From an uncultured Pelagibacteraceae bacterium (lineage in GTDB: Bacteria > Pseudomonadota > Alphaproteobacteria > Pelagibacterales > Pelagibacteraceae), in NCBI GenBank assembly GCA_902521005.1, contig CABYPZ010000003.1, positions 38,219 through 102,218 of the forward strand: DNA of 64,000 bases, in the 5' to 3' direction. A program made the translations under genes and the position numbers. Shown one piece after another: positions 1 through 64,000 of this stretch (within the stretch, counting starts at the first letter, position 1; each line of letters begins with the position of its first letter). A model generated the notes under the pieces. The model saw only the letters and a list, made by a program, of their open reading frames with translations, was not told where the DNA came from and ran no database searches.

Positions 1-1139
1 TGAGAGACAGAATCAAAGCGCTTAATATTATTCAATCATCTCAAAGAATAAATGAAGCTAACTTAGTGGAAGCAGATGTAATTGCTGGATATAAAGAGTC
101 TGGCAAAACTTGTATTCAAGTGTTCTTTTATAGATCAAAACAAAATTGGGGTAACCAAGCTTTTTTTCCAAAACATGATCCTGATGAAAATTTAAGTGAA
201 ATATTAAATTCATTTATTACGCAGTTTTATGAAAACAAAGGTGTTCCTTCATCAATAATACTATCTGAAGAGATAAAAGAAAAAATTTTAATTGAAAAAA
301 CACTTTCTCAAAAGGAAAATAAACAAATAAATATTTCAGTTGCAAAAAAAGGATCTAAATTAAAGGTTATTGAACAGGCAATAAAAAATGCAAAAGATAG
401 TTTAAATAGAAAACTATACGAAAGCCAAAATAATAAAGAACTATTTGAAAGTGTTGCCAAGAAATTCAATTTAGAAACTAATATTAATTTAATTGAAGTA
501 TATGACAACAGTCATATACAAGGCACTGACAGTGTTGGTGCATTAATTGCATTTGGTGATGAGGGGTTTGTAAAAAAAAGATATAGGAAATTTAATATAA
601 AAATTAAAAAAAATGAACAAGACGATTACGGGATGATGAAAGAGGTTTTAAACAGAAGATTTAAGAGAGCAATTCAAGAAAAGGAAAACTTTTTATCCTT
701 TCCAGACTTAGTTTTAATAGATGGAGGCAAAGGTCAATATTCGACTGCTAGAGAAGTTTTAAATGAACTTGGACTTCATGATTTGCCAATAATTGCGATA
801 GCTAAAGGAAAGTTCAGAAATAGTGGAAACGAAACTTTTTTTCACAATGGAAAAGAATATAAATTCCAAAAAAATGATCCTACTTTATTTTTTTTGCAAA
901 GGATTAGAGATGAGTCGCATAGGTTTGCGATTAGTGCTCACAGAGCTAAAAGAAAAAAAGGTATTAGCAAATCGCTTTTAGATCAAATTGAAGGTATAGG
1001 ATTTATCAGAAAAAGAGCATTATTAAACCATTTTGGCTCTGCTAGAGAAGTAGAATCAGCTAGTTTAGATGAAATAAAATCTGTAGAAGGAGTTGAAGAA
1101 AAAGTTGCAAAAAAAATATATAATTTTTTTCACGAATGA
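1..1139 (+). CDS. uvrC: UvrABC excinuclease subunit C, C-terminal part (5' end beyond window)
   Basis: UvrC makes the dual incisions in nucleotide excision repair together with UvrA and UvrB. The frame is open from base 3 through the left edge, so the first in-frame start (GTG at 66) is internal; the RDRIKAL stretch before it is typical UvrC sequence. About 379 residues are visible, roughly the C-terminal 60% of a usual ~600-residue UvrC; the GIY-YIG nuclease domain is off the window. Seen are the RNase H-like incision domain ([24 protein letters not shown] with its catalytic Asp) and a C-terminal double helix-hairpin-helix ([18 protein letters not shown]). The last four bases overlap the pgsA start (ATGA), indicating translational coupling. 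Confidence 0.97.
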
Positions 1140-1720
1140 ATTTTAAGATACCAAATTACCTAACCATAGGAAGAATAATAATAGTTCCTATATTTGTGTT
1201 TACGTACTATTTGCCAGGTATATATGGAGATATTCTACCCTTTGCATTGTTTGTTATTGCTTCTTTCACTGATTTTCTAGATGGATTATTGGCTCGAATG
1301 TATAAAGAAGAGTCTAAGCTTGGAGAATTACTTGATCCAATTGCAGATAAAATAATTGTTGCAACTGCGCTGATATTACTAGTAATGGATAATACAATTA
1401 AAAATTATGAAGTAATTGCAGCTATTATTATTCTAACAAGAGAAATATTAATATCTGGATTAAGAGAATTCTTAGCTAAAGGAAAAATTAAATTACCTGT
1501 TTCAAATTTGGCAAAGCTAAAAACTTTTCTACAAATGTTTGCTATAGCAACTTTATTAACAGGTGAAACTGGAAATAAGTTTTTAAATTTTCAAGACTAT
1601 AATGCTCAGACAATTGGGATTATTCTTTTATGGCTCTCAGCCTTTTTGACTCTATATACTGGTTACGAATATATAAAAAAAGGAATTGACCATGCCATAT
1701 CTGAAGATAATAAAAATTAA
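1136..1720 (+). CDS. pgsA: CDP-diacylglycerol--glycerol-3-phosphate 3-phosphatidyltransferase
   Basis: This is the committed membrane enzyme of phosphatidylglycerol synthesis, making PG-phosphate from CDP-diacylglycerol and glycerol-3-phosphate. The 194-residue protein has the complete CDP-alcohol phosphatidyltransferase signature at residues 49-71 (D49-G50...R54...G63...D67...D71) and several hydrophobic segments, as expected for this family of ~180-200 residues. It overlaps uvrC by 4 bp, and uvrC-pgsA adjacency is widespread in proteobacteria. Its stop lies in TTAA, which is shared with the stop of the convergent ilvE gene, so there is no room between them for a terminator. Confidence 0.95.
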
Positions 1721-2598
1721 GCTGCTTTTCTCTTTCTGACTATCTCTTGATAACTATCAGATAAACCAATTATAGTTTTACAAACCTTAAAATTAAATTT
1801 ATCAATTTGAGAAACGGGAGTTACCTCTGCTGCAGTGCCAGTTAAAAAACAGCCAACAAAATTTGATAATTCATCTGGTTTAATTTTTCTCTCAATGACT
1901 TCAATGTTTTTTGATTTTGCAATTTCGATTATTGTTCGTCTAGTAATTCCATCTAAAAAAGAATCTGGAGTAGGTGTATGTAATTTGCCATCCATATCTT
2001 TAAAAAAAACATTGGCTCCAGTTGCCTCAGCTACATAACCCTCGTGATCAAGCATTAAAGAGTCTGTATAACCTTGTTTCTCTGCTTCATGCTTTGATAA
2101 GGTACATATCATATATAATCCCGCAGCTTTAGTATCCCAAGGAATTGTGTTTGGAGCAGGCCTTCTCCAATTAGAAATGTTTAATTTTATTCCCTCAATT
2201 TTTAACTTTGGATCAAAATAGGATCCCCACTCCCACGTTGCAACTGCAACATGAATTTTTGTTTTCTGAGCAGAAATTGCCATCATCTCACTCCCTCTCC
2301 AAGCAACTGGTCTTACATATCCGTTAGACACATTTTGAATAGATATAATTTTTTTTGAAGCAGCATTAATTTCCTCAAGAGTATAGGGTATTTCAAATCC
2401 CATTCTTTCTGCTGAATAAAAAAATCTTTTTGTATGCTCTTCTAGTTTGAATATTTCTCCATCATAAACTCTTTCACCTTCAAATACACAACTTGCATAG
2501 TGCAATCCATGACTTAAAACATGAACTTTTACATCGTTCCAATCAACTAGTTCGTTGTTGTACCAGATTTTTCCTTCTCTTTTATCGTAGGGTATCAT
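1717..2598 (-). CDS. ilvE: Branched-chain amino acid aminotransferase
   Basis: A PLP-dependent class IV aminotransferase for the last step of leucine, isoleucine and valine synthesis. The 293 residues match the usual length. Visible landmarks are the N-terminal SHGLHYASCVFEGERVY segment, the PLP lysine in WDTKAAGLY, the LMLDHEGYVAEATGANVFF segment that contributes cofactor contacts, and the late FLTGTAAEVTPV phosphate-binding motif. D-amino-acid transaminases and aminodeoxychorismate lyases share the fold, but the overall pattern and length favour IlvE. It stands alone on the minus strand, convergent with pgsA and divergent from marR across 64 bp. Confidence 0.93.
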   Translation of the reverse strand: MIPYDKREGKIWYNNELVDWNDVKVHVLSHGLHYASCVFEGERVYDGEIFKLEEHTKRFFYSAERMGFEIPYTLEEINAASKKIISIQNVSNGYVRPVAWRGSEMMAISAQKTKIHVAVATWEWGSYFDPKLKIEGIKLNISNWRRPAPNTIPWDTKAAGLYMICTLSKHEAEKQGYTDSLMLDHEGYVAEATGANVFFKDMDGKLHTPTPDSFLDGITRRTIIEIAKSKNIEVIERKIKPDELSNFVGCFLTGTAAEVTPVSQIDKFNFKVCKTIIGLSDSYQEIVRKRKAA

Positions 2599-2662
2599 TT
2601 TGATTTAATTTATTTTAAAAAATATCTTTGTATTTATAATATGTCAATATAACTTACCAATT

Positions 2663-3106
2663 ATGAAAGAACTTTTATATCTTAAGGACGATCAGCTCAT
2701 AGAATTTATTGAAAAAATATCAATGAGTTATAGAGAAACTTTCTCAGATGCTAAGAAGGTTTTAGATCGTAATTCCATAGGAATTGCCCATCACAAAGTC
2801 ATAAATCTAATATCTTTATATGAAGGGATAACTATTTCAGAACTTTTAAAAAAACTCAAAATTACAAAACAAAGTTTAAATAGAGTTTTAAAAGATTTAA
2901 TTAAGATAGAAGTTGTAGATTTTAAAAAAGATAAAAAAGATACCAGATTAAAACATGTTTATTTAAACGAAAAAGGTAATAAATTATTTAATGAAATTTT
3001 TAGTATTCAAAGAAGAAGAATTTACAAAGCACTTTTAAATTCAAGTTCTAAAGAAGTGATTAATTTTAATAACGTTTTAAATAGAATCATAAATGAAAAA
3101 ATTTGA
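2663..3106 (+). CDS. MarR-family transcriptional regulator (PetP-like)
   Basis: A 147-residue winged-helix protein. The recognition region (GITISELLKKLKITKQSLNRVLKDLI, about residues 52-77) and the wing (FKKDKKDTRLKHVYLNEKGNKLF) are typical of MarR proteins. It overlaps the next gene, a response regulator, by 14 bp, so the two are almost certainly co-transcribed. The pairing recalls PetP-PetR of Rhodobacter, where a MarR-like protein precedes an OmpR-type regulator; that parallel is inferred from layout and family only. A TATAAT lies at 2635-2640 upstream, but such strings are common in DNA this AT-rich. Ligand and targets are unknown. Confidence 0.8.
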   Translation: MKELLYLKDDQLIEFIEKISMSYRETFSDAKKVLDRNSIGIAHHKVINLISLYEGITISELLKKLKITKQSLNRVLKDLIKIEVVDFKKDKKDTRLKHVYLNEKGNKLFNEIFSIQRRRIYKALLNSSSKEVINFNNVLNRIINEKI

Positions 3107-3770
3107 GGCACATATTTTAGTTGTCGATGATGATGATGGTATAAGAGAGTTAGTTAAACAATACTTAAATCAAAATAACTTTCTTGTTTCTACAGCTAAT
3201 AGTGCGGAAGATGCACTTGAGAAAATACAAGTTATAAAATTCGATTTAATTATTTTAGATATAATGATGCCTGGAAAAAGTGGACTAGAATTTACTATTG
3301 AAAATAAAAAAAAAATTAATACTCCAATAATTCTTCTAACAGCTAAAGGTGAAGCATCTGAAAGAGTTAAAGGTCTTGAAGTAGGTGCAGATGATTATTT
3401 GCCAAAACCATTTGAACCAAAAGAGTTAATTCTCAGGATAAAAAATATTTTAAATAAAACTCAAATTGATGCAAAAAAAAGAATGGTAAGTTTTGGAAAT
3501 ATAGAAATCAATTTAAATAAACATTTGATAATTAAAAACAATGAAGAGTTTAAAATAAACTCAACAGAGAAAACTATTCTAGAAGTAATGATTAATTCTC
3601 CTGGAAAAACTTTTTCAAGAGAAGAAATAGGCAATATTATTAAACTAGATAAAGAAAGATCGATAGATGTAGTAATAACTCGATTAAGAAAAAAGATTGA
3701 AATAGACCCCAAAAATCCAAAATATTTACAAACTTTAAGAGGAGAAGGATATGTTTTATGGATTGAGTAA
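3093..3770 (+). CDS. Two-component response regulator, OmpR/PetR family
   Basis: A 225-residue receiver plus winged-helix regulator. The receiver has the acidic pocket D12-D14, the phospho-acceptor D56 in LIILDIMMPG, and the conserved Lys in DDYLPKPFEP. The C-terminal half is an OmpR/PhoB winged helix (NSTEKTILEVMINSPGKTFS, then a DVVITRLRKKIE recognition region and a TLRGEGYVL ending). It overlaps marR by 14 bp and the downstream sensor kinase by 20 bp, which makes a tight three-gene unit. OmpR, PetR and ChvI are all possible orthologues and sequence reading alone cannot choose. Confidence 0.9.
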   Translation: MKKFEAHILVVDDDDGIRELVKQYLNQNNFLVSTANSAEDALEKIQVIKFDLIILDIMMPGKSGLEFTIENKKKINTPIILLTAKGEASERVKGLEVGADDYLPKPFEPKELILRIKNILNKTQIDAKKRMVSFGNIEINLNKHLIIKNNEEFKINSTEKTILEVMINSPGKTFSREEIGNIIKLDKERSIDVVITRLRKKIEIDPKNPKYLQTLRGEGYVLWIE

Positions 3771-5064
3771 ATTGATTAAAAGAATCCTACCAAAACAGTT
3801 ATTTTATAGGGGTCTGTTAATTGTTGCTACTCCAATAATTATTTTACAGGTAACGATATCATTAGTTTTTTTTGACAGCTTATGGATAAAAACAAATAAA
3901 GGAATGACGAAAGCTCTTGTGAGTGAAGTTAGAACTTTTATTGATGCGTATGATAACGATCAAAATAATAAAGATTATATTATTGTAATGTTCAAAGACT
4001 ACCTTCAATTTAATATAAAGTATGAAGAAAACAAAAAGATTCCAAAAATAAAAAAAGAAAGATGGTTCAGTCCAATAGATAGGTCGTTGAGAAGAGAATT
4101 AAAATCTCAAAATTTAACTTTTTTCTATGATACTTCATCATATGTAAATTTAATTGATTTAAAAATAAAATATAAAGATGGATACTTTCAGTTCTTTATA
4201 CCAAGAGAAAGATTAACTAATTCATCTGTTAGATTATTTGCTTTATGGATAACAATCCCGGCTTTATTAATGATTGGTATAGCAATTATTTTTTTAAAAA
4301 ACCAGACTAGACCAATTATTAAGCTTGCGGAGGCCTCAGAAAGATTTGGTCGAGGAGAAAGTGTAGAAGAATATTCGCCATCTGGTGCGTTAGAAATTAG
4401 AAAAGCAGGATATGAATTTGAAAGAATGAGAAAACGTATTTTAAGACATTTAAATCAAAGATCAGAGATGTTGTCTGGTATTAGTCATGATTTAAGAACA
4501 CCATTAACAAGAATCAAATTACAAATGGAAATAATTAAAGACGAGGAGGTTAAGAAAAAACTATCTGATGATATTGATGAAATGGAAAAAATGTTGAATG
4601 AGTATCTACAATTTTCTAAATCAACTTTTACAGAAAAAAATGAAAAATTTGATATTTCTGAATTGATAAAAATAATAGTAAAAAAATATAATTTAGAAAA
4701 TATTTTTATTGAGCAAAGTGAAAAAAACATTTTTACTGGAAGAAAAAGTTTAATTCATAGATGTTTATCTAATTTAATTGACAATAGTTTAAAATATGGA
4801 AAAAATGTTACAATTAACCAATTTGTTTCAAAAAAAAAGCTTACTTTATTAGTGGAAGATGACGGTCCAGGTATTCCTGAGTCCGAATATGATAATGTTT
4901 TTAAACCTTTCTATAAAATTGACAAAAGTAGAAATAAAATAAAATCAAGCGTTGGCCTTGGTTTATCCATTGCATCAGATATTGTTAGGTCTCACGGTGG
5001 CAGTATTGAATTAGACAAATCAGGAATGGGTGGACTTAAAGTTAAGATCTCTTTGCCGATTTAG
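3751..5064 (+). CDS. Sensor histidine kinase, EnvZ-like
   Basis: A 437-residue membrane kinase that should phosphorylate the regulator encoded just upstream. Order of parts: a first membrane helix near residues 18-42, a periplasmic domain of about 120 residues, a second helix near 165-185, a HAMP-like linker (RPIIKLAEASERFGRGE), the dimerisation/H-box SHDLRTPLTRIKLQ with phospho-acceptor H246, and a HATPase domain with N box (NLIDNSLKYG), G1 (DDGPGIPE) and G2 (GLGLSIASDIV). The H-box and layout are EnvZ-like, and the signal is unknown. Its 3' end overlaps a convergent small gene by 23 bp. Confidence 0.9.
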   Translation: MFYGLSKLIKRILPKQLFYRGLLIVATPIIILQVTISLVFFDSLWIKTNKGMTKALVSEVRTFIDAYDNDQNNKDYIIVMFKDYLQFNIKYEENKKIPKIKKERWFSPIDRSLRRELKSQNLTFFYDTSSYVNLIDLKIKYKDGYFQFFIPRERLTNSSVRLFALWITIPALLMIGIAIIFLKNQTRPIIKLAEASERFGRGESVEEYSPSGALEIRKAGYEFERMRKRILRHLNQRSEMLSGISHDLRTPLTRIKLQMEIIKDEEVKKKLSDDIDEMEKMLNEYLQFSKSTFTEKNEKFDISELIKIIVKKYNLENIFIEQSEKNIFTGRKSLIHRCLSNLIDNSLKYGKNVTINQFVSKKKLTLLVEDDGPGIPESEYDNVFKPFYKIDKSRNKIKSSVGLGLSIASDIVRSHGGSIELDKSGMGGLKVKISLPI

Positions 5065-5293
5065 ATTTAGTTTTTTTTCTTTTCTCAAGATTTTCTATTT
5101 TTTTTTCTAACTTTTCAATCCTTTTTGATAAAATATCTGTTTCTTCTTTACTGGTCAATTTCATCTTAAAAACTATTTCATCTCTTTTAGACTTTAATAT
5201 ACTTAAAATATCTTCACTAATATCTTTATAATTTACAATGCCCTGTTCAACTAATTTTGCTAATCTATCAATAACAAATTTTGTTTTTTTCAT
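5042..5293 (-). CDS. Small coiled-coil protein, UbiK/BMFP-like
   Basis: An 83-residue protein. Its C-terminal half (residues about 48-75) is a charged coiled coil (TDILSKRIEKLEKKIENLEKR), followed by a basic tail. The form, a helical N-terminal part then a short coiled coil with R-x-x-x-LE repeats, resembles the BMFP/UbiK (YqiC) family, whose E. coli member helps ubiquinone biosynthesis. The assignment rests on architecture rather than strong motif identity. It is the only minus-strand gene between envZ-like and lgt, and its end overlaps the kinase gene by 23 bp. Confidence 0.5.
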   Translation of the reverse strand: MKKTKFVIDRLAKLVEQGIVNYKDISEDILSILKSKRDEIVFKMKLTSKEETDILSKRIEKLEKKIENLEKRKKTKSKSAKRS

Positions 5294-5349
5294 ATATTTC
5301 TTTATTAAATAAAATTATATAATCTAAATTTTTATAGTATTAATATACA

Positions 5350-6117
5350 ATGTTCATTAATAATTTTGACCCAGTAGCATTTGAATTTCTGACATTTAAA
5401 ATAAGGTGGTATTCTTTATCTTATATTGTTGGAATTGTTATTGCATGGATTTATATTAAAAAATTCATTTTAAAAGAAACAGAATATTCAAAATATGTTG
5501 ATGACCTTATATCTTATGTAATAATAGGATTGATAATTGGGGGAAGGTTGGGATATGTAATATTCTATAACTTTGAATATTATACTAGCAACCCCCTAGA
5601 AATTTTAATGATTTGGACAGGTGGAATGTCTTTTCATGGTGGAGTATTAGGAGTTATTATTTCAACGTATTTATTTTGTAAAAAAAATAAACTAAGGACT
5701 TTTTATTTTTTAGATCTTATTTCATTATCTGCTCCTATTGGAATTTTTTTAGGGAGAATAGCAAATTTTATAAATTCAGAATTATATGGAACAAAGACTG
5801 ATTTTTTTTTAGCGGTAATTTTTGAAAAGGTCGACAGTGTTTCAAGACACCCTTCTCAGTTATACGAAGCTTTTTTTGAAGGTATAATTTTATTTATATT
5901 ATTAAATTTTATTTATAAAAAATATATCAATCATAAGCCAGGAGTATTATCTGCCTTGTTTTTAATATTCTATTCTGTATTCCGGTTTATAATTGAATTC
6001 ACTAGAGAGCCGGATGCTCATTTAGGTTTAGTATTTATGGAATTAAGTCAAGGTCAAGTAATGAGTATACTATTTTTTGTTGTGGGATTAATCATTTTAA
6101 AAATTAAAAATGCTTAA
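5350..6117 (+). CDS. lgt: Phosphatidylglycerol--prolipoprotein diacylglyceryl transferase
   Basis: Lgt transfers diacylglycerol from phosphatidylglycerol to the lipobox cysteine of prolipoproteins, the step before LspA cleavage (lspA lies near 60.5 kb). The 255-residue polytopic protein carries the family hallmarks: the GGMSFHGGVLG motif with H96, the GRIANFINSELYG signature near residues 136-148, and RHPSQLYEA further on. Length is slightly below the usual 260-290. It overlaps the following methyltransferase gene by 8 bp, so it probably heads a lgt-midA-pgeF operon. Confidence 0.96.
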   Translation: MFINNFDPVAFEFLTFKIRWYSLSYIVGIVIAWIYIKKFILKETEYSKYVDDLISYVIIGLIIGGRLGYVIFYNFEYYTSNPLEILMIWTGGMSFHGGVLGVIISTYLFCKKNKLRTFYFLDLISLSAPIGIFLGRIANFINSELYGTKTDFFLAVIFEKVDSVSRHPSQLYEAFFEGIILFILLNFIYKKYINHKPGVLSALFLIFYSVFRFIIEFTREPDAHLGLVFMELSQGQVMSILFFVVGLIILKIKNA

Positions 6118-7162
6118 AAATAAAAGATCAATTCCCTTAGACCAGTTTATTAATAAAGCGTTATACGATAAATCAAGTGGATATTATTTTAAGAAAAATC
6201 CTTTTGGGAAAAATGGTGACTATATAACCTCTCCAAATATATCTAGACTTTTTTCAGAAATGTTATCTATTTGGACCATTGCGTTTTGGGAAAATCTTAA
6301 ATTTCCAAAAAAAATCAATCTTATAGAATTGGGAGGTGGAAATGGTGAAATGGTACTTCAAATGATTAAAACTTTTGAAAAATTTCCAAAATTTTCTAAT
6401 TCTTGTAATATTTTTATATATGAAAAAAGTCCGTATTTAAAAAGTATTCAAAAAAAAAAATTACAAAATTATAAAGTTAAATGGATCAAAAGTTTTAATG
6501 AACTCAATAATGACCCAAATATATTCGTTGCTAATGAATTTTTTGATGCATTACCAATAAAACAATTTATTAAAATTAAAAATCGATGGGCAGAAAGATA
6601 TATTGAGATTTCAAATAACAAAAGCTTTAAATTTATTAATAAGTTTACAGATATGAATTTAATTGAACAAAAGGTTGGTTTTAAAATTTTTCAAAAACAA
6701 AAAATTGTAGAATACTCACCTTTATCTCTTAAATTTCTTAAGTTGATTTCAAGAAAATTAAAGAGATCAAATGGTGGTATTTTAATAATAGATTATGGTT
6801 ATATGAACAATATGATGAGAGATACTGTGCAATCAATCTATAAACATAAAGCCAATAATATTTTTTTAAATTTTAGTGATGCAGATATCACACATTTAAT
6901 TAATTTTGAATTATTCAAGAAAATAATAAAAAAAAATAATTTAAAAGTTCAGGGAATTACTTCGCAGAGAGAATTCTTGATAAATATGGGAATTCTTGAA
7001 AGAGCAGAAATGATATCTAAAAAACTAAAATTTACAGATAAAGCAAATATATTTTATAGGCTTAGAAAACTTATCGATAATAAAGAAATGGGTAAATTAT
7101 TTAAGTTCATGCTTATAACAAATAAAAATATAAAATTTAAAACAGGTTTTAAAGTTGATTAA
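6110..7162 (+). CDS. SAM-dependent methyltransferase, MidA/NDUFAF7 family
   Basis: A 350-residue protein of the family whose mitochondrial member NDUFAF7 dimethylates an arginine of a complex I subunit. Evidence is the N-terminal DKSSGYYF...GKNGDYITSPNISRLFSEML block, the SAM-binding motif IELGGGNGEMVLQMI (about residues 71-85), and NEFFDALPIKQF later. The link to complex I is family knowledge; the bacterial substrate is not established from sequence. It sits between lgt and pgeF with overlaps of 8 bp on each side, the usual alphaproteobacterial order. Confidence 0.88.
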   Translation: MLKNKRSIPLDQFINKALYDKSSGYYFKKNPFGKNGDYITSPNISRLFSEMLSIWTIAFWENLKFPKKINLIELGGGNGEMVLQMIKTFEKFPKFSNSCNIFIYEKSPYLKSIQKKKLQNYKVKWIKSFNELNNDPNIFVANEFFDALPIKQFIKIKNRWAERYIEISNNKSFKFINKFTDMNLIEQKVGFKIFQKQKIVEYSPLSLKFLKLISRKLKRSNGGILIIDYGYMNNMMRDTVQSIYKHKANNIFLNFSDADITHLINFELFKKIIKKNNLKVQGITSQREFLINMGILERAEMISKKLKFTDKANIFYRLRKLIDNKEMGKLFKFMLITNKNIKFKTGFKVD

Positions 7163-7907
7163 ATCAAAAATATTAAAAAAATTTAAAAATATAGAACATG
7201 GCTTTTTTAATAGCAAAGGCGGTGTATCAAAAGGAATATACAAAAGTTTAAATTGTGGACCAGGTTCTAAAGATAAAAAATATTTTATAAATAAAAATCT
7301 AAAAATTGTATTAAAAAAACTTAACTCTTCACAAAAAAAACTAATTTTGCTTAATCAAATACATAGTAATAAAATTTATTATGTTAAAGAAAAAAGGAAA
7401 AAAAAACTAATAGGAGATGGAATAATTACTGAAAATAGATCTTTGGCTATAGGTATTTTGACGGCAGATTGTTGCCCTATTCTATTTTTTGATCCTGTTA
7501 AAAATATTATCGGAGCAGCGCACGCGGGTTGGAGAGGAGCATATAAAAAAATTGGCAAGAAGATGATATTAAAACTATTAAATAAAGGAACAAAATTAAA
7601 TGATATACATGTAGTAATTGGACCAACTATTTTACAAAAAAACTATGAAGTTAAAAAAGATTTCAAATTAAGATTTTTAAAACAAGATTTATCAAATAGG
7701 ATATTTTTTAAAATAAAGCAAAAAAAACTTTATTTTGATTTATCGGGCTACATCTCAACTCAAATGAAAAATATTGGTGTAAAGAATATCGAAATTATTA
7801 AAAAAGATACATTTGAACCAAAAAATAATTTTTTTAGCGCAAGAAGGTCTTTAAAAAATAATTTTGATGATTATGGTAGAAATATATCAATAATTATGAT
7901 TAAATAG
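7155..7907 (+). CDS. pgeF: Peptidoglycan editing factor PgeF / YfiH-family laccase-domain protein
   Basis: A 250-residue YfiH-family protein. Such proteins are often labelled polyphenol oxidase; in E. coli PgeF removes mis-incorporated residues from peptidoglycan precursors, and mammalian FAMIN acts on purine nucleosides. Conserved metal-site blocks are visible: LNQIHSNKI, TADCCPILFFDP, GAAHAGWRGAYKKIG, and FEPKNNFFSARRS near the C-terminus. The start is a TTG at 7155, inside the end of the preceding gene (8-bp overlap); the next ATG would remove conserved N-terminal sequence (EHGFFNSKGGVSKGIY). Confidence 0.88.
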   Translation: MIKSKILKKFKNIEHGFFNSKGGVSKGIYKSLNCGPGSKDKKYFINKNLKIVLKKLNSSQKKLILLNQIHSNKIYYVKEKRKKKLIGDGIITENRSLAIGILTADCCPILFFDPVKNIIGAAHAGWRGAYKKIGKKMILKLLNKGTKLNDIHVVIGPTILQKNYEVKKDFKLRFLKQDLSNRIFFKIKQKKLYFDLSGYISTQMKNIGVKNIEIIKKDTFEPKNNFFSARRSLKNNFDDYGRNISIIMIK

Positions 7908-7919
7908 AGTATCTCAGAA

Positions 7920-8852
7920 ATGAAACTTCTTACAGGGAATAGCAATAAAAATCTTAGTGTAAAAATATCAAAATTCCTTAAGACTAAACTCGTACATTCA
8001 AGTATTAAAAAATTTTCGGATGGTGAAATTTATATTGAAATAAAAGAAAACATAAGAGGAAATAGTATTTTTATTGTTCAATCAGTTAGTTCGCCAGCAA
8101 ATGATAATCTTATGGAACTTTTATTGTGTATAGATGCATTAAAAAGATCATCAGCAAAAAATATTACTGCTGTAATTCCATACTTTGGATATGCAAGACA
8201 AGATCGTAAAGTAGCACCAAGAACATCAATATCAGCTAAACTTGTTTCAAATTTAATAACTAAGGCTGGAGCAGACAGAGTGGTAACAGTTGATCTGCAT
8301 GCTGGACAAATTCAAGGTTTTTTTGATTTACCAGTTGATAACCTTTTTGCAACACCAATATTTGCTAGACATGTAAAAAGAAACGTTAAAGGAAATAATT
8401 TAATTTGTGTTTCACCGGATGTTGGTGGGGTTGAAAGAACTAGAGCTCTTGCAAGAAAGCTAGACAAAGGAATAGCAATTATTGACAAAAGACGGCCAGC
8501 GCCAGGAAAATCACAAGTTATGAATGTTATTGGAAACGTAAAAAATAAAACTTGTATAATAATTGACGATATAATTGACTCTGGCGGAACAATTGTGAAT
8601 GCTGCACAAGCACTTATCAATAGAGGTGCTAAAGAAGTTCACGTTTATATAACTCATGGAGTTTTGAGTGGAGAAGCTGTAGAAAAAATAAAAAAATCGA
8701 AAATAAAAAAGTTGGTAATTACTGATACGATTGATAATTCAGATAAGGTAAAAAAAGCCAAAAATATAGAGGTATTATCAATTGCTAATTTACTTGGAGA
8801 AGCAATTAAACGAATTTCTAACTCTACCTCTGTTTCAGATTTATTTAAATAA
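7920..8852 (+). CDS. prs: Ribose-phosphate pyrophosphokinase
   Basis: This enzyme makes PRPP from ribose-5-phosphate and ATP, feeding purine, pyrimidine, histidine and NAD synthesis. The 310-residue length is standard. Motifs include [10 protein letters not shown] (ATP loop), [19 protein letters not shown] (with the flexible-loop region [10 protein letters not shown] further on) and the PRPP loop [12 protein letters not shown] at about residues 217-228. It is followed by rplY, pth and ychF, a conserved alphaproteobacterial gene order. Confidence 0.97.
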
Positions 8853-8896
8853 ATTACTTGTAAATTTTACTATCATAAGTTAAAAACCTTCACTTT

Positions 8897-9619
8897 ATGA
8901 ATTCTTTAGAAGCATCAATTAGAAACACAGCCTCAAAAGGTGAACTTAATTTATTAAGAAAAAATGAACAAGTTCCAGCAATAATTTATGGGGGTAAAGA
9001 AGAAAATCAAAAAATTTCTTTATCAAAAAAACAAGTACAATTTTTAATAGATCAAGAAAATTTTTTATCAAAAATTATCACTATCAACATTGATGGCAAA
9101 CAAATAAATGTTCTTCCGAGAGACGTAAATTATGATCCAATAACAGACAATCCTATACACATTGATTTTTTAAGAATTGTAAAAGGGGCTAAAGTTATAA
9201 TTGAGATACCAGTAAAATTTATAAACAATGAAAAATCTCCAGGTCTCAAAAGAGGTGGTGTTTTAAACATAGTAAGAAGAAGTGTTGAACTTAAATGCCC
9301 TTCTGAAACTATACCCGACGAACTTGTAGTTGACTTAGATGGTCTAGAAATAGGAATAAGTATAAAAATATCATCTATTAAACTTCCTGAAAATGTAAAT
9401 CCAACTATACAGGGAAGGGATTTTGTAATTGCAACTGTTGCGGCTCCAACAATATTTAAAGAACCAGAAAAACCAGCAGAGGCAGAAAGTGCAGAAGGAG
9501 CAGAAGGAGCAGAGGGAGCAGAGGCTAAACCAGCTGAAGGTGATGAAAAAGCTGCAGATGACAAAAAAGGTAAAGAAGAACCTAAAAAAGAGGAAAAAGC
9601 CTCTAGTGATAAAAAATAA
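8897..9619 (+). CDS. rplY: 50S ribosomal protein L25/general stress protein Ctc
   Basis: L25 binds 5S rRNA. The 240-residue protein is of the long CTC type: an N-terminal L25 domain (RKNEQVPAIIYGGKEENQKISL) and a C-terminal TL5-like beta domain (about residues 95-190). A low-complexity tail of about 45 residues follows, starting with Ala-Glu-Gly triplets and ending in Lys/Glu/Asp-rich sequence. The AEG part is encoded by an in-frame 9-bp tandem repeat. Comparable acidic/lysine tails occur in many alphaproteobacterial L25 proteins. The 44-bp gap from prs shows no obvious terminator. Confidence 0.95.
   Translation: MNSLEASIRNTASKGELNLLRKNEQVPAIIYGGKEENQKISLSKKQVQFLIDQENFLSKIITINIDGKQINVLPRDVNYDPITDNPIHIDFLRIVKGAKVIIEIPVKFINNEKSPGLKRGGVLNIVRRSVELKCPSETIPDELVVDLDGLEIGISIKISSIKLPENVNPTIQGRDFVIATVAAPTIFKEPEKPAEAESAEGAEGAEGAEAKPAEGDEKAADDKKGKEEPKKEEKASSDKK
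9482..9526 (+). repeat. In-frame 9-bp tandem repeat in rplY
   Basis: Five consecutive 9-bp units (GCAGAAAGT, GCAGAAGGA twice, GCAGAGGGA, GCAGAGGCT) encode Ala-Glu-Ser/Gly/Ala triplets in the C-terminal tail of L25. The period is a multiple of three, so slippage would change tail length without breaking the frame. Confidence 0.9.
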
Positions 9620-9657
9620 TAATTCAAATTGAAAAAATTCCATAACTTACAGAAATC

Positions 9658-10218
9658 ATGATTTTATTAGTCGGCCTTGGAAATCCAACACCTGATAGTA
9701 ACGACAATAGACATAATGTTGGTTTTAAAATTATTGATGCAATAAATCAAAAATTTGGATTATCGAAACAAAAACCAAAATTCAAAGGTCTTCTAACTAC
9801 AGGAAACATTGCTAACAAAAAAGTATATGCAATAAAACCACTTACATTTATGAATAACTCTGGGATATGTATAAGAGAACTTATGGAATATTTTAAAATA
9901 GATATTGATGATGTGATTGTTTTCCATGACGATTTAGATGTTGATTTTGGAAAAATAAAAGCAAAATTTGGTGGTTCAAGCGCAGGTCATAATGGTATTG
10001 AGTCAATAGATAAGTTTATAGGCAAAGAATATTCAAGAGTTAGAGTTGGGATAGGAAAACCAGATAAAAAAATTCCTGTTTCTGATTATGTTTTAAATAA
10101 TTTTAATGAAGATGAAAAAATTCAGTTGGATCATATTACAACGAATATTATTGAATCAATTCCTATTCTTATAGATAAAAAATTAGATCTTTTTTCAAGT
10201 ACTGTTAATAATAAATAA
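9658..10218 (+). CDS. pth: Peptidyl-tRNA hydrolase
   Basis: Pth recycles peptidyl-tRNA that drops off ribosomes. The 186-residue protein has the standard features: LLVGLGNPTPDSNDNRHNVGF at the N-terminus with the catalytic His in NRHNVG, PLTFMNNSG, VFHDDLDVDFGK with the catalytic-site Asp, and GGSSAGHNGIESI. It lies between rplY and ychF; the ychF ATG begins immediately after the stop codon, so the two are translationally linked. Confidence 0.96.
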   Translation: MILLVGLGNPTPDSNDNRHNVGFKIIDAINQKFGLSKQKPKFKGLLTTGNIANKKVYAIKPLTFMNNSGICIRELMEYFKIDIDDVIVFHDDLDVDFGKIKAKFGGSSAGHNGIESIDKFIGKEYSRVRVGIGKPDKKIPVSDYVLNNFNEDEKIQLDHITTNIIESIPILIDKKLDLFSSTVNNK

Positions 10219-11292
10219 ATGGGATTTAAATGTGGTATTGTTGGCTTGCCTAACGTGGGAAAATCTACATTGTTTAATGCCTTAACAAATTCAACTAAAG
10301 CTCAGGCAGAAAATTTTCCTTTTTGTACAATAGATCCTAATATTGGAATAGTTCCAGTTCCAGATGAGAGATTAGAAAATTTAGTTTTTATATCAAATTC
10401 TAAAAAAAAAATTAATACTACTATTTCTTTTGTAGATATTGCAGGTCTTGTAAAGGGTGCATCAAAAGGTGAAGGTTTAGGTAATAAATTTTTATCTCAT
10501 ATAAGAGAAGTAGACGCAATTATACACATGATAAGATGCTTTGACTCTGATGATATACAAAATGTAAACCCAAATGTTGATCCTGTAAGAGACCTTGAAA
10601 TAATAGAAACAGAAATGAGGCTTGCTGATCTAGAATCTATTCAAAAAAGGTTGGATAAAAAAAATAAAAAAAATTCCACAGAAAATGAAATAAATATTTT
10701 AGAAACTGCTTTAAAATGTATAAATGATGATATTAAATTTGAATTACTATTTCAAAAATTCTCAAAAAAAGAAATAAATCAAGTTGGACTACTTTCAACA
10801 AAACCAGGCTTATATGTTTGCAATGTCGATGAGAAAAGCATTAAAAATGGTAATAAATATACAAAAGAATTTATAAGTAAATTTGGTGAAATAAATACAA
10901 TAATAGTATCTGCGGATATTGAAAATCAAATAAATGAATTAAACGAAGAAGAAAAAATTAATTATATGAAAATGATCGATTTAAAAGAGACGGGTTTAAA
11001 TGTCTTAATAAAAAAAGGTTACAACCTTCTTGAACTTCAAACATTTTTTACTTCAGGTCCTGAAGAAACTAGAGCTTGGACTGTTCAAAAAAATAGTTTA
11101 GCCCCGATTGCCGCTGGTATAATTCATAGTGACTTTGAAAAAGGTTTCATAAGAGCAGAGACGGTATCTTATGAAGATTTTATTAAATGTGAAGGATGGT
11201 TAAACTCAAAAAATAAGGGAAAATTAAGACTTGAGGGTAAAGATTATATTGTAAATGATGGTGATATTTTAAATTTTAGATTCAATACGTGA
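10219..11292 (+). CDS. ychF: Redox-regulated ATPase/GTPase YchF (Obg family)
   Basis: YchF/OLA1 is a ribosome-associated P-loop ATPase implicated in stress and translation control. The 357 residues show the P-loop GLPNVGKSTLFNAL (about 8-21), switch II with VDIAGLVKGASKGEGLGNKFL, a coiled-coil insertion, and the C-terminal TGS domain (TFFTSGPEETRAWTV...HSDFEKGFIRAETV). YchF members usually prefer ATP because of a changed G4 motif. The start abuts pth. The last 24 bp overlap the end of the convergent petC gene, so both coding ends are read on opposite strands. Confidence 0.95.
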   Translation: MGFKCGIVGLPNVGKSTLFNALTNSTKAQAENFPFCTIDPNIGIVPVPDERLENLVFISNSKKKINTTISFVDIAGLVKGASKGEGLGNKFLSHIREVDAIIHMIRCFDSDDIQNVNPNVDPVRDLEIIETEMRLADLESIQKRLDKKNKKNSTENEINILETALKCINDDIKFELLFQKFSKKEINQVGLLSTKPGLYVCNVDEKSIKNGNKYTKEFISKFGEINTIIVSADIENQINELNEEEKINYMKMIDLKETGLNVLIKKGYNLLELQTFFTSGPEETRAWTVQKNSLAPIAAGIIHSDFEKGFIRAETVSYEDFIKCEGWLNSKNKGKLRLEGKDYIVNDGDILNFRFNT

Positions 11293-12048
11293 CCAAAGTT
11301 TTTTCATACTAAAATAAACTAATACAGTCATTATAATCAAATATACAATAGCTCTAAATCCAATTTTATGTCTTGCTTCCAAATGTGGTTCAGCTGCCCA
11401 GGCTAAAAAGCTAGTAACGTCTCTCGCCATTTGATCTTCTGTCGCTTCAGTTCCGTCTATATATGTAACTATTCCCTCTGACAAAGGATTAGACATTTTT
11501 ATTTTATTTCCAGCCATGTATTTATTATAATAAACGCCATCATCTAAGCTTATACCTTCAGGTGCTTCTTCATAACCTAAAAGAAGTGAATAAATATAAT
11601 CGGCGCCACCTTTTCTAGCTTTTACCAAAACTGACATATCGGGTGGATATGCTCCTCCATTTGCTGCTGTTGCGGCTTGTATGTTTTCATATGGTCCAAC
11701 AAAATTATCTGATAGTCGGGCTACTCTAGTAAACATTTCTCCATCGCTATTAGGACCGTCAGTTAACTCAAATTGTGAAGCAATTATTTTTGCCTGTTCT
11801 ACTGAAAACTCAGGACCCCCTGCTTCAGAAAGATTCCGGTAACTTAAATATTTCATTGAATGACATGCGGCACAGACTTCTGTGTATACTTGATATCCTC
11901 TTTGAAGAGATGCCCTATCAAATTTTCCGAAGAAACCTTTGAAACTCCATCCTGGGCTCAATAATTCATGACTTCTCTCAGCAGCAGTTCCGTTATAAGA
12001 ATATGTAGAAATTACTAATACAAGTAATAGAGACTTTAAAACTCTCAT
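11269..12048 (-). CDS. petC: Cytochrome c1 of the bc1 complex
   Basis: The c-type cytochrome that passes electrons from the Rieske protein to a periplasmic cytochrome c. It has 259 residues: a cleavable signal ending near residue 23 (NGTAA-ER), the haem-binding CAACH at residues 59-63, and a C-terminal anchor helix ([18 protein letters not shown]). The distal Met ligand probably lies in the [15 protein letters not shown] region. It is last in the petA-petB-petC operon and overlaps petB by 4 bp. Its 3' end overlaps ychF by 24 bp. Confidence 0.95.
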
Positions 12049-13319
12049 GAGATTTCTTTCTTACTTCTTGCCATTGCTTCATTGGGAGAACCACCTAATA
12101 CTGGCTCTGTTAAGCTGAGAGGGACCTCTAAAGTTTTTTCTTTTAAACCCAATACTGGAAGAATAACTAAGAAATGTAAGAAGTAATAAGCTGTAGCTAT
12201 TCTTGCTACTAGTAAATATAAACCTTCTGCCGGCATTGCTCCGACATATCCTAATATTAAAACATCAGCTACTAAAAACCAATAAAACTGTTTGTAAAGT
12301 GGTCTAAAAATTGCTGATCTTACTTTTGAAGTATCCAGCCAAGGAAGAATTACTAAAACAAAAATTGCAGCAAACATTGCAACGACCCCTAAAAGTTTAT
12401 CAGGAACAGATCTTAATATTGCATAGAATGGTAGCAAATACCATTCTGGTACAATATGAGCTGGAGTAACCAGTGGATTTGCTTCAATATAATTATCAGC
12501 ATGTCCTAAAATATTTGGTGAATAAAAAACAAAAAATGCAAAAACAATTAAAAACAATAGCAATGCAAATAAGTCTTTTACAACAATATAAGGATGAAAT
12601 GGTACTGTATCATTAGATGGTTTTTTAAGATCAATACCAATAGGATTATTGTTACCTGGAACATGAAGAGCCCAGATGTGCAAAACAACAAGTCCTAAAA
12701 TTAAAAAAGGTATAAGATAGTGTAAACTAAAAAACCTTGTTAGAGTTGGATTATCAACCGAATAACCACCCCATAACCAAGTTACTATACTTTCTCCCAC
12801 TAATGGAATAGCACTAAATAGATTAGTTATAACTGTAGCGCCCCAAAAACTCATTTGTCCCCAAGGAAGAACATAGCCCATGAATGCTGCAGCCATCATC
12901 AAAATATATATTATCATTCCTAATATCCATATAATTTCTCTTGGCGATTTATAAGAGCCGTAGTAAAGCGATCTAAAAATATGAATATAAACTGCTAAAA
13001 AAAACATTGATGCTCCATTTGCATGAACATATCTTATTAGCCAGCCATAATTAACATTTCTCATAATGTGTTCTACACTTTCAAACGCTAAATCCGCATG
13101 TGCTATGTAATGCATAGCCAGGATTAGACCTGTAACTATTTGAGTAATTAAACAAAAAGTTAATATTCCGCCAAATGTCCACCAATAATTTAAATTTTTT
13201 GGAGTTGGATAATCAGTTAAATGATTTGCCAGTGATAATAGTGGCAGCCTATCATTAAACCATTTTCCAAATTTAGACTTAGGTGTGTAATTATGATCAC
13301 TCATATTATTTTTATCCAA
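12045..13319 (-). CDS. petB: Cytochrome b of the bc1 complex
   Basis: The quinol-oxidising, eight-helix core of complex III. The 424-residue protein keeps the haem b histidine pattern ([13 protein letters not shown]..., [19 protein letters not shown], and later [24 protein letters not shown]), the [17 protein letters not shown]o segment, and a [14 protein letters not shown] motif. It overlaps petC by 4 bp and petA by 8 bp, giving tightly coupled translation. Length and order match alphaproteobacterial petB; the product is full-length cytochrome b, not the split b6/subunit IV form. Confidence 0.97.
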
Positions 13320-13824
13320 TTTTTATTGTATTGCTATCGACAAACTCATATTTTGGAACTTCCATATTTGTAGGAGCTGGTCCCTTTCTAATTCTTCCAG
13401 ATGTATCATAGTGTGAACCATGACAAGGGCAGAACCAACCTCCGTACTCTCCCTTATCACCAAGTGGAACACATCCTAAATGTGTGCATACTCCCAACAT
13501 AACTAGCCACTCTGGATTCTTTGCTCTATCTTCATCAGTTTCTGGATGAGGTAAATCATCTATTTTGACATCTTTAGCTTTTGCAATTTCTTCACTAGTT
13601 CTCCGTCTAATAAATACTGGTTTCCCTCTCCATAAAACAGTAATTGATTGGCCAACTTCTACACCACTTATGTCTACTTCAGTGCTTGCTAACGCTTTAA
13701 CAGATGCATCAGGATTCATTTGATCAACTAAAGGCCATACAGCTGCTCCAACTCCAACTGCTCCTAGTGCATATGATGCTGTAAATATGAAATCTCTTCT
13801 ATTGGTTTTTTTTTCTTCTGACAT
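13312..13824 (-). CDS. petA: Rieske iron-sulfur subunit of the bc1 complex
   Basis: The 170-residue 2Fe-2S protein of complex III. The N-terminus has a twin-arginine pair (R9-R10 in TNRRDFIF) followed by the single membrane anchor at about 14-34, consistent with Tat export. The cluster ligands are present in two boxes: C113-T-H115-L-G-C118 and C132-P-C134-H135, with the Cys118/Cys132 disulfide expected. [15 protein letters not shown]-terminal segment follows. It heads petABC; its promoter should lie in the 63-bp gap shared with the divergent trmL gene. Confidence 0.97.
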
Positions 13825-13887
13825 TAAAAATTATAATTATTTATGCTTAATTATATGATTAAATAATAATAAAAAAGGTATTTTTCC

Positions 13888-14361
13888 ATGGATACAATGA
13901 CACACGATCATAGTAATTTAAGGCCAAAAATAGCACTATATGAGCCTGATATACCTCAAAATACAGCTTCGATAGTCAGGACCTGTTCTTGTTTAGGGGC
14001 ACAATTAGAAATTATTGAGCCGTGTGGATTCTTATTGTCAGATAAACGTTTTAAAAGAGTAGTCATGGATTATATGAATATAAACAACATAAGTTTTTAC
14101 AAGGACTATAAGGAATTCTTTAAAATTAAAAAAAAGGATAGAGTAATACTGATTACAACAAAAGCTGACAAAGTGTATACTGATTTTTCTTTTAAAAAAA
14201 ATGACACAATTTTGTTTGGAAGAGAAAGTTCTGGTGTGCCAAAACATGTACATGAGATAGTTAATGAAAGGCTAAGAATACCAATGTTAGAAAATAAAAG
14301 ATCTCTTAATCTTGCAACATCAGTTGGTATAGTGTTGGCTGAACAATTGAGACAGAATTAA
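13888..14361 (+). CDS. trmL: tRNA (cytidine(34)-2'-O)-methyltransferase, SPOUT class
   Basis: TrmL methylates the wobble 2'-hydroxyl of certain tRNALeu isoacceptors. The 157-residue SPOUT enzyme shows the N-terminal LYEPDIPQNTASIVRTC block, the LFGRESSGVPKHVHE motif and the trefoil-knot SAM region RSLNLATSVGIVLAEQ. The ATG at 13888 gives about 14 residues before the conserved domain, and an alternative ATG at 13897 would shorten this slightly. hemF starts directly after the stop codon. The tRNA target is family knowledge. Confidence 0.88.
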   Translation: MDTMTHDHSNLRPKIALYEPDIPQNTASIVRTCSCLGAQLEIIEPCGFLLSDKRFKRVVMDYMNINNISFYKDYKEFFKIKKKDRVILITTKADKVYTDFSFKKNDTILFGRESSGVPKHVHEIVNERLRIPMLENKRSLNLATSVGIVLAEQLRQN

Positions 14362-15186
14362 ATGGAAGAAAGTATAAAAAAAAAATTGACTAAAAATTGG
14401 TTTAAGATTCTTCAAGATATGATTTGTAGTGAAATTGAAGAATTAGAAAATAAACCTAAATTTAAATTAACAAATTGGCAAAGAAATAAGTCAAAAGATG
14501 AAGGCGGAGGAGAATATAGAATTTTAGAAAATGGAAAAATTTTTGAAAAAGTTGGAGTAAATTTCTCAGAGGTATATGGAAAATTTTCAGAGAAATTTAA
14601 AGACAGGATACCAGGAACTAAAAACGATCCAAGTTTTTGGGCCTCTGGTATTTCAGTTGTAATGCATATGAAAAATCCTCATATTCCTGCTATGCATTTT
14701 AATACAAGGTATATACATACATCTTATGGATGGTTTGGAGGGGGAATGGATGTTACTCCTTGTTTTGAAGACAAAAATTTAAAAAAGTGGTTTCACAATG
14801 AACTAAAAAAAACATGTGATAGTCATAATAAAAAATTTTATAAAAAATATAAAAAGCAATGTGATGAATACTTTTATCTTCCTCATAGAAAAGAAACTAG
14901 GGGAATTGGAGGAATATTTTTTGACTATAAAAAAGAAAATTGGGAGAAAGATTTTAAGTTTGTGAGAGATGTGGGGCTAACTTTTAAACAAGTTTTTAAA
15001 GATATTATTATGAAAAAAAATAAAAAAAAATGGACAAAAAAACAAAAAGAAGTTCAATACTTAAAAAGAGGAAGATATATTGAATTTAACTTGCTATACG
15101 ATAGAGGAACTAAATTTGGATTACAAACTGGAGGCAATACAGATGCAATCTTAATGTCTCTTCCCCCTATTGCGAAATGGAAATAA
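14362..15186 (+). CDS. hemF: Oxygen-dependent coproporphyrinogen III oxidase
   Basis: Oxidative decarboxylation of coproporphyrinogen III in haem synthesis, using O2. The 274-residue protein carries the family blocks GGGEYRILENGKIFEKVGVNFS, MHFNTRYIHT, WFGGGMDVTPCFE, RGIGGIFFDY and the C-terminal GRYIEFNLLYDRGTKFGLQTGGNTDAILMSLPP (positions about 234-266). It fits an aerobic lifestyle with bc1 and aa3 oxidase nearby. It is packed stop-to-start between trmL and greA. Confidence 0.96.
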   Translation: MEESIKKKLTKNWFKILQDMICSEIEELENKPKFKLTNWQRNKSKDEGGGEYRILENGKIFEKVGVNFSEVYGKFSEKFKDRIPGTKNDPSFWASGISVVMHMKNPHIPAMHFNTRYIHTSYGWFGGGMDVTPCFEDKNLKKWFHNELKKTCDSHNKKFYKKYKKQCDEYFYLPHRKETRGIGGIFFDYKKENWEKDFKFVRDVGLTFKQVFKDIIMKKNKKKWTKKQKEVQYLKRGRYIEFNLLYDRGTKFGLQTGGNTDAILMSLPPIAKWK

Positions 15187-15663
15187 ATGGAAAAAGAACC
15201 TATTACAATTTCTGGATTAGAAAAATTAAAAGAGGAGTTGATATTTCTAAAAGAAAAGAAACGACCTGAAATAGTTGCAGCAATTTCTGAAGCTAGATCA
15301 CATGGTGATCTGAAGGAGAACGCAGAATATCATGCAGCAAAAGAACAACAGTCTCATAATGAAGGAAGAATCCAAGAAATAGAAGATTTGATAGCAAGAG
15401 CAAATGTTATCGATGTAACAAAAATAAATAATGAAGGAAAAGTAATATTCGGTTGTACTGTATTTTTAGGAAATTTAGATACTGCAGAAAAAATAAATTA
15501 TAAAATAGTTGGAAAAGATGAAGCAGATCTTAAAAATAAGCTGATATATTTTAAGTCTCCAATTGGCAAAGGTTTAATTGGCAAAAACAAGAAAGATCTT
15601 GTTGAAATAATAACTCCAGCTGGTACAAAAAATTTTGAAATAATTGATGTTAAATATATTTAA
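15187..15663 (+). CDS. greA: Transcription elongation factor GreA
   Basis: GreA stimulates RNA cleavage by backtracked RNA polymerase. The 158-residue protein has the N-terminal coiled coil with its acidic tip region ([22 protein letters not shown], residues about 34-55) and the C-terminal FKBP-like domain ([17 protein letters not shown]). It starts immediately after hemF and its stop codon shares TTAA with the convergent CCA-adding-enzyme gene. Confidence 0.96.
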
Positions 15664-16934
15664 CTATTTACTATCTCGCTAATTTTTTCCTCGCTTATTT
15701 TAAATTGATTATCCATCCACTGTTTTTCAATTTTCTTTAAAGTGTGCCCAACAGAAGGACCTTCTTTAATATTAAATTTTTCCATAATATATTTCGCATT
15801 TACATTTAGTTTTGGAGCCTCTTTATCTTTAAAGAATTCTTTGAATTTCACTAACTTTTTAAGTGAGCTTTTATCTCTAACAATATGAAAATTAATTACA
15901 TCATTTAATAATTTTTTATTATTTTGATATAATATTTTCCATAGATTATGCTCTGTGAAAATATTTTTTTTAAGATTTTCTAAATAAAAGTTGTAAAGTA
16001 ATTTAATTCTATTTTTTTGCTCATTTGAAATATTAAATTTATAAATGAAATAATCTGAATTATCAGTTTCATCAATTATAATTACAGAAATCATGAAAAA
16101 GAAGTCATTAGATGTTATAATACTCTTTTGAGTTTCATTAAGATTATTTAATATATTCAAATTTTTAAGTTGAGGGAAGATAAGTTGTATTATTTCAACT
16201 AAAAATTTATCTTTATTTAGATTTAAGAACTTTTTAGATTTAAAGATCTTTTTAAGTTCATCCAAAAGTCTTTCGGATGATATTTTTGATATACCATCAA
16301 TATTCTTTCTAATTATTTTTTTTAAGTTTTCTGAATGATCATTTTTACTATAATTTAAAAAAAATCTTAAATATCTTAAAATTCTAAGGTAATCCTCTTT
16401 AATTCTACTTTCCTGGTTTCCAATAAATTTTACCTCTCCATTTTCTAAATCCTTTTTTCCATTGAAAGGATCAAAAATATTTCCATCTAAATCTGAATAA
16501 ATTGAATTTATGGTAAAGTCTCTTCTGGAAGCGTCCTCATGCCAATTTTTTGAAAAACCTACTTTTGCATGTCTACCATCTGTAATTAAATCTTTTCTTA
16601 AAGTAGTTATTTCAAATTTAGTATTTTTAATTTTTGCTGTTACTGTCCCATGCTCAATACCACTTTCATAAAATTGAATTTTATTTTTACTTAAAATTTC
16701 ACAAACTTGGCTAGGCTCTAAATTTGTAGCTAGGTCAATATCATCAATTTCTTCGCCACTTAATATTTTTCTTAAACAACCACCAACAAATCTCACTTCT
16801 GAATCCTCTGAAAAATTATTAATTAAATCAAAAATTAATGAAACGTTAGTTGTATTGTCTAAAATTTGTAATTTTGATTTTACAAAATTTAAATTATTTT
16901 TTTTTTTAAATAGTCTGTTTATTATACTAATCAT
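15660..16934 (-). CDS. cca: CCA tRNA nucleotidyltransferase / poly(A) polymerase family protein
   Basis: A class II nucleotidyltransferase that adds or repairs the tRNA 3' CCA end. Of 424 residues the N-terminal third is conserved: [24 protein letters not shown] with the metal-binding D-x-D, a [23 protein letters not shown] block, and [15 protein letters not shown]. The C-terminal half is divergent and lysine/asparagine rich. Poly(A) polymerases share these motifs, so the substrate is not certain; alphaproteobacteria usually use this family as CCA enzyme. It begins 3 bp downstream of tRNA-Gln on the same strand and could be co-transcribed with it. Confidence 0.82.
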
Positions 16935-16937
16935 ATA

Positions 16938-17011
16938 TGGCTGGGGTGCTAGGATTCGAACCTAGGATGGCGGTACCAAAAACCGCTGCCTTACCGCTTG
17001 GCTACACCCCA
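16938..17011 (-). tRNA. tRNA-Gln(UUG)
   Basis: The reverse complement folds as a full cloverleaf. The 7-bp acceptor stem is TGGGGTG with CACCCCA. The D arm is GCC/GGC around AAGCGGTAA. The anticodon stem is GCGGT/ACCGC with loop TTTTGGT, placing TTG at the anticodon. The T arm is CTAGG-TTCGAAT-CCTAG. The 3' GCCA is encoded in the DNA. The U1-A72 start, unusual among tRNAs, and a G discriminator fit tRNA-Gln. Length is 74 nt including CCA. Confidence 0.97.
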
Positions 17012-17043
17012 AAATTAATTTCGTATAGCACAAAAAAAAAGCT

Positions 17044-17880
17044 TTATATAGTTTTAGATATTATACACCAATAATTTTTATATTTTTTTTTGATAACTTT
17101 AGTCGCATTAAGCGAGGCATTCTTAGTTTTAAAGTAGGCAATTGCAGCTGACCCGGACCCTGTCATCCTTACAAATTCGTTATGTTTCAAATTTTTCATG
17201 AAATTGATTAAATTTTCAAGTTTTGGGTATTCATTTTTAGCTACATTTTCTAGGTCGTTTTTTAAAACTTTTATTTTATTTAAATTTATATTTTTAATAG
17301 ACGCATTATTTAGATTGGGCTTAGAAAAAATTCTTACTTTTTTATAAATTGATTTTGTTGAACAACCAAAATTTGGTTTAACTATTACAACATAAAGACC
17401 GATTTTTTTTTTAAATCTTAAGATACTTTGGTTACCTAATTGAATTGTGTTATTTAATTTTAGGCCAAATTTTACATCAGATCCAACCTTTTCAGATAAT
17501 TCAAAAATTTTATTTTTTGAAATTATTTTATCTCTCTTTAATAAAAAAAATCTTATTATCGATGCTGCATTCATTGAGCCTCCTCCCAAACCAGCTTTTT
17601 GAGGTATATTTTTTTTTATTTTAATCGAATACTTTTTTCCATTAAGAAGATTTTGTTTATCCATGAATTTCATAATTTTTGAAACAGTATTACTGCTAGG
17701 TATACCTTTGGAAAATTTCCCATAAAATAATATCTTATGTTTTTTTTTATTTATATTTTTAATATAGATTTCGTCATATAGACTAATAAAAGAAACTATA
17801 GTTTCAATTCTATGAAAATTTGAATTTATCTTTCCTAGAACAGTTAATGATAAATTAATTTTAGCGTGCGATTTAATCAT
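17044..17880 (-). CDS. ispE: 4-diphosphocytidyl-2-C-methyl-D-erythritol kinase
   Basis: A GHMP kinase acting in the MEP pathway of isoprenoid synthesis. The 278-residue protein has the N-terminal KINLSLTVLGK, the GHMP phosphate loop PQKAGLGGGSMNAASIIRF near residues 90-108, and the C-terminal RMTGSGSAAIAYF. With ispH at 34.5 kb, it supplies precursors for the carotenoid, ubiquinone and haem O steps encoded in this window. Gene order CCA enzyme, tRNA-Gln, ispE and TPR protein is collinear on the minus strand, with a 17-bp gap to the TPR gene upstream. Confidence 0.93.
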   Translation of the reverse strand: MIKSHAKINLSLTVLGKINSNFHRIETIVSFISLYDEIYIKNINKKKHKILFYGKFSKGIPSSNTVSKIMKFMDKQNLLNGKKYSIKIKKNIPQKAGLGGGSMNAASIIRFFLLKRDKIISKNKIFELSEKVGSDVKFGLKLNNTIQLGNQSILRFKKKIGLYVVIVKPNFGCSTKSIYKKVRIFSKPNLNNASIKNINLNKIKVLKNDLENVAKNEYPKLENLINFMKNLKHNEFVRMTGSGSAAIAYFKTKNASLNATKVIKKKYKNYWCIISKTI

Positions 17881-17897
17881 ATAATAATTTTAATAAT

Positions 17898-19577
17898 TTA
17901 TAGACCGTTTAAAAGTTTTCCAGAAATTTTAATTTTAAGTTCATCATCCGCATTATTTGATTCAAATGCGCTCTTCCAATAATATCGTGCTTGTATTTTT
18001 CTATTTAATTTCCACAATACATCGCCATAGTGATCATTTACTATTGGATCTCTTGGCATTAATTTTATAGCTCTTTGTAAAAATTTTTCTGCATTAATAA
18101 AATTTTTTGTTAAATAATAACCCCATCCAACAGAATCAATTATATATGGATCATCTTGTTTTTGCTGATATGCTTTTTCAAGCATACTAATCGCCTCCTC
18201 AATTTTATAATTTCTATCAAGCCATCCGTATGCCAAATAATTCATCACATAAGGATCGTTAGGTCTTATATTTAATGATTCTATTAAATCTTTATCGGAC
18301 TTAATATGTTCTCCAATTCTCTCATAGCTCCCCCCTCTTCTATACAATATTTCAGCAAATACTTCGGATTTATAATCTAACTGATTTAATACTTGTGTAT
18401 AAACCTCAATAGATTTTTTAAATTTTTTATTTCTTTTATAAATATTACCCATATCTAACAAAATATTTATTGGGGGATTTTTGTAATTATTAAATTTTTC
18501 CTCTATGTAAACTAATGCTTCTTCATCATTTTTATCTTCTGAAATAACTTGGGACAATTTTTTAAGTTTAAACCAATGAAAAATTTGATCTTTATCATCA
18601 ATTTGTTTTAACAATATTTTTGCAGTATCAAATTTATTTGTATCAAAATAATTTTCTATGATTTGTATATTATTAAAATTAAAATCAGGATTTAAATAAT
18701 TTGATAAATATCCATAAAAATTTGATTTTTCATATTCTTGACTAACTGAAAAAAGATTGGATATAAGATAAAGAAATTCACTCAAAAGATTATTTTCTTT
18801 TTGGCAAGAAAATAGTCTCTTGATTTTCTTAAATTCAGAATTTTGAATCCAAAATTTAGATTGAGCTATAAGTAGATTGCTACCTATAAGTTTAATTTTA
18901 TCTGCCAATTTATGAGTATTTTCATATTGATTATTTTTAATTAAATAATTTAAATAAAAAAATAAATATCTTGAATACCCGCCTTCATCATTTTCTATAA
19001 TCTTCAAAAATTTAGAACTTGTCTCAGGGTGATTTAAATAACAATAAAAAAATGCCTCATTTATCGAACTTAATTTTCCAAGATTTTTATCAACTTCTGA
19101 AATTTTTTTTTCTAAAAATAATTGGTTATAATCTTTTAAAGTATCATATATAAGTTGATTGTAATTATTAAGGTTATTATATTTTTTTAATTTGCTTAAT
19201 AGCAAAATATTTTCTTTAAATTTTTTTTTTTTGAAATTTTCTAAAATTAATAAAAGATCAGCCTCGAAAAATAAAATTTTGTTTTGATTTTTATTTGATT
19301 TGACCTGAAATATGGCTTTTTCAACCTCTCCGTTTAATACTAATGCAAATACATAATCCTTCAAGTAACTATCGTGTTTGTTTATTAAATTTTTAGAAGC
19401 ATTAAAATATTTAATAGAATTTTCATTATTTTGGTTATTATAAGAAATGATTGCAGATAAATAATTCGATAAGTATCGGGGGTTGAAATCTTTATCTATC
19501 GATATTTTGGAAGTAGCGTTAGTTTGATATAAAATGAAAAAAAGAAATATACAAAAATTAAATTTATTTAAAATCAC
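17898..19577 (-). CDS. Exported TPR-repeat protein
   Basis: A 559-residue protein with an N-terminal hydrophobic segment (about residues 6-22) that looks like a signal peptide. The C-terminal third (about 370-545) holds several tetratricopeptide repeats, clear in NPPINILLDMGNIYKRNKKF, NDPYVMNYLAYGWLDRN, DDPYIIDSVGWGYYLTKN and RDPIVNDHYGDVLWKLNR; the rest is probably degenerate helical repeats. TPR proteins of this shape next to ispE are common in alphaproteobacteria, but their function is not defined. A scaffold role at the envelope is plausible. Its start is 11 bp from the divergent uracil-DNA glycosylase gene. Confidence 0.8.
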   Translation of the reverse strand: MILNKFNFCIFLFFILYQTNATSKISIDKDFNPRYLSNYLSAIISYNNQNNENSIKYFNASKNLINKHDSYLKDYVFALVLNGEVEKAIFQVKSNKNQNKILFFEADLLLILENFKKKKFKENILLLSKLKKYNNLNNYNQLIYDTLKDYNQLFLEKKISEVDKNLGKLSSINEAFFYCYLNHPETSSKFLKIIENDEGGYSRYLFFYLNYLIKNNQYENTHKLADKIKLIGSNLLIAQSKFWIQNSEFKKIKRLFSCQKENNLLSEFLYLISNLFSVSQEYEKSNFYGYLSNYLNPDFNFNNIQIIENYFDTNKFDTAKILLKQIDDKDQIFHWFKLKKLSQVISEDKNDEEALVYIEEKFNNYKNPPINILLDMGNIYKRNKKFKKSIEVYTQVLNQLDYKSEVFAEILYRRGGSYERIGEHIKSDKDLIESLNIRPNDPYVMNYLAYGWLDRNYKIEEAISMLEKAYQQKQDDPYIIDSVGWGYYLTKNFINAEKFLQRAIKLMPRDPIVNDHYGDVLWKLNRKIQARYYWKSAFESNNADDELKIKISGKLLNGL

Positions 19578-19588
19578 AGATATATTTT

Positions 19589-20293
19589 ATGATTGAAAAC
19601 GATAAAAATCAAAAAGACAAAATAAACGAGGAGTTAATAAATACTTATGAAATCAGTTATATTTTTGAAAATAAGCCTTTAAACAGATTGAAAACTAAAC
19701 CTACGCTAGAGAAAAAGTCAGACAGACTAGATCAATTAAAGAGGAAAATTGAAGAAATTGACGATTGTGAATTAAAGTCTAATGCAAAAAATTTAGTACT
19801 TTATGATGGGGATTTTAACAGCCCAGTGATGATTGTGGGTGAAGGACCAGGAGAAAAAGAAGATAGTTTGGGTAAGCCATTTATGGGTGATGCAGGCCAA
19901 TTATTAAATAAAATGTTAGAAGCAATAAAAATTGATAGAAAAAAAATATATATTACAAATGTTGTAAATTATAGACCACCAAACAATAGAAAACCTGAGC
20001 ACAAAGAAATAAATAGATATTCAAATTATTTAAAAGAGCACATTTCAATAATAGATCCTAAAATTTTAATTCTTATGGGAAGTACAGCTATGGAGTCATT
20101 GTTTGGATCAAAAATTAAAATTTCTAAAGAAAGAGGTTTCTGGAAAGAAGTTATTATTAACAATAAAACTTACTTAACTATGATAACTTTTCACCCAGCT
20201 TACTTATTACGACAAGCTGATCAAAAAAAATATTCTTGGGCTGATTTAAAAGAAATAAGAAAAAAAATTGATCAATTAAATATAATGTTATAA
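19589..20293 (+). CDS. Uracil-DNA glycosylase, family 4-like, lacking most Fe-S cysteines
   Basis: A 234-residue UDG-superfamily protein expected to remove uracil from DNA. Motif 1 is clear (MIVGEGPGEKEDSLGKPFMGDAGQLL, about residues 80-105), followed by ITNVVNYRPPNNRKP and the late FHPAYLLR motif with the catalytic-loop His. Family 4 enzymes normally bind a 4Fe-4S cluster with four cysteines; here there is only one Cys in the whole protein (C60). The positions that usually read KCRPP and CLPFL have NYRPP and no Cys. The first ~60 residues are a charged extension. Cluster loss is inferred. Confidence 0.82.
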   Translation: MIENDKNQKDKINEELINTYEISYIFENKPLNRLKTKPTLEKKSDRLDQLKRKIEEIDDCELKSNAKNLVLYDGDFNSPVMIVGEGPGEKEDSLGKPFMGDAGQLLNKMLEAIKIDRKKIYITNVVNYRPPNNRKPEHKEINRYSNYLKEHISIIDPKILILMGSTAMESLFGSKIKISKERGFWKEVIINNKTYLTMITFHPAYLLRQADQKKYSWADLKEIRKKIDQLNIML

Positions 20294-20302
20294 ATTGTTA
20301 AA

Positions 20303-20437
20303 ATGATTGAATATCATAAAGGATTAGTAGAATATTTAAAAAATAAAACTGGTCTATCCAATTATGGAGTAGCTTGGATATCTTTTTTCAAGGGATTAAT
20401 ACTAGGCTTACTAATTTATCATTTTTTTATAATTTAA
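20303..20437 (+). CDS. Small membrane protein, 44 residues
   Basis: A short ORF fills the otherwise empty space between the glycosylase and rnhB. It runs from ATG at 20303 to TAA at 20437, starting 9 bp after the glycosylase stop and ending 3 bp before the rnhB start. The predicted protein has a charged N-terminal half (MIEYHKGLVEYLKNK) and one hydrophobic helix (about residues 24-44, GVAWISFFKGLILGLLIYHF). In DNA this tightly packed, an ORF that exactly fills a gap with a membrane helix is probably real. Function unknown. Confidence 0.6.
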   Translation: MIEYHKGLVEYLKNKTGLSNYGVAWISFFKGLILGLLIYHFFII

Positions 20438-20440
20438 ATA

Positions 20441-21013
20441 ATGAAGAAGATAATTGCTGGTGTTGATGAAGTAGGCAGAGGTAGTTTGATTGGACCCGTA
20501 TATGCTGCTGCAGTTATTTTTAAAAATAATTTAGACAAAAAAAAACTTAAAGATTCAAAAAAGTTAACTAGAAAGAATCGTGAAATTTTAGAAAAGTATA
20601 TTAAAAAAAATTCATATTGGTCTATTGGATCAGCATCTTTAAAGGAAATAGAAAAATTTAATATCTTAAATGCAAGTTTACTAGCCATGAAAAGAGCAAT
20701 TAAAAAATTAAGTAAAAAACCTTCTCATGTATTAATTGATGGAAACAAAACTCCAAAAATTAAGAATTATAATTTAAAATACGTTATCAGAGGAGATGAA
20801 AAAGTACCCGAAATATCTGCTGCATCAATAATTGCTAAAGTCTCCAGAGATAGGTTGGTTAAAAAAATGTCTAAAGAATTTACCAAATATGCATGGGATA
20901 AAAATGCAGGATATGGAACTAAATTGCATTTAAAAGCAATTAAGAAGTTTGGAGTAACGAAACATCATAGAAAAACTTTCAGTCCTATACACAACATATT
21001 GAGTCCAAACTAA
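20441..21013 (+). CDS. rnhB: Ribonuclease HII
   Basis: RNase HII cleaves RNA in RNA-DNA hybrids and starts removal of single ribonucleotides from DNA. The 190-residue protein has the GVDEVGRGSLIGPVYAAAV motif with the first two acidic catalytic residues (D7 and E8), VLIDGNKTPK with the third, and EISAASIIAKVSRDRLV. A second RNase H, rnhA (type HI), is encoded at 36.4 kb. The ccrM gene follows 81 bp later. Confidence 0.95.
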   Translation: MKKIIAGVDEVGRGSLIGPVYAAAVIFKNNLDKKKLKDSKKLTRKNREILEKYIKKNSYWSIGSASLKEIEKFNILNASLLAMKRAIKKLSKKPSHVLIDGNKTPKIKNYNLKYVIRGDEKVPEISAASIIAKVSRDRLVKKMSKEFTKYAWDKNAGYGTKLHLKAIKKFGVTKHHRKTFSPIHNILSPN

Positions 21014-21077
21014 ATCATATAACAAAACGAGTCCATTATTTTCAATCTCTGGTTGACGAAGAATCTACACTAGAGTC
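21001..21077 (+). promoter_or_regulatory. Cluster of four GANTC (CcrM) sites upstream of ccrM
   Basis: GAGTC occurs at 21001-21005, 21029-21033 and 21073-21077, and GAATC at 21061-21065. Four CcrM target sites in 77 bp is far denser than expected for this base composition (roughly one per 350 bp by a simple estimate). The cluster spans the end of rnhB and most of the 81-bp leader before the ccrM start at 21095. In Caulobacter, GANTC sites near the ccrM promoter link its expression to methylation state; a similar feedback here is inferred. Confidence 0.6.
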
Positions 21078-21094
21078 TAATTGTTTTTTAAGAA

Positions 21095-22168
21095 ATGATT
21101 AATAAGAACCTACATAGCAAAATAATCAAAGGTGATAGTCTAAAAGAATTAAAAAAAATTCCTGATGAGACATTTGATTTAATTTTTGCTGACCCACCAT
21201 ATAATTTACAATTACAAAATAGTTTGATTAGACCAGATAGATCAAAAGTTAATGCTGTAAACGACAAATGGGACCAATTCGAAAGTTTTAAAACATACGA
21301 TGAATTTACAAGTGAATGGTTAAACGAATGTAAAAGAATTTTAAAGAAAAATGGGTCTATTTGGGTAATCGGAAGTTACCATAATATATTTAGAGTTGGT
21401 AAAATAATTCAAGATTTAGGTTTTTGGATTTTAAATGACGTAATCTGGAATAAAAATAATCCTATGCCAAATTTCAGAGGTACTAGATTTACTAATGCCC
21501 ATGAAACATTAATCTGGGCTTCTAAAAACAAAAAATCAAAATATACTTTTAATTATCAGTCAATGAAGTGTTTCAATGATGATTTACAAATGAGATCAAC
21601 TTGGAACTTACCTATATGTAATGGCAAAGAGAGATTAAAAAATAATGGAATAAAAGTTCATTCGACCCAAAAACCTGAAGCTTTACTTCACAGGATTATA
21701 TTAGCATCTTCAAATAAAGACGACTTCATTCTAGATCCCTTTTTAGGATCTGGAACGACAGCTGTTGTATCGAAAAAATTAGGTAGAAATTATTATGGTA
21801 TAGAAAAAGAAAAAAAATATTTTGAAGCTGCAATTAAAAGAATAAAAAATACTAATATAATTAAAAATGAATATTTAGATACAGTTCAAAACAATAAATC
21901 TAAACCAAGAATTCCTTTTGGTTCATTGATCGAGCTAGGAGTAATTAAACCTGGAATAGAAATTTATGATCGTAAGAAAGAAGTTTATGCAAAAGTAATG
22001 GTTGATGGAAGCATTAAATATAAACAGAATGAAGGATCAATACATAAAGTTGCAGCTCAAATTTTGGGATCTGAAAGTTGTAATGGTTGGACCTATTGGT
22101 ATTATCAATCAGGAAATAGCTTGAAACCAATTGACGATCTTAGGCAACGTCTAAGACCTAGAAACTAG
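21095..22168 (+). CDS. ccrM: Cell-cycle DNA adenine methyltransferase CcrM (GANTC)
   Basis: A 357-residue beta-class N6-adenine methyltransferase. The catalytic DPPYNLQL is at residues 33-40, the SAM-binding FxGxG-type motif is LDPFLGSGTTAVVSKKLGRNY near 211-231, and THSTQ-like HSTQKPEALLHRI lies before it. The C-terminal ~90 residues (FGSLIELGVIKPGIEIYD...ILGSESCNGWTYWYYQ) are the extra DNA-recognition domain characteristic of CcrM and HinfI-type enzymes, which supports GANTC specificity. CcrM methylates newly replicated DNA in the alphaproteobacterial cell cycle. Its TAG stop lies in CTAG, shared with the convergent flavin monooxygenase gene. Confidence 0.95.
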   Translation: MINKNLHSKIIKGDSLKELKKIPDETFDLIFADPPYNLQLQNSLIRPDRSKVNAVNDKWDQFESFKTYDEFTSEWLNECKRILKKNGSIWVIGSYHNIFRVGKIIQDLGFWILNDVIWNKNNPMPNFRGTRFTNAHETLIWASKNKKSKYTFNYQSMKCFNDDLQMRSTWNLPICNGKERLKNNGIKVHSTQKPEALLHRIILASSNKDDFILDPFLGSGTTAVVSKKLGRNYYGIEKEKKYFEAAIKRIKNTNIIKNEYLDTVQNNKSKPRIPFGSLIELGVIKPGIEIYDRKKEVYAKVMVDGSIKYKQNEGSIHKVAAQILGSESCNGWTYWYYQSGNSLKPIDDLRQRLRPRN

Positions 22169-23301
22169 TTAGTATATATTTTGCCTAAATAATTTTCTAA
22201 AAATGTTTTATTTTTTGAAAGACGTCTTAAAAAAATATCTCTAAAAAAAATATTTAGTGGATTTGAAAGGTGAAATGCAAAATGATTGAGTGTAGATCTT
22301 GAGTCTATTTGTTTAGTTTTTAAAATTCTTTTTTTATAATAATTTGAAGAATTATTCTCTAAATCATTAAAAAGATCATTTGCGGCTTCTATTGATTGTG
22401 ATGCGCCTTGGGCAAAAGATGGCGGAAATGAGTAAAAAGCATCTCCAGTTAAAAAAATATTTTTTAAAGTTGGAATTTGAAATTTTTTACTTACAAAAAT
22501 AGGAAAACATTTAATTTCATCAACTTTTTCATATAAATTAAATTTAGATTTTGAAGAAATCTGATTTAATAAGTTTTCAATAAAAGTATTGTCATTAAAT
22601 AAATCTCTATTGGACATTTCTTCTTCAATTAATTTTTTTCTTATAATTGAGATAAAATTAAATTCTTTATTTTGGTTGATTGGATAAATTACAAAGTGAA
22701 AATTTGGCCCTAAATACAATGAAATATCAGAATTTTCAAAGTCACGAATTTTTCCTCTTAAAGCAATTGAATTAAAATATTTTGGAAGACCTTCCTTTTT
22801 AAACAAAATTTGTTTAGTTTTAGAAAAAACTCCATCAGCCGCTACTATATAATCAAATTCTTCACTCTCTTTATCTCTGAATTGTAACGATATTTTGGCC
22901 TGGTTTTTAATATCAATAAGATCTGAATTAAAAAATATTTTTTGTGATGGAATATTTTGTAAAAAAAATTCAATAAGTTTAGATCTTTTTAAAGTTGTAT
23001 ATCTGTTACTTTGATTATTAAATTGTGATATATCGATATCACATATTTTACTTAAGTTTTTTGCATCAAAAAAATTAACTTTTTTAGGAAAACAAACATC
23101 GCTAGCTTTCATTTGTTGAAAACCAATTTTGTTCAATATTTTAATACTATTTGCTGACATTTGTATTCCATATCCATCAGTTAAATCTAAAGAATTTTTT
23201 TTTTCAAAAATTTTATAAGAATAAGATTGATCCTTTTCTAAAAGATTTGCAAAAAATAAACCTGAAATTCCTGCTCCTATGATTGCAATTTTTTTCATCA
23301 A
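22165..23301 (-). CDS. FAD-dependent monooxygenase (UbiH/salicylate-hydroxylase-like)
   Basis: A 378-residue group A flavoprotein hydroxylase. The N-terminal GxGxxG Rossmann motif (IAIIGAGISGLFFANLLE), the mid DYIVAADGVFSKTK (DG motif) and the GDAFYSFPPSFAQGASQSIEAA motif that binds FAD ribose are all visible. Such enzymes hydroxylate aromatic rings; candidates are ubiquinone-ring hydroxylation or aromatic acid oxidation, and the sequence does not decide. It overlaps mutY by 4 bp on the same strand, so the two are probably co-transcribed. Confidence 0.82.
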   Translation of the reverse strand: MMKKIAIIGAGISGLFFANLLEKDQSYSYKIFEKKNSLDLTDGYGIQMSANSIKILNKIGFQQMKASDVCFPKKVNFFDAKNLSKICDIDISQFNNQSNRYTTLKRSKLIEFFLQNIPSQKIFFNSDLIDIKNQAKISLQFRDKESEEFDYIVAADGVFSKTKQILFKKEGLPKYFNSIALRGKIRDFENSDISLYLGPNFHFVIYPINQNKEFNFISIIRKKLIEEEMSNRDLFNDNTFIENLLNQISSKSKFNLYEKVDEIKCFPIFVSKKFQIPTLKNIFLTGDAFYSFPPSFAQGASQSIEAANDLFNDLENNSSNYYKKRILKTKQIDSRSTLNHFAFHLSNPLNIFFRDIFLRRLSKNKTFLENYLGKIYTN

Positions 23302-24287
23302 TATCTTATAACAGAATTAAAAATTTTTTTTGTAAATGATGGCAAAATATGATTCTTAATATCTCTTTTATCAATTAATAAACTATTACTTAAATACTTT
23401 TTTCTTTTTTTTTCATTTATCGTAATCTTCATATCCATATTAGACATTTTAATATTAATTCTTTTATTTAAGGAAGACTTAAATTGCTTTTGATTAATTT
23501 CTTTCATTGGAAAAATTAATAAGTTCTTTAAGAAATTAAATTTATTATTTTTAATAAGCAAATATTTATTTTTATTTTTATAGATTTCTGCTTCAAAATA
23601 TTTTACTTTATTTAATTTACTTTTTGATTTTAAAACAAAATCATTTTTCTTATATGCTAAGCAGCTTTTATTGATAGGGCAATCTTCACATAAAGGATTT
23701 GCTGGTTTACAAATTAAAGCACCAATTTCCATTAATGATTGAGCATAATCACTTGGTCGAAAAGATTTTCCAAAAAATAATTTTTTTTTGTGCAAATTAT
23801 TTTTGTTTATTTCGTTTTTTTTTTTTAAATAGAAAACTCTTTTAAGAATTCTTTCTACATTTCCATCAAGAGGTATAAACTGTTTATTAAAAACTATTGC
23901 CATTATTGCAGTTGATGTATATTCACCTATTCCAGGTAAAGTTTTCAACTGCTCAATATTATCAGGCAGCCTTCCATTAAACTCCTTTATTATTTTTTTT
24001 GCAGATTTTTTTAAATTTCTTGCACGGGAGTAATATCCAAGTCCTTCCCAACATTTCATAAGTTTTTTATCATTTGTCTTGGAAAGTGTTTTTAGATTTG
24101 GAATTTTTTTTATAAAGTTTTCAAAATATGGTATTACAGTTTTTACCTGAGTTTGCTGTAGCATTATTTCACTCACAAGTGTAAAATATTCTTTTTGTTT
24201 ATTTGTTAAATGTTTTCTCCAGGGTAAAATTCTCTTATTATTATCGTACCAATATAGAATTTCTTTTGATATACTTTGATTAATCAT
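23298..24287 (-). CDS. mutY: A/G-specific adenine glycosylase
   Basis: MutY removes adenine mispaired with 8-oxoguanine. The preferred start is the ATG at 24287 (MINQSISKEILYWYD), giving 329 residues; an upstream in-frame ATG at 24332 would add 15 residues that lie antisense to the neighbouring gene. Motifs are LPWR, LQQTQVKTVIPYFENF, the helix-hairpin-helix LPGIGEYTSTAIMAI with the catalytic Asp in PLDGNVERIL, and the 4Fe-4S Cys set C-x6-C-x2-C-x5-C (CKPANPLCEDCPINKSC). The start codon directly abuts the divergent dciA-like start at 24288. Confidence 0.94.
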   Translation of the reverse strand: MINQSISKEILYWYDNNKRILPWRKHLTNKQKEYFTLVSEIMLQQTQVKTVIPYFENFIKKIPNLKTLSKTNDKKLMKCWEGLGYYSRARNLKKSAKKIIKEFNGRLPDNIEQLKTLPGIGEYTSTAIMAIVFNKQFIPLDGNVERILKRVFYLKKKNEINKNNLHKKKLFFGKSFRPSDYAQSLMEIGALICKPANPLCEDCPINKSCLAYKKNDFVLKSKSKLNKVKYFEAEIYKNKNKYLLIKNNKFNFLKNLLIFPMKEINQKQFKSSLNKRINIKMSNMDMKITINEKKRKKYLSNSLLIDKRDIKNHILPSFTKKIFNSVIRY

Positions 24288-24770
24288 ATGGATTTTAAGA
24301 ATAATACTAAGCATAGATACAAAACCATTCAAGGGCTAAGATCGTTTAAAAACACTTTGCCTAAGGAGGTAAAAAAAATAATAAGTAAAAAGGGACATAT
24401 TTACTCAGAAACTTTAGATAATTGGAGGTCTATTGTTGGTGAAGAATTATTTAAAGTTTGTTATCCAAAGTCATTTAAAAACTCTAATCGAATAAGTCCC
24501 AGTTACTTGAGCATAATGGTTAAGAGAGGTCATGAAGTTGACATTGAATATTCGAAAAAAAAAATATTGAGCAGGTTGAATAGCTATTTAGGATATAATG
24601 CAGTTGAAAAATTAAAATTTGTTTCTTTTGAGGGTAATGACGGTGTTTTTAAAGAAAAAGTTTTAGATAATGCGACAAATAGTAAGTACAAAAATGAAAT
24701 TTCTAAGATTAAAAATGAAAAAGTTAAAAAGTCTTTAGAAGAACTAAGCAAATACTTTTATAAAAAATGA
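24288..24770 (+). CDS. DUF721 / DciA-like protein
   Basis: A 160-residue DUF721 protein; DciA members load or assist the replicative helicase DnaB in bacteria that lack DnaC. The conserved core is LDNWRSIVGEELFKVCYPKSF (about residues 45-65), followed by a K/R-rich region with the LSIMVKRGHEVDIEY beta segment. The start is set at ATG 24288 because an upstream in-frame ATG at 24276 lies inside mutY. The gene order mutY, DUF721, DsbA-like, smc is conserved in alphaproteobacteria, which supports the call. The end overlaps the next gene by 4 bp. Confidence 0.8.
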   Translation: MDFKNNTKHRYKTIQGLRSFKNTLPKEVKKIISKKGHIYSETLDNWRSIVGEELFKVCYPKSFKNSNRISPSYLSIMVKRGHEVDIEYSKKKILSRLNSYLGYNAVEKLKFVSFEGNDGVFKEKVLDNATNSKYKNEISKIKNEKVKKSLEELSKYFYKK

Positions 24771-25348
24771 AAAAAAAAATATTTATTTTTTTAATACTGA
24801 TTTTCTATTTTAATTCAGCTTTTGCGGAAAAAAAGGTTGAAACTATTTATGAGGGTAATGAAAATGCAAAAATAATAATTATTGTATTTGAATCTCTTAC
24901 CTGTGGAGCGTGTGGAAATTTTCACAAAAATGTTTATCCTGACTTAAAAAAAGACTTCATAGATACCGGATTAGTAAAAATAGAATTTAGAAATTTTCCC
25001 TTAGACCTTGCTGCTTTTAATGCATCTAAAATAGCTCATTGTAAAAATGATGGAAAATCAGATCTGTTACATAATTTATTTGAAAATCAAAATGAATGGG
25101 TAAAGGGTCAAACAATAGAAGATTTTAATTTAAATTTAAAAAAATTTGTAAGAAAAAACGAAAAAAGTTTAGATTTAGATGCATGTTTAATAGACAAGGA
25201 TATTGAAGATCATATATTGAATGATCGAATCGATGGGGTTAAAAATTATGAAGTAGAAGCTACCCCAACCCTTATAATTAATGATAAAAAGTTCGATAAT
25301 CCACAAAACTATAAAAAATTGAAAAAAACCTTAGAAAAAATGATATAA
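24767..25348 (+). CDS. DsbA-family thiol:disulfide oxidoreductase with CGAC active site
   Basis: A 193-residue exported thioredoxin-fold protein. The signal peptide ends near residue 20 (NSAFA-EKK). The redox motif is C46-G-A-C49, followed by an HKNVYPDLKKDF helix. The cis-proline loop is VEATPTLIIN near residue 163. DsbA and its alphaproteobacterial relatives usually have CPHC, so the GA dipeptide is unusual and should change the redox potential. The gene overlaps the dciA-like gene by 4 bp and precedes smc by 8 bp, as in other alphaproteobacteria. Confidence 0.85.
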   Translation: MKKKIFIFLILIFYFNSAFAEKKVETIYEGNENAKIIIIVFESLTCGACGNFHKNVYPDLKKDFIDTGLVKIEFRNFPLDLAAFNASKIAHCKNDGKSDLLHNLFENQNEWVKGQTIEDFNLNLKKFVRKNEKSLDLDACLIDKDIEDHILNDRIDGVKNYEVEATPTLIINDKKFDNPQNYKKLKKTLEKMI

Positions 25349-25356
25349 TTAAGTAG

Positions 25357-27753
25357 ATGGAGTTTAAAAAAATTCAACTTAATGGTTTTAAATCATTTGC
25401 TGATAAAACAAATTTTTTAATTGAAGAAGGACTTACTGGAATAGTGGGGCCAAATGGGTGTGGTAAATCAAATATTGTTGAATCATTAAGATGGTGCATG
25501 GGAGAAACATCAGCAAAAAGCATGCGAGGTTCCGGCATGGAAGATGTAATTTTTTCTGGAACCTCAAATAAGCCTTCAAAAAATATCGCAGAAGTTTCAA
25601 TTGGTCTTTCAAATGATAGTAAGGAAGGACCACTGCAATACAAAGATTTAGATGAAATTCAAATAAGAAGAAAAATTGAAAAAGATAAAGGTTCTAAATT
25701 TTATATAAATGACAAAGAAGTAAGAGCAAAAGATGCTCAAATGTTTTTTGCAGATTTGTCTACAGGGGCACATTCACCATCTTTAATTAGCCAAGGTAGA
25801 ATTGGAGCATTGGTAACAGCAAAACCAGTGGACAGAAGAGCAATTATTGAGGAAGCTGCAGGAATTGCTGGACTACATGCAAGAAGGCATGAAGCAGAAC
25901 TAAGGCTTAACGCTTCAGAAAATAATTTAAAAAGAGCAGACGAGTTAAGACGTCAGCAAGAAAGACAGTTAGCTGGACTACAAAAACAGGCTGAGGAAGC
26001 AGCAAAATATAAAGATATATCTGAAGAAATAAAAAAGATTGAGGCTGGATTGTATTTTTTAAAACTAAGGGACATTGATAATGAAATTAAGCTTGAAAAC
26101 GAAATCAATACTGACGCGGAAAATGAGGTGAAAAAATACAATGATAAAATAGATGAAATAGAAAAAACAATTTCAACAGAAACTGATAAAATAAATCCAG
26201 TTAAAGATAAAAATTTAGAAAATACATCAAAAATTCAAAGACTTAATTTAGAGCTAAAAAACTTAGATGAAGAAAATCAAAGAATAGATGATGAAATAAA
26301 TAATATTAAATCATCAATTAAAACAATTTCTGAAGATATTGATAGAGAGAAAAGTATAATAATTGATGCTAATTCAAATGAAAAAAGACTTAAAGAGGAA
26401 AAAAAAGAATTAATAGAAGTTGATTCAAAATATTACGATACAGAAAAACAATCAAATCTGGATTTAGAAAACTCAAAAAATAAATTAGATAGTGAAATAG
26501 ATAAAGTAAAACAATTGATAAATGAAAATAAAAATAATGAAGCAATATTAGCTATAGAAGATTTCAAAAATATAATTAATTCTTATGCAGAAAGTTACAG
26601 TAAAAATCAAAATATCAAAAAAGAGTCAGTAAAAAGAAAAGAGAGAATAAATATTATTGAAAAAGAAGTTGAAAGTTGGAAGAACCTTTTAACTAATTCT
26701 GAAAAAATGGTTAATGAATTAAACGACAGAAAGCAAAAATTATCAAATAAACTTAATGAATTTGAGAAACAACCCCAATCTCAAGCAGAAAAAAAAGGTC
26801 AAATATCAGAAAGTCTTAGATTGGCTGAAAACGAAAAAATAGAAAGTGAAACTTTAATTGAAAAAACTGACACTACAATTTCTAATTTAACTTTAGAATT
26901 AAATAATACAAAAGAAGAGACTATTCAGTTTAGAGAAAGAAAAGCTAGTTCCGGAGCAACTATCGAAGGTCTTAATAAAAGAAAAAATGATTTGGTAGAG
27001 AGAGTGGAGTCAGAGTTAAATTTAAATGAGAATAATGTATTAGAATTTTCTAACTTAGATCAAAAAGATGAATTTCCAGACGCTCTAACACAGGAAGAGC
27101 TTTTAGATGAAAAAAAACGTCAAAGAGAAAAATTAGGGTCTGTTAATTTGAGAGCAGATGAAGAAACTGAAAAATATGAAAGCGAAATTAAAAAAATGGA
27201 ACAAGATAGAGCTGATCTTGTGACTGCAATAATTAAGTTAAAAGAGAGTATTAATGAATTAAATCAAAAAGGAAGGGAAAGACTTTTAGATGCTTTTGAA
27301 AAAGTAAATAGAAAGTTTAATGAGGTGTACACAAAACTATTTAATGGTGGTAGCGCTAAACTTGAATTAGTAGATTCTGATGATCCACTTGACGCTGGAT
27401 TAGAACTTTTAGTCAGTCCGCCTGGTAAAAGATTGCAATCGATAACATTGTTGTCAGGAGGTGAACAAGCTTTAACTGCTTTATCTTTAATTTTTGCAGT
27501 TTTTTTAACTAATCCATCACCTATCTGTGTTTTAGATGAAGTGGACGCTCCTTTAGACGATGCTAATGTCACTAGGTTTTGTAATCTTTTGGGAGAGTTA
27601 ACAAAAATAACATCAACAAAATTTATCATTGTTACCCATCATGCCTTAACAATGTCAAAAATGGATAGATTGTATGGTGTCACGATGCCTGAAAAAGGAG
27701 TTAGCCAGCTTGTTGCAGTTGACTTGCAAAAAGCTGAAAGTATGGTGGCTTAA
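25357..27753 (+). CDS. smc: Chromosome segregation SMC protein, short form without recognisable hinge
   Basis: The ABC-type ATPase heads are intact: Walker A GPNGCGKSNIVES near residues 31-43, the Q-loop region ISQGRIGALV, the signature LLSGGEQALTALSL near 697-710, and Walker B ICVLDEVDAPLDD near 722-734. The coiled-coil arms run from about 165 to 660, with the LGSVNLRADEE segment typical of the C-terminal arm. Total length is 798 residues, against about 1150 for most bacterial SMCs. No globular hinge is seen between the arms; the middle (about 380-420) is a short Asn/Lys-rich break. ScpA/ScpB are not in this window. Partner of chromosome compaction and segregation. Confidence 0.93.
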   Translation: MEFKKIQLNGFKSFADKTNFLIEEGLTGIVGPNGCGKSNIVESLRWCMGETSAKSMRGSGMEDVIFSGTSNKPSKNIAEVSIGLSNDSKEGPLQYKDLDEIQIRRKIEKDKGSKFYINDKEVRAKDAQMFFADLSTGAHSPSLISQGRIGALVTAKPVDRRAIIEEAAGIAGLHARRHEAELRLNASENNLKRADELRRQQERQLAGLQKQAEEAAKYKDISEEIKKIEAGLYFLKLRDIDNEIKLENEINTDAENEVKKYNDKIDEIEKTISTETDKINPVKDKNLENTSKIQRLNLELKNLDEENQRIDDEINNIKSSIKTISEDIDREKSIIIDANSNEKRLKEEKKELIEVDSKYYDTEKQSNLDLENSKNKLDSEIDKVKQLINENKNNEAILAIEDFKNIINSYAESYSKNQNIKKESVKRKERINIIEKEVESWKNLLTNSEKMVNELNDRKQKLSNKLNEFEKQPQSQAEKKGQISESLRLAENEKIESETLIEKTDTTISNLTLELNNTKEETIQFRERKASSGATIEGLNKRKNDLVERVESELNLNENNVLEFSNLDQKDEFPDALTQEELLDEKKRQREKLGSVNLRADEETEKYESEIKKMEQDRADLVTAIIKLKESINELNQKGRERLLDAFEKVNRKFNEVYTKLFNGGSAKLELVDSDDPLDAGLELLVSPPGKRLQSITLLSGGEQALTALSLIFAVFLTNPSPICVLDEVDAPLDDANVTRFCNLLGELTKITSTKFIIVTHHALTMSKMDRLYGVTMPEKGVSQLVAVDLQKAESMVA

Positions 27754-28029
27754 ATGTCAAAACAATCATTTAAGACTCGCCTAGAGATTGCAAAAAAGAA
27801 GATCAATAATAAAAACGCAGGCTCAAAAAATGAGAAAAATTCTAATTTTGGTGAGGCTTTTAAAATGAGTACTGAATTAGTCGCCGCTGTTGTAGTTGGG
27901 ACAATTATTGGGTTTATTTTGGATGAATGGTTTGGTACTAAACCCTGGTTAATTTTAATATTTTTTTTTGTAGGTGTAATTGCTGGGATATTGAATGTAA
28001 TTAAATCTGCAAAAAATATGCAAAAATAG
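27754..28029 (+). CDS. atpI: AtpI-like ATP synthase accessory protein
   Basis: A 91-residue protein with a charged N-terminal third and two membrane helices (about 36-57 and 65-85: ELVAAVVVGTIIGFILDEWFGTKPWLILIFFFVGVIAGI). The DEWFGTKPW linker is typical of the AtpI/ATP synthase protein I family, which helps assemble the c-ring or handles magnesium. It starts immediately after the smc stop and heads the Fo operon atpI-B-E-F'-F. As usual in alphaproteobacteria, the F1 genes are not linked here. Confidence 0.88.
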   Translation: MSKQSFKTRLEIAKKKINNKNAGSKNEKNSNFGEAFKMSTELVAAVVVGTIIGFILDEWFGTKPWLILIFFFVGVIAGILNVIKSAKNMQK

Positions 28030-28043
28030 TTTACAGAGATAAA

Positions 28044-28778
28044 ATGGCCTCAAACCCAATGTACCAATTCAATGTATACCGAATTGGACCAGAAATAAAA
28101 ATAGGCGAAATAGATTTGTCATTTACTAATGCAAGTTTATTTATGGTTATAAGTTCATTGGCAGTATTAATTATCTTCAATCTTGGATCAAAAAAAAGTT
28201 CTTTAATTCCTAATAGAATTCAATTGCTTGCAGAACTCAGCTATACCTTTGTGTCAAAAATGATTAGTGATACCGCTGGTAGTAAGGCTAAGCCTTATTT
28301 CTCGTTTATCTTTTCTCTATTTATGTTTGTTTTATTTTGTAATATGTTTGGAATGATACCGTATGCATTTACAGTCACTAGTCATATAATCGTAACCTTT
28401 GTTTTGGCTGCATTTATTTTTATAGGAGTGACAGTTATTGGTTTCATAAAACATGGATTTGGTTATTTAAAATTATTTGTACCTAGTGGGGTCCCAGTAG
28501 TTCTTTTACCTTTAATAGTAGTAATTGAAGTTATTTCATATTTAAGCAGGCCTGTGAGTTTATCAGTAAGATTGTTTGCAAATATGATGGCGGGTCACAC
28601 AATGATGAAAGTATTCGGAGGCTTTGTTATAAGCCTTGGAGTAGTCGGTGGTTGGTTGCCATTAGGCTTTTCAGTAGCTTTAACTGGCTTGGAAATATTA
28701 GTAGCATTTCTCCAAGCATATGTTTTTGCGATATTAACCTGCATCTACTTAAATGATGCATTAAATTTACACCATTAA
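28044..28778 (+). CDS. atpB: ATP synthase Fo subunit a
   Basis: The proton-channel subunit. The 244 residues contain five to six membrane helices, the essential Arg in SRPVSLSVRLFANMMAGHTMM (about residues 171-191) and the C-terminal LEILVAFLQAYVFAILTCIYLNDALNLHH. It lies 14 bp after atpI and 19 bp before atpE. Confidence 0.97.
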   Translation: MASNPMYQFNVYRIGPEIKIGEIDLSFTNASLFMVISSLAVLIIFNLGSKKSSLIPNRIQLLAELSYTFVSKMISDTAGSKAKPYFSFIFSLFMFVLFCNMFGMIPYAFTVTSHIIVTFVLAAFIFIGVTVIGFIKHGFGYLKLFVPSGVPVVLLPLIVVIEVISYLSRPVSLSVRLFANMMAGHTMMKVFGGFVISLGVVGGWLPLGFSVALTGLEILVAFLQAYVFAILTCIYLNDALNLHH

Positions 28779-28786
28779 CAACTTAT

Positions 28787-28792
28787 AGGAGG
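28787..28792 (+). promoter_or_regulatory. Strong Shine-Dalgarno for atpE
   Basis: AGGAGG lies five bases before the atpE ATG at 28798. Most genes in this window have weak or no visible SD, so a full consensus here stands out. It fits the need for about ten c subunits per ATP synthase, as in other bacteria where atpE is translated at a high rate. Confidence 0.8.
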
Positions 28793-28797
28793 ATATA

Positions 28798-29025
28798 ATG
28801 GAATTAGAAGCAGCAAAAATGATCGGAGCAGGACTTGCGGCAATTGCTTTAGCAGGCGCAGGTGTAGGGATTGGAATTATTTTCGGTAATTATCTATCTG
28901 GAGCAATGAGAAATCCATCTGCAGCACAAAAACAATTTCCAAATTTATTATTAGGTTTTGCTTTAGCAGAAGCGACAGGTTTATTTGGCTTAGTTGTTGC
29001 GTTAATTATTTTATTTGCATTTTAA
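28798..29025 (+). CDS. atpE: ATP synthase Fo subunit c
   Basis: The 75-residue proteolipid of the rotor ring. Two helices flank the polar loop R38-N39-P40, and the ion-carrying carboxylate is E58 in FALAEATGLFGL. The glycine-rich first helix (GAGVGIGIIFG) is normal. The residues around E58 lack the Gln/Ser pattern of Na+-binding rings, so proton coupling is expected. It is preceded by a consensus ribosome-binding site and followed 3 bp later by the b' gene. Confidence 0.97.
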   Translation: MELEAAKMIGAGLAAIALAGAGVGIGIIFGNYLSGAMRNPSAAQKQFPNLLLGFALAEATGLFGLVVALIILFAF

Positions 29026-29028
29026 TTA

Positions 29029-29598
29029 ATGTTTCTAAAATTTTCTCAAATAACTTTTTTCTATTTCCTTTTACTTTCTCAAGTAAATGGGGCTGAAAGT
29101 GGAGGAATGCCTCAACTAAATCCTGAGTTTTGGTTTTCACAAATTTTTTGGCTAATCATTACTTTTGGCTTTATGTTTGTAGTTTTGTCAAAATTAGTTT
29201 TGCCTAAAATTAGTGAAAATCTTGAGACTAGAAAGGCACAAATTTCGGAAAATATTGAATCTGCTGAAAAACAAAGATTAGAAAGTGAAAATAAAATAAA
29301 AGAGTATGATAAATTAATTCTGGAAAGTAAAAATGAAGCAAAAAATTACTTTAACCAAGCTCGAGAAAAAATCTTGAAAGACGTGGATAAAAAAAGAGAA
29401 AATTTAGAAAAAGAAATTAATGAAGAAATAAGCAAAGCTGAGAAAGAAATAGAAGATCTTAAAAACAAGTCCCCAGATAAAGTAAGAAAGATAGCGATAG
29501 AAACATCCTCTGATTTAATTAAACAAGTTATTGGTGTTGATGTAAATAATAGTAGTATTTCAGCAATAGTAGAGGATATTTCAAGAAAGAGAAATTAA
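29029..29598 (+). CDS. atpG: ATP synthase Fo subunit b'
   Basis: One of two b-type stator stalk subunits. It has 189 residues: an N-terminal hydrophobic segment (residues about 5-18, signal-like), a membrane helix near 40-60 (FWLIITFGFMFVVLSKLVLP), then a long charged helix and coiled coil. The paired b'/b arrangement is typical of alphaproteobacteria and photosynthetic bacteria. The NPEFWFSQIFWLIITF motif identifies b'. It lies 2 bp before the b-subunit gene. Confidence 0.93.
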   Translation: MFLKFSQITFFYFLLLSQVNGAESGGMPQLNPEFWFSQIFWLIITFGFMFVVLSKLVLPKISENLETRKAQISENIESAEKQRLESENKIKEYDKLILESKNEAKNYFNQAREKILKDVDKKRENLEKEINEEISKAEKEIEDLKNKSPDKVRKIAIETSSDLIKQVIGVDVNNSSISAIVEDISRKRN

Positions 29599-29600
29599 TT

Positions 29601-30098
29601 ATGATAATTGATGCAACATTTTGGGTAGCAATTTCTTTTTTCCTTTTTTTTGGTTTGTTAGTTTACTTTAAAATACCACAAAAAATTAATGAAACATTAA
29701 GTGGACTTATAAATAATATTAAAAACGAGATTGAAGAAAGTGAAAAGTTAAGGAATGAAGCTAGGACTCTTTTAGAAAATGCGCAAATAAAACTTGATAG
29801 TGCTAATAAAGAAAAGGATAAAATAATTAATCAATCCAAAAAAGAGAGTGAAAGGTTGGTTATAGAAATAAATGAAAAATTTCATAAATCTGCTGAAATA
29901 AAAAAAAAAGTTGCTGAAACAAAAATTTATCAAATGAAAGAAGCTGCTATTAAAGAAATTAAAGACACATCAGTTAAAATAGCATTAGATTCAGTGAAAA
30001 AAATAATATCCACTTCTATAGATAAAAATAAACTTGATGCTATCTTTGAAAAAGATCTTGAAGAAGCTAAAAACGAGTTTAAAAAAATAAACTCATAA
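29601..30098 (+). CDS. atpF: ATP synthase Fo subunit b
   Basis: The second stator stalk subunit, 165 residues: an N-terminal membrane helix (residues about 4-24, DATFWVAISFFLFFGLLVYF) and a long amphipathic helix with Lys/Glu heptads for dimerisation with b'. It is last in the Fo block. Only 39 bp separate its stop from crtI, and no terminator-like hairpin is seen there, so read-through into the carotenoid genes is possible. Confidence 0.93.
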   Translation: MIIDATFWVAISFFLFFGLLVYFKIPQKINETLSGLINNIKNEIEESEKLRNEARTLLENAQIKLDSANKEKDKIINQSKKESERLVIEINEKFHKSAEIKKKVAETKIYQMKEAAIKEIKDTSVKIALDSVKKIISTSIDKNKLDAIFEKDLEEAKNEFKKINS

Positions 30099-30137
30099 TA
30101 CTCTTACATTTTTTCAAAAAAACTATAAATTATAAAA

Positions 30138-31598
30138 ATGAATTCTATTGTTATTGGTTCTGGATTTGGTGGAATTGCTGCAGCGCTACGCTTAAAGGCT
30201 AAAGGATACAACGTAACACTAATTGAAAAACATCCTGATCTTGGGGGAAGAGCAAGAGTATTTTCAAAAAATGGATTTATATTTGATGGTGGCCCAACTG
30301 TTATAACCGCACCATATTTAATAAATGAACTATTTGAAATGTATAAAAAAAATCCAAAAGATTACATAAATATTTCTCCTCTAAAAATTTGGTACCAATT
30401 TATTTTTGAGGATAAATCAAAATTTAACTATTCGGGTGATGAAAATGATATGAAGAAGCAAATAGAGAAAATTAGCAAAGAAGATGTCTTGGGTTATGAG
30501 AAATTAGTAAAATTCACTAAAAAGATTTTTGATAAAGGTTTTACTGAACTTGCTGATATACCTTTTGACAAACCTTTGGTCATGTTTAAACAATTGCCAG
30601 CTTTACTAAAACTTAGAAGTTATAAATCTGTATATTCGTTAGTTTCCTCTTATGTAAAAAATGAAAAATTAAGAAGGATGTTAAGTATGCATCCTTTATT
30701 AGTTGGTGGAAATCCTTTTACTACAACATCTATATATGGACTGATTTTATATTTAGAAAAAAAATGGGGAATACATTACTCAATGGGAGGAACTGGTAAT
30801 ATCATTAAAGGATTTGAAAAATTGATGAATGAGGAAGGTATCATAATTATTAAAGGACACGAAGTAAGTAAGATACTTTCAAATGGAAATAAAATTATTG
30901 GGGTCCAACTTGACAATGAAAAAAAAATAAATGCTGATCATGTTATTTGTAATGCTGATCCCCCAGCTGTTTATGATGAATTATTAAAAAGTAAAAATAA
31001 TACTTCAATGTTATTTAATTGGAAAAAAAGCAGGATGGAATACTCAATGGGTTTATTTGTTTATTATTTTGGAACAAAAAAAACTTTTCCAAATGTTGAG
31101 CATCATACAATTAAATTTGGAAATAAATATAAAGAACATCTTGATGACATATTTAATAATAAAAAATTAAATACCGATATTAGCTATTACCTTCATAGAC
31201 CTTCTGCTACAGATAAATCGATGGCTCCAGAGGGAAATGATTGTTTTTATGTTTTGGTTCCAGTACCTAATAATCAGTCAAAAATAGATTGGAAAATCGA
31301 AGGTGAAAAAATGAAGAATTTAGTAATTGATAAGATGGAAAAAGATTTAATGCCCAATCTTCGTGAAAACATTATAGAGGATTTTTATCTAACACCAGAT
31401 TATTTTGAAAAAGAGCTTAATACAAAATATGGTTCAGGTTTTTCAATTCAACCAAAATTCTCCCAATCAGCATATTTTAGATTTCATAATAAATCAGAAT
31501 TATATGATGGACTTTATTTTGTAGGGGCTGGTGTTCATCCTGGAGCTGGTGTTCCAGGTGTACTTTCGTCTGCAAAAGTCTTGGATAAAATAATTTAA
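30138..31598 (+). CDS. crtI: Phytoene desaturase
   Basis: CrtI converts phytoene to lycopene by successive desaturations. The 486-residue flavoprotein has the N-terminal dinucleotide fold IGSGFGGIAAALRLKAKGYNVTLIEK, then DLGGRARVFSKNGFIFDGGPTVIT, and the C-terminal CrtI signature FVGAGVHPGAGVPGVLSSAKVL. Its last base overlaps the crtB start. First gene of crtI-crtB-crtY-blh; crtE is not adjacent, so geranylgeranyl diphosphate must be made by a synthase encoded elsewhere. Confidence 0.96.
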   Translation: MNSIVIGSGFGGIAAALRLKAKGYNVTLIEKHPDLGGRARVFSKNGFIFDGGPTVITAPYLINELFEMYKKNPKDYINISPLKIWYQFIFEDKSKFNYSGDENDMKKQIEKISKEDVLGYEKLVKFTKKIFDKGFTELADIPFDKPLVMFKQLPALLKLRSYKSVYSLVSSYVKNEKLRRMLSMHPLLVGGNPFTTTSIYGLILYLEKKWGIHYSMGGTGNIIKGFEKLMNEEGIIIIKGHEVSKILSNGNKIIGVQLDNEKKINADHVICNADPPAVYDELLKSKNNTSMLFNWKKSRMEYSMGLFVYYFGTKKTFPNVEHHTIKFGNKYKEHLDDIFNNKKLNTDISYYLHRPSATDKSMAPEGNDCFYVLVPVPNNQSKIDWKIEGEKMKNLVIDKMEKDLMPNLRENIIEDFYLTPDYFEKELNTKYGSGFSIQPKFSQSAYFRFHNKSELYDGLYFVGAGVHPGAGVPGVLSSAKVLDKII

Positions 31599-32494
31599 TG
31601 ATAATAAAAGAAACAAATTATCTTGCTCTTTTTGCAAAATCTTTCAATTGGGCTGGTTTTTTTTTACCTAAAGATACTTATGAGGAGTGTTCTAAACTTT
31701 ATGCCTTTTGCAGAGTTCTTGATGATTTAGCAGATGCTAATCAAGATTTAGAAATTAAAAAAGAAAGATTTAAAGAGTTAAAAGAAATTTTTAAAGAAAT
31801 AGAAACTCTAAAAAATAATGATTTACAATCTTCGACATTTGAAAAAAATAAAGTAGTAATTTCAGATATGATTGTTATTTCTGGGTATAAAAAGATACCT
31901 GATAAAGTAATTAAAGATTTAGTAGACGGAGTAGAGTCAGATCTTAAAGATAAAATTCAATTTAACACAGTTAAAGAATTGCTTGTTTATTCTTACAGAG
32001 TTGCAGGAACAGTAGGATTAATGATGGCTAAAATTTTAAATGTGAGTGATAAACGTGCTCTAAAAGGAGCAATTGATTTAGGAATTGCTATGCAACTTAC
32101 AAACATTTCTAGGGATGTCGTAGAGGACTATAAAATGAATAGGGAATACATTAAAGATGACTTTGAAAACATTAAATCAACTTTAAAGTTAGCAGATATG
32201 TTTTATGAAAGTTCATTTAGCTCACTAAAAAAAATTTCAATCAGATATAGATTTGCAATCATAGTTGCAAGAAGAGTTTATAGACAGATTGGAAGAGAAA
32301 TAATTAAAAAAAAAAATATTGAAAATTACAAAAAATCTGGAAAAATTTATGTGAATAATTTTGGAAAAATCACCCAAACGATTCTATCTTTTGTTGATTT
32401 AATAAAGCTTTTTTTCATAAAAATTGAAAATCATCAAAGATCGCAAGAACATGATATTATTAAATCAGAAATTAATTTAAATGAGAGAATTTGA
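31598..32494 (+). CDS. crtB: Phytoene synthase
   Basis: CrtB joins two geranylgeranyl diphosphates into phytoene. The 298-residue protein has the two Asp-rich prenyl motifs: YAFCRVLDDLADANQD (about residues 36-51) and LTNISRDVVEDYKMNREYI (about 167-185), the latter matching the squalene/phytoene synthase signature. It overlaps crtI by 1 bp and crtY by 14 bp, showing tight coupling. Confidence 0.96.
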   Translation: MIIKETNYLALFAKSFNWAGFFLPKDTYEECSKLYAFCRVLDDLADANQDLEIKKERFKELKEIFKEIETLKNNDLQSSTFEKNKVVISDMIVISGYKKIPDKVIKDLVDGVESDLKDKIQFNTVKELLVYSYRVAGTVGLMMAKILNVSDKRALKGAIDLGIAMQLTNISRDVVEDYKMNREYIKDDFENIKSTLKLADMFYESSFSSLKKISIRYRFAIIVARRVYRQIGREIIKKKNIENYKKSGKIYVNNFGKITQTILSFVDLIKLFFIKIENHQRSQEHDIIKSEINLNERI

Positions 32495-33545
32495 TTATAT
32501 TATTATAGGAGGAGGTTGTGCTGGTCTTTCACTTGCCTATGAATTAGAAACTAATCGAAAATTAAAAGATAAATCATTAGCAATTATTGAACCAAGGCAG
32601 GAATACAAAAGAGATAAAACTTGGTCCTTTTGGAAGGTAATACATCATAATTTTGAGGATTGTGTAAAAAAAAGTTGGGATAATTTTACAATTAATATTC
32701 CAGGAAATACAAAACATATTGAATGTAAAAATACGCCGTATCAAACAATTGATAGCGGCCTGTTTTATTCAAAAATAATCAACACTTTAAAAAAAAATAA
32801 AAATATAAATTTTTTTAAAAATATCAATGAAGTAGATATAAAAGATTCTTTTATATTTAATAGTTTATCAGACAATCATTATGATAAATCAAATTTATGG
32901 CAACACTTCTCAGGTTTTGAGATTGAAACAGATAAAGATTTATTTGACGATAAAATTTTCAATTTGATGGATTTTGATTGTGATCAAAAAAATAGTGTTC
33001 ATTTTTTTTATACACTTCCATTCTCAAGAAGAAAAGCGTTAATAGAGACTACATGGCTTTCAGATCTAAATAATAATTCTCTTCAAGATTATGAGAAACA
33101 GTTAAAAGATTATATTGAAAATCATTTAAATATTAAAAAATATAAAATTAGTTTTACCGAAACAGGTGCTATTCCTTTATTTGATCTAAGAAATGAGCAA
33201 AAAATTAATCAAATAAATATTGGAACAGCTGGCGGTATGACTAGATTAAGCACAGGTTATACTTTTTTAAATATTCAGGAGCACAGTAAATATATTACAA
33301 AAAACATTGAAAATATAAAAAATCATAAGAAATTTACTATTACAAAGAAATATAAATATTTAGATAATATTTTTTTAAAAGTACTTAAAAAGAATCCTGA
33401 AAAAATGTCCCAAATTTTTTTTAAAATGTTTCTTAGTTCACCAAGCACTGTTATAAATTTTTTATCAAATAAAAGTAATTTTTTTGAGGATATAGCTATA
33501 ATTTCGAAAATGCCTAAGTGGACTTTTATAAAAGAGATAATTTAA
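32481..33545 (+). CDS. crtY: Lycopene beta-cyclase, CrtY type
   Basis: CrtY closes both ends of lycopene to give beta-carotene, the precursor of retinal. The 354-residue protein has the N-terminal nucleotide motif IIIGGGCAGLSLAYELE, then KTWSFW, the FFYTLPFSRRKALIETTWLS segment, and FTETGAIPLFDL followed by IGTAGGMTRLSTGYTF, all typical of bacterial CrtY. It is slightly shorter than the usual ~380 residues. It overlaps crtB by 14 bp and is followed 1 bp later by blh. Confidence 0.95.
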   Translation: MREFDYIIIGGGCAGLSLAYELETNRKLKDKSLAIIEPRQEYKRDKTWSFWKVIHHNFEDCVKKSWDNFTINIPGNTKHIECKNTPYQTIDSGLFYSKIINTLKKNKNINFFKNINEVDIKDSFIFNSLSDNHYDKSNLWQHFSGFEIETDKDLFDDKIFNLMDFDCDQKNSVHFFYTLPFSRRKALIETTWLSDLNNNSLQDYEKQLKDYIENHLNIKKYKISFTETGAIPLFDLRNEQKINQINIGTAGGMTRLSTGYTFLNIQEHSKYITKNIENIKNHKKFTITKKYKYLDNIFLKVLKKNPEKMSQIFFKMFLSSPSTVINFLSNKSNFFEDIAIISKMPKWTFIKEII

Positions 33546-33546
33546 A

Positions 33547-34479
33547 ATGAGTCAAGTTATTAAAAAAATTAATTTTAACCATTCTTTTATTTTTTTTATA
33601 TTTTGTAATATTTTTTCCTTATTAGTCTTTAAAATGAATATTAATATTTCACCGTTAATTTGCTTATTTTTAATTTTATTAATTGGTGTATCACATGGCT
33701 CATTAGATCATATAAAAGGAAAAAAATTATTTGAAATTTTAAAAATTAAAAATATTTCTTCTTTTTATTTAATTTATATTTTAATTACTTTTTTTATAAT
33801 TATTTTATGGATCTTTTTACCTACTTTTTCTTTAATAATTTTTCTAATAATCGCTTCTTTTCATTTCGGCAAGGAAGATACTGAGTTTTTATTTTTCGAA
33901 AGATCATACCCAATTCAGTTAATGTATTTATTAAAAGGGTCATTGGTAATATTGGCTCCCATGTATTTTCACTTTGATGAAACAATATCTATTTTTAAAT
34001 TGCTATTAGTTGAAAATGAAACTTTTTATACAATATTAAGTTTTGTAGAAGAAAAAAATATCTTACTTTTAAGTATAATAATAAGTTCTATTTCAAGTAT
34101 TTATTTATTTACAAAGCAGTTTGAGATAAAAAAATTTACTATTTTTTTAGATTATTTTTCAATTATATTGTTAAATTATTTTCTTTCACCATTAGTAGCA
34201 TTTACAATGTATTTTTGCTTCCTACACTCAATAAGACATAGCATTACATTAGTGTTTGAAATAGATAAAAATAATCTTAAAAATGGTGTATTAACGTTTA
34301 TTAAAAAAGCTATGCCATTAACATTTTTAACTGCTCTTTTATGTATAGTTGGTCTATACTTTTTAAATAAAAATTATGGTTTTGATAATTCAATTTTAAA
34401 ATTAATTTTTATTGGTTTGGCGTCATTAACCTTTCCACATATATTGCTAGAATATTTTTTAGAAAAAAATGAAAAATAA
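33547..34479 (+). CDS. blh: Beta-carotene 15,15'-dioxygenase, Brp/Blh family
   Basis: Blh cleaves beta-carotene into two retinals, the chromophore for rhodopsins. The 310-residue polytopic membrane protein has the family histidine motifs: HGSLDH at residues 50-55, FHFGKED at 105-111, HSIRH near residue 228, and FPHILLEYF near the C-terminus. With crtIBY it completes retinal synthesis. No rhodopsin gene is in this window; in SAR11 proteorhodopsin is usually encoded elsewhere. It overlaps ispH by 11 bp. Confidence 0.94.
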   Translation: MSQVIKKINFNHSFIFFIFCNIFSLLVFKMNINISPLICLFLILLIGVSHGSLDHIKGKKLFEILKIKNISSFYLIYILITFFIIILWIFLPTFSLIIFLIIASFHFGKEDTEFLFFERSYPIQLMYLLKGSLVILAPMYFHFDETISIFKLLLVENETFYTILSFVEEKNILLLSIIISSISSIYLFTKQFEIKKFTIFLDYFSIILLNYFLSPLVAFTMYFCFLHSIRHSITLVFEIDKNNLKNGVLTFIKKAMPLTFLTALLCIVGLYFLNKNYGFDNSILKLIFIGLASLTFPHILLEYFLEKNEK

Positions 34480-35413
34480 AGAACTCAAAATATTGCTTTC
34501 CGCTCCTAGGGGTTTTTGTGCTGGAGTAGAAAGAGCAATTGAAATTGTTGAAAAATCGATTAAGAAGTTCGGAGCTCCAGTTTATGTTCGACATGAAATA
34601 GTTCATAATAAATATGTTGTTGATGATTTAAAAAATAAAGGAGCAATATTTGTAGAAGAGCTTGAAGAGATTGAAGACAAATCAAGACCGGTAATATTCT
34701 CTGCTCATGGTGTACCAAAAAAAATTCCTGAGGATGCAAAAAATTATAATATGACTTTTGTAGATGCTACCTGTCCTCTTGTTTCAAAGGTTCATAGAGA
34801 AGCAGAAAATCTAAATAAATCTGGATATCATTTAATATTAATTGGTCATGAAAGTCATCCTGAGGTTGTTGGAACAATGGGCCAATTACCCAAAGGTTCT
34901 ATCGATCTTATTCAAGATGAAGAGGAGGCAAAAAATTATAAATTTGATAAAAAAAGACAAATTGCTTTTGTAACTCAAACAACTTTGTCTGTTGATGATA
35001 CAAAGGATATTATAAAAATTTTAAAAGAACGTTTTCCAAATATACGCGAACCGTTAAAAGAAGATATTTGCTACGCAACTACAAATCGACAAATGGCTGT
35101 TAAAAATATTGCAAAAAAGTGTGATATGTTTTTTGTTATAGGTAGTAGAAACTCATCTAATTCAGTTAGGTTAGTTGAGGTAGCAAAAAAATCAGGATGT
35201 TTAAAATCTCATTTAATCCATTCTCAAAGTGAAATACCTTACGATTTAATAGAAAACTCAAGTACTATTGGAATTTCATCAGGAGCTTCTGCCCCTGAAA
35301 TTTTAGTTGAAAATTTTATTAAGGAATTGAAAAAAAGATTTACTGTTACTATAGATGAGGTAGAAATAATAAAAGAAAACGTAACTTTTAAAGTCCCTAA
35401 AAAATTAAATTAA
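34469..35413 (+). CDS. ispH: 4-hydroxy-3-methylbut-2-enyl diphosphate reductase
   Basis: IspH (LytB) is the last MEP-pathway enzyme, giving IPP and DMAPP. The 314-residue protein has the three conserved Fe-S cysteines C17 (APRGFCAGVERA), C102 (VDATCPLVSKVH) and C201 (EDICYATTNRQ), the HEIVHN histidine region, and SRNSSNSVRLVEVA. It overlaps blh by 11 bp, so precursor supply and retinal synthesis are tied in one transcript. thrB starts right after its stop. Confidence 0.96.
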   Translation: MKNKELKILLSAPRGFCAGVERAIEIVEKSIKKFGAPVYVRHEIVHNKYVVDDLKNKGAIFVEELEEIEDKSRPVIFSAHGVPKKIPEDAKNYNMTFVDATCPLVSKVHREAENLNKSGYHLILIGHESHPEVVGTMGQLPKGSIDLIQDEEEAKNYKFDKKRQIAFVTQTTLSVDDTKDIIKILKERFPNIREPLKEDICYATTNRQMAVKNIAKKCDMFFVIGSRNSSNSVRLVEVAKKSGCLKSHLIHSQSEIPYDLIENSSTIGISSGASAPEILVENFIKELKKRFTVTIDEVEIIKENVTFKVPKKLN

Positions 35414-36382
35414 ATGGCTGTTTATACAAAGATAAACTCAAAAATAATTTCATCAATTGAAAATAATTATAGCATAGGAAAAATAATTAAATTTAGTGGT
35501 ATTAAAAAAGGAATAGAAAATACTAATTATTTTATTAAGACAAAAAAGAAAAAATTTATACTTACAATATTTGAAAAACGGGTAAATTCAAAAGATCTTC
35601 CGTTCTTTATGAATTTAATGTCTGGGCTACATAAATTAAAAATTAAATGCCCAATGCCTATTAAAAATAAAAAGGGTAGTTATTTATTTAAAATAAAAAA
35701 AAAACAAGCTTGTATAGTTACATTTCTTGATGGGAAAGACAAAAACGAATTAACTGCAAAAGACTGTTATGTTGTTGGAAAAAATATTGGAAAATTACAT
35801 AAAGCTTCAAAAAAACTTAAAATCTTCAGGAAAAACTCAATGTCGATAAATTCTTGGGGACCGCTCTTAAATAAGATCGATAATAGAATAAACAAAGTTT
35901 CAAAAAATTTAAAGAATTCAATGAAACATGACCTAAATGATATAAAGCAGAAATGGCCTAAAAATTTACCAAAGGGTATTATTCATAGTGATTTGTTTAT
36001 AGATAATATTTTCTTTTATAAGAGAAAATTTCTTGGATACATTGATTTTTATTTTTCTTGCAACGATTTTTTAGCATATGAATTAGCTATTTGTATAAAC
36101 GCACTTTGTTTTAAAAAAAAAAATAGTTCCTTTATATTTGATAAAAAAAAATCGACTAATCTTATTAGAGGTTATGAATCTATTAGAAAATTAAATGGAA
36201 ATGAAAAAAAATACTTTAATGTGCTGTGTCGTGGATCCGCTTTGAGATATTTGCTAACTAGAGCATATGATTATTTAAATACACCAAAAAATGCTATAAT
36301 TAAAATTAAAGATCCAAAAGAATATATTAAAAAGTTAAATTTTCATCGTCAAGTAAAGTCATACAACAATTATATTAATTAA
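35414..36382 (+). CDS. thrB: Homoserine kinase, aminoglycoside-phosphotransferase-fold type
   Basis: The 322-residue kinase belongs to the APH-fold ThrB family of alphaproteobacteria rather than the GHMP family. Motifs are the catalytic loop GIIHSDLFIDNIFF (about residues 190-203), a metal-binding IDFYFSCNDFLAYELAI segment, and an N-terminal ENTNYFIKTKKKKFILTIFE nucleotide-binding region. Homoserine phosphate feeds threonine synthase (thrC at 39.1 kb), which lies on the other side of the HNH segment and on the opposite strand. It overlaps rnhA by 1 bp. Confidence 0.88.
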   Translation: MAVYTKINSKIISSIENNYSIGKIIKFSGIKKGIENTNYFIKTKKKKFILTIFEKRVNSKDLPFFMNLMSGLHKLKIKCPMPIKNKKGSYLFKIKKKQACIVTFLDGKDKNELTAKDCYVVGKNIGKLHKASKKLKIFRKNSMSINSWGPLLNKIDNRINKVSKNLKNSMKHDLNDIKQKWPKNLPKGIIHSDLFIDNIFFYKRKFLGYIDFYFSCNDFLAYELAICINALCFKKKNSSFIFDKKKSTNLIRGYESIRKLNGNEKKYFNVLCRGSALRYLLTRAYDYLNTPKNAIIKIKDPKEYIKKLNFHRQVKSYNNYIN

Positions 36383-36804
36383 TGATTAAAGTTTATACTG
36401 ATGGTTCTTGCCTAGAAAATCCTGGAAACGGTGGATGGGCAGCAATAATTATTGATGATGGAAAAAAGACTCAAATAAAAGGAAGTAAAAAAAATACTAC
36501 AAATAATCAAATGGAGTTAATGGCTCCAATTGAAGCTTTAAAGAAAATTCCTAAAAGTAGTAAAGTTCAAATTTTTACAGACTCTAAATATGTTAAATCA
36601 GGAATTACAGAGTGGATCCATAACTGGAAAAAAAATGGGTGGAAAACTGCAAATAAACAAAAAGTTAAAAACAAAGATCTTTGGGTAGAACTTGATCTGC
36701 TTTCAAGTCAATTTGATATAAAATGGAGCTGGGTAAAAGCACATTCCACTGATAAGTTAAATAATGAAGTAGACTTAATTGCTAGAGAAGCAGCAAATTT
36801 ATAA
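36382..36804 (+). CDS. rnhA: Ribonuclease HI
   Basis: RNase HI degrades RNA in RNA-DNA hybrids. The 140-residue protein has all catalytic carboxylates: YTDGSCLENPGNGGWAAI (D7), NNQMELMAPIEAL (E48 region), FTDSKYVKSG (D70 region) and NNEVDLIAREAA, with VKAHS carrying the conserved His. It ends the long atpI-rnhA plus-strand run. Its stop is followed after 3 bases by the 19-bp direct repeat that also flanks the far side of the HNH segment. Confidence 0.96.
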   Translation: MIKVYTDGSCLENPGNGGWAAIIIDDGKKTQIKGSKKNTTNNQMELMAPIEALKKIPKSSKVQIFTDSKYVKSGITEWIHNWKKNGWKTANKQKVKNKDLWVELDLLSSQFDIKWSWVKAHSTDKLNNEVDLIAREAANL

Positions 36805-36807
36805 ATG

Positions 36808-36826
36808 GGGCACCTGGCAACAGAAC
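36808..36826 (+). repeat. Direct repeat A, left copy (hairpin-forming)
   Basis: GGGCACCTGGCAACAGAAC, identical to 38571-38589. With flanks it can fold as GGGGC/GCCCC closing an internal loop and a CTG-GCAA-CAG tetraloop stem (36807-36831). It begins 3 bp after the rnhA stop. No T-run follows, so it is not a standard intrinsic terminator. Confidence 0.85.
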
Positions 36827-36836
36827 GCCCCTTCTC

Positions 36837-36848
36837 GATTCTCGATTC
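36837..36848. other. Two GATTC (GANTC) sites 7 bp apart at the left cassette edge
   Basis: GATTC at 36837-36841 and 36844-36848 lie in a short TCTCGAT tandem just right of repeat A. They are potential CcrM methylation sites. Their presence may be chance. Confidence 0.5.
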
Positions 36849-36886
36849 GCTAGAAAAATAAACACTTATTAGAATTCGATGACTAA

Positions 36887-36907
36887 TTGGTGTCAGAGTG
36901 GAGTTAT
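36887..36907. repeat. Degenerate repeat B, left copy
   Basis: Reading the minus strand, TAACTCCA and TGACACCA are spaced 11 bp start to start. The segment matches 16 of 21 positions of repeat B' at 38491-38511, which has two perfect TGACGCCA units. It overlaps the stop codon of the membrane-protein gene. Confidence 0.55.
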
Positions 36908-37314
36908 TTTTTTTTCTTTTTCTTTTTCTTTTTCTTTTTCACTTTTTTTAAAAAAAATTTATGTCTAGCAGTCAAAATCTCTTGCTCTTTTTTCTTTTCT
37001 CTCTCAGCTATAAACATAAATAACATCAGAACAGCAAATGCTACAAAGAAAGAAATCATCACCTTTATAAAATTAAGGTCTGGTTGGTATAAACTCATTA
37101 CATACCAGAATGTTACAAAAAACATTACCCAGCCCCAAATTATTGCTTTTGCAAGTTTGCTCCCAAAAAAAGCTCCATACAAAATTATAAATAATATAAA
37201 TATAGCTCCAATACCTCCGGAACCTCCTAGACCTAATTCAACTAAGTAGATATTTGCTAAAGCAGGATTGCTCCAAAATAATATTGGTACTACAATCCCT
37301 AAAAGTTTTTTCAT
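36904..37314 (-). CDS. Small membrane protein with poly-lysine C-terminus, unknown function
   Basis: A 136-residue protein. A signal-like N-terminus (residues 1-20, LLGIVVPILFWSNPALA) is followed by about three membrane helices (roughly 34-52, 58-75 and 83-102), then a charged cytoplasmic tail that ends in 11 lysines. The lysine run is encoded by TTTTTC hexamer repeats on the plus strand. The start lies 5 bp after the stop of the HNH gene, so the two form one unit. The family is not recognised. It may be an envelope partner of the nuclease or an unrelated passenger. Confidence 0.6.
   Translation of the reverse strand: MKKLLGIVVPILFWSNPALANIYLVELGLGGSGGIGAIFILFIILYGAFFGSKLAKAIIWGWVMFFVTFWYVMSLYQPDLNFIKVMISFFVAFAVLMLFMFIAEREKKKEQEILTARHKFFLKKVKKKKKKKKKKK
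36907..36940 (+). repeat. TTTTTC hexanucleotide repeat encoding the lysine tail
   Basis: Nine T, then C, then four TTTTTC units. On the minus strand this reads AAG-AAA codons for the C-terminal lysines just before the TAA stop. Slippage by whole hexamers would lengthen or shorten the tail; slippage within the T9 run would shift the frame at the very end. Confidence 0.9.
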
Positions 37315-37319
37315 TTAAT

Positions 37320-38471
37320 TTATCTCTTATATTTAGTATATCGCCAATCTAAAAATATTTTACCGGGTTTATTCTTTAGTTGATTTAAGCTATTTCTATT
37401 AATGTTTAGTAAAGAACCATTCTTTTTAATTATTTCTATTTTATAGTTACTTGGATTAATTTTAAAAAAGTTATCATCAAATCCTTTATGATGATTTTTA
37501 CACAATATAAGTCCGTTTCTTTTGTTATCTGAACCTTTGTCTTTAACAGGTACAATATGTGCGGCTTCTAAGAAATACTTAATTCCACATACCGCACACT
37601 CATTTTGATAATAATTAAAAACATCTGAACTAAATTTTGGTTGGTTATTACCTCTTGATGAAGATAATCTTTTTTTCCTCTCTCTACTGTTTACAAATAA
37701 TTGATCCTTAGATTCATCCTCATTTTGAACCTCTATGATATCATCTATTGGGATTACATGTTTAGTTTCTTCCTTTACAAAACTTATGAGAAAAGATCTT
37801 TGATCATCATTGAACCTTTGTACATAACCTAATCTAATTTCTTTTTTTGATTTGTCTCTCCCTATGCCCAATACAACAAAGATTGGTATATTTAAATTAC
37901 AACAATTTTTAAGAGAATTTATTTCTCCTATATCTCTAGTTTTATGAATTGTATCAGGATAAAAATAAGTCAAATGTGTATCAGTTAAGACATCGTCATA
38001 CTTTTCTCCAGTATCAAGAACAGACTGACAAATTCCATCTGTAAAACTAAATTTTTTTGTTCTTGATATATCCCTATAAATACCTCTTTCACCTCTGTGA
38101 ATTTTGATTTGATTTCTCACATAATCATTCGAGTGTAATTTTTTCTTTGAAATTTCTTTCCAAATTGAAAGATTCTTCTGTTTAAATTCATAAACAAATT
38201 TTGCTTCATCTAAATTTTGAAAACTTTCTACCAAAAACCAAACGCCTTTTCCTTTGCCATATAAAGTTTTGAATATATTATTTCCTTTAAAAGCATCACT
38301 ATCCTCAGAATTCTCCTCAATTCTTGCTTGAATACTCCTATCAAATGTTTTTGAAATTTCCTCTTTAGTGGAGATACTTTTATAAACTTCATAGATATCT
38401 TTCAGATTGGCTACTCCACCTAAAGATTGAAATGAACTTATTACTCTTTCGAGAATTGTCATAATAATCAT
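37320..38471 (-). CDS. HNH endonuclease, candidate modification-dependent restriction enzyme
   Basis: A 383-residue protein. The C-terminal HNH nuclease is clear: C292-x2-C295, then AAHIVPVKDKG with H305, N319, and C324-K-N-H327-H328 with a zinc CxxC...CxxH arrangement. The N-terminal ~80 residues look like a winged helix (LERVISSFQSLGGVANLKDIYEVY; SIQARIEENSEDSDAF; GKGVWFLV). The middle, about 125-250 (VLDTGEKYDDVLTDTHLTYFYP; GIGRDKSKKEIRLGYVQRF), resembles SRA-like or related base-reading domains. This arrangement suggests cutting of modified foreign DNA, but that is inference. An alternative start at 38462 is possible. No cognate methyltransferase is adjacent. Confidence 0.72.
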   Translation of the reverse strand: MIIMTILERVISSFQSLGGVANLKDIYEVYKSISTKEEISKTFDRSIQARIEENSEDSDAFKGNNIFKTLYGKGKGVWFLVESFQNLDEAKFVYEFKQKNLSIWKEISKKKLHSNDYVRNQIKIHRGERGIYRDISRTKKFSFTDGICQSVLDTGEKYDDVLTDTHLTYFYPDTIHKTRDIGEINSLKNCCNLNIPIFVVLGIGRDKSKKEIRLGYVQRFNDDQRSFLISFVKEETKHVIPIDDIIEVQNEDESKDQLFVNSRERKKRLSSSRGNNQPKFSSDVFNYYQNECAVCGIKYFLEAAHIVPVKDKGSDNKRNGLILCKNHHKGFDDNFFKINPSNYKIEIIKKNGSLLNINRNSLNQLKNKPGKIFLDWRYTKYKR

Positions 38472-38490
38472 TATTTATAACACACATATT

Positions 38491-38511
38491 TTGGCGTCAT
38501 AGTGGCGTCAC
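38491..38511 (-). promoter_or_regulatory. Repeat B': tandem TGACGCCA pair upstream of the HNH gene
   Basis: On the minus strand two perfect TGACGCCA units lie 11 bp apart start to start (one helical turn), ending about 20 bp before the HNH start codon. The second unit overlaps a possible -35 (ATGACG) followed by TATAAA near the start. This suggests an operator for a dimeric regulator, or an arm-type recombinase site. A degenerate copy lies at 36887-36907. Confidence 0.5.
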
Positions 38512-38570
38512 GAAATGATGATTTATTTGTATATTGATCGTATTTTCTAATGAAAAGTAAGAATAGTTAA

Positions 38571-38589
38571 GGGCACCTGGCAACAGAAC
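38571..38589 (+). repeat. Direct repeat A, right copy
   Basis: GGGCACCTGGCAACAGAAC, identical to 36808-36826. It can fold with GGG/CCC around the same CTG-GCAA-CAG hairpin, but the outer stem is weaker than in the left copy. It lies 12 bp beyond the 3' end of the peroxiredoxin gene. Confidence 0.85.
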
Positions 38590-38600
38590 CCCACTTATAA

Positions 38601-39086
38601 TTAGATAATATCTAAAATTCCCTCTGCCGAGGAAATACCACAGCTTTTAGTTTCTTCTTCTTCTTGGATATTTTGGGCTTTTAAATTTTCAATAATCATG
38701 GCGTAACGACTAGATCTAATTCCCATACCTTTTGAATTTCTATCAATTTCTGCACCTATTGATTTGGTAAATAATAAATATGGATCAGCTAACATTTTGA
38801 TATTATTTCCAACATTATTAGCTTCCCCCCAAGCATTCATTACATGTGGATCGTTTACTGAAATACAAAATATTTTATCAATTCCTTTAGATTTTAATTT
38901 TTCAGCATATTTTACGTATCCAGGTAAATGAAGTTTAGAACATGTAGAAGTATAAGCCCCTGGTAATCCAAATAACAATATTTTACTATTTCCAAAGGTT
39001 TCTTTAATGCTTTGCTCCTTTGGCTCACCGTCTTTTAAAATATAGATATTAGCCTCAGGTATAAAGTCGTTTACTTTTAATTTCAT
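38601..39086 (-). CDS. Peroxiredoxin, Prx5/AhpE-like
   Basis: A thiol peroxidase of 161 residues. The peroxidatic Cys is C49 in LPGAYTSTCS, the Prx5-type motif, followed by LPGYVKYAEKLKSKGIDKIFCISVNDPHVMNAWG. A second Cys in KSCGISSAEGIL near residue 148 could be the resolving Cys. The expected role is removal of hydrogen peroxide or organic peroxides. It overlaps thrC by 4 bp and is downstream of it in the same transcript. Confidence 0.92.
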   Translation of the reverse strand: MKLKVNDFIPEANIYILKDGEPKEQSIKETFGNSKILLFGLPGAYTSTCSKLHLPGYVKYAEKLKSKGIDKIFCISVNDPHVMNAWGEANNVGNNIKMLADPYLLFTKSIGAEIDRNSKGMGIRSSRYAMIIENLKAQNIQEEEETKSCGISSAEGILDII

Positions 39087-40453
39087 ATTTTGCTTCTAAC
39101 AAAGTTTTTAACTACTTCAATGTCGTTTTTTAGCACCTCGAAGTTTTCATCTTTGTTAAGGACATGCTCAAGTTCTTTTGGTAAATTTTCATGTTTTTTT
39201 ATTGCATTTTCTGTCGCATCTGGAAATTTACATGGGTGTGCAGTTGATAAGACAACACAATCATTTAAAGATAACTTATTTGCAACCCCTACTCCAACTG
39301 CTGTGTGAGGATCTAAAATTACATTATCTTTTTCGTAGTATTTCTTTATTATATCTAAAGTTTCTTTTTCATTACAGCTTTCAGAGACAAAATCTTTTTG
39401 AATACTTTCTAAATTAATTTTTTCAATTTGATAAACGTTCTCTTTAATTTTTTTCATAATTTCTGCAGTAATTTCTGAATTAGAATTATTAATATAGTAA
39501 ATTAACCTTTCAAAATTACTCGCTAGTTGAATATCCATACTTGGGGAAATTGTTTGTTCAACTTTCTTTGATACATACTCTCCTTTTGAAATTGCTCTAT
39601 GCAAAATGTCGTTTTGATTTGTTGCAACAATTAATTTATCTATTGGTAAACCCATTTTCTTTGCAAGATAACCAGCAAAAACATCTCCAAAGTTTCCAGT
39701 AGGAACTGAAAAAGATAAGGGTTTACTCGAATTATGTTTAAAATAAGTATAAAAATAATAGACTGCCTGAGCAATTATTCTTGCCCAATTTATTGAGTTT
39801 ACTCCAGTCATCTTTATACTTTTTGAAAATTCAAGATCTGAAAACATTGCTTTAACTAAATTTTGACAATCATCAAAATTTCCATCAATAGCAATATTAA
39901 AAACATTCTTTTCATTGCCAGTTGTCATTAATTTTCTTTGAACTTTGGATATTTTATTATTTGGATGAAGAACAAAAATATTCATATTATTCTTTCCTTT
40001 AATTGCATCAATTGCAGCTGCTCCTGTATCACCAGATGTAGCTACTACTACATTTAAAAAATCATTATTTTTACTTAAATAATAATCATATAAGTTTCCT
40101 ATAAATTGCATTGCAATATCCTTAAATGCAAGGGTAGGACCATGATATAATTCAAGAAGTTTTATGCTTCCTAAATTACTAATTTTTACAACTTCTTTTT
40201 CCCTAAAAGTTGAATACGATTTTGTAATAATAGTTTTAAGATCTTTTTTGTTTATAAAATCTGAACAAAATAGGTTTAGAATTTCACAAGCTAAATCGTT
40301 GTAGCTAAGGTTTCTTAATTTATCAAAATCTTCAGACTTTAATGATTTAACGTTTTTTGGGACAAATAATCCACCATCGTCAGCTAAACCTTTAATGAAA
40401 ACATCTTTAAAATTAAGCTCATTTTTATTATTTCTTGTACTTACATAGTTCAT
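39083..40453 (-). CDS. thrC: Threonine synthase
   Basis: A PLP enzyme converting O-phosphohomoserine to threonine. The 456-residue protein has the N-terminal MNYVSTRN, the PLP-lysine motif ELYHGPTLAFKDIAMQFIGN (about residues 103-122), VVATSGDTGAAAIDAIKG and the phosphate-binding SVPTGNFGDVFAGYLAKKMGLPI. The substrate comes from thrB at 35.4 kb. It overlaps the peroxiredoxin gene by 4 bp and lies 39 bp downstream of ctaB on the same strand. Confidence 0.96.
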   Translation of the reverse strand: MNYVSTRNNKNELNFKDVFIKGLADDGGLFVPKNVKSLKSEDFDKLRNLSYNDLACEILNLFCSDFINKKDLKTIITKSYSTFREKEVVKISNLGSIKLLELYHGPTLAFKDIAMQFIGNLYDYYLSKNNDFLNVVVATSGDTGAAAIDAIKGKNNMNIFVLHPNNKISKVQRKLMTTGNEKNVFNIAIDGNFDDCQNLVKAMFSDLEFSKSIKMTGVNSINWARIIAQAVYYFYTYFKHNSSKPLSFSVPTGNFGDVFAGYLAKKMGLPIDKLIVATNQNDILHRAISKGEYVSKKVEQTISPSMDIQLASNFERLIYYINNSNSEITAEIMKKIKENVYQIEKINLESIQKDFVSESCNEKETLDIIKKYYEKDNVILDPHTAVGVGVANKLSLNDCVVLSTAHPCKFPDATENAIKKHENLPKELEHVLNKDENFEVLKNDIEVVKNFVRSKI

Positions 40454-40492
40454 AGAATTTATAGATACTCTCTTATATCTAAACTGGCAATA

Positions 40493-41407
40493 TTAAATTA
40501 GGCTATCTATGAGAAATAACACAAAAACTATAAACAAATAAAAAATAGAGTAAGTAAAAATTTTCTTCGCTTTTTTTGGATCAAATTTATTCTTTTTATA
40601 ATTTAACAGTTCATAACAAATATAATTATAATAAAAAGTTAGAAGAATAGATGGTATTAGGTATGAAAGTCCTGCAAAATTTATAAGGTATGGCAATATA
40701 ATTACAGGGATCATTGATAAAGAATATAAAAATATATATTTTTTTGTTTTTTCAATTCCATCTGATACCGGGAGCATTGGTATCTTAGCTTTTTTATAAT
40801 CTCCTGCTTTATAAAGGCTTAACGCCCAAAAATGAGAAGGCGTCCAGAAAAATATTATTAAGAATAAACTTATAGGCTCTAAAGAAATTGAATTAGTTGC
40901 AATAGACCAGCCTATAATTGGTGGAAGAGCTCCTGCTGCTCCACCAATAACAATATTTTGGGGAGTTTTTCTCTTTAACCAAATTGTGTAGACCAATATA
41001 TAAAATAAAATTGTAAAAAGTAATAAAGCAGCAGAAAGAAAATTTGTAAAATAATTTAAAAGAATAACAGAAACAACGGTAAGAGTTACTCCATAAATCA
41101 AAGCATAGTTTCTTGTTATTTTTCCTGTTGGTATCGGTCTCAAGCATGTTCTGGTCATCAATGCATCAATATCTGAGTCGTACCACATATTTAAACAGCC
41201 AGCCGCTCCTGCTCCTATTGCCACCAAAACAATTCCTATAATCGCATTTGTTGTTTCAATAGTAGAATTTGAAGTAATATAACCAACAGCACATGTAAAA
41301 ATTACAAGAGACATCACTCTTGGCTTAAGCAACAATATTAAAGATTTTAAAAAAGAATTAATATCAATGTTGGAGACTGATTTATGTTTTATGGATTTTG
41401 TAGACAA
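40493..41407 (-). CDS. ctaB: Protoheme IX farnesyltransferase (heme O synthase)
   Basis: CtaB/CyoE adds a farnesyl group to haem B to make haem O, the precursor of haem A for the oxidase encoded just upstream. The 304-residue UbiA-fold protein has NMWYDSDIDALMTRTCLRPIPTG (the Asp-rich prenyl diphosphate site, about residues 68-90), a GAAGALPPIIGWS segment, and multiple membrane helices. It closes the ctaC-D-E locus. CtaA, which makes haem A from haem O, is not in the window. Confidence 0.95.
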   Translation of the reverse strand: MSTKSIKHKSVSNIDINSFLKSLILLLKPRVMSLVIFTCAVGYITSNSTIETTNAIIGIVLVAIGAGAAGCLNMWYDSDIDALMTRTCLRPIPTGKITRNYALIYGVTLTVVSVILLNYFTNFLSAALLLFTILFYILVYTIWLKRKTPQNIVIGGAAGALPPIIGWSIATNSISLEPISLFLIIFFWTPSHFWALSLYKAGDYKKAKIPMLPVSDGIEKTKKYIFLYSLSMIPVIILPYLINFAGLSYLIPSILLTFYYNYICYELLNYKKNKFDPKKAKKIFTYSIFYLFIVFVLFLIDSLI

Positions 41408-41410
41408 TTT

Positions 41411-41674
41411 TTAATCAACGTTCATGCTTACAAATATAACCACTAAAACCAAACCAATGATTAAAATATGGTTTCCAAGATCAAAAACTCCTACTTTGCT
41501 ATTTTTTTTATCTATAAGTTTTCGATGCAATGGTACATTATCATAAGGATTAATTTTGATTTTGGAACCTTCGTTCTGTTCATTATCTACTTTAACAGAA
41601 AAACCAAACCAAGTAAGATAAATGAATAGAATAAAAAAAATCAGTAATCCTCCTAATATTGTATATCCGTCCAT
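41411..41674 (-). CDS. Small two-helix membrane protein in the cytochrome oxidase locus
   Basis: An 87-residue protein with hydrophobic segments at about 5-27 (ILGGLLIFFILFIYLTWFGF) and 65-84 (FDLGNHILIIGLVLVVIFVS), joined by a polar loop (KINPYDNVPLHRKLIDKKN). No family is recognised. It sits 3 bp from ctaB and 3 bp from the subunit IV gene. Position suggests an oxidase accessory subunit or assembly factor. The copper chaperone gene ctaG, usual near here in alphaproteobacteria, is absent; this protein has no Cys and cannot replace it directly. Confidence 0.6.
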   Translation of the reverse strand: MDGYTILGGLLIFFILFIYLTWFGFSVKVDNEQNEGSKIKINPYDNVPLHRKLIDKKNSKVGVFDLGNHILIIGLVLVVIFVSMNVD

Positions 41675-41677
41675 AAA

Positions 41678-42022
41678 CTATTGTCCTCCACCAACAAAAA
41701 AATAAAATAATCTTGAAAATAAAGTATATTGACCTTCAGCAGCCATTAAAACGATAAAGCAAGCTATTGCCGTCATTGGCCAAAGAAGTACATTTACAAG
41801 TGCATATCTTTCCCAGAATAGATGCATAAAGAATGCCATTATTAATCCTGCTTTTAAAAACATAAAAAATAAGATCAAGCTCCATCTAAGCATTCCTTGA
41901 AATTGGTACCAATCAACCATGTACGAAAAGAAACTTAGTACAAATAACAATCCCCATATCCAAAGATAAATACCTATCTTATGTGTGCTACCCTGTTGTT
42001 CTTTTTTTTTAGTCTCTTCCAT
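41678..42022 (-). CDS. Cytochrome c oxidase subunit IV, CyoD/COX4-like
   Basis: A 114-residue protein with three membrane helices (about 18-38, 46-66 and 74-96). The pattern HKIGIYLWIWGLLFVLSFFSYMV...LRWSLILFFMFLKAGLIMAFFMHLFWE matches prokaryotic subunit IV (CyoD/COX4_pro), including the MAFFMHL motif. These subunits stabilise the oxidase and are more usual in quinol oxidases and some gamma/betaproteobacterial cytochrome oxidases than in classical alphaproteobacterial aa3 operons. It lies 8 bp after ctaE. Confidence 0.8.
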   Translation of the reverse strand: MEETKKKEQQGSTHKIGIYLWIWGLLFVLSFFSYMVDWYQFQGMLRWSLILFFMFLKAGLIMAFFMHLFWERYALVNVLLWPMTAIACFIVLMAAEGQYTLFSRLFYFFVGGGQ

Positions 42023-42030
42023 AATTTAAA

Positions 42031-42744
42031 TTACCATAAATAAAAAAACGCGAAAATAAATACCCAAACTAAATCTACAAAGTGCCAGTATAATCCAAGT
42101 ATTTCAATTTCTACATAGTCACCTCTCATTGTTGTAAACCAGCCTCTTTTTCCACCATTTTCATAGTGCCCAGCGAAAACTTTGTAAGCGTATATAAATA
42201 AAAATATAACTCCAATTGATACATGGGTTCCATGAAAACCAGTTATCATAAAAAAGAATGAACCAAATTGTGCAGCACCAAAAGGATTTTCCCAAGGTCT
42301 AACACCTTCATGAATAAGTTTTGACCATTCATAAGCTTGCATACCTACGAATGTTAATCCCCCAACGGCAGTTGCTAAGACTAACCAGCCGCACATCTTT
42401 TTATTTTTCTCGTAACCGTACTTAACCGCTAGAGCCATTGTACCGCTGCTAGTAATTAAAACGAAAGTCATTAGCGCAATCAGCAATAATGGTACTGGAA
42501 CTCCAAATGCATCTAATGCAAAAACCTCACTCGGATTAGGCCATTCAACTGGAGTTGAAGCTCTGCCCTTCATATATGAAATTAAAAAACAACTAAATAC
42601 AAAGGTATCACTTAATAAAAAGATCCACATCATTGCCTTGCCCCAATGTACACCTTTGAACATTGTTTGATCTGAACCAGTGTCATGAGCCATACCTTTA
42701 AAACCAGGTTTAAACTCATAATCAACTATTTTTTGCTCAGACAT
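42031..42744 (-). CDS. ctaE: Cytochrome c oxidase subunit III
   Basis: The 237-residue subunit III has five to seven membrane helices and typical motifs: KAMMWIFLLSDTFVFSCFLISYMKG, GMQAYEWSKLIHEG, MITGFHGTHVSIGVIFLF and the C-terminal YVEIEILGLYWHFVDLVWVFIFAFFYLW. It supports proton uptake and stability of subunit I. It lies 18 bp downstream of ctaD. A second subunit III-like gene lies at 45761-46441. Confidence 0.95.
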   Translation of the reverse strand: MSEQKIVDYEFKPGFKGMAHDTGSDQTMFKGVHWGKAMMWIFLLSDTFVFSCFLISYMKGRASTPVEWPNPSEVFALDAFGVPVPLLLIALMTFVLITSSGTMALAVKYGYEKNKKMCGWLVLATAVGGLTFVGMQAYEWSKLIHEGVRPWENPFGAAQFGSFFFMITGFHGTHVSIGVIFLFIYAYKVFAGHYENGGKRGWFTTMRGDYVEIEILGLYWHFVDLVWVFIFAFFYLW

Positions 42745-42762
42745 TACTTGCCTTTTTTATAT

Positions 42763-44601
42763 TTAAGTTTTTTCTACCTCTGTATTTGATACTTCACTCG
42801 GTGGCGTAGTTTGAGGCATGAAATCTTCTTTAGCTCCAGGTACACTATAGTCATATGCCCATCTATGTACTACTGGTAACCTTTCTCCAAAATTACCATG
42901 CTCAGGCGGAACTGTTGAGGTATGCCACTCTAAAGAGTTTGCCTTCCAAGGATTCTTACCTGCTGGTTTTCCAGTTTTCAAAGTTTTTATAATATTATAA
43001 ATCAAAATAAATTGTGCAGCGCCAACTATGAAAGCTGCCAAACTTATGAACTCGTTTAACCCCACTCCTGATGTCATGTAAGGACTATCGTACATTTCAA
43101 AATATCTTCTAGGAACTCCAATAAAACCTAGGTAGTGCATTGGGAAATAAATTGAATATGCACCTAAGAAAGTTATCCAAAAATGCCATTTCCCTAAACC
43201 TTCATGAAGCATTCTACCTGCAACCAATGGAAACCAGTGATAAACAGCACCCATTATTACCATCAATGGAGCAATGCCCATTACCATATGGAAGTGAGCC
43301 ACTACAAAATAAGTATCAGATAGTGGTACATCTACCGAAACGTTTCCTAAAAATATTCCTGTTATACCCCCGTTTACAAATGTTACAATAAAACCAAGGC
43401 ACCATAACATTACAGTATTAATTCTAATATTTCCTCTCCATAAAGTTAAAATCCAATTATAAACCTTCATGGCGGTGGGAACTGCAATTATGAGTGTAGT
43501 TGACGCGAAGAAGAAGCCAAACCAAGGATTCATTCCACTTACATACATATGGTGTGCCCACACAAAGAAACTTAAAGCTCCAATTCCTACAATTGCCCAA
43601 ACCATCATTCTGTAACCAAAAATATTTTTTCTAGCATGCACAGATATTAAATCTGAAACTATCCCAAACGCTGGAAGAGCTACAATATAAACTTCGGGGT
43701 GACCAAAAAACCAGAATAAGTGTTGGAAAAGAATTGGACTTCCTCCTCCATATTCTAAAACTTCACCTGCTTTTAAAATAGTTGGCATGAAGAAACTTGT
43801 TCCAAGAACTTTATCTAAAGTCATCATTATAGAACTTACTAAAAGTGCTGGAAATGCTAGCATCGCTAGTACTGTTGCTGTGAAAATACCCCAAACCGTT
43901 AAGGGCATTCTCATAAGCGTCATACCTCTAGTTCTTGCTTGAAGGATTGTGATCAAATAGTTTAGTCCTCCCATGGTAAAACCAATTACAAATAAAGATA
44001 AAGATATCAACATTAGAAGTATTCCTGCTCCTGATCCAGGTGTTCCGTCTAAGATTGCTTGAGGAGGATACAATGTCCAACCTGATCCTGTTGGTCCACC
44101 AGGTACGAAAAAGCTTGCCATTAAAACTGCAACAGCAACAAAAAACATCCAGAAACTTAACATGTTTACATATGGAAAAACCATATCACGCGCTCCAACC
44201 ATTAATGGTATTAAATAGTTACCAAAGCCTCCAAGAAATAATGCTGTTAAAAAATAAACAACCATTATCATTCCATGCATAGTTACGAATTGATAATAAT
44301 GTTCCGCAGTCATAAAACCAGCTAATTCAGGAAAACCTAATTGCAATCTCATCAACCAAGATAAAATTAATCCTACAATACCAGTGAATACTGCTGTTAG
44401 AAAATACTGTACGCCAATTACTTTAGCATCTTGGCAAAAAACCCATTTAGTTAGAAATGTATGTCCATGATATAAGTCTTGTTCAGGTATTTCAGCAGGT
44501 CTTACGTAGTCAACGTCTCCAACTGCAGCACCAGAATATTCATTCATAGTCTCAGAAGACTGAGTTTGATAACCTGATTTATTTTCTATTTCATCTGACA
44601 T
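42763..44601 (-). CDS. ctaD: Cytochrome c oxidase subunit I
   Basis: The catalytic subunit carrying haem a and the haem a3-CuB site. The 612-residue protein shows the His ligands: FVTMHGMIMVVYFLTA, FFGHPEVYIVALPAFG with the cross-linked His-Tyr pair, WAHHMYVSGMNP, and VAHFHMVMG. It is longer than the common ~530-560; extra residues are at the N-terminus (about 40, before the first helix) and in a C-terminal tail (KNPWKANSLEWHTSTVPPEHGNFGERLPVVHRWAYDYS...). Presence of a CuA subunit (ctaC) marks it as a cytochrome c oxidase. Confidence 0.97.
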   Translation of the reverse strand: MSDEIENKSGYQTQSSETMNEYSGAAVGDVDYVRPAEIPEQDLYHGHTFLTKWVFCQDAKVIGVQYFLTAVFTGIVGLILSWLMRLQLGFPELAGFMTAEHYYQFVTMHGMIMVVYFLTALFLGGFGNYLIPLMVGARDMVFPYVNMLSFWMFFVAVAVLMASFFVPGGPTGSGWTLYPPQAILDGTPGSGAGILLMLISLSLFVIGFTMGGLNYLITILQARTRGMTLMRMPLTVWGIFTATVLAMLAFPALLVSSIMMTLDKVLGTSFFMPTILKAGEVLEYGGGSPILFQHLFWFFGHPEVYIVALPAFGIVSDLISVHARKNIFGYRMMVWAIVGIGALSFFVWAHHMYVSGMNPWFGFFFASTTLIIAVPTAMKVYNWILTLWRGNIRINTVMLWCLGFIVTFVNGGITGIFLGNVSVDVPLSDTYFVVAHFHMVMGIAPLMVIMGAVYHWFPLVAGRMLHEGLGKWHFWITFLGAYSIYFPMHYLGFIGVPRRYFEMYDSPYMTSGVGLNEFISLAAFIVGAAQFILIYNIIKTLKTGKPAGKNPWKANSLEWHTSTVPPEHGNFGERLPVVHRWAYDYSVPGAKEDFMPQTTPPSEVSNTEVEKT

Positions 44602-44624
44602 TTCTTTTCCTCTTTATATATATA

Positions 44625-45497
44625 TTAATTTAAATTTAAATTTATTTTTTTTGCGATCTTGTTTTCCTCAATTTTTAATTTGTTTTGTTTGGCAACTAAT
44701 TCTGAAAAAGTTTCTTGTTCATTTAACCAAGAGTTGTAGTCTTGTTTACTTTGGACAATAACAGAGCCTCTCATAGCATAATGTCCAACTCCACAATACT
44801 CAGCACAAAGCACTTCGTATTCTCCAACTTTATTAGGTTCAAACCAATAAAAAGTTATTGTTCCTGGAACAGCATCCATTTTTGCTCTAAATTGTGGAAC
44901 ATACCAATTATGTAATACGTCAACTGATCTTAATAAAATTTTTATCGGTCTATCAGTTTCCATATTCAAAACATCACTTTGAATAATTACATCATCTTGA
45001 CCAAATGGGTCGTTAGGATTTATACCAAATGGATTATCATCATTAATATTAATTACTTTAGTTGTACCTAATTTTCCATCTTCTCCTGGTAATCTGTACT
45101 GCCAACCCCACTGCCAAGCCATTACATCAACCTCTAATGCATTTTTTGGAACGTTAACATATTGATTCCAAATAATTAAACCTGGAGCTAATAAAGCTGC
45201 AACACCTAAAGTTGTTGCCCAAGTAAGTATTCTTTCTAATTTTTTATCTTCAGGCTTATATTCAACTGTTCTACCTTCTTTATAAGAAAACTTAAAAACA
45301 CAATAAACCATGAATAAACATACAGCTACGAAAACACCACCACCTACCCAAAAAGTAAGTGTTATAGTATCATCCATTCCTTGCCAATTAGATGCAATAT
45401 CAGTCCAATACCAAGGTGTAAAAATATGGAAAAGTATTGATCCAACTATGACTAATAAAAATATTATTCCTGCATGCATTAGGGTTATATAGATCAA
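44625..45497 (-). CDS. ctaC: Cytochrome c oxidase subunit II (CuA)
   Basis: The electron-entry subunit. It has 290 residues: two N-terminal membrane helices (about 5-25 and 48-68), a third hydrophobic segment near 92-108, and a periplasmic cupredoxin domain. The CuA ligands are HNWYVPQFRAKMDAVPG (first His) and CAEYCGVGHYAM with two Cys, His and Met. The WQWGWQYRLPGEDGKLG motif is the electron-entry aromatic patch. An acidic Asn/Asp/Pro-rich insertion (DDNPFGINPNDPFGQDD) lies between. First gene of the locus; a start at 45479 (MHAGII) is possible. Confidence 0.96.
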   Translation of the reverse strand: MIYITLMHAGIIFLLVIVGSILFHIFTPWYWTDIASNWQGMDDTITLTFWVGGGVFVAVCLFMVYCVFKFSYKEGRTVEYKPEDKKLERILTWATTLGVAALLAPGLIIWNQYVNVPKNALEVDVMAWQWGWQYRLPGEDGKLGTTKVININDDNPFGINPNDPFGQDDVIIQSDVLNMETDRPIKILLRSVDVLHNWYVPQFRAKMDAVPGTITFYWFEPNKVGEYEVLCAEYCGVGHYAMRGSVIVQSKQDYNSWLNEQETFSELVAKQNKLKIEENKIAKKINLNLN

Positions 45498-45513
45498 TAA
45501 TGCTATAAATACC

Positions 45514-45530
45514 TATGACAAAATGTCATA
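45514..45530. promoter_or_regulatory. Perfect 17-bp palindrome between ctaC and a divergent gene
   Basis: TATGACA-AAA-TGTCATA, a perfect inverted repeat with 7-bp arms and a 3-bp spacer. It lies in the 69-bp gap between ctaC (minus, start 45497) and the 63-residue membrane gene (plus, start 45567). It is 17 bp from the ctaC start, well placed as an operator for one or both genes. It is too small and lacks a T-run for a terminator. The binding protein is unknown. Confidence 0.55.
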
Positions 45531-45566
45531 AAACAATTAAAATAAACTAATATAATCAACGATAAT

Positions 45567-45758
45567 ATGCTCGGAAAATTAGGAATTTTTATAACTATAC
45601 TCGTATTAGTTTTACTATTCTATTTAGTCATTGCTTTTGGTGCGGGAGCTTTCTCAAAAGGTAAATTAAAGCCAGAAACAAAAAAATATTTAAAGTCAGT
45701 TAATATTCTTTTAGTAATTGTTGCCTTGGTTGGATCTGTTTTGGTTTTGTTTTTGTAG
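45567..45758 (+). CDS. Small two-helix membrane protein, unknown function
   Basis: A 63-residue protein with two hydrophobic helices (about 5-28, LGIFITILVLVLLFYLVIAFGAGAF, and 45-63, VNILLVIVALVGSVLVLFL) joined by a basic loop (SKGKLKPETKKYLKS). It is divergent from ctaC and ends 2 bp before the convergent subunit III-like gene. This location inside the oxidase locus suggests an oxidase-related role. No family is recognised. Confidence 0.6.
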   Translation: MLGKLGIFITILVLVLLFYLVIAFGAGAFSKGKLKPETKKYLKSVNILLVIVALVGSVLVLFL

Positions 45759-45760
45759 GA

Positions 45761-46441
45761 TTAAGAAATTAGTGATCTACACCAATCTAAAACTGCATCA
45801 TTATAGACAAACATTATTGTAAAAAAAACAAACCATACAATAAATAAGAATAACCAATAAACTGAGAGAGCTGTTATACTTCTCTCTTCTTTTTTATAAT
45901 CTCTTTCCTCTAGTTTAAAAATTTTTGATGTAACCTTTCCCCAAAAAAATAAACCTCCAAGAAGATGGATACCGTGTAAAGCTGTAAAAAAATAAAAAGA
46001 TGAAAAATAAGTATTAGTTGAAACGTAATTTCCATCAATCATTAATTGATACCACAAAATTAATTGTAAAATTAAAAATAAGTAACTCAAAGCACCAACA
46101 ATGATTAGATTCTTTTTAATATTGCTAGTAAGGTTATTATTGAAATCTCTTCTTATTTTATCAAAAAAATATGTAACCAGTATGAGCACTAAAGTATTTA
46201 TCCAAAGCATATTTGTTTTAAGAATAAATGTAGTATCTTGACCAGGGGGTAATGAATATAAATAACCTGTAAAAATCAAACTAAATAGTACTGAACTAAT
46301 TCCAAATATTATAATTACAACTGACATTTGGTTGGAAATATTAAAAGTTTGACCAGTGTGCTTTGAATCTATCGCTGCTTGATTAGCTTCCCAAGGTTTT
46401 TCAGTTAATGTGCCAAATATCTTCTTTAATATTGAATTCAT
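45761..46441 (-). CDS. Second heme-copper oxidase subunit III-like protein
   Basis: A 226-residue polytopic protein with a subunit III pattern: a polar N-terminus, about five helices, the FYFFTALHGIHLLGGLFFWGKV motif (about residues 148-169) and SVYWLFLFIVWFVFFTIMFV. It is divergent from ctaE and shorter than it. Possible roles are subunit III for another oxidase or an accessory subunit of this one. It lies between the small membrane gene (2-bp gap) and the SCO gene (divergent, 36 bp). Confidence 0.82.
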   Translation of the reverse strand: MNSILKKIFGTLTEKPWEANQAAIDSKHTGQTFNISNQMSVVIIIFGISSVLFSLIFTGYLYSLPPGQDTTFILKTNMLWINTLVLILVTYFFDKIRRDFNNNLTSNIKKNLIIVGALSYLFLILQLILWYQLMIDGNYVSTNTYFSSFYFFTALHGIHLLGGLFFWGKVTSKIFKLEERDYKKEERSITALSVYWLFLFIVWFVFFTIMFVYNDAVLDWCRSLIS

Positions 46442-46477
46442 AATGCTTATATAATTAGTAAAACATATTTTGCAACT

Positions 46478-47065
46478 ATGAAATTAAAGACCTCAATAAC
46501 GGTAATTACAGGATGTCTAGTAATTTTCTTGTTTTTAATGTTGCCCGTTTTTTTATCTATGGAAAAAACTAAAGATGACATTGAATCAAAATTTAAAGGT
46601 TCTGAATTCTCGTTAATTGACGTGAATAATGAGGTAATAACTGAGTCATCCTTCGAAGGTCCTTTAACAGCGATATTTTTTGGATTTACTAATTGTCCTG
46701 ATATTTGTCCGATGACATTAAATAATCTTGATTTGGTAATAAATAATTTAGATGATAAAAAGAAAAATAAACTTAAAATTTTTTTTGTAAGTATTGATCC
46801 AGAAAGAGATACTCCTGAAATAATTAAGGAATATCTAAATTCTTTTGATAACAAAATGTATGGTATTACTGGAGATCCTAAAAAAATTTTTTTAATGTCA
46901 CAATCTTGGGGAGTGATGTCGGAAAAAATATTTACTGGAGAGGGTGAATATCTTATAAATCATAGTTCTTCTATAATTCTCTTAAAAGATGGTAAATATA
47001 TAAATAGGATAAGTCATCATGCAGCTTATGATGATATTTATAAAAATATAAATAAATATTTATAG
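46478..47065 (+). CDS. SCO1/SenC copper-binding protein
   Basis: A membrane-anchored thioredoxin-fold protein that delivers copper to or reduces the CuA site of subunit II. It has 195 residues: an N-terminal membrane helix (about 7-27), the copper motif TNCPDICPMT with C73 and C77, FVSIDPERDTPEIIKEYL, and the conserved His in INHSSSIILLKDG near residue 162. Location in the oxidase locus supports the role, and with no ctaG nearby it is the only copper-assembly protein visible. It overlaps the convergent rsmE end by 6 bp. Confidence 0.94.
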   Translation: MKLKTSITVITGCLVIFLFLMLPVFLSMEKTKDDIESKFKGSEFSLIDVNNEVITESSFEGPLTAIFFGFTNCPDICPMTLNNLDLVINNLDDKKKNKLKIFFVSIDPERDTPEIIKEYLNSFDNKMYGITGDPKKIFLMSQSWGVMSEKIFTGEGEYLINHSSSIILLKDGKYINRISHHAAYDDIYKNINKYL

Positions 47066-47758
47066 TAAATTAAAAACAACTATTGAAATCATAGAAATAG
47101 CAGCAGTCTCTGACCTTAGTATGTTTTTATTTATTTTAAGAGGAATTATTTTTTTTTGTTTTGATATAATTTCTCTTTCCTTTAATGAAAAATCACCCTC
47201 TGGTCCAATTAAAATACAAATGGGTTCATTTTTTTCTAAATTAATTTTAGTTTTTTCAGTATTTAAATCTCCAAAGATTATATTGGTATTTTGATTGGAT
47301 TTTAAAAAGTTTTCCAATTTTGTGATTTTTTCTAGTTTTGGGATATTTAGCCTATTACTTTGTTCAGAAGCTTCAGCAATAATTTTATTTATTCTTTTTT
47401 CATTTAATTTTCTTACAACAGTTCTTTCTGTCAAAATTGGTATGAATCTTGTTATTCCAAGTTCTGTAGCTTTTTGGATCATTAAATTCAAATAATTTAG
47501 TTTGATTGGCGTAAATGCTAACCAAATTTCTTTATCATTTTCTGCTGATCTTAATTTTTTTTGAATAGTAAATTCTACTATGCCCTTATTTATATCATCA
47601 ACTTTAGCTACCCACTCTCCACTTTCATTAAATAATGAAAATTTTTGACCGCTGCCTAACCTCATTACTTTGGAAAGATAATGAGATTGAGACCTGTTTA
47701 GTTGCGACTGTAAATTTAATGATAAACTTTCTTCAAAAAATAATCTAATATTACTCAT
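47060..47758 (-). CDS. rsmE: 16S rRNA (uracil(1498)-N(3))-methyltransferase
   Basis: A SPOUT methyltransferase modifying U1498 of 16S rRNA. The 232-residue protein has the N-terminal PUA-like part (HYLSKVMRLGSGQKFSLFNESGEW), KATELGITRFIPILTERTV, SEQSNRLNIPKLEKI and the knot IGPEGDFSLKEREII...LRSETAAISMISIV. The start is 16 bp from the divergent haloacid dehalogenase gene. Confidence 0.94.
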   Translation of the reverse strand: MSNIRLFFEESLSLNLQSQLNRSQSHYLSKVMRLGSGQKFSLFNESGEWVAKVDDINKGIVEFTIQKKLRSAENDKEIWLAFTPIKLNYLNLMIQKATELGITRFIPILTERTVVRKLNEKRINKIIAEASEQSNRLNIPKLEKITKLENFLKSNQNTNIIFGDLNTEKTKINLEKNEPICILIGPEGDFSLKEREIISKQKKIIPLKINKNILRSETAAISMISIVVFNLL

Positions 47759-47774
47759 ATTTACAAATTAGATT

Positions 47775-48437
47775 ATGAAAAATATTAAAGCAATAATTTT
47801 TGATGCTTATGGAACATTATTTGATGTCAATTCAGCTGCAGAAAAATGTAAAGATAAAATTGGAGATAAATGGGAGGGATTTGCAAATTATTGGCGCACT
47901 ACACAATTAGAATATACCTGGCTTAGAAGCTTAATGAAAAAACACAAAGATTTTTGGCAAATTACAGAGGATAGTTTAGATAAATCTATGAAAGCTTTTA
48001 AAATAAATATCGAAATGAAAAATGAGCTATTAAATTTATATAAGGTTTTATCACCTTACCCAGAGGTAAAAGAAACTCTAGAAAAGCTTAAAGAAAAAAA
48101 ATATAAATTAGCGATACTATCAAATGGAACACCTTCTCTACTTCATGAATTAGTCAATAGTAATAATCTAAAAAATCTATTTGATGACATTTTTTCTATA
48201 GAGGAAGTTAAAGTTTATAAACCAAGTTCTAAGGTTTATGAGATGCCAATTAAAAAATATAATATCAAACATGAGGAAGTTGCTTTTTTAAGTGCAAATA
48301 CTTGGGATGTTTCTGGCGGTGGAAATTATGGATTTACATCTATATGGGTAAATAGAAATAATAATGTATTTGATAATCTGGATTATAAACCAAAAAAACA
48401 AATTACTGGACTAAATCAACTACTTGATATTTTATAA
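47775..48437 (+). CDS. HAD-superfamily hydrolase, haloacid dehalogenase type II-like
   Basis: A 220-residue protein with the L-2-haloacid dehalogenase arrangement: nucleophile D in IIFDAYGTLFDVNSA, LSNGTPSLLHEL (motif 2), KPSSKVYEMPIKKY (motif 3 Lys) and FLSANTWDVSGGGNYGF (motif 4). The cap (about residues 18-95) has YWRTTQLEYTWLRSLM, also typical. True substrate could be a 2-haloacid or a phosphorylated metabolite. It starts a plus-strand run with DoxX, pirin and quinone reductase. Confidence 0.88.
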   Translation: MKNIKAIIFDAYGTLFDVNSAAEKCKDKIGDKWEGFANYWRTTQLEYTWLRSLMKKHKDFWQITEDSLDKSMKAFKINIEMKNELLNLYKVLSPYPEVKETLEKLKEKKYKLAILSNGTPSLLHELVNSNNLKNLFDDIFSIEEVKVYKPSSKVYEMPIKKYNIKHEEVAFLSANTWDVSGGGNYGFTSIWVNRNNNVFDNLDYKPKKQITGLNQLLDIL

Positions 48438-48452
48438 AAAAAAACTAATTAA

Positions 48453-48839
48453 ATGATCACTATGACAAATATAATAGACCTAATTGGAAGAATTTTAATT
48501 TCTGCATTATTTCTTTTAAATGGAATATTTAAAATAAGTAATTATGAGGGAACTATTGGATGGATGGAAGGTTTTGGTATTCCAGGAATGTTTATTGTTC
48601 CAGCAATAATTTTGGAGATAGCAGGTCCAGTTTTGATTGTCATTGGTTATAAAACAAAGTTTGCTGCTGGATTATTGAGTTTATTTTGCATAACAACTGC
48701 ATTTATTTTTCATAATGACTTTGCCGATCAAATGCAGTTTACTTCTTTCTTAAAAAATATTGCTCTTGCTGGTGGTTTTTTAATTCTTTTTGTAAATGGA
48801 GCCAAAGGTATAAGTTTGGATAACAAATTTAAAAAATAA
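48453..48839 (+). CDS. DoxX-family membrane protein
   Basis: A 128-residue protein with four membrane helices: GRILISALFLLNGIFKI, FIVPAIILEIAGPVLIVIGY, FAAGLLSLFCITTAFIFHNDF and FLKNIALAGGFLILFVNG. This is the DoxX/DoxD pattern, with the RILISALFLLNGIFK start typical. Members are linked to redox or thiol stress in other bacteria. It lies 15 bp after the dehalogenase and 1 bp before the pirin gene. Confidence 0.85.
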   Translation: MITMTNIIDLIGRILISALFLLNGIFKISNYEGTIGWMEGFGIPGMFIVPAIILEIAGPVLIVIGYKTKFAAGLLSLFCITTAFIFHNDFADQMQFTSFLKNIALAGGFLILFVNGAKGISLDNKFKK

Positions 48840-48840
48840 A

Positions 48841-49677
48841 ATGTCAAATATTGAGGTAAAAAAAATTATTAAACCAATTATAGCTTCTGATGGTGCTGGA
48901 GTTAAATTAAAGAGAAGTATTGGTGTTGAACCAAACTACTTTGATCCTTTTTTAATGTTAGATGAGTTTGGTTCTGAAAATAGTGAAGATTATATCGCGG
49001 GGTTTCCCCCTCATCCTCATAGAGGAATTGAAACAGTAACTTATATGCTGCAAGGTGAATTCGAGCATGAAGATAGCACTGGTGCAAAAGGTAGAATGTC
49101 TTCAGGTGATGTACAATGGATGAAGACAGGTAGTGGTATAATTCATTCTGAAATGCCAGCGATGTCTGAAGGTCGTCTTCATGGATTTCAATTATGGATT
49201 AATATGCCAGCAAAATTAAAAATGAGTAAGCCTAATTATATTTATATAGATTCTGATAAAATGAGTGTTCATAAAGATAATGATAAACAAATAAAAATTA
49301 TTGCTGGAAAATTTGAGAAGGCAGAAGGTCCAGTAAAAGGCCATAACGTTGAACCAGTATATTTTGATGTTGAATTAAAGAAAGATAAAGAATTTAAATT
49401 TAATCTACCATCATCTCACAACTCATTTATTTATTTAATAAATGGAGAAATAGAAATTGGTGGTAAAAAGCATGATAAAACAAAAGATAGTACTTTGATA
49501 TTACTAGAAAAAGGAGAAGATTTAAAAGTAAGAGGCAAGACAAATGCAAAATTTTTAGTGATTTCTGGAAAGCCTATTAATGAAGAAATTGCTAGAGGAG
49601 GACCATTTGTAATGAATACAAAAGCCGAGATCTTGCAAGCAGTTCAAGATTATCATAATGGTACGTTTGTAAAGTAA
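48841..49677 (+). CDS. Pirin-family protein
   Basis: A 278-residue bicupin. The metal site is in FPPHPHRGIETVTYMLQGEFEHEDSTGAKG (about residues 56-85; His pair plus further His/Glu), followed by GSGIIHSEMP and LHGFQLWINMP, all standard pirin motifs. Bacterial pirins can act as quercetin dioxygenases or regulate metabolism; the substrate is not evident. Its last base overlaps the quinone reductase start. Confidence 0.92.
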   Translation: MSNIEVKKIIKPIIASDGAGVKLKRSIGVEPNYFDPFLMLDEFGSENSEDYIAGFPPHPHRGIETVTYMLQGEFEHEDSTGAKGRMSSGDVQWMKTGSGIIHSEMPAMSEGRLHGFQLWINMPAKLKMSKPNYIYIDSDKMSVHKDNDKQIKIIAGKFEKAEGPVKGHNVEPVYFDVELKKDKEFKFNLPSSHNSFIYLINGEIEIGGKKHDKTKDSTLILLEKGEDLKVRGKTNAKFLVISGKPINEEIARGGPFVMNTKAEILQAVQDYHNGTFVK

Positions 49678-50648
49678 TGAAAGCAATTCAAATATCTAAA
49701 AATGGTGGACCTGAGGTCTTGGAATTAAAAGATATTTCTTTAGAGAATCCTAAAGATGATGAGGTAACGATTGAACATAAAGCAATTGGTCTCAATTACA
49801 TTGATACATATCATAGATCAGGTTTATACCCACTAAAACTTCCTTCTCCAATTGGATTAGAAGGAGCAGGTACAATTACTCAAGTTGGTTCATCTGTAAA
49901 TGGTTTTAAAATAGGTGATAAAGTATCATATGCTGGAGCACCTATCGGTTCATATTCAACCCATAGAAATTATCAAATTAAAAATCTTGTTAGAGTGCCA
50001 AATAATATAGATTTGGAGATAGCTGCAGCAATAATGACAAAAGGCTTAACAACATTTTATTTACTTCATAAAACATATCCAGTTAAAAAAGGTCAAACTA
50101 TTTTATTTCATGCAGCTGCTGGAGGTGTTGGTCAAATTTTTGGTCAGTGGGCAAAATCACTTGGATGCACTACTATTGGTACTGTTGGAACTGATGAAAA
50201 AATAGATCAAGCAATTAATAATGGCTATGATTTTGTAATTAATTACAATAAAGAAAACTTTGCCAAGAAGACTATGGAGATTACAAATGGAAAAGGTGTG
50301 CCAGTAGTTTATGATGGTGTAGGAAAAACTACTTTAGAAGGATCTCTAGAATGTTTAAGTACAAGAGGCATGATGGTATCATTTGGAAATGCTTCTGGAC
50401 CATTATCAGATATTAATGTTCCAAAGTATATTCAACCCAAAGGTCTATATTTAGTCAGGCCTGCAATGCAACAATATTTGAGCACAAGAGAGGAATTAGA
50501 TGAAGCGTCTAAAGTTTTATTTGAAAAAATTAGTTCTGAGCAAGTAAAAATAAAAATATTTAAAAAATATAATCTTAATAATGCCATGCAAGCTCATCAG
50601 GATTTGGAGTCGAGAAAAATTTTAGGTCCTGCTATAATTATTCCTTAA
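49677..50648 (+). CDS. qor: Quinone oxidoreductase / zinc-independent MDR family
   Basis: A 323-residue NADPH:quinone reductase of the medium-chain dehydrogenase family. Motifs are GLNYIDTYHRSGLYPLKLPSPIGLEGAGTI at the N-terminus and the nucleotide fold LFHAAAGGVGQIFGQWAKSLG near residues 143-163. No structural zinc Cys cluster is seen, which matches QOR rather than alcohol dehydrogenase. It overlaps pirin by 1 bp; its 3' end overlaps the convergent DUF2721 gene by 11 bp. Confidence 0.9.
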   Translation: MKAIQISKNGGPEVLELKDISLENPKDDEVTIEHKAIGLNYIDTYHRSGLYPLKLPSPIGLEGAGTITQVGSSVNGFKIGDKVSYAGAPIGSYSTHRNYQIKNLVRVPNNIDLEIAAAIMTKGLTTFYLLHKTYPVKKGQTILFHAAAGGVGQIFGQWAKSLGCTTIGTVGTDEKIDQAINNGYDFVINYNKENFAKKTMEITNGKGVPVVYDGVGKTTLEGSLECLSTRGMMVSFGNASGPLSDINVPKYIQPKGLYLVRPAMQQYLSTREELDEASKVLFEKISSEQVKIKIFKKYNLNNAMQAHQDLESRKILGPAIIIP

Positions 50649-51045
50649 ACTTTTCGTCCATATCAGATATGTGAAGTCTTAAAGCTTTAGTAGAAATTTG
50701 AATTTCTCTTATAAAAAATATTATTGAAGTCATCATCGATAAACAACAAGACCCAAAAATAATTCTTGCAACAAATAATTCCTCTAAATAAAGCGCAAAT
50801 ACAGTTACCATATTAAATAAAAATCCGAATGCACCAAACATTATTGAATATTTTAATACACTGATCCTTGCATTAAGATTATTAAGCTGATCTTTCCATT
50901 CTGGGGGTGTATGTTTCTCAAAAACATATTCATCATGTATCTTTCTAATCAAAGCGCTCAAGGTATGAAATCTAGTTGAATATACATTCATTATTAGAGG
51001 AATAGCTGGAAACATCAGCGCAACTACTGTGTAATCTATATTCAT
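50638..51045 (-). CDS. DUF2721-like membrane protein
   Basis: A 135-residue protein with three hydrophobic segments (about 5-20, 67-86 and 90-113) and a charged loop with TRFHTLSALIRKIHDEY and Q-x-x-x-L-N repeats. The pattern matches DUF2721, membrane proteins of unknown function found widely in proteobacteria. The start is 48 bp from the divergent ubiA. Family call is from pattern only. Confidence 0.65.
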   Translation of the reverse strand: MNIDYTVVALMFPAIPLIMNVYSTRFHTLSALIRKIHDEYVFEKHTPPEWKDQLNNLNARISVLKYSIMFGAFGFLFNMVTVFALYLEELFVARIIFGSCCLSMMTSIIFFIREIQISTKALRLHISDMDEKFKE

Positions 51046-51093
51046 GTCGATTAAATTTGCTTAATAAAAAAACTTTGTTATTTAATAATTTAT

Positions 51094-51969
51094 ATGTCTC
51101 ATATAAGCATCTTCTTTGAATTAACAAGACTAAAAAAACCAATTGGTTACATGCTTTTATTTTGGCCCTGTGCATGGGGTCTTACTTTAGCTTATGATTT
51201 CAATAATGGTTTTGATAATTATTTTTTTTATATTTTTTTATTTTTCTCTGGGGCGGTTCTAATGCGCTCAGCAGGATGTATAGTAAATGATATAGTTGAT
51301 CGAAATTATGATAAAAAAGTTGAGAGAACTAAAAATAGACCACTCGCTGCAAATAGAATTACTGTTAAATCAGCTTTGATAATTGCATTTATTCTATGTT
51401 TGTTTGCATTTCTTATTTTAATTAATTTTAATAATTTAACTATTATTCTAGCACTATGTTCTATGCCTTTTGCTTTTACTTATCCATTAATGAAAAGATT
51501 TACATATTGGCCACAACTTTTTTTAGGATTAACATTTAATTACGGCCTTTTATTAGGCTGGATATCTATACAAGAAGAAATAAGTTTTATTCCTTTTATA
51601 TTTTATTTTGGAGCCATATTTTGGACACTTGGTTATGACACGATTTATGGATATCAAGATATTAAGGATGATGAAATAATTGGGGTAAAATCTACATCAA
51701 TAAAATTTAAAAATAGTCCAAAAACTTTTATAAGTGTGTGCTATTTTTTATTTTTTTTATCTCTAATTTTAATTGGATATTTTATGAATTTTAATAATTT
51801 ATACTATTTACTTTTAATAATTCCTTTCTTTCATTTGTTTTTTTATCAAATAATAAATTTAGACATTGATAATAACAACTCATGTCATCAAAAATTTAAA
51901 AGTAATAATATTTTAGGTTTAATTATATTTTCAACAATTTTAATAGAAAAAAATAATTTATTTATATGA
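51094..51969 (+). CDS. ubiA: 4-hydroxybenzoate polyprenyltransferase
   Basis: UbiA attaches the polyprenyl tail to 4-hydroxybenzoate in ubiquinone synthesis. The 291-residue membrane protein has the two Asp-rich sites: GCIVNDIVDRNYDKKVERTKNRPLA (about residues 61-85) and DTIYGYQDIKDDEIIGVKSTS (about 185-205), and RLKKPIGYMLLFWPCAWG near the start. It overlaps the msbA-like gene by 4 bp. Ubiquinone would feed the bc1 complex encoded at 11-14 kb. Confidence 0.94.
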   Translation: MSHISIFFELTRLKKPIGYMLLFWPCAWGLTLAYDFNNGFDNYFFYIFLFFSGAVLMRSAGCIVNDIVDRNYDKKVERTKNRPLAANRITVKSALIIAFILCLFAFLILINFNNLTIILALCSMPFAFTYPLMKRFTYWPQLFLGLTFNYGLLLGWISIQEEISFIPFIFYFGAIFWTLGYDTIYGYQDIKDDEIIGVKSTSIKFKNSPKTFISVCYFLFFLSLILIGYFMNFNNLYYLLLIIPFFHLFFYQIINLDIDNNNSCHQKFKSNNILGLIIFSTILIEKNNLFI

Positions 51970-53708
51970 AAAGTTTTGACGTATTAAAAAGATTTTATAA
52001 TCAATATACCAAAAGACACTTGAAAAAAATATTTATTGCAGTTTTCTTTTCTGTAATGGTCGCAGGAAGCACTTCCTCAATTGCTTGGTTATTAGACCCT
52101 GCGATTGAAAAATTGTTTGTTAATAAAGATCAGACCTTAATTTATTTAATTCCAATTTTTATAGTTGTTGCTTTTACAACCAAAGGTCTATCACTATATA
52201 CCGCTAAAGTGCTACTAATAAATGTAGCTGAAGAGGTTAAAAAAAGTATTCAATCAGACATGATTAAAGCATTAATTAAATCGGATACTAAATTTATTGA
52301 AAGTAAACACTCTGGAAAATATATCTCAAATTTAAATTTTGATGTTGAATTAATAAAAAATGTTTTAAGTATTAATTTGTTAAATCTTATAAAAGACTCT
52401 TTAACCCTTTGTGGCTTGCTTGGTGTAATGTTTTACCAGAATTGGAAGTTATCTTTGGTAGCTATAATAATGATACCTTTAGCGTCCATAGCGGCTAAAA
52501 GCTTAGGTAAAAGAATGGGTAAAGTATCTACACAGGCTCAAGAAAGGTCAGGTTTTTTAAATAAACATCTGGTTGAAATATTTAAAAATCACAAGTTAAT
52601 TAAAATTTTCCAAAAGGAAAACTTTGAAAGTAATAGATCTGACGAGTTAATTTCAAGTTTAGCAAATAAAGTGAAAAAAATTAATACTGTTTATGTTAGA
52701 TCAACTCCTATTATGGAGACACTAACTGGTATTATGATAGCTTTCCTAATATTTTATTCAGGTAAATTAATAATGTCTGAAGAATTAGAAATTAATAATT
52801 TTTTTTCTTTCTTGGCGGCAATGATGTTGGCATATCAACCGGTTAGGTCATTAGCCACTTTGAATATAGGAATTCAACAAGGTATATCAGCAGGTAAAAG
52901 AATTATACCTATACTAGATATTAAAAATGAGATCACAAATAAAGAAGAATGTGATCCTATCAAATTAAGTAAAGGGGAAATAGTTTTTAATAATGTAAAT
53001 TTTTCTTATCTTAAAGATGCTGAACAAAAAACATTAAAAGCTGTTAATATATCAATTGAGGGAGGTAAAATTTCTGCATTTGTTGGTCATAGCGGAGCTG
53101 GGAAATCAACATTGCTAAATTTAATACCTAGATTTTATGATCCCGACAATGGGGAAATAAAAATTGATAATCAGTCTATACACAATGTTAAACTTAAATC
53201 TTTAAGGGAAAATATTTCAATTGTTAGCCAAGACACAACTTTATTTGACGATACAGTAATTAACAATATTAAATATGCAAATCTTGATGCAACTGATAAA
53301 GAGGTTTTTGAGGCAGCTGAATTAGCTTATGCAACAGAATTTATATCCAAACTTAAAGATGGTTATAATACAATTATTGGCGAAAATGGTGTGAGACTTT
53401 CTGGTGGAGAAAAGCAAAGACTTTCAATAGCTAGAGCAATTTTAAAAAAAACAAAAATTATTCTTTTAGATGAAGCAACATCTTCATTAGATGCTGAAAC
53501 AGAAAGCAAAATACAAAAAGCAATCAACCATTTAACAAAGGATAAAACATCTTTAATTATTGCACATAGATTATCAACAATTTTAAATTCAGATAAAATT
53601 TTTGTTTTAGACCAAGGTCAAGTAATAGATCAAGGTAATCACGATGATTTAATTAAAAAATCTATTATTTATAAAAACTTTTATGAAAAGCAGTTAAGAA
53701 AAGATTAA
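51966..53708 (+). CDS. msbA: ABC transporter, MsbA-like lipid exporter
   Basis: A 580-residue half-transporter: six membrane helices in the first ~310 residues and a nucleotide-binding domain with Walker A GHSGAGKSTLLNLIP (about 373-387), Q-loop VSQDTTLFDDTV, signature LSGGEKQRLSIARAIL and Walker B IILLDEATSSLD. Many exporters look alike, but the next three genes are waaA, lpxK and an LpxL-like acyltransferase, so flipping of lipid A core across the inner membrane is the likely job. It overlaps waaA by 1 bp. Confidence 0.85.
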   Translation: MKSFDVLKRFYNQYTKRHLKKIFIAVFFSVMVAGSTSSIAWLLDPAIEKLFVNKDQTLIYLIPIFIVVAFTTKGLSLYTAKVLLINVAEEVKKSIQSDMIKALIKSDTKFIESKHSGKYISNLNFDVELIKNVLSINLLNLIKDSLTLCGLLGVMFYQNWKLSLVAIIMIPLASIAAKSLGKRMGKVSTQAQERSGFLNKHLVEIFKNHKLIKIFQKENFESNRSDELISSLANKVKKINTVYVRSTPIMETLTGIMIAFLIFYSGKLIMSEELEINNFFSFLAAMMLAYQPVRSLATLNIGIQQGISAGKRIIPILDIKNEITNKEECDPIKLSKGEIVFNNVNFSYLKDAEQKTLKAVNISIEGGKISAFVGHSGAGKSTLLNLIPRFYDPDNGEIKIDNQSIHNVKLKSLRENISIVSQDTTLFDDTVINNIKYANLDATDKEVFEAAELAYATEFISKLKDGYNTIIGENGVRLSGGEKQRLSIARAILKKTKIILLDEATSSLDAETESKIQKAINHLTKDKTSLIIAHRLSTILNSDKIFVLDQGQVIDQGNHDDLIKKSIIYKNFYEKQLRKD

Positions 53709-54952
53709 TGTTATTGTTTTATAGAATTTTAATTAATCTAGTTCTTATACTATCCCCTATAATAATTTTATTTCGATTAATTAAAAAAAAGGAAGATCCA
53801 AAAAGATTTTTTGAAAAATTTGGTTTTCCATCAAAAAAAAGATTGTCTGGAAAAGTTATTTGGTTTCATGGTTCAAGTGTTGGTGAAATTTTAAGTATTA
53901 TGCCATTAATTGAAAAATTAGAAAAAAACAATAAAGTCAAACAAATACTTATAACCTCATCAACTTTGAGCTCATCTAAAGTTTTAGAAAAATATAAATT
54001 TAATAAAACGACTCATCAATTTTTCCCAATTGACTCAAATATAATAGTTAATAAATTTCTTAATTATTGGAAACCATCAGTTGTATTTTTTATAGAGTCT
54101 GAAATTTGGCCAAATGTAATTCACAATTTATATAAAAGAAAAATCAAAATAGCTCTCATAAATGCAAGGATAACAAATAAAACATTTAAAAAATGGTTTA
54201 AGTTATTAAATTTTTCAAAAAATATATTTAGTAAATTTGACCTTAGTTTATCCCAAAATAAAGAGACTGTTGTTTATTTGAGAAATCTTGGAACTCAAAA
54301 TATAAAAAATCTAGGAAATCTTAAATTTTCAGTAACAAAAAAAATTAAAATTAAAAATAAAATAAAAAATTTTAATCTTCTTAGTAATAAAAGAATTTTA
54401 TTTGGTGCTATTAGCACTCATTACAATGAGGAAATTTTTTGTGGGAAAATTCATTTAGAACTTAAAAATAAATATAAAAAATATATTTCGATTATGATTC
54501 CAAGACACATAAATAGAGCTGAAAGCATTAAGAAAGATTTAGAAAATTTAAAACTTAAAGTGCATTTACATAGTTCAAAAATTAAAATTAAAAATGATAT
54601 AGATGTATATTTAGTAGATACTTATGGTGAGACAAAAACTTTCTTAAACATGTGTAAGATTGTATACTTGGGTGGTTCAATTATTAAAAGAGGAGGCCAA
54701 AACCCCTTGGAAGCTGCAAGAAGTGGTTGTAAAGTTATGCATGGTTCAAATGTAGAGAATTTCAAAGAAATTTATGTATTATTAAATAAAATTGGAGTTT
54801 CTTCAAAAATAAAAAATGTTAGGGACGCAAAATTAATTATAAATAAAAATCTTCAAACCAAAATAAGACTGAAAAAAAATATAAATAAAATTAATTTACT
54901 AGGGAAAAAAATATTAAATAATATCGATTTAGAAATAAAAAATTTAATATAA
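53708..54952 (+). CDS. waaA: 3-deoxy-D-manno-octulosonic acid transferase
   Basis: WaaA (KdtA) adds Kdo to lipid IVA on the inner membrane. The 414-residue protein has an N-terminal membrane anchor (about 4-24), the donor-site WFHGSSVGEILSIMPLI with the conserved Glu, FIESEIWPNVIHNLYKR, INARITNKTFKKW, and a GT-B C-terminal domain with GGSIIKRGGQNPLEAARSGC. Its presence with lpxK and msbA implies a Kdo-bearing LPS. It overlaps both neighbours by 1 bp. Confidence 0.94.
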   Translation: MLLFYRILINLVLILSPIIILFRLIKKKEDPKRFFEKFGFPSKKRLSGKVIWFHGSSVGEILSIMPLIEKLEKNNKVKQILITSSTLSSSKVLEKYKFNKTTHQFFPIDSNIIVNKFLNYWKPSVVFFIESEIWPNVIHNLYKRKIKIALINARITNKTFKKWFKLLNFSKNIFSKFDLSLSQNKETVVYLRNLGTQNIKNLGNLKFSVTKKIKIKNKIKNFNLLSNKRILFGAISTHYNEEIFCGKIHLELKNKYKKYISIMIPRHINRAESIKKDLENLKLKVHLHSSKIKIKNDIDVYLVDTYGETKTFLNMCKIVYLGGSIIKRGGQNPLEAARSGCKVMHGSNVENFKEIYVLLNKIGVSSKIKNVRDAKLIINKNLQTKIRLKKNINKINLLGKKILNNIDLEIKNLI

Positions 54953-55878
54953 TGTTAATTAAAAAACCAAGATTCTGGGACTCAGAAAAAATTTCTATTT
55001 ATTCAATTATTTTATATCCCATTTCAATTATTTATTTTTTTTTATTAACTGTTATAAAAAAGTTAAAAAAAAATCAAAACTTTGAAATTCCTATTGTGTG
55101 TGTTGGGAACATTTATTTAGGTGGAACAGGTAAAACTCCTTTAGTTTATGAGATTTATAATATCTTAAATTCTATTGGAAAAAATCCAGCAATTATTAAA
55201 AAATATTACAATTACCTTGAAGATGAAATTTCATTACTCAAAAGTAAAAGTATAGTCTTTTCAGAAAAAAACCGATCATTAGCAATAAAAGAATTAATAG
55301 AAAACAAATATGATACTGCAATAATGGATGATGGTTTTCAAGATTTTTCAATTCAAAAAAACTTTTCAATTTTATGTTTTAATGAAAAACAATGGATAGG
55401 TAATGGATTATTAATACCTGCAGGACCACTTAGAGAAAATTTGAACTCCCTAAGTAGAGCAAATTGTATATTTATTAATGGTAAAAAAAACACAAATATA
55501 GAAAAACAAATAAATAAAATAAAAGAAAATAATATTTTTTATACTAAATATGTTCCAAAAAATATTTCAAATTTTTCTAACAAAAAAATTATAGCTTTTG
55601 CAGGAATAGGTAATCCAATAAATTTTTTTGAACTTATTAAAGACAATAACTTAAATCTTATAGATTATAGAAGTTTTCCTGACCATTATAATTTCTCAGA
55701 AAAAGATTTAAACGATCTAATATTAAAAGCAAAAAATAATGACGCAATATTATTAACAACTGAAAAAGATTATTTTAGAATCAATAATAGTTTTAAAAAT
55801 AGTATAGAAAAATTAGAAGTTGCATTAGAAATAGAAAATAAAGATAACTTTATAAAACTTTTAAAGGAAAATTTATGA
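54952..55878 (+). CDS. lpxK: Tetraacyldisaccharide 4'-kinase
   Basis: LpxK phosphorylates the lipid A disaccharide at the 4' position. The 308-residue protein has an N-terminal membrane helix (YPISIIYFFLLTVI), the P-loop VGNIYLGGTGKTPLVYEI (about residues 51-68), the MDDGFQDFSIQ motif, and LIPAGPLRENLNSLSRAN. It overlaps waaA by 1 bp and the acyltransferase by 4 bp, so the four LPS genes form one operon. Confidence 0.95.
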   Translation: MLIKKPRFWDSEKISIYSIILYPISIIYFFLLTVIKKLKKNQNFEIPIVCVGNIYLGGTGKTPLVYEIYNILNSIGKNPAIIKKYYNYLEDEISLLKSKSIVFSEKNRSLAIKELIENKYDTAIMDDGFQDFSIQKNFSILCFNEKQWIGNGLLIPAGPLRENLNSLSRANCIFINGKKNTNIEKQINKIKENNIFYTKYVPKNISNFSNKKIIAFAGIGNPINFFELIKDNNLNLIDYRSFPDHYNFSEKDLNDLILKAKNNDAILLTTEKDYFRINNSFKNSIEKLEVALEIENKDNFIKLLKENL

Positions 55879-56735
55879 AGACAATCAAATATTTTTTCGA
55901 ATTTATAATTATAAAATTTTTCTTTTTTATTTTTAAAATTTTTGGCTATAAAATATCTTCTACGATTGGAGAATTTTTAGGAAAATCTTTTGGACCTATT
56001 TTTAGATCAAATAATAAAATTTTAAATAATCTTGAAAAGTCAAACGTTGGAAGTTCTAATCATGAAAGAAATAAAATGATTAGTAATATGTGGGGTAACT
56101 ATGGAAGAATATTGTCAGAATATATTTTTCTTAATAAATTTAAAAATGGTGAATTAAATGACCATATTAAAATTAATGGTTTAAATAATTTAGATAAGAT
56201 TATTAAAGAAAAAAAACCTGTTGTATTTATTTCAGGTCATTTCAATAACTTTGAATTAATGGCAATGCAAATAGAAAACTATGGAGTAAAAGTTGCAGCG
56301 ATATATAGACCATTAAATAATTTTTTTTTAAATGGAACTATGGAGACAATTAGAAAAGAATATATTTGTAAAAATCAAATTAAAAAAGGCAGATCTGGAA
56401 CTAGAAAAATTTTAGAGGAGATTAAAAAAGGACATTCTATTGCTCTTATGATTGACCAGAGAGTTAGTGAAGGGGTCTCTGCAAAATTATTTGGTAGAAA
56501 TTGTTTAACTACAACTATACCTGCTCAATTGGTAAAAAAATACAATTGCGATGTGGTTCCAGTTTATGTTGAAAGAAAAAACAATACATATTTTGATATG
56601 TATTTTTATGAACCACTAAAATTTAATAAAGATAAATCTGTTTTGGATATAACTTCTGAATTAAATAAAGTGCTTGAAAAATTTATATTAAAAAACCCAA
56701 GTCAGTGGATTTGGTCCCACGATAGGTGGAAATAA
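55875..56735 (+). CDS. lpxL: Lipid A late acyltransferase, LpxL/LpxM (HtrB/MsbB)-like
   Basis: A 286-residue membrane-bound acyltransferase that adds a secondary acyl chain to Kdo-lipid A. The catalytic H-x4-E motif is SGHFNNFELMAMQI (about residues 120-133), followed by RPLNN and IDQRVSEGVSAKLFGRNCLTT. An N-terminal hydrophobic anchor is present. LpxL versus LpxM cannot be decided. One bp separates it from the end of the convergent DUF2093 gene. Confidence 0.87.
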   Translation: MKTIKYFFEFIIIKFFFFIFKIFGYKISSTIGEFLGKSFGPIFRSNNKILNNLEKSNVGSSNHERNKMISNMWGNYGRILSEYIFLNKFKNGELNDHIKINGLNNLDKIIKEKKPVVFISGHFNNFELMAMQIENYGVKVAAIYRPLNNFFLNGTMETIRKEYICKNQIKKGRSGTRKILEEIKKGHSIALMIDQRVSEGVSAKLFGRNCLTTTIPAQLVKKYNCDVVPVYVERKNNTYFDMYFYEPLKFNKDKSVLDITSELNKVLEKFILKNPSQWIWSHDRWK

Positions 56736-56736
56736 A

Positions 56737-56925
56737 TTAATTTTTATCTCTTTTCGAATTAGCCTCAATAAATGAATAATATGCCTCTTGTAGCTCAACA
56801 TTCCAATATGTGAGGTTTTCTAAACTAATTTTTTTTCCTGATATCGCACATAGCACATGATCACCATCCTCAACTATCTTAAAATTATTTGGAAGATATT
56901 TTAATTTTGCTAATTTTTTTAACAT
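56737..56925 (-). CDS. DUF2093 small protein
   Basis: A 62-residue protein with the DUF2093 pattern: AKLKYLPNNFKIVEDGDHVLCAISGKKISLENLTYWNVELQEAYYS in compressed form, with GDHVLCAISG and YWNVELQEAY as the most recognisable parts. These small cytosolic proteins are almost confined to alphaproteobacteria; function unknown. The start is set at ATG 56925, since a longer reading from 56985 would overlap purD by 39 bp and lack family similarity. Confidence 0.75.
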   Translation of the reverse strand: MLKKLAKLKYLPNNFKIVEDGDHVLCAISGKKISLENLTYWNVELQEAYYSFIEANSKRDKN

Positions 56926-56946
56926 TTTTAGTTTATAAACTATTAC

Positions 56947-58212
56947 ATGAATATTGGAATAATTGGAAGCGGAGGTCGAGAACACTCTATCTGCTTTAAA
57001 TTGAGAAAATCAAAAAAAATAAATAATTTATATTGTATACCAGGTAACGCTGGTACAGCTGAAATATCTGAAAATTTAAATGTCAACTACAACGATTTTA
57101 ACGAATTATATAAAATAGTTATAAAAAAAAATATTGATCTATTAATAATTGGACCTGAAGAACCTTTAGTTAACGGAATCGTTGATTTTTTTGAAAAGAA
57201 AAAAATAAAGGTATTCGGTCCAAGTAAAAAGGCTTCAAGGCTTGAAGGTTCAAAAGCATTTATGAAAAAATTGTGCAGAGATTTTGATATTCCTACAGCA
57301 AGATCAAAAGAGATAAAAAGTTCAAATAATATACAAAATATTCTTAAAAATTTTAAATTACCTATTGTAGTTAAATCAGACGGATTAGCTGCTGGTAAAG
57401 GTGTTACAATTTGTAAATCAAAAGAGAAGGCAATTAGAGATATAAAAGAAATATTAAGAGGAAAGTTTAAATCTTCTAAAAAAGTAATAGTTGAAGAATT
57501 TCTATCAGGAAAAGAAGCAAGTTACTTTGTTATAACTGATGGTAAAAATTATTTTCCTATAGGCACAGCTCAAGATCATAAAAGAATAGGAGAAAAAGAT
57601 ACTGGTCCTAATACTGGAGGAATGGGTGCATATTCTCCATCAAAATTAATCACAAGGGATGTTGAAAATAAAATTAAAAAAAAAATTATTGAACCAACAT
57701 TAAGGGGTCTCAGCAAAAAAGGTTGTCCTTATAAAGGAATTTTGTATGCAGGATTGATGATTGAAAATTCTAACCCAAAACTCATAGAGTATAATATTCG
57801 TTTTGGAGATCCGGAATGCCAAATAATAATGATGAGATTAAAAAATGATTTATTAGATTTAATTGAAGCATCAATCTACAAAAAGTTAAAAAGAAAAAAA
57901 ATTAGATGGACTAATGAAAAAGCTATTACAATTGTAGCTGCAAGTAAAGGATATCCAGGAAATTATAAAAAATTTAAAGAAATTAAAAATATAAAAAAAA
58001 TAAAATTAAATAAAAAAAAACAGTTATTTCATGCATCAACTATTAAAAAAAATAACAAATATTTTTCAAGTGGTGGAAGAGTTTTAAACTCAACAGTTTT
58101 AAATAAAAATCTAAAAGTAGCTAGGTCACAAGCATTGAAAATTTTAGATAATTTAGATTGGGAAAATAAATATTATAGAAGGGATATTGGTTATCAAGTG
58201 ATTGATAAATGA
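56947..58212 (+). CDS. purD: Phosphoribosylamine--glycine ligase
   Basis: PurD (GAR synthetase), the second step of purine synthesis. The 421-residue ATP-grasp enzyme has the N-terminal GIIGSGGREHSICFKL, the IIGPEEPLVNGIVDFFEK motif, the ATP-grasp segment VVKSDGLAAGKGVTI (about residues 141-155), IVEEFLSGKEASYF and the signature RFGDPECQ. Start chosen at the ATG giving the intact glycine-rich motif. It overlaps rsmD by 4 bp. Confidence 0.96.
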   Translation: MNIGIIGSGGREHSICFKLRKSKKINNLYCIPGNAGTAEISENLNVNYNDFNELYKIVIKKNIDLLIIGPEEPLVNGIVDFFEKKKIKVFGPSKKASRLEGSKAFMKKLCRDFDIPTARSKEIKSSNNIQNILKNFKLPIVVKSDGLAAGKGVTICKSKEKAIRDIKEILRGKFKSSKKVIVEEFLSGKEASYFVITDGKNYFPIGTAQDHKRIGEKDTGPNTGGMGAYSPSKLITRDVENKIKKKIIEPTLRGLSKKGCPYKGILYAGLMIENSNPKLIEYNIRFGDPECQIIMMRLKNDLLDLIEASIYKKLKRKKIRWTNEKAITIVAASKGYPGNYKKFKEIKNIKKIKLNKKKQLFHASTIKKNNKYFSSGGRVLNSTVLNKNLKVARSQALKILDNLDWENKYYRRDIGYQVIDK

Positions 58213-58772
58213 GAATTATTTCAGGATTATATAAAGGTAAAAAAATTTTATTACCCACAGATAAAAATACTAGACCTTTGAAAGATCTAACAAAAGAATC
58301 GATTTTTAATCTAATTATCCATTCAAAATTTTCAAAAATAGAATTAGAAAAATCAAATGTATTAGATCTTTTTGCAGGTTCTGGATCCTTTGGGTTGGAA
58401 TGTTTATCAAGAAAGGCAAATTTTGTTACATTTGTTGAAAATTATGGATCGGTTGTAAAAATACTAAAAAATAACATTAAAACTTTTAAAATTGATAAAA
58501 ATTATGAAATCATTGAAGAGGACATTTTTAATAATAATTTTTTTCAAAATATTAACAAAAAATTTGATTTAATTTTTTTAGATCCTCCTTATAAAGAAGA
58601 ACGTATAGATTTTATTTTAGAAAATATTATTAAGAATAAAATCATTAATAAAAAAGGATTGGTTATTTTACATAGAAATAAAAAAACTAAAGATCATTTC
58701 AGTGATAAATTAAAAATAGTAGAAAATAGAACCTACGGTATTTCCAAAATATATTTAATAAAGCTAAGATAA
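58209..58772 (+). CDS. rsmD: 16S rRNA (guanine(966)-N(2))-methyltransferase
   Basis: A 187-residue rRNA methyltransferase. It has the N-terminal MRIISGLYKGKKILLP, RPLKDLTKESIFNLI, the SAM motif VLDLFAGSGSFGLECLSR (about 54-71), a FVENYGSVVKILKNNI segment and the catalytic DPPY in LIFLDPPYKEE. It is coupled to purD and its end overlaps convergent pgi by 9 bp. Confidence 0.94.
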   Translation: MRIISGLYKGKKILLPTDKNTRPLKDLTKESIFNLIIHSKFSKIELEKSNVLDLFAGSGSFGLECLSRKANFVTFVENYGSVVKILKNNIKTFKIDKNYEIIEEDIFNNNFFQNINKKFDLIFLDPPYKEERIDFILENIIKNKIINKKGLVILHRNKKTKDHFSDKLKIVENRTYGISKIYLIKLR

Positions 58773-59933
58773 AATTTTTTTTGTCTCTTTCTTAATAAGT
58801 TCAACAGATGGTTGATCAAAAGGATTCACTTTAAGCGCTGTACCTAATAATATTGTCTCTAAAATAAAAAAACTGAACAATTCACCTAGTGTTTCTTCAC
58901 TTCTATCCTTAATTTCAAAACTTCTAAAAGGTAATTTTTCTTTTTTAAATACTATTTCTGTGGCTTTTTTTTGTGCTCTAATTATCTCAGTAAAAGATTT
59001 ATTATTTAAATATTTTAATGCATTTAAAGTTTTATTTAATTTAAATGTTTCAGTTTTTTTTTCGTTAACGCTAAAAAAAGTATAAAAATTATTTTTTGGT
59101 CCATCTAGATATAATTGCATTAGACTATGATTATCCTTTGGCATCGTTGAAATAATTGGAAGAATACCTTTCGATTTTTTTCCAAGGCTTTCGGCTACTA
59201 ATTGTTGATACCATTTAAACAAATTATCTGAATTTTCATCATAATTTAATATAATAGAGTTAAATTTTTTTTGTTTTACCAAAGTTAGTATTGAATTAAC
59301 ATTTGTGATTAAATTGCTGACAAAATTTTTACTTTTAACAAGTTTGTTAAATCTTTTAAATTTTTTTTCTTTGAAACCCATTAATTCAGCAGGCAACATT
59401 CCTACTTCTGATAAAACAGAATATCTACCACCTACATAATTTTTATGTTCTATTACTTCTGATTTTAATTCATTTGCCAATTTGAAAAGGTTGCTACTTT
59501 TATTCTCAGTTATAAATACATTTTTATTTTTATTTTTATTTATTAGTAAACTGGAATTTGATATTGTTTCAAGAGTATTTCCTGATTTTGAAATAATTAT
59601 ATTGCAAGCTTTTTTATTTTTTTCATTTTTACTTAAAATTGGTTTTAAGTTATTAATAAAAATAAACTTTTTTTTTGTTTTATTCTGCAAAAATTGGTAA
59701 ATAGCCTCCACACCTAAAGTAGATCCACCCATTCCAATTAATCTAAAAATTGAATATCGATTTAATCTTTTTATAATTTTTTTATTAAAACTATATTTAT
59801 AGTTTGAAGAAAGAGTTTTTAATATAGGAAATTTCGATAATAGATTGTTTGGTTGAAAAAAACTTCTTGATAAAGATATTTTATTTTTTTTAATTATTTG
59901 AAAATTAGTAAATTTAATTCTAGAGGTGAGCAT
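58764..59933 (-). CDS. pgi: Glucose-6-phosphate isomerase, short form
   Basis: Interconverts glucose-6-phosphate and fructose-6-phosphate. The 389-residue protein keeps the SIS motifs: GMGGSTLGVEAIY, IISKSGNTLETIS, GGRYSVLSEVGMLPAELMG, QLVAESLGKKSKGILPI and the C-terminal NPFDQPSVELIKKETKKIL. It is much shorter than E. coli Pgi (~550) and shorter than Bacillus-type enzymes (~450); reductions appear spread over the surface. Related bifunctional isomerases exist, but these motifs fit Pgi. Its start is 1 bp from the BamF-like gene. Confidence 0.88.
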   Translation of the reverse strand: MLTSRIKFTNFQIIKKNKISLSRSFFQPNNLLSKFPILKTLSSNYKYSFNKKIIKRLNRYSIFRLIGMGGSTLGVEAIYQFLQNKTKKKFIFINNLKPILSKNEKNKKACNIIISKSGNTLETISNSSLLINKNKNKNVFITENKSSNLFKLANELKSEVIEHKNYVGGRYSVLSEVGMLPAELMGFKEKKFKRFNKLVKSKNFVSNLITNVNSILTLVKQKKFNSIILNYDENSDNLFKWYQQLVAESLGKKSKGILPIISTMPKDNHSLMQLYLDGPKNNFYTFFSVNEKKTETFKLNKTLNALKYLNNKSFTEIIRAQKKATEIVFKKEKLPFRSFEIKDRSEETLGELFSFFILETILLGTALKVNPFDQPSVELIKKETKKILS

Positions 59934-59934
59934 T

Positions 59935-60252
59935 TTAATTAATTTTTTCTAAAATTAATTCCTCTACTGAGTTAGTTGTCTGAGAGCTAGTATTTTCATC
60001 TACTTTTGTATCAATATCTAAAATGCTTTTTATATCATTATCTTCCTCAGTATCAGTAGATGTCTGTTCTTGATCTACTGGCAAAGGTAATTCTCCATAA
60101 TCAGGAGGCAATTCTAAAGGATTTTTTTTCTCTACTAAAAACTCATCACTTTGCTCAGATCTTTTTTTGCCCTGAAGTGCATCTGTTGCTCCCGTACAAG
60201 AATACAAAAAAGCAGCTGAAATAAATATTAGTATTAATTTTTTAAATTTCAT
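59935..60252 (-). CDS. Small lipoprotein, DUF3035/BamF-like
   Basis: A 105-residue lipoprotein: signal with lipobox FLYSC (Cys19) and a mature acidic protein with a VEKKNPLELPPDYGELPLP segment. That Pro-rich VxxxPLxxPPDY pattern is typical of DUF3035 proteins of alphaproteobacteria, one of which is BamF of the Caulobacter outer-membrane BAM complex. The mature part is Asp/Glu/Ser/Thr rich. Its position next to lspA, the lipoprotein signal peptidase, is common in this group. The link to BAM is inference. Confidence 0.72.
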   Translation of the reverse strand: MKFKKLILIFISAAFLYSCTGATDALQGKKRSEQSDEFLVEKKNPLELPPDYGELPLPVDQEQTSTDTEEDNDIKSILDIDTKVDENTSSQTTNSVEELILEKIN

Positions 60253-60737
60253 TTTACTTTTTTATAATTCATTAATTCAACAAAAATAAGACAAATTATA
60301 CCAATACTTATAAAGATATCAGATACATTAAAAATAAACCAATGATAGCCTCTAAAATTTAAGTCAATAAAGTCTGGAACAGCTGAAAAGTAAAGTCTAT
60401 CAAACAAATTTCCTAATGAGCCACCTAACAGAATAATTAAGAAATATTGTCTTATATCCTCAGATTTATAAATTAGGTAAATTATTATTAAATTTATTAT
60501 AATTATTATTACTGTAATAAAGTTATAAATTAAACTTTGGTCAAAAGAAAATAACCCAAATCCGATACCTGTGTTCCATATTAAATAAAAATTCAGAAAA
60601 GAGTTTATATTAATATCTACCTGACCTACTTCTTCTGCAATATTTAATATATAAATTTTAGATATTCTATCTAATAAAAATATAATTAAAATTATACTAA
60701 AACTTATTAAAAATTTTTTAAATTTTATTTTGTTCAT
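60249..60737 (-). CDS. lspA: Lipoprotein signal peptidase
   Basis: LspA cleaves the signal from diacylated prolipoproteins after Lgt. The 162-residue membrane protein has four helices, the catalytic Asp regions GGSLGNLFDRLYFSAVPDFIDLNF (first Asp about residue 115) and FIFNVSDIFISIGI (second Asp), and an LLDRISKIYI start. It overlaps the BamF-like lipoprotein gene by 4 bp, so enzyme and a likely substrate are encoded together. It lies 3 bp after ileS. Confidence 0.95.
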   Translation of the reverse strand: MNKIKFKKFLISFSIILIIFLLDRISKIYILNIAEEVGQVDININSFLNFYLIWNTGIGFGLFSFDQSLIYNFITVIIIIINLIIIYLIYKSEDIRQYFLIILLGGSLGNLFDRLYFSAVPDFIDLNFRGYHWFIFNVSDIFISIGIICLIFVELMNYKKVK

Positions 60738-60740
60738 TAA

Positions 60741-63470
60741 TTAAGACAAATGACCATGTCTTTCACATTTACCCTTGTTAATTTTCCAACATATAGGACA
60801 TTTATTTCCCTCTGCCTTTAAAGTATTTACTAAGATATCTTCATTATCATTTTCTGTTTCTGAAACATTTGCAATTGAAGTAATACATAGTTCTGCAAAA
60901 TCCGTATCTTTGGCAATCTTAAATAGTTTTTTTCCAAGTTTTAAATCAATGTTGGCTTCAAGACTTGAACCTATAATTTTATTTGCTCTTTTTTCTTCGA
61001 TACTAATATTGCAATTATCTCTTATTTTTTTCAAAGTTGTCCATTTATCATTTAAACTTTTATTTTGCCAATTAGATGGAATTTTTTTGAATTTTTCTAA
61101 ATGAATACTCGTATTATTTTTATTAATTATTGAAAAAATTTCCTCTGTAGTAAAAGATAAAATTGGCGCAAACCATTTTAATAAACAGTCCAAAATAATA
61201 TTTAAAAGTAAAATAGTATTTTTCCTTTTTTCTGAGTCTTTTGTATCGCAGTAAAGCGTATCTTTTCTTATATCAAAGTAGAATGCTGATAGATCAACAG
61301 TACAAAAATTTAATAATTCTTTATATAAATTATGAAAATTATATGTTTTGTAATAATTCAAAAAATTCTCATTTAAATCGAAAATTTTATTTAACATATA
61401 TTGTTCTAACTCAGGTAAATCCTCTGCTTTAACCTCATTTAAATTTATTTGTTTAAATTCATCATTTAAGTTACCTAGTAAATATCTAAAGGTATTTCTA
61501 ATTTTTCTATAAGCTTCAGCGTGTTGTTCCAAAATTGAATAATCAATTCTCAGATCCTCTGCATAGTTTGATGAAGCAACCCAAATTCTTAATATATCCG
61601 CACCATATTTTTTTAAAATATCATCTGGAGATATTATATTTCCTAATGACTTAGACATTTTTAAACCTTTGCCATCTACGACAAATCCATGAGATAAAAT
61701 ATTTTCATATGGTGCCCTACCTCTTGTTCCACATGACTCTAGCAATGAAGAATGAAACCAGCCTCTATGTTGATCAGATCCTTCTAAATACATTGAAGCT
61801 GGCCATTTTAAATCTTTTCTTTTTTCAAGAACGAAAGAATGGGTTGAGCCACTATCAAACCAAACCTCAACAATATCTTTCATTTTATTAAAATCTGATG
61901 CTTTATATTTTTCGCCAAGAAATCTCTGTGGATCATCTGAAAACCAACAGTCTGAGCCTTCTTTTTCATAAATATTAGCAATATTCTCAATAACATCTTG
62001 ATCAATTAGAACTTTGCCATCTTTTTTTGATATAAAAATTGGTAATGGTACACCCCAGACTCTTTGTCTAGAAACACACCAATCAGGTCGAGTTTCTATC
62101 ATCGATTTTAATCTTTCTTTTGCTTTGCTTGGATAAAATGTAGTTTTATTTATTGCATCTAATGCTGTTTTTCTTAGTCCATGACTCTCCATAGATATAA
62201 ACCATTGCAGAGTCGCTCTATGTACTAATGGAGCTTTAGATCTCCAAGAATGAGGATAAGAGTGTTTTAATTTCCCATTTGATAAAAGTTTTTTTTCTAA
62301 TTTTAGTTTTTCAATGACTATTGGGTTTGCTTTAAAAATATGTGTACCTTCAAAAATAGAAATATGTTTTGTATAAACTCCATTATCATCAACTGTTTCT
62401 AATGCTTTAATTCCATTATTTAAGCACAAGTTGAAGTCATCAGGGCCATGACTAGGTGCACAGTGAACTATGCCTGAACCTTGCTCCGTAGTTACAAAAT
62501 TTGCACTTAACATTGGAACGTCATAATCATATCCTAGAGATAAAAAAGGATGAGAGCAAATTGTATTTTTAAATTCTGAACCTTTAAACTCTTTCAATAC
62601 CTTGTGACTATTAATTTTATTCTCTTCTAAAACATTTTTTAATAGGTCTTTTGCCACGATTACTTTTCTATTTTTAAAATCGTTGTCATCATTTATTTGA
62701 ATAACTGCATAGGTTAAAGAATCATTAAATGCTAAAGCTTTATTTGCAGGAATAGTCCAAGGAGTTGTCGTCCAAATTATAATTTCACATTCATTTAAGT
62801 ATTCAATATTTGTTTTTTTAATTGGGAAAGAAACATAAATAGTATCAGAAGTATGATCCATATACTCCACCTCAGCATCTGATAAAGCTGTTTTCTCAAC
62901 TGTTGACCAAAGAACAGGTTTGTAACCTCTGTATAAACTCCCTTCCTTTAAAAACTTTCCTAACTCTCTAACGATTTGAGCCTCAGCATCAAAACTCATA
63001 GTTGAGTAATAGTTATCCCAGTCTCCTATGACTCCTAATCTTTTAAATTGAGTTTTGTGAACATCTATCCACTTTGCCGCAAAATCTCTACACACTTTTC
63101 TAAATTCAGAAATTGGAACGTCATTTTTATTTTTTTTATTCTTTTTATATTGTTCCTCTATTTTCCACTCAATGGGTAATCCATGACAATCCCATCCAGG
63201 AACATACACTGAATCTTTTCCATCCATTTGATGAAATTTGGTAATAAGATCCTTTAAAATTTTATTATAGGCAGTTCCCATGTGTATATTACCATTTGCA
63301 TATGGTGGTCCATCGTGAAGGACAAATTTTTCTTTGCCTTTTCTGCTTTCTCTTAATTGTTTATATAATCCAATTTTTTCCCAATGTTCTACCATTTCTG
63401 GTTCCTTCGACGGAAGGTTGGCCTTCATGGAAAATTTTGTCTTCGGTAAGTTTATGTTTTCTTTACTCAT
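60741..63470 (-). CDS. ileS: Isoleucyl-tRNA synthetase
   Basis: A 909-residue class I synthetase. The HIGH motif is in PPYANGNIHMGTAYNKILKD (about residues 55-74), and KMSKS in GLKMSKSLGNIISP. An editing (CP1) domain lies between, with WTTTPWTIPANKALAF and GSGIVHCAPSHGPDDF. The C-terminal zinc region has CPICWKINKGKCERHG. The length fits the bacterial IleS type. It lies 5 bp after ribF in the usual ribF-ileS-lspA order. Confidence 0.97.
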   Translation of the reverse strand: MSKENINLPKTKFSMKANLPSKEPEMVEHWEKIGLYKQLRESRKGKEKFVLHDGPPYANGNIHMGTAYNKILKDLITKFHQMDGKDSVYVPGWDCHGLPIEWKIEEQYKKNKKNKNDVPISEFRKVCRDFAAKWIDVHKTQFKRLGVIGDWDNYYSTMSFDAEAQIVRELGKFLKEGSLYRGYKPVLWSTVEKTALSDAEVEYMDHTSDTIYVSFPIKKTNIEYLNECEIIIWTTTPWTIPANKALAFNDSLTYAVIQINDDNDFKNRKVIVAKDLLKNVLEENKINSHKVLKEFKGSEFKNTICSHPFLSLGYDYDVPMLSANFVTTEQGSGIVHCAPSHGPDDFNLCLNNGIKALETVDDNGVYTKHISIFEGTHIFKANPIVIEKLKLEKKLLSNGKLKHSYPHSWRSKAPLVHRATLQWFISMESHGLRKTALDAINKTTFYPSKAKERLKSMIETRPDWCVSRQRVWGVPLPIFISKKDGKVLIDQDVIENIANIYEKEGSDCWFSDDPQRFLGEKYKASDFNKMKDIVEVWFDSGSTHSFVLEKRKDLKWPASMYLEGSDQHRGWFHSSLLESCGTRGRAPYENILSHGFVVDGKGLKMSKSLGNIISPDDILKKYGADILRIWVASSNYAEDLRIDYSILEQHAEAYRKIRNTFRYLLGNLNDEFKQINLNEVKAEDLPELEQYMLNKIFDLNENFLNYYKTYNFHNLYKELLNFCTVDLSAFYFDIRKDTLYCDTKDSEKRKNTILLLNIILDCLLKWFAPILSFTTEEIFSIINKNNTSIHLEKFKKIPSNWQNKSLNDKWTTLKKIRDNCNISIEEKRANKIIGSSLEANIDLKLGKKLFKIAKDTDFAELCITSIANVSETENDNEDILVNTLKAEGNKCPICWKINKGKCERHGHLS

Positions 63471-63475
63471 ATAAT

Positions 63476-64000
63476 TTACTTAAATTTTTTTGCAATTTTT
63501 AAGTCCAGCTTTATTTGCTTTTTGAGCTGATCTATATTCTTAAATTTCAATTCTTTTCTAATAAATTTTAAAAATTCAACTCTTAGATTCTTATTATAAA
63601 GATTTCCAGAAAAATTAAATAAATTTACCTCTAAAAGCAATTTTTTTTGATTAAAGGTAGGTCTGTATCCTAAATTTGCTACTCCTCTCAAATACTTTTT
63701 TTTGTTTTTTAGATAAACCCTGACAGCATACACTCCTGGCTTAGCAATAACATAATCCCCTAGATTTATATTACATGTTGGAAAACCAATTGTTCGTCCA
63801 AGTTTTCTTCCGTAGATTACCTTGCCCTCAATAGACCAATTCCTATTTAAAAATTGATTAGCTTTTGTAATTTCACCTTTTTTTATTAATGTTCGAATAA
63901 AAGTAGAAGAAATAACTTTATTTTTTTTCTTTAATGGTTTGGGGTTTATAATTTTATACTTAAATCTATTTTCAAAAGATTTTAGAAGTTTTACATCTCC
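63476..64000 (-). CDS. ribF: Bifunctional riboflavin kinase / FAD synthetase, C-terminal part (5' end beyond window)
   Basis: RibF phosphorylates riboflavin to FMN and adenylates it to FAD. The minus-strand frame is open from 64000 (first codon complete) to a stop at 63476, about 174 residues; the internal Met at 63733 is not the true start. Visible are the end of the adenylyltransferase domain with the ISSTFIR motif and the kinase domain GRKLGRTIGFPTCNINLGD...GVYAVRVYL...GVANLGYRPTF. FAD and FMN serve the flavoproteins encoded here (crtI, monooxygenase). Confidence 0.93.
   Translation of the reverse strand, partial: GDVKLLKSFENRFKYKIINPKPLKKKNKVISSTFIRTLIKKGEITKANQFLNRNWSIEGKVIYGRKLGRTIGFPTCNINLGDYVIAKPGVYAVRVYLKNKKKYLRGVANLGYRPTFNQKKLLLEVNLFNFSGNLYNKNLRVEFLKFIRKELKFKNIDQLKKQIKLDLKIAKKFK

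Follow-up and report, generated by a model that had tools for sequence, protein, structure and literature searches.

A 1,763 bp unit lying between rnhA and a peroxiredoxin gene in a Pelagibacteraceae genome is very probably an integrase-less attP cassette, likely moved in trans by the tyrosine integrase of an element that targets ssrA. It is found within the window, the whole 64,000 nt stretch of DNA that was analysed, and is bounded by two perfect copies of a 19-mer on the plus strand (36808-36826 and 38571-38589). In sequence, this core is the 3' terminus of ssrA, the tmRNA gene of alphaproteobacteria; both copies match the end of the Rfam model, with scores below its gathering score. Measured from core to core, the cassette contains two genes, both on the minus strand. 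The features of the locus are as follows:

36382..36804, plus strand: rnhA (RNase HI), the left host flank (PF00075, E 4.5e-47)
36808..36826, plus strand: left core (attL-like), repeating the ssrA 3' end (alpha_tmRNA model end, 21.2 bits against a gathering score of 50, E 0.0019)
36827..36874, plus strand: left end of the cassette, sharing 46/48 bases with that of an integrase-bearing ssrA element (L371/L393)
36887..36907, plus strand: putative left arm-type pair TTGGTGTCAGAG/TGGAGTTAT, imperfect and identified by eye, 60 bp past the core
36904..37314, minus strand: cargo gene for a 136 aa membrane-like protein, with no family over cut-off
37320..38471, minus strand: cargo gene for a 383 aa predicted winged-helix, SRA and HNH modification-dependent (type IV) restriction endonuclease
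38491..38511, plus strand: putative right arm-type pair TTGGCGTCATAG/TGGCGTCAC, starting 83 bp before the core 16-mer
38571..38589, plus strand: right core (attR-like) (alpha_tmRNA, 22.6 bits against a gathering score of 50, E 0.00069)
38601..39086, minus strand: peroxiredoxin gene, the right host flank (PF08534, E 1.5e-26)

The original prediction described two 19-mers in the same orientation, after rnhA and after the peroxiredoxin gene, with nothing between them other than an HNH nuclease gene and a membrane-protein gene, and no integrase. The repeats are as described, the open reading frames agree with the gene content, and neither cargo protein was identified as a recombinase by Pfam or PHROGs. 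Searching the entire 1.0 Mb assembly (86.5% complete) at up to three mismatches recovered these two copies alone, rather than the many expected of a common genome-wide repeat; at the same stringency 0.01 matches would be expected by chance in the window, and none of 100 shuffles contained two. The spacing of the surrounding genes had also been remarked upon. Among naive ORFs of at least 70 aa there are ten convergent pairs, not the eleven originally counted, and all overlap or lie 1 bp apart except for rnhA and the membrane-protein gene, which do form the sole pair with a gap (99 bp). The gap on the other side of the cassette is indeed 129 bp, but instead of being the largest it ranks third, after gaps of 263 and 147 bp, when the spaces between ORFs are compared irrespective of RNA genes.

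The occupancy of the rnhA site varies between relatives. It could be read in 41 genomes, comprising the 30 best matches and a further 11, from 85 matching genomes among 121. In 14 of these, rnhA is less than 100 bp from the peroxiredoxin gene or thrC and no core is present; in seven the distance is equally short and a core or near-core is found, as had been anticipated for empty sites retaining a single copy. Ten genomes have 100 bp or more in this position, with a core after rnhA, and another eight are similarly filled with no core directly after rnhA, such that other routes of insertion must also operate at this site. The remaining two were left unclassified, one being the window's own genome in a short locus. 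The end of rnhA appears to be a secondary site for cassettes. The most informative comparison is with the sibling genome G224, the flanks of which are 98.3% identical to those of the window over 1,039 bp on the left and 97.3% over 6,425 bp on the right; it carries three different cassettes at the rnhA site, the last of which has a degenerate core as its right boundary. Both this genome and the empty sites show that the two cargo genes are not common to all close relatives, and other cassettes between the same repeats, suggested originally as a check, are found in G224 with this one qualification as to the last right core. Identity between G224 and the window stops at 36833 and restarts at 38576, positions either inside the cores or no more than 7 bp from them. 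In L048, the rnhA site holds a decayed remnant of less than 150 bp.

The assignment of the core to ssrA, which did not form part of the original prediction, was apparent in other SAR11 genomes: in 30 of 40 fetched loci the core is located at the 3' end of a tmRNA gene predicted by ARAGORN, and in a 31st, L049, the tmRNA tag region is visible in the flank. An ssrA gene was not found in the window's own assembly, which is 86.5% complete. Among 80 of at least 120 matches to the core in GTDB species genomes, 79 belonged to Pelagibacteraceae, Pelagibacterales or Pelagibacter, and one to Rhodobiaceae; a 17-mer version was present in three of 289 genomes sampled from the class, two of the three being SAR11. 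Within the family, 81 of 147 genomes have the exact 15-mer core (40 of the 53 of high quality), many with tandem copies. Further copies, with neither a predicted tmRNA nor an adjoining rnhA, were observed in L042, L043, L052, L070 and L074; the copy in L070 is a variant that runs on from a tRNA-like sequence at its 3' end.

Downstream of the SAR11 ssrA gene, the core is repeated in tandem with small cassettes between the copies. At least two exact copies of a 13-mer core were found in 23 of the 40 fetched regions, with a maximum of five, mostly spaced at 0.2-2.8 kb. Allowing up to two mismatches per core and leaving out the window's own cassette, these regions and further loci gave 102 distinct core-to-core segments, ranging from 124 to 14,633 bp with a median of 828 bp. 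The longest, in L061, contains an additional core having three mismatches in the 16-mer, and because of this degenerate copy the true unit is around 13.7 kb. This core-bounded unit of the ssrA array (L061:3960-17610) is still far above the usual size, and has around 15 ORFs, one encoding a predicted zinc-dependent alcohol dehydrogenase. Segments of up to 5 kb consist of 81% ORF sequence and have a mean of 1.8 ORFs, with 139 of 179 ORFs directed against the core. A set of 117 cargo ORFs matched 84 Pfam families, the top 25 of which include inverse-autotransporter barrels, DUF805, methyltransferases, MrcB-N, HNH, superoxide dismutase and SelR, whilst PADLOC matched ten models to the cargo, including mad2 (three members) and one each of viperin-like, caspase and type IV restriction systems.

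Similar cassettes recur in different surroundings. Both flanks were unrelated (z below 5) in 17 of the 28 pairs of similar cassettes that were tested, out of 45 listed, and therefore the moving unit appears to extend from core to core. Cassettes at ssrA and at rnhA may also be related, the cassette proteins of L062 and L050 being 78-79% identical. Another recurring theme, seen in the arrays of L058, L060, L069, L070 and L073, is a family of cassette proteins around 190 aa long, with 11 members, one of which was scanned and had no Pfam match; many cassettes in these same arrays have a near-identical block at the right end, composed of promoter-like sequence and an N-terminal leader.

The ends of the cassettes contain short direct repeats, in pairs or triplets, with successive copies 11 bp apart (lag 11). 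In 63 non-redundant cassettes these were detected at 26 left and 25 right ends, compared to 0.6 and 1.0, respectively, in shuffled sequences and one of 63 cassette middles. Other lags were infrequent at the ends, except for lags of 23 (16 cases), 12 (seven) and 15 (six) on the right. The repeated word varies across cassettes, yet tends to be common to both ends of any one cassette on the same strand: a same-strand 7-mer was shared by the two ends in 30 of 63 cassettes, whereas 2,000 permutations gave a mean of 8.9 and a maximum of 19, and sharing between opposite strands (nine) was close to the permuted value of 7.7. A position survey of 84 cassettes, not de-duplicated and with that of the window included, found 40 left repeats, starting at +48-52 in 30 cases, at +58-63 in eight and elsewhere in two, and 33 right repeats, starting at -77-83 in 22 and at -87-95 in 11. 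There are thus two classes of position around one helical turn apart, and helical phasing of this kind would be required of the arm-type sites of lambda-like integrases. By the criterion used, 25 of the 84 cassettes have the lag-11 repeat at both ends and 36 at neither. A search of the cassette ends for a shared distal motif by expectation maximisation (EM) recovered nothing other than core-adjacent sequence.

In the window's cassette, the right pair passes the lag-11 test, and 20 bp separate its near end from the start codon of the HNH gene downstream, whilst the left pair fails the test; the latter scores under the automatic repeat threshold and was read by eye, its position class being taken from the cassette survey. 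Tyrosine integrase genes of SAR11 have repeats of the same kind immediately upstream, and it is for this reason that we infer, from sequence, that the 11 bp-spaced repeats at cassette ends are arm-type integrase sites. Across 23 distinct integrase loci (L373 and L400 are the same integrase gene, and were counted once), the 135 bp leading up to the gene contain a lag-11 pair in 13 cases, a lag-12 pair in six and one or the other in 18, with 0-1 cases for each of the other lags and a lag-11 background of 0.6% in 474 window tiles. This enrichment therefore suggests that the repeats belong to integrase systems.

Tyrosine recombinases are widespread in the family, phage-type integrases much less so. 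A match to the former was found in 110 of 147 genomes, 98 of which have exactly one, mostly of around 310-325 aa; these 98 include G033, G058 and G115, each with five cores, and G003, complete in a single contig. The window's assembly likewise contains one, on a different contig to the cassette. Serine recombinases were found in three of the 147 genomes, none of which has the exact 15-mer core. Phage-type integrases are rare in SAR11, with 12 of 397 genomes matching below E 1e-60 a profile built from six integrases that are themselves among the 12. Two profiles that recovered eight of eight control loci (L353-L360) detected no integrase in the array cassettes or core-bearing viral loci (L007-L133, L165-L341 and L349-L352), the viral loci being parts of their contigs.

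A candidate for the helper element was nonetheless found in genome G337 (L371/L393), in which ssrA is followed by the core, a left end, an arm pair and, around 100 bp behind the core, an integrase gene (L393:3471-4463). The 46 of 48 positions shared with the left end of the window's cassette are accompanied by an arm pair, TTGGCGTCATGGTGGCGTCAC, just upstream of the integrase gene in L371, that is one base different from the window's right pair (20/21 identical). The contig ends within this element, of which the left end alone is therefore visible, and no such ssrA-adjacent integrase with matching ends is present in the window's genome. Among the loci examined, the window-type left end (up to five changes) and arm pair (up to three) were confined to the window's genome, L371/L393 and L267, the last being a 4.6 kb element in which an integrase was not found. 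In the protein database, 515 homologues of the G337 integrase were found at E 0.001 or better. Another integrase located next to ssrA, that of G812 (L398), is 52% identical to the one in G337, and has no lag-11 pair. A tandem arrangement is seen at a tRNA-Met gene (L357; G056:C2:31000-48000), where a 5.7 kb integrase-bearing element and an integrase-less 1.39 kb cassette, alike in their core and in having CTGACACA arms, lie side by side across 7660-14900, and a third unit begins after them, its left end being visible. The integrase-bearing element also encodes primase/helicase-like and small-terminase-like proteins, and resembles a phage satellite.

As to the cargo, the 383 aa protein belongs to the HNH_2 family, and its predicted structure has an SRA fold followed by an HNH domain, as in type IV restriction enzymes of the SRA-HNH type. 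Hence it is predicted to be a modification-dependent restriction enzyme, with a putative anti-phage role. It has a TagI-like match across SRA and HNH and a VcaM4I-like HNH domain, but unlike these two enzymes has an additional winged-helix domain at the N terminus. The gene was found in one of 397 family genomes, the window's own, with one further weak match over around 90 residues; a search of the genome behind L192, run without a positive control, gave no match to a homologue. The membrane-protein ORF ends in 11 consecutive lysine codons within a tract of AAAAAG repeats (36904-36950), which is possibly prone to slippage.

In the mechanism we propose, a circular cassette would re-form a site composed of P arm, core and P' arm, and the cognate integrase from a separate element would insert it at ssrA, with the core at the end of rnhA acting as a secondary site. 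The core would be restored with each insertion, homologous recombination in the flanks could then carry the cassette between strains, and the cargo may be kept for defence, as a predicted restriction enzyme directed against DNA with modified cytosines. There is good support for the original prediction of a small accessory unit that arrived through trans-acting recombination, in the empty sites, the other cassettes in G224, the arm-type repeats and an integrase at ssrA whose element shares the cassette's left end and arms. Its other suggestion, that the cassette homes into the end of rnhA through its own HNH nuclease, found little favour: such a nuclease is encoded within the unit and its distribution is patchy, but one occurrence in 397 genomes plus a weak partial match, the use of the same cores by cassettes with unrelated cargo, and a predicted structure that is that of an SRA-HNH restriction enzyme make this scarcely credible. 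Homing was rejected on the basis of this distribution and structure.

Flanking homologous recombination probably helps the cassettes to spread, and may well act in addition to an integrase. It is unlikely, however, that they spread solely by this process across conserved flanks, with the cores being relics and no integrase now active. The sibling flanks, 97-98% identical around different contents, are suited to allelic exchange, and in the excerpted text of a 2007 survey homologous recombination was proposed for the surface-polysaccharide (LPS) gene cassettes of SAR11, which are flanked by structural RNA genes (PMC2217521); left unexplained would be the boundaries at the cores, the kinship of the ssrA and rnhA cassettes of L062 and L050, the 17 of 28 pairs with unrelated flanks and the repeats phased relative to the core. 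We regard it as quite unlikely that the unit is what is left of a larger integrative element, now dead and immobile since the loss of its integrase: the remnant in L048 and the rarity of phage-type integrases are in keeping with such decay, but siblings differ at the rnhA site despite their near-identical flanks, and the right arm pair, left end and both cores in the window are nearly intact. Very unlikely is movement by the single Xer-like recombinase of the host, even though 98 of 110 genomes with a tyrosine recombinase, among them the three five-core genomes, have exactly one. Arm-type repeats suit integrases that bind arms through an N-terminal domain, and Xer is not known to have such a domain; repeats of this type are found upstream of phage-type integrases, and one integrase located at ssrA belongs to an element whose ends match.

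Few cells in the sea are as abundant as SAR11 bacteria, which are known for small genomes with a low number of mobile elements; strains nonetheless vary in their accessory genes. Movement by a borrowed integrase, if true, would explain the swapping of genes among such stripped-down genomes. The arrays represent a concrete route of cassette capture, for which the site and the ends are defined and there is a candidate enzyme, and the exchange of defence and surface genes therefore becomes directly testable. We lean towards the view that SAR11 has an integron-like cassette system running on phage-type integrases, in which one or two cargo genes lie between ssrA-end cores and the arm pairs of each cassette, phased at 11 bp, would be a barcode choosing the visiting satellite integrase able to insert or excise it. 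Searches of open-licence full text found no description of such arrays at ssrA in SAR11, a weak result given that subscription papers fell mostly outside its scope. As excerpted, the 2007 survey describes SAR11 variable regions without attC sites or a clear integron signature (PMC2217521).

Comparisons can be drawn with known types of system. CIMEs are the cis-mobilizable elements of ICE-type accretions and, like them, the SAR11 cassettes are flanked by att sites, lack recombination genes and can be found in tandem with an integrase-bearing element of the same core (L357, tRNA-Met); unlike CIMEs, they are far smaller (median 0.8 kb), form arrays of up to four, have arm-like pairs at their ends and reside in a streamlined genome. 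The window's cassette has two attachment-core copies and no recombination module of its own, and a helper with the same core and ends is represented by L371/L393, from another genome and at its left end only, and by the L357 tRNA-Met tandem. With integron arrays and CALINs, as treated in the excerpted part of PMC11389934, the SAR11 cassettes have in common their layout, as small cassettes in tandem behind a fixed site, and probably also movement in trans where no integrase is present. The differences are that the SAR11 site is the ssrA 3' end with phage-type arms, there is no IntI, and the cargo mostly runs against the core direction. No IntI-type integrase was found in the window's assembly (86.5% complete), the sole tyrosine recombinase scoring 25 bits against a cut-off of 265, on the C-terminal half of the protein (179 of around 317 aa). 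The phage satellites PICMI are, according to excerpts of PMC10803314, marine and site-specific in their integration, as are the cassettes; VEIMEs and tycheposons are named beside them there, and tycheposons also in the excerpted text of PMC10872708. The L357 helper, with its integrase and its primase-like and small-terminase-like genes, strengthens the likeness to satellites, but the window's cassette has neither an integrase nor replication genes of its own, and would borrow the integrase of another element.

Viral sequences were also searched. No viral matches were obtained with the type-A cassette end or with the arm pair of the window's cassette, the type-B cassette end matched five viral contigs, none with an adjoining core, and the best match to the ssrA end in 50,697 phage records was just 18 bases long. 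The 16-mer core was present in 61 IMG/VR contigs, 28 of which had no tmRNA predicted by ARAGORN; by eye, around 20 of these 28 still have a 3' end resembling that of a tmRNA, and the others appear to match by chance. In the other 33, which include L077-L084, the 3' part of the predicted tmRNA contains CACCTGGCAACAGAAC, as does the SAR11 core. No contig has a lag-11 pair where the cassettes have theirs.
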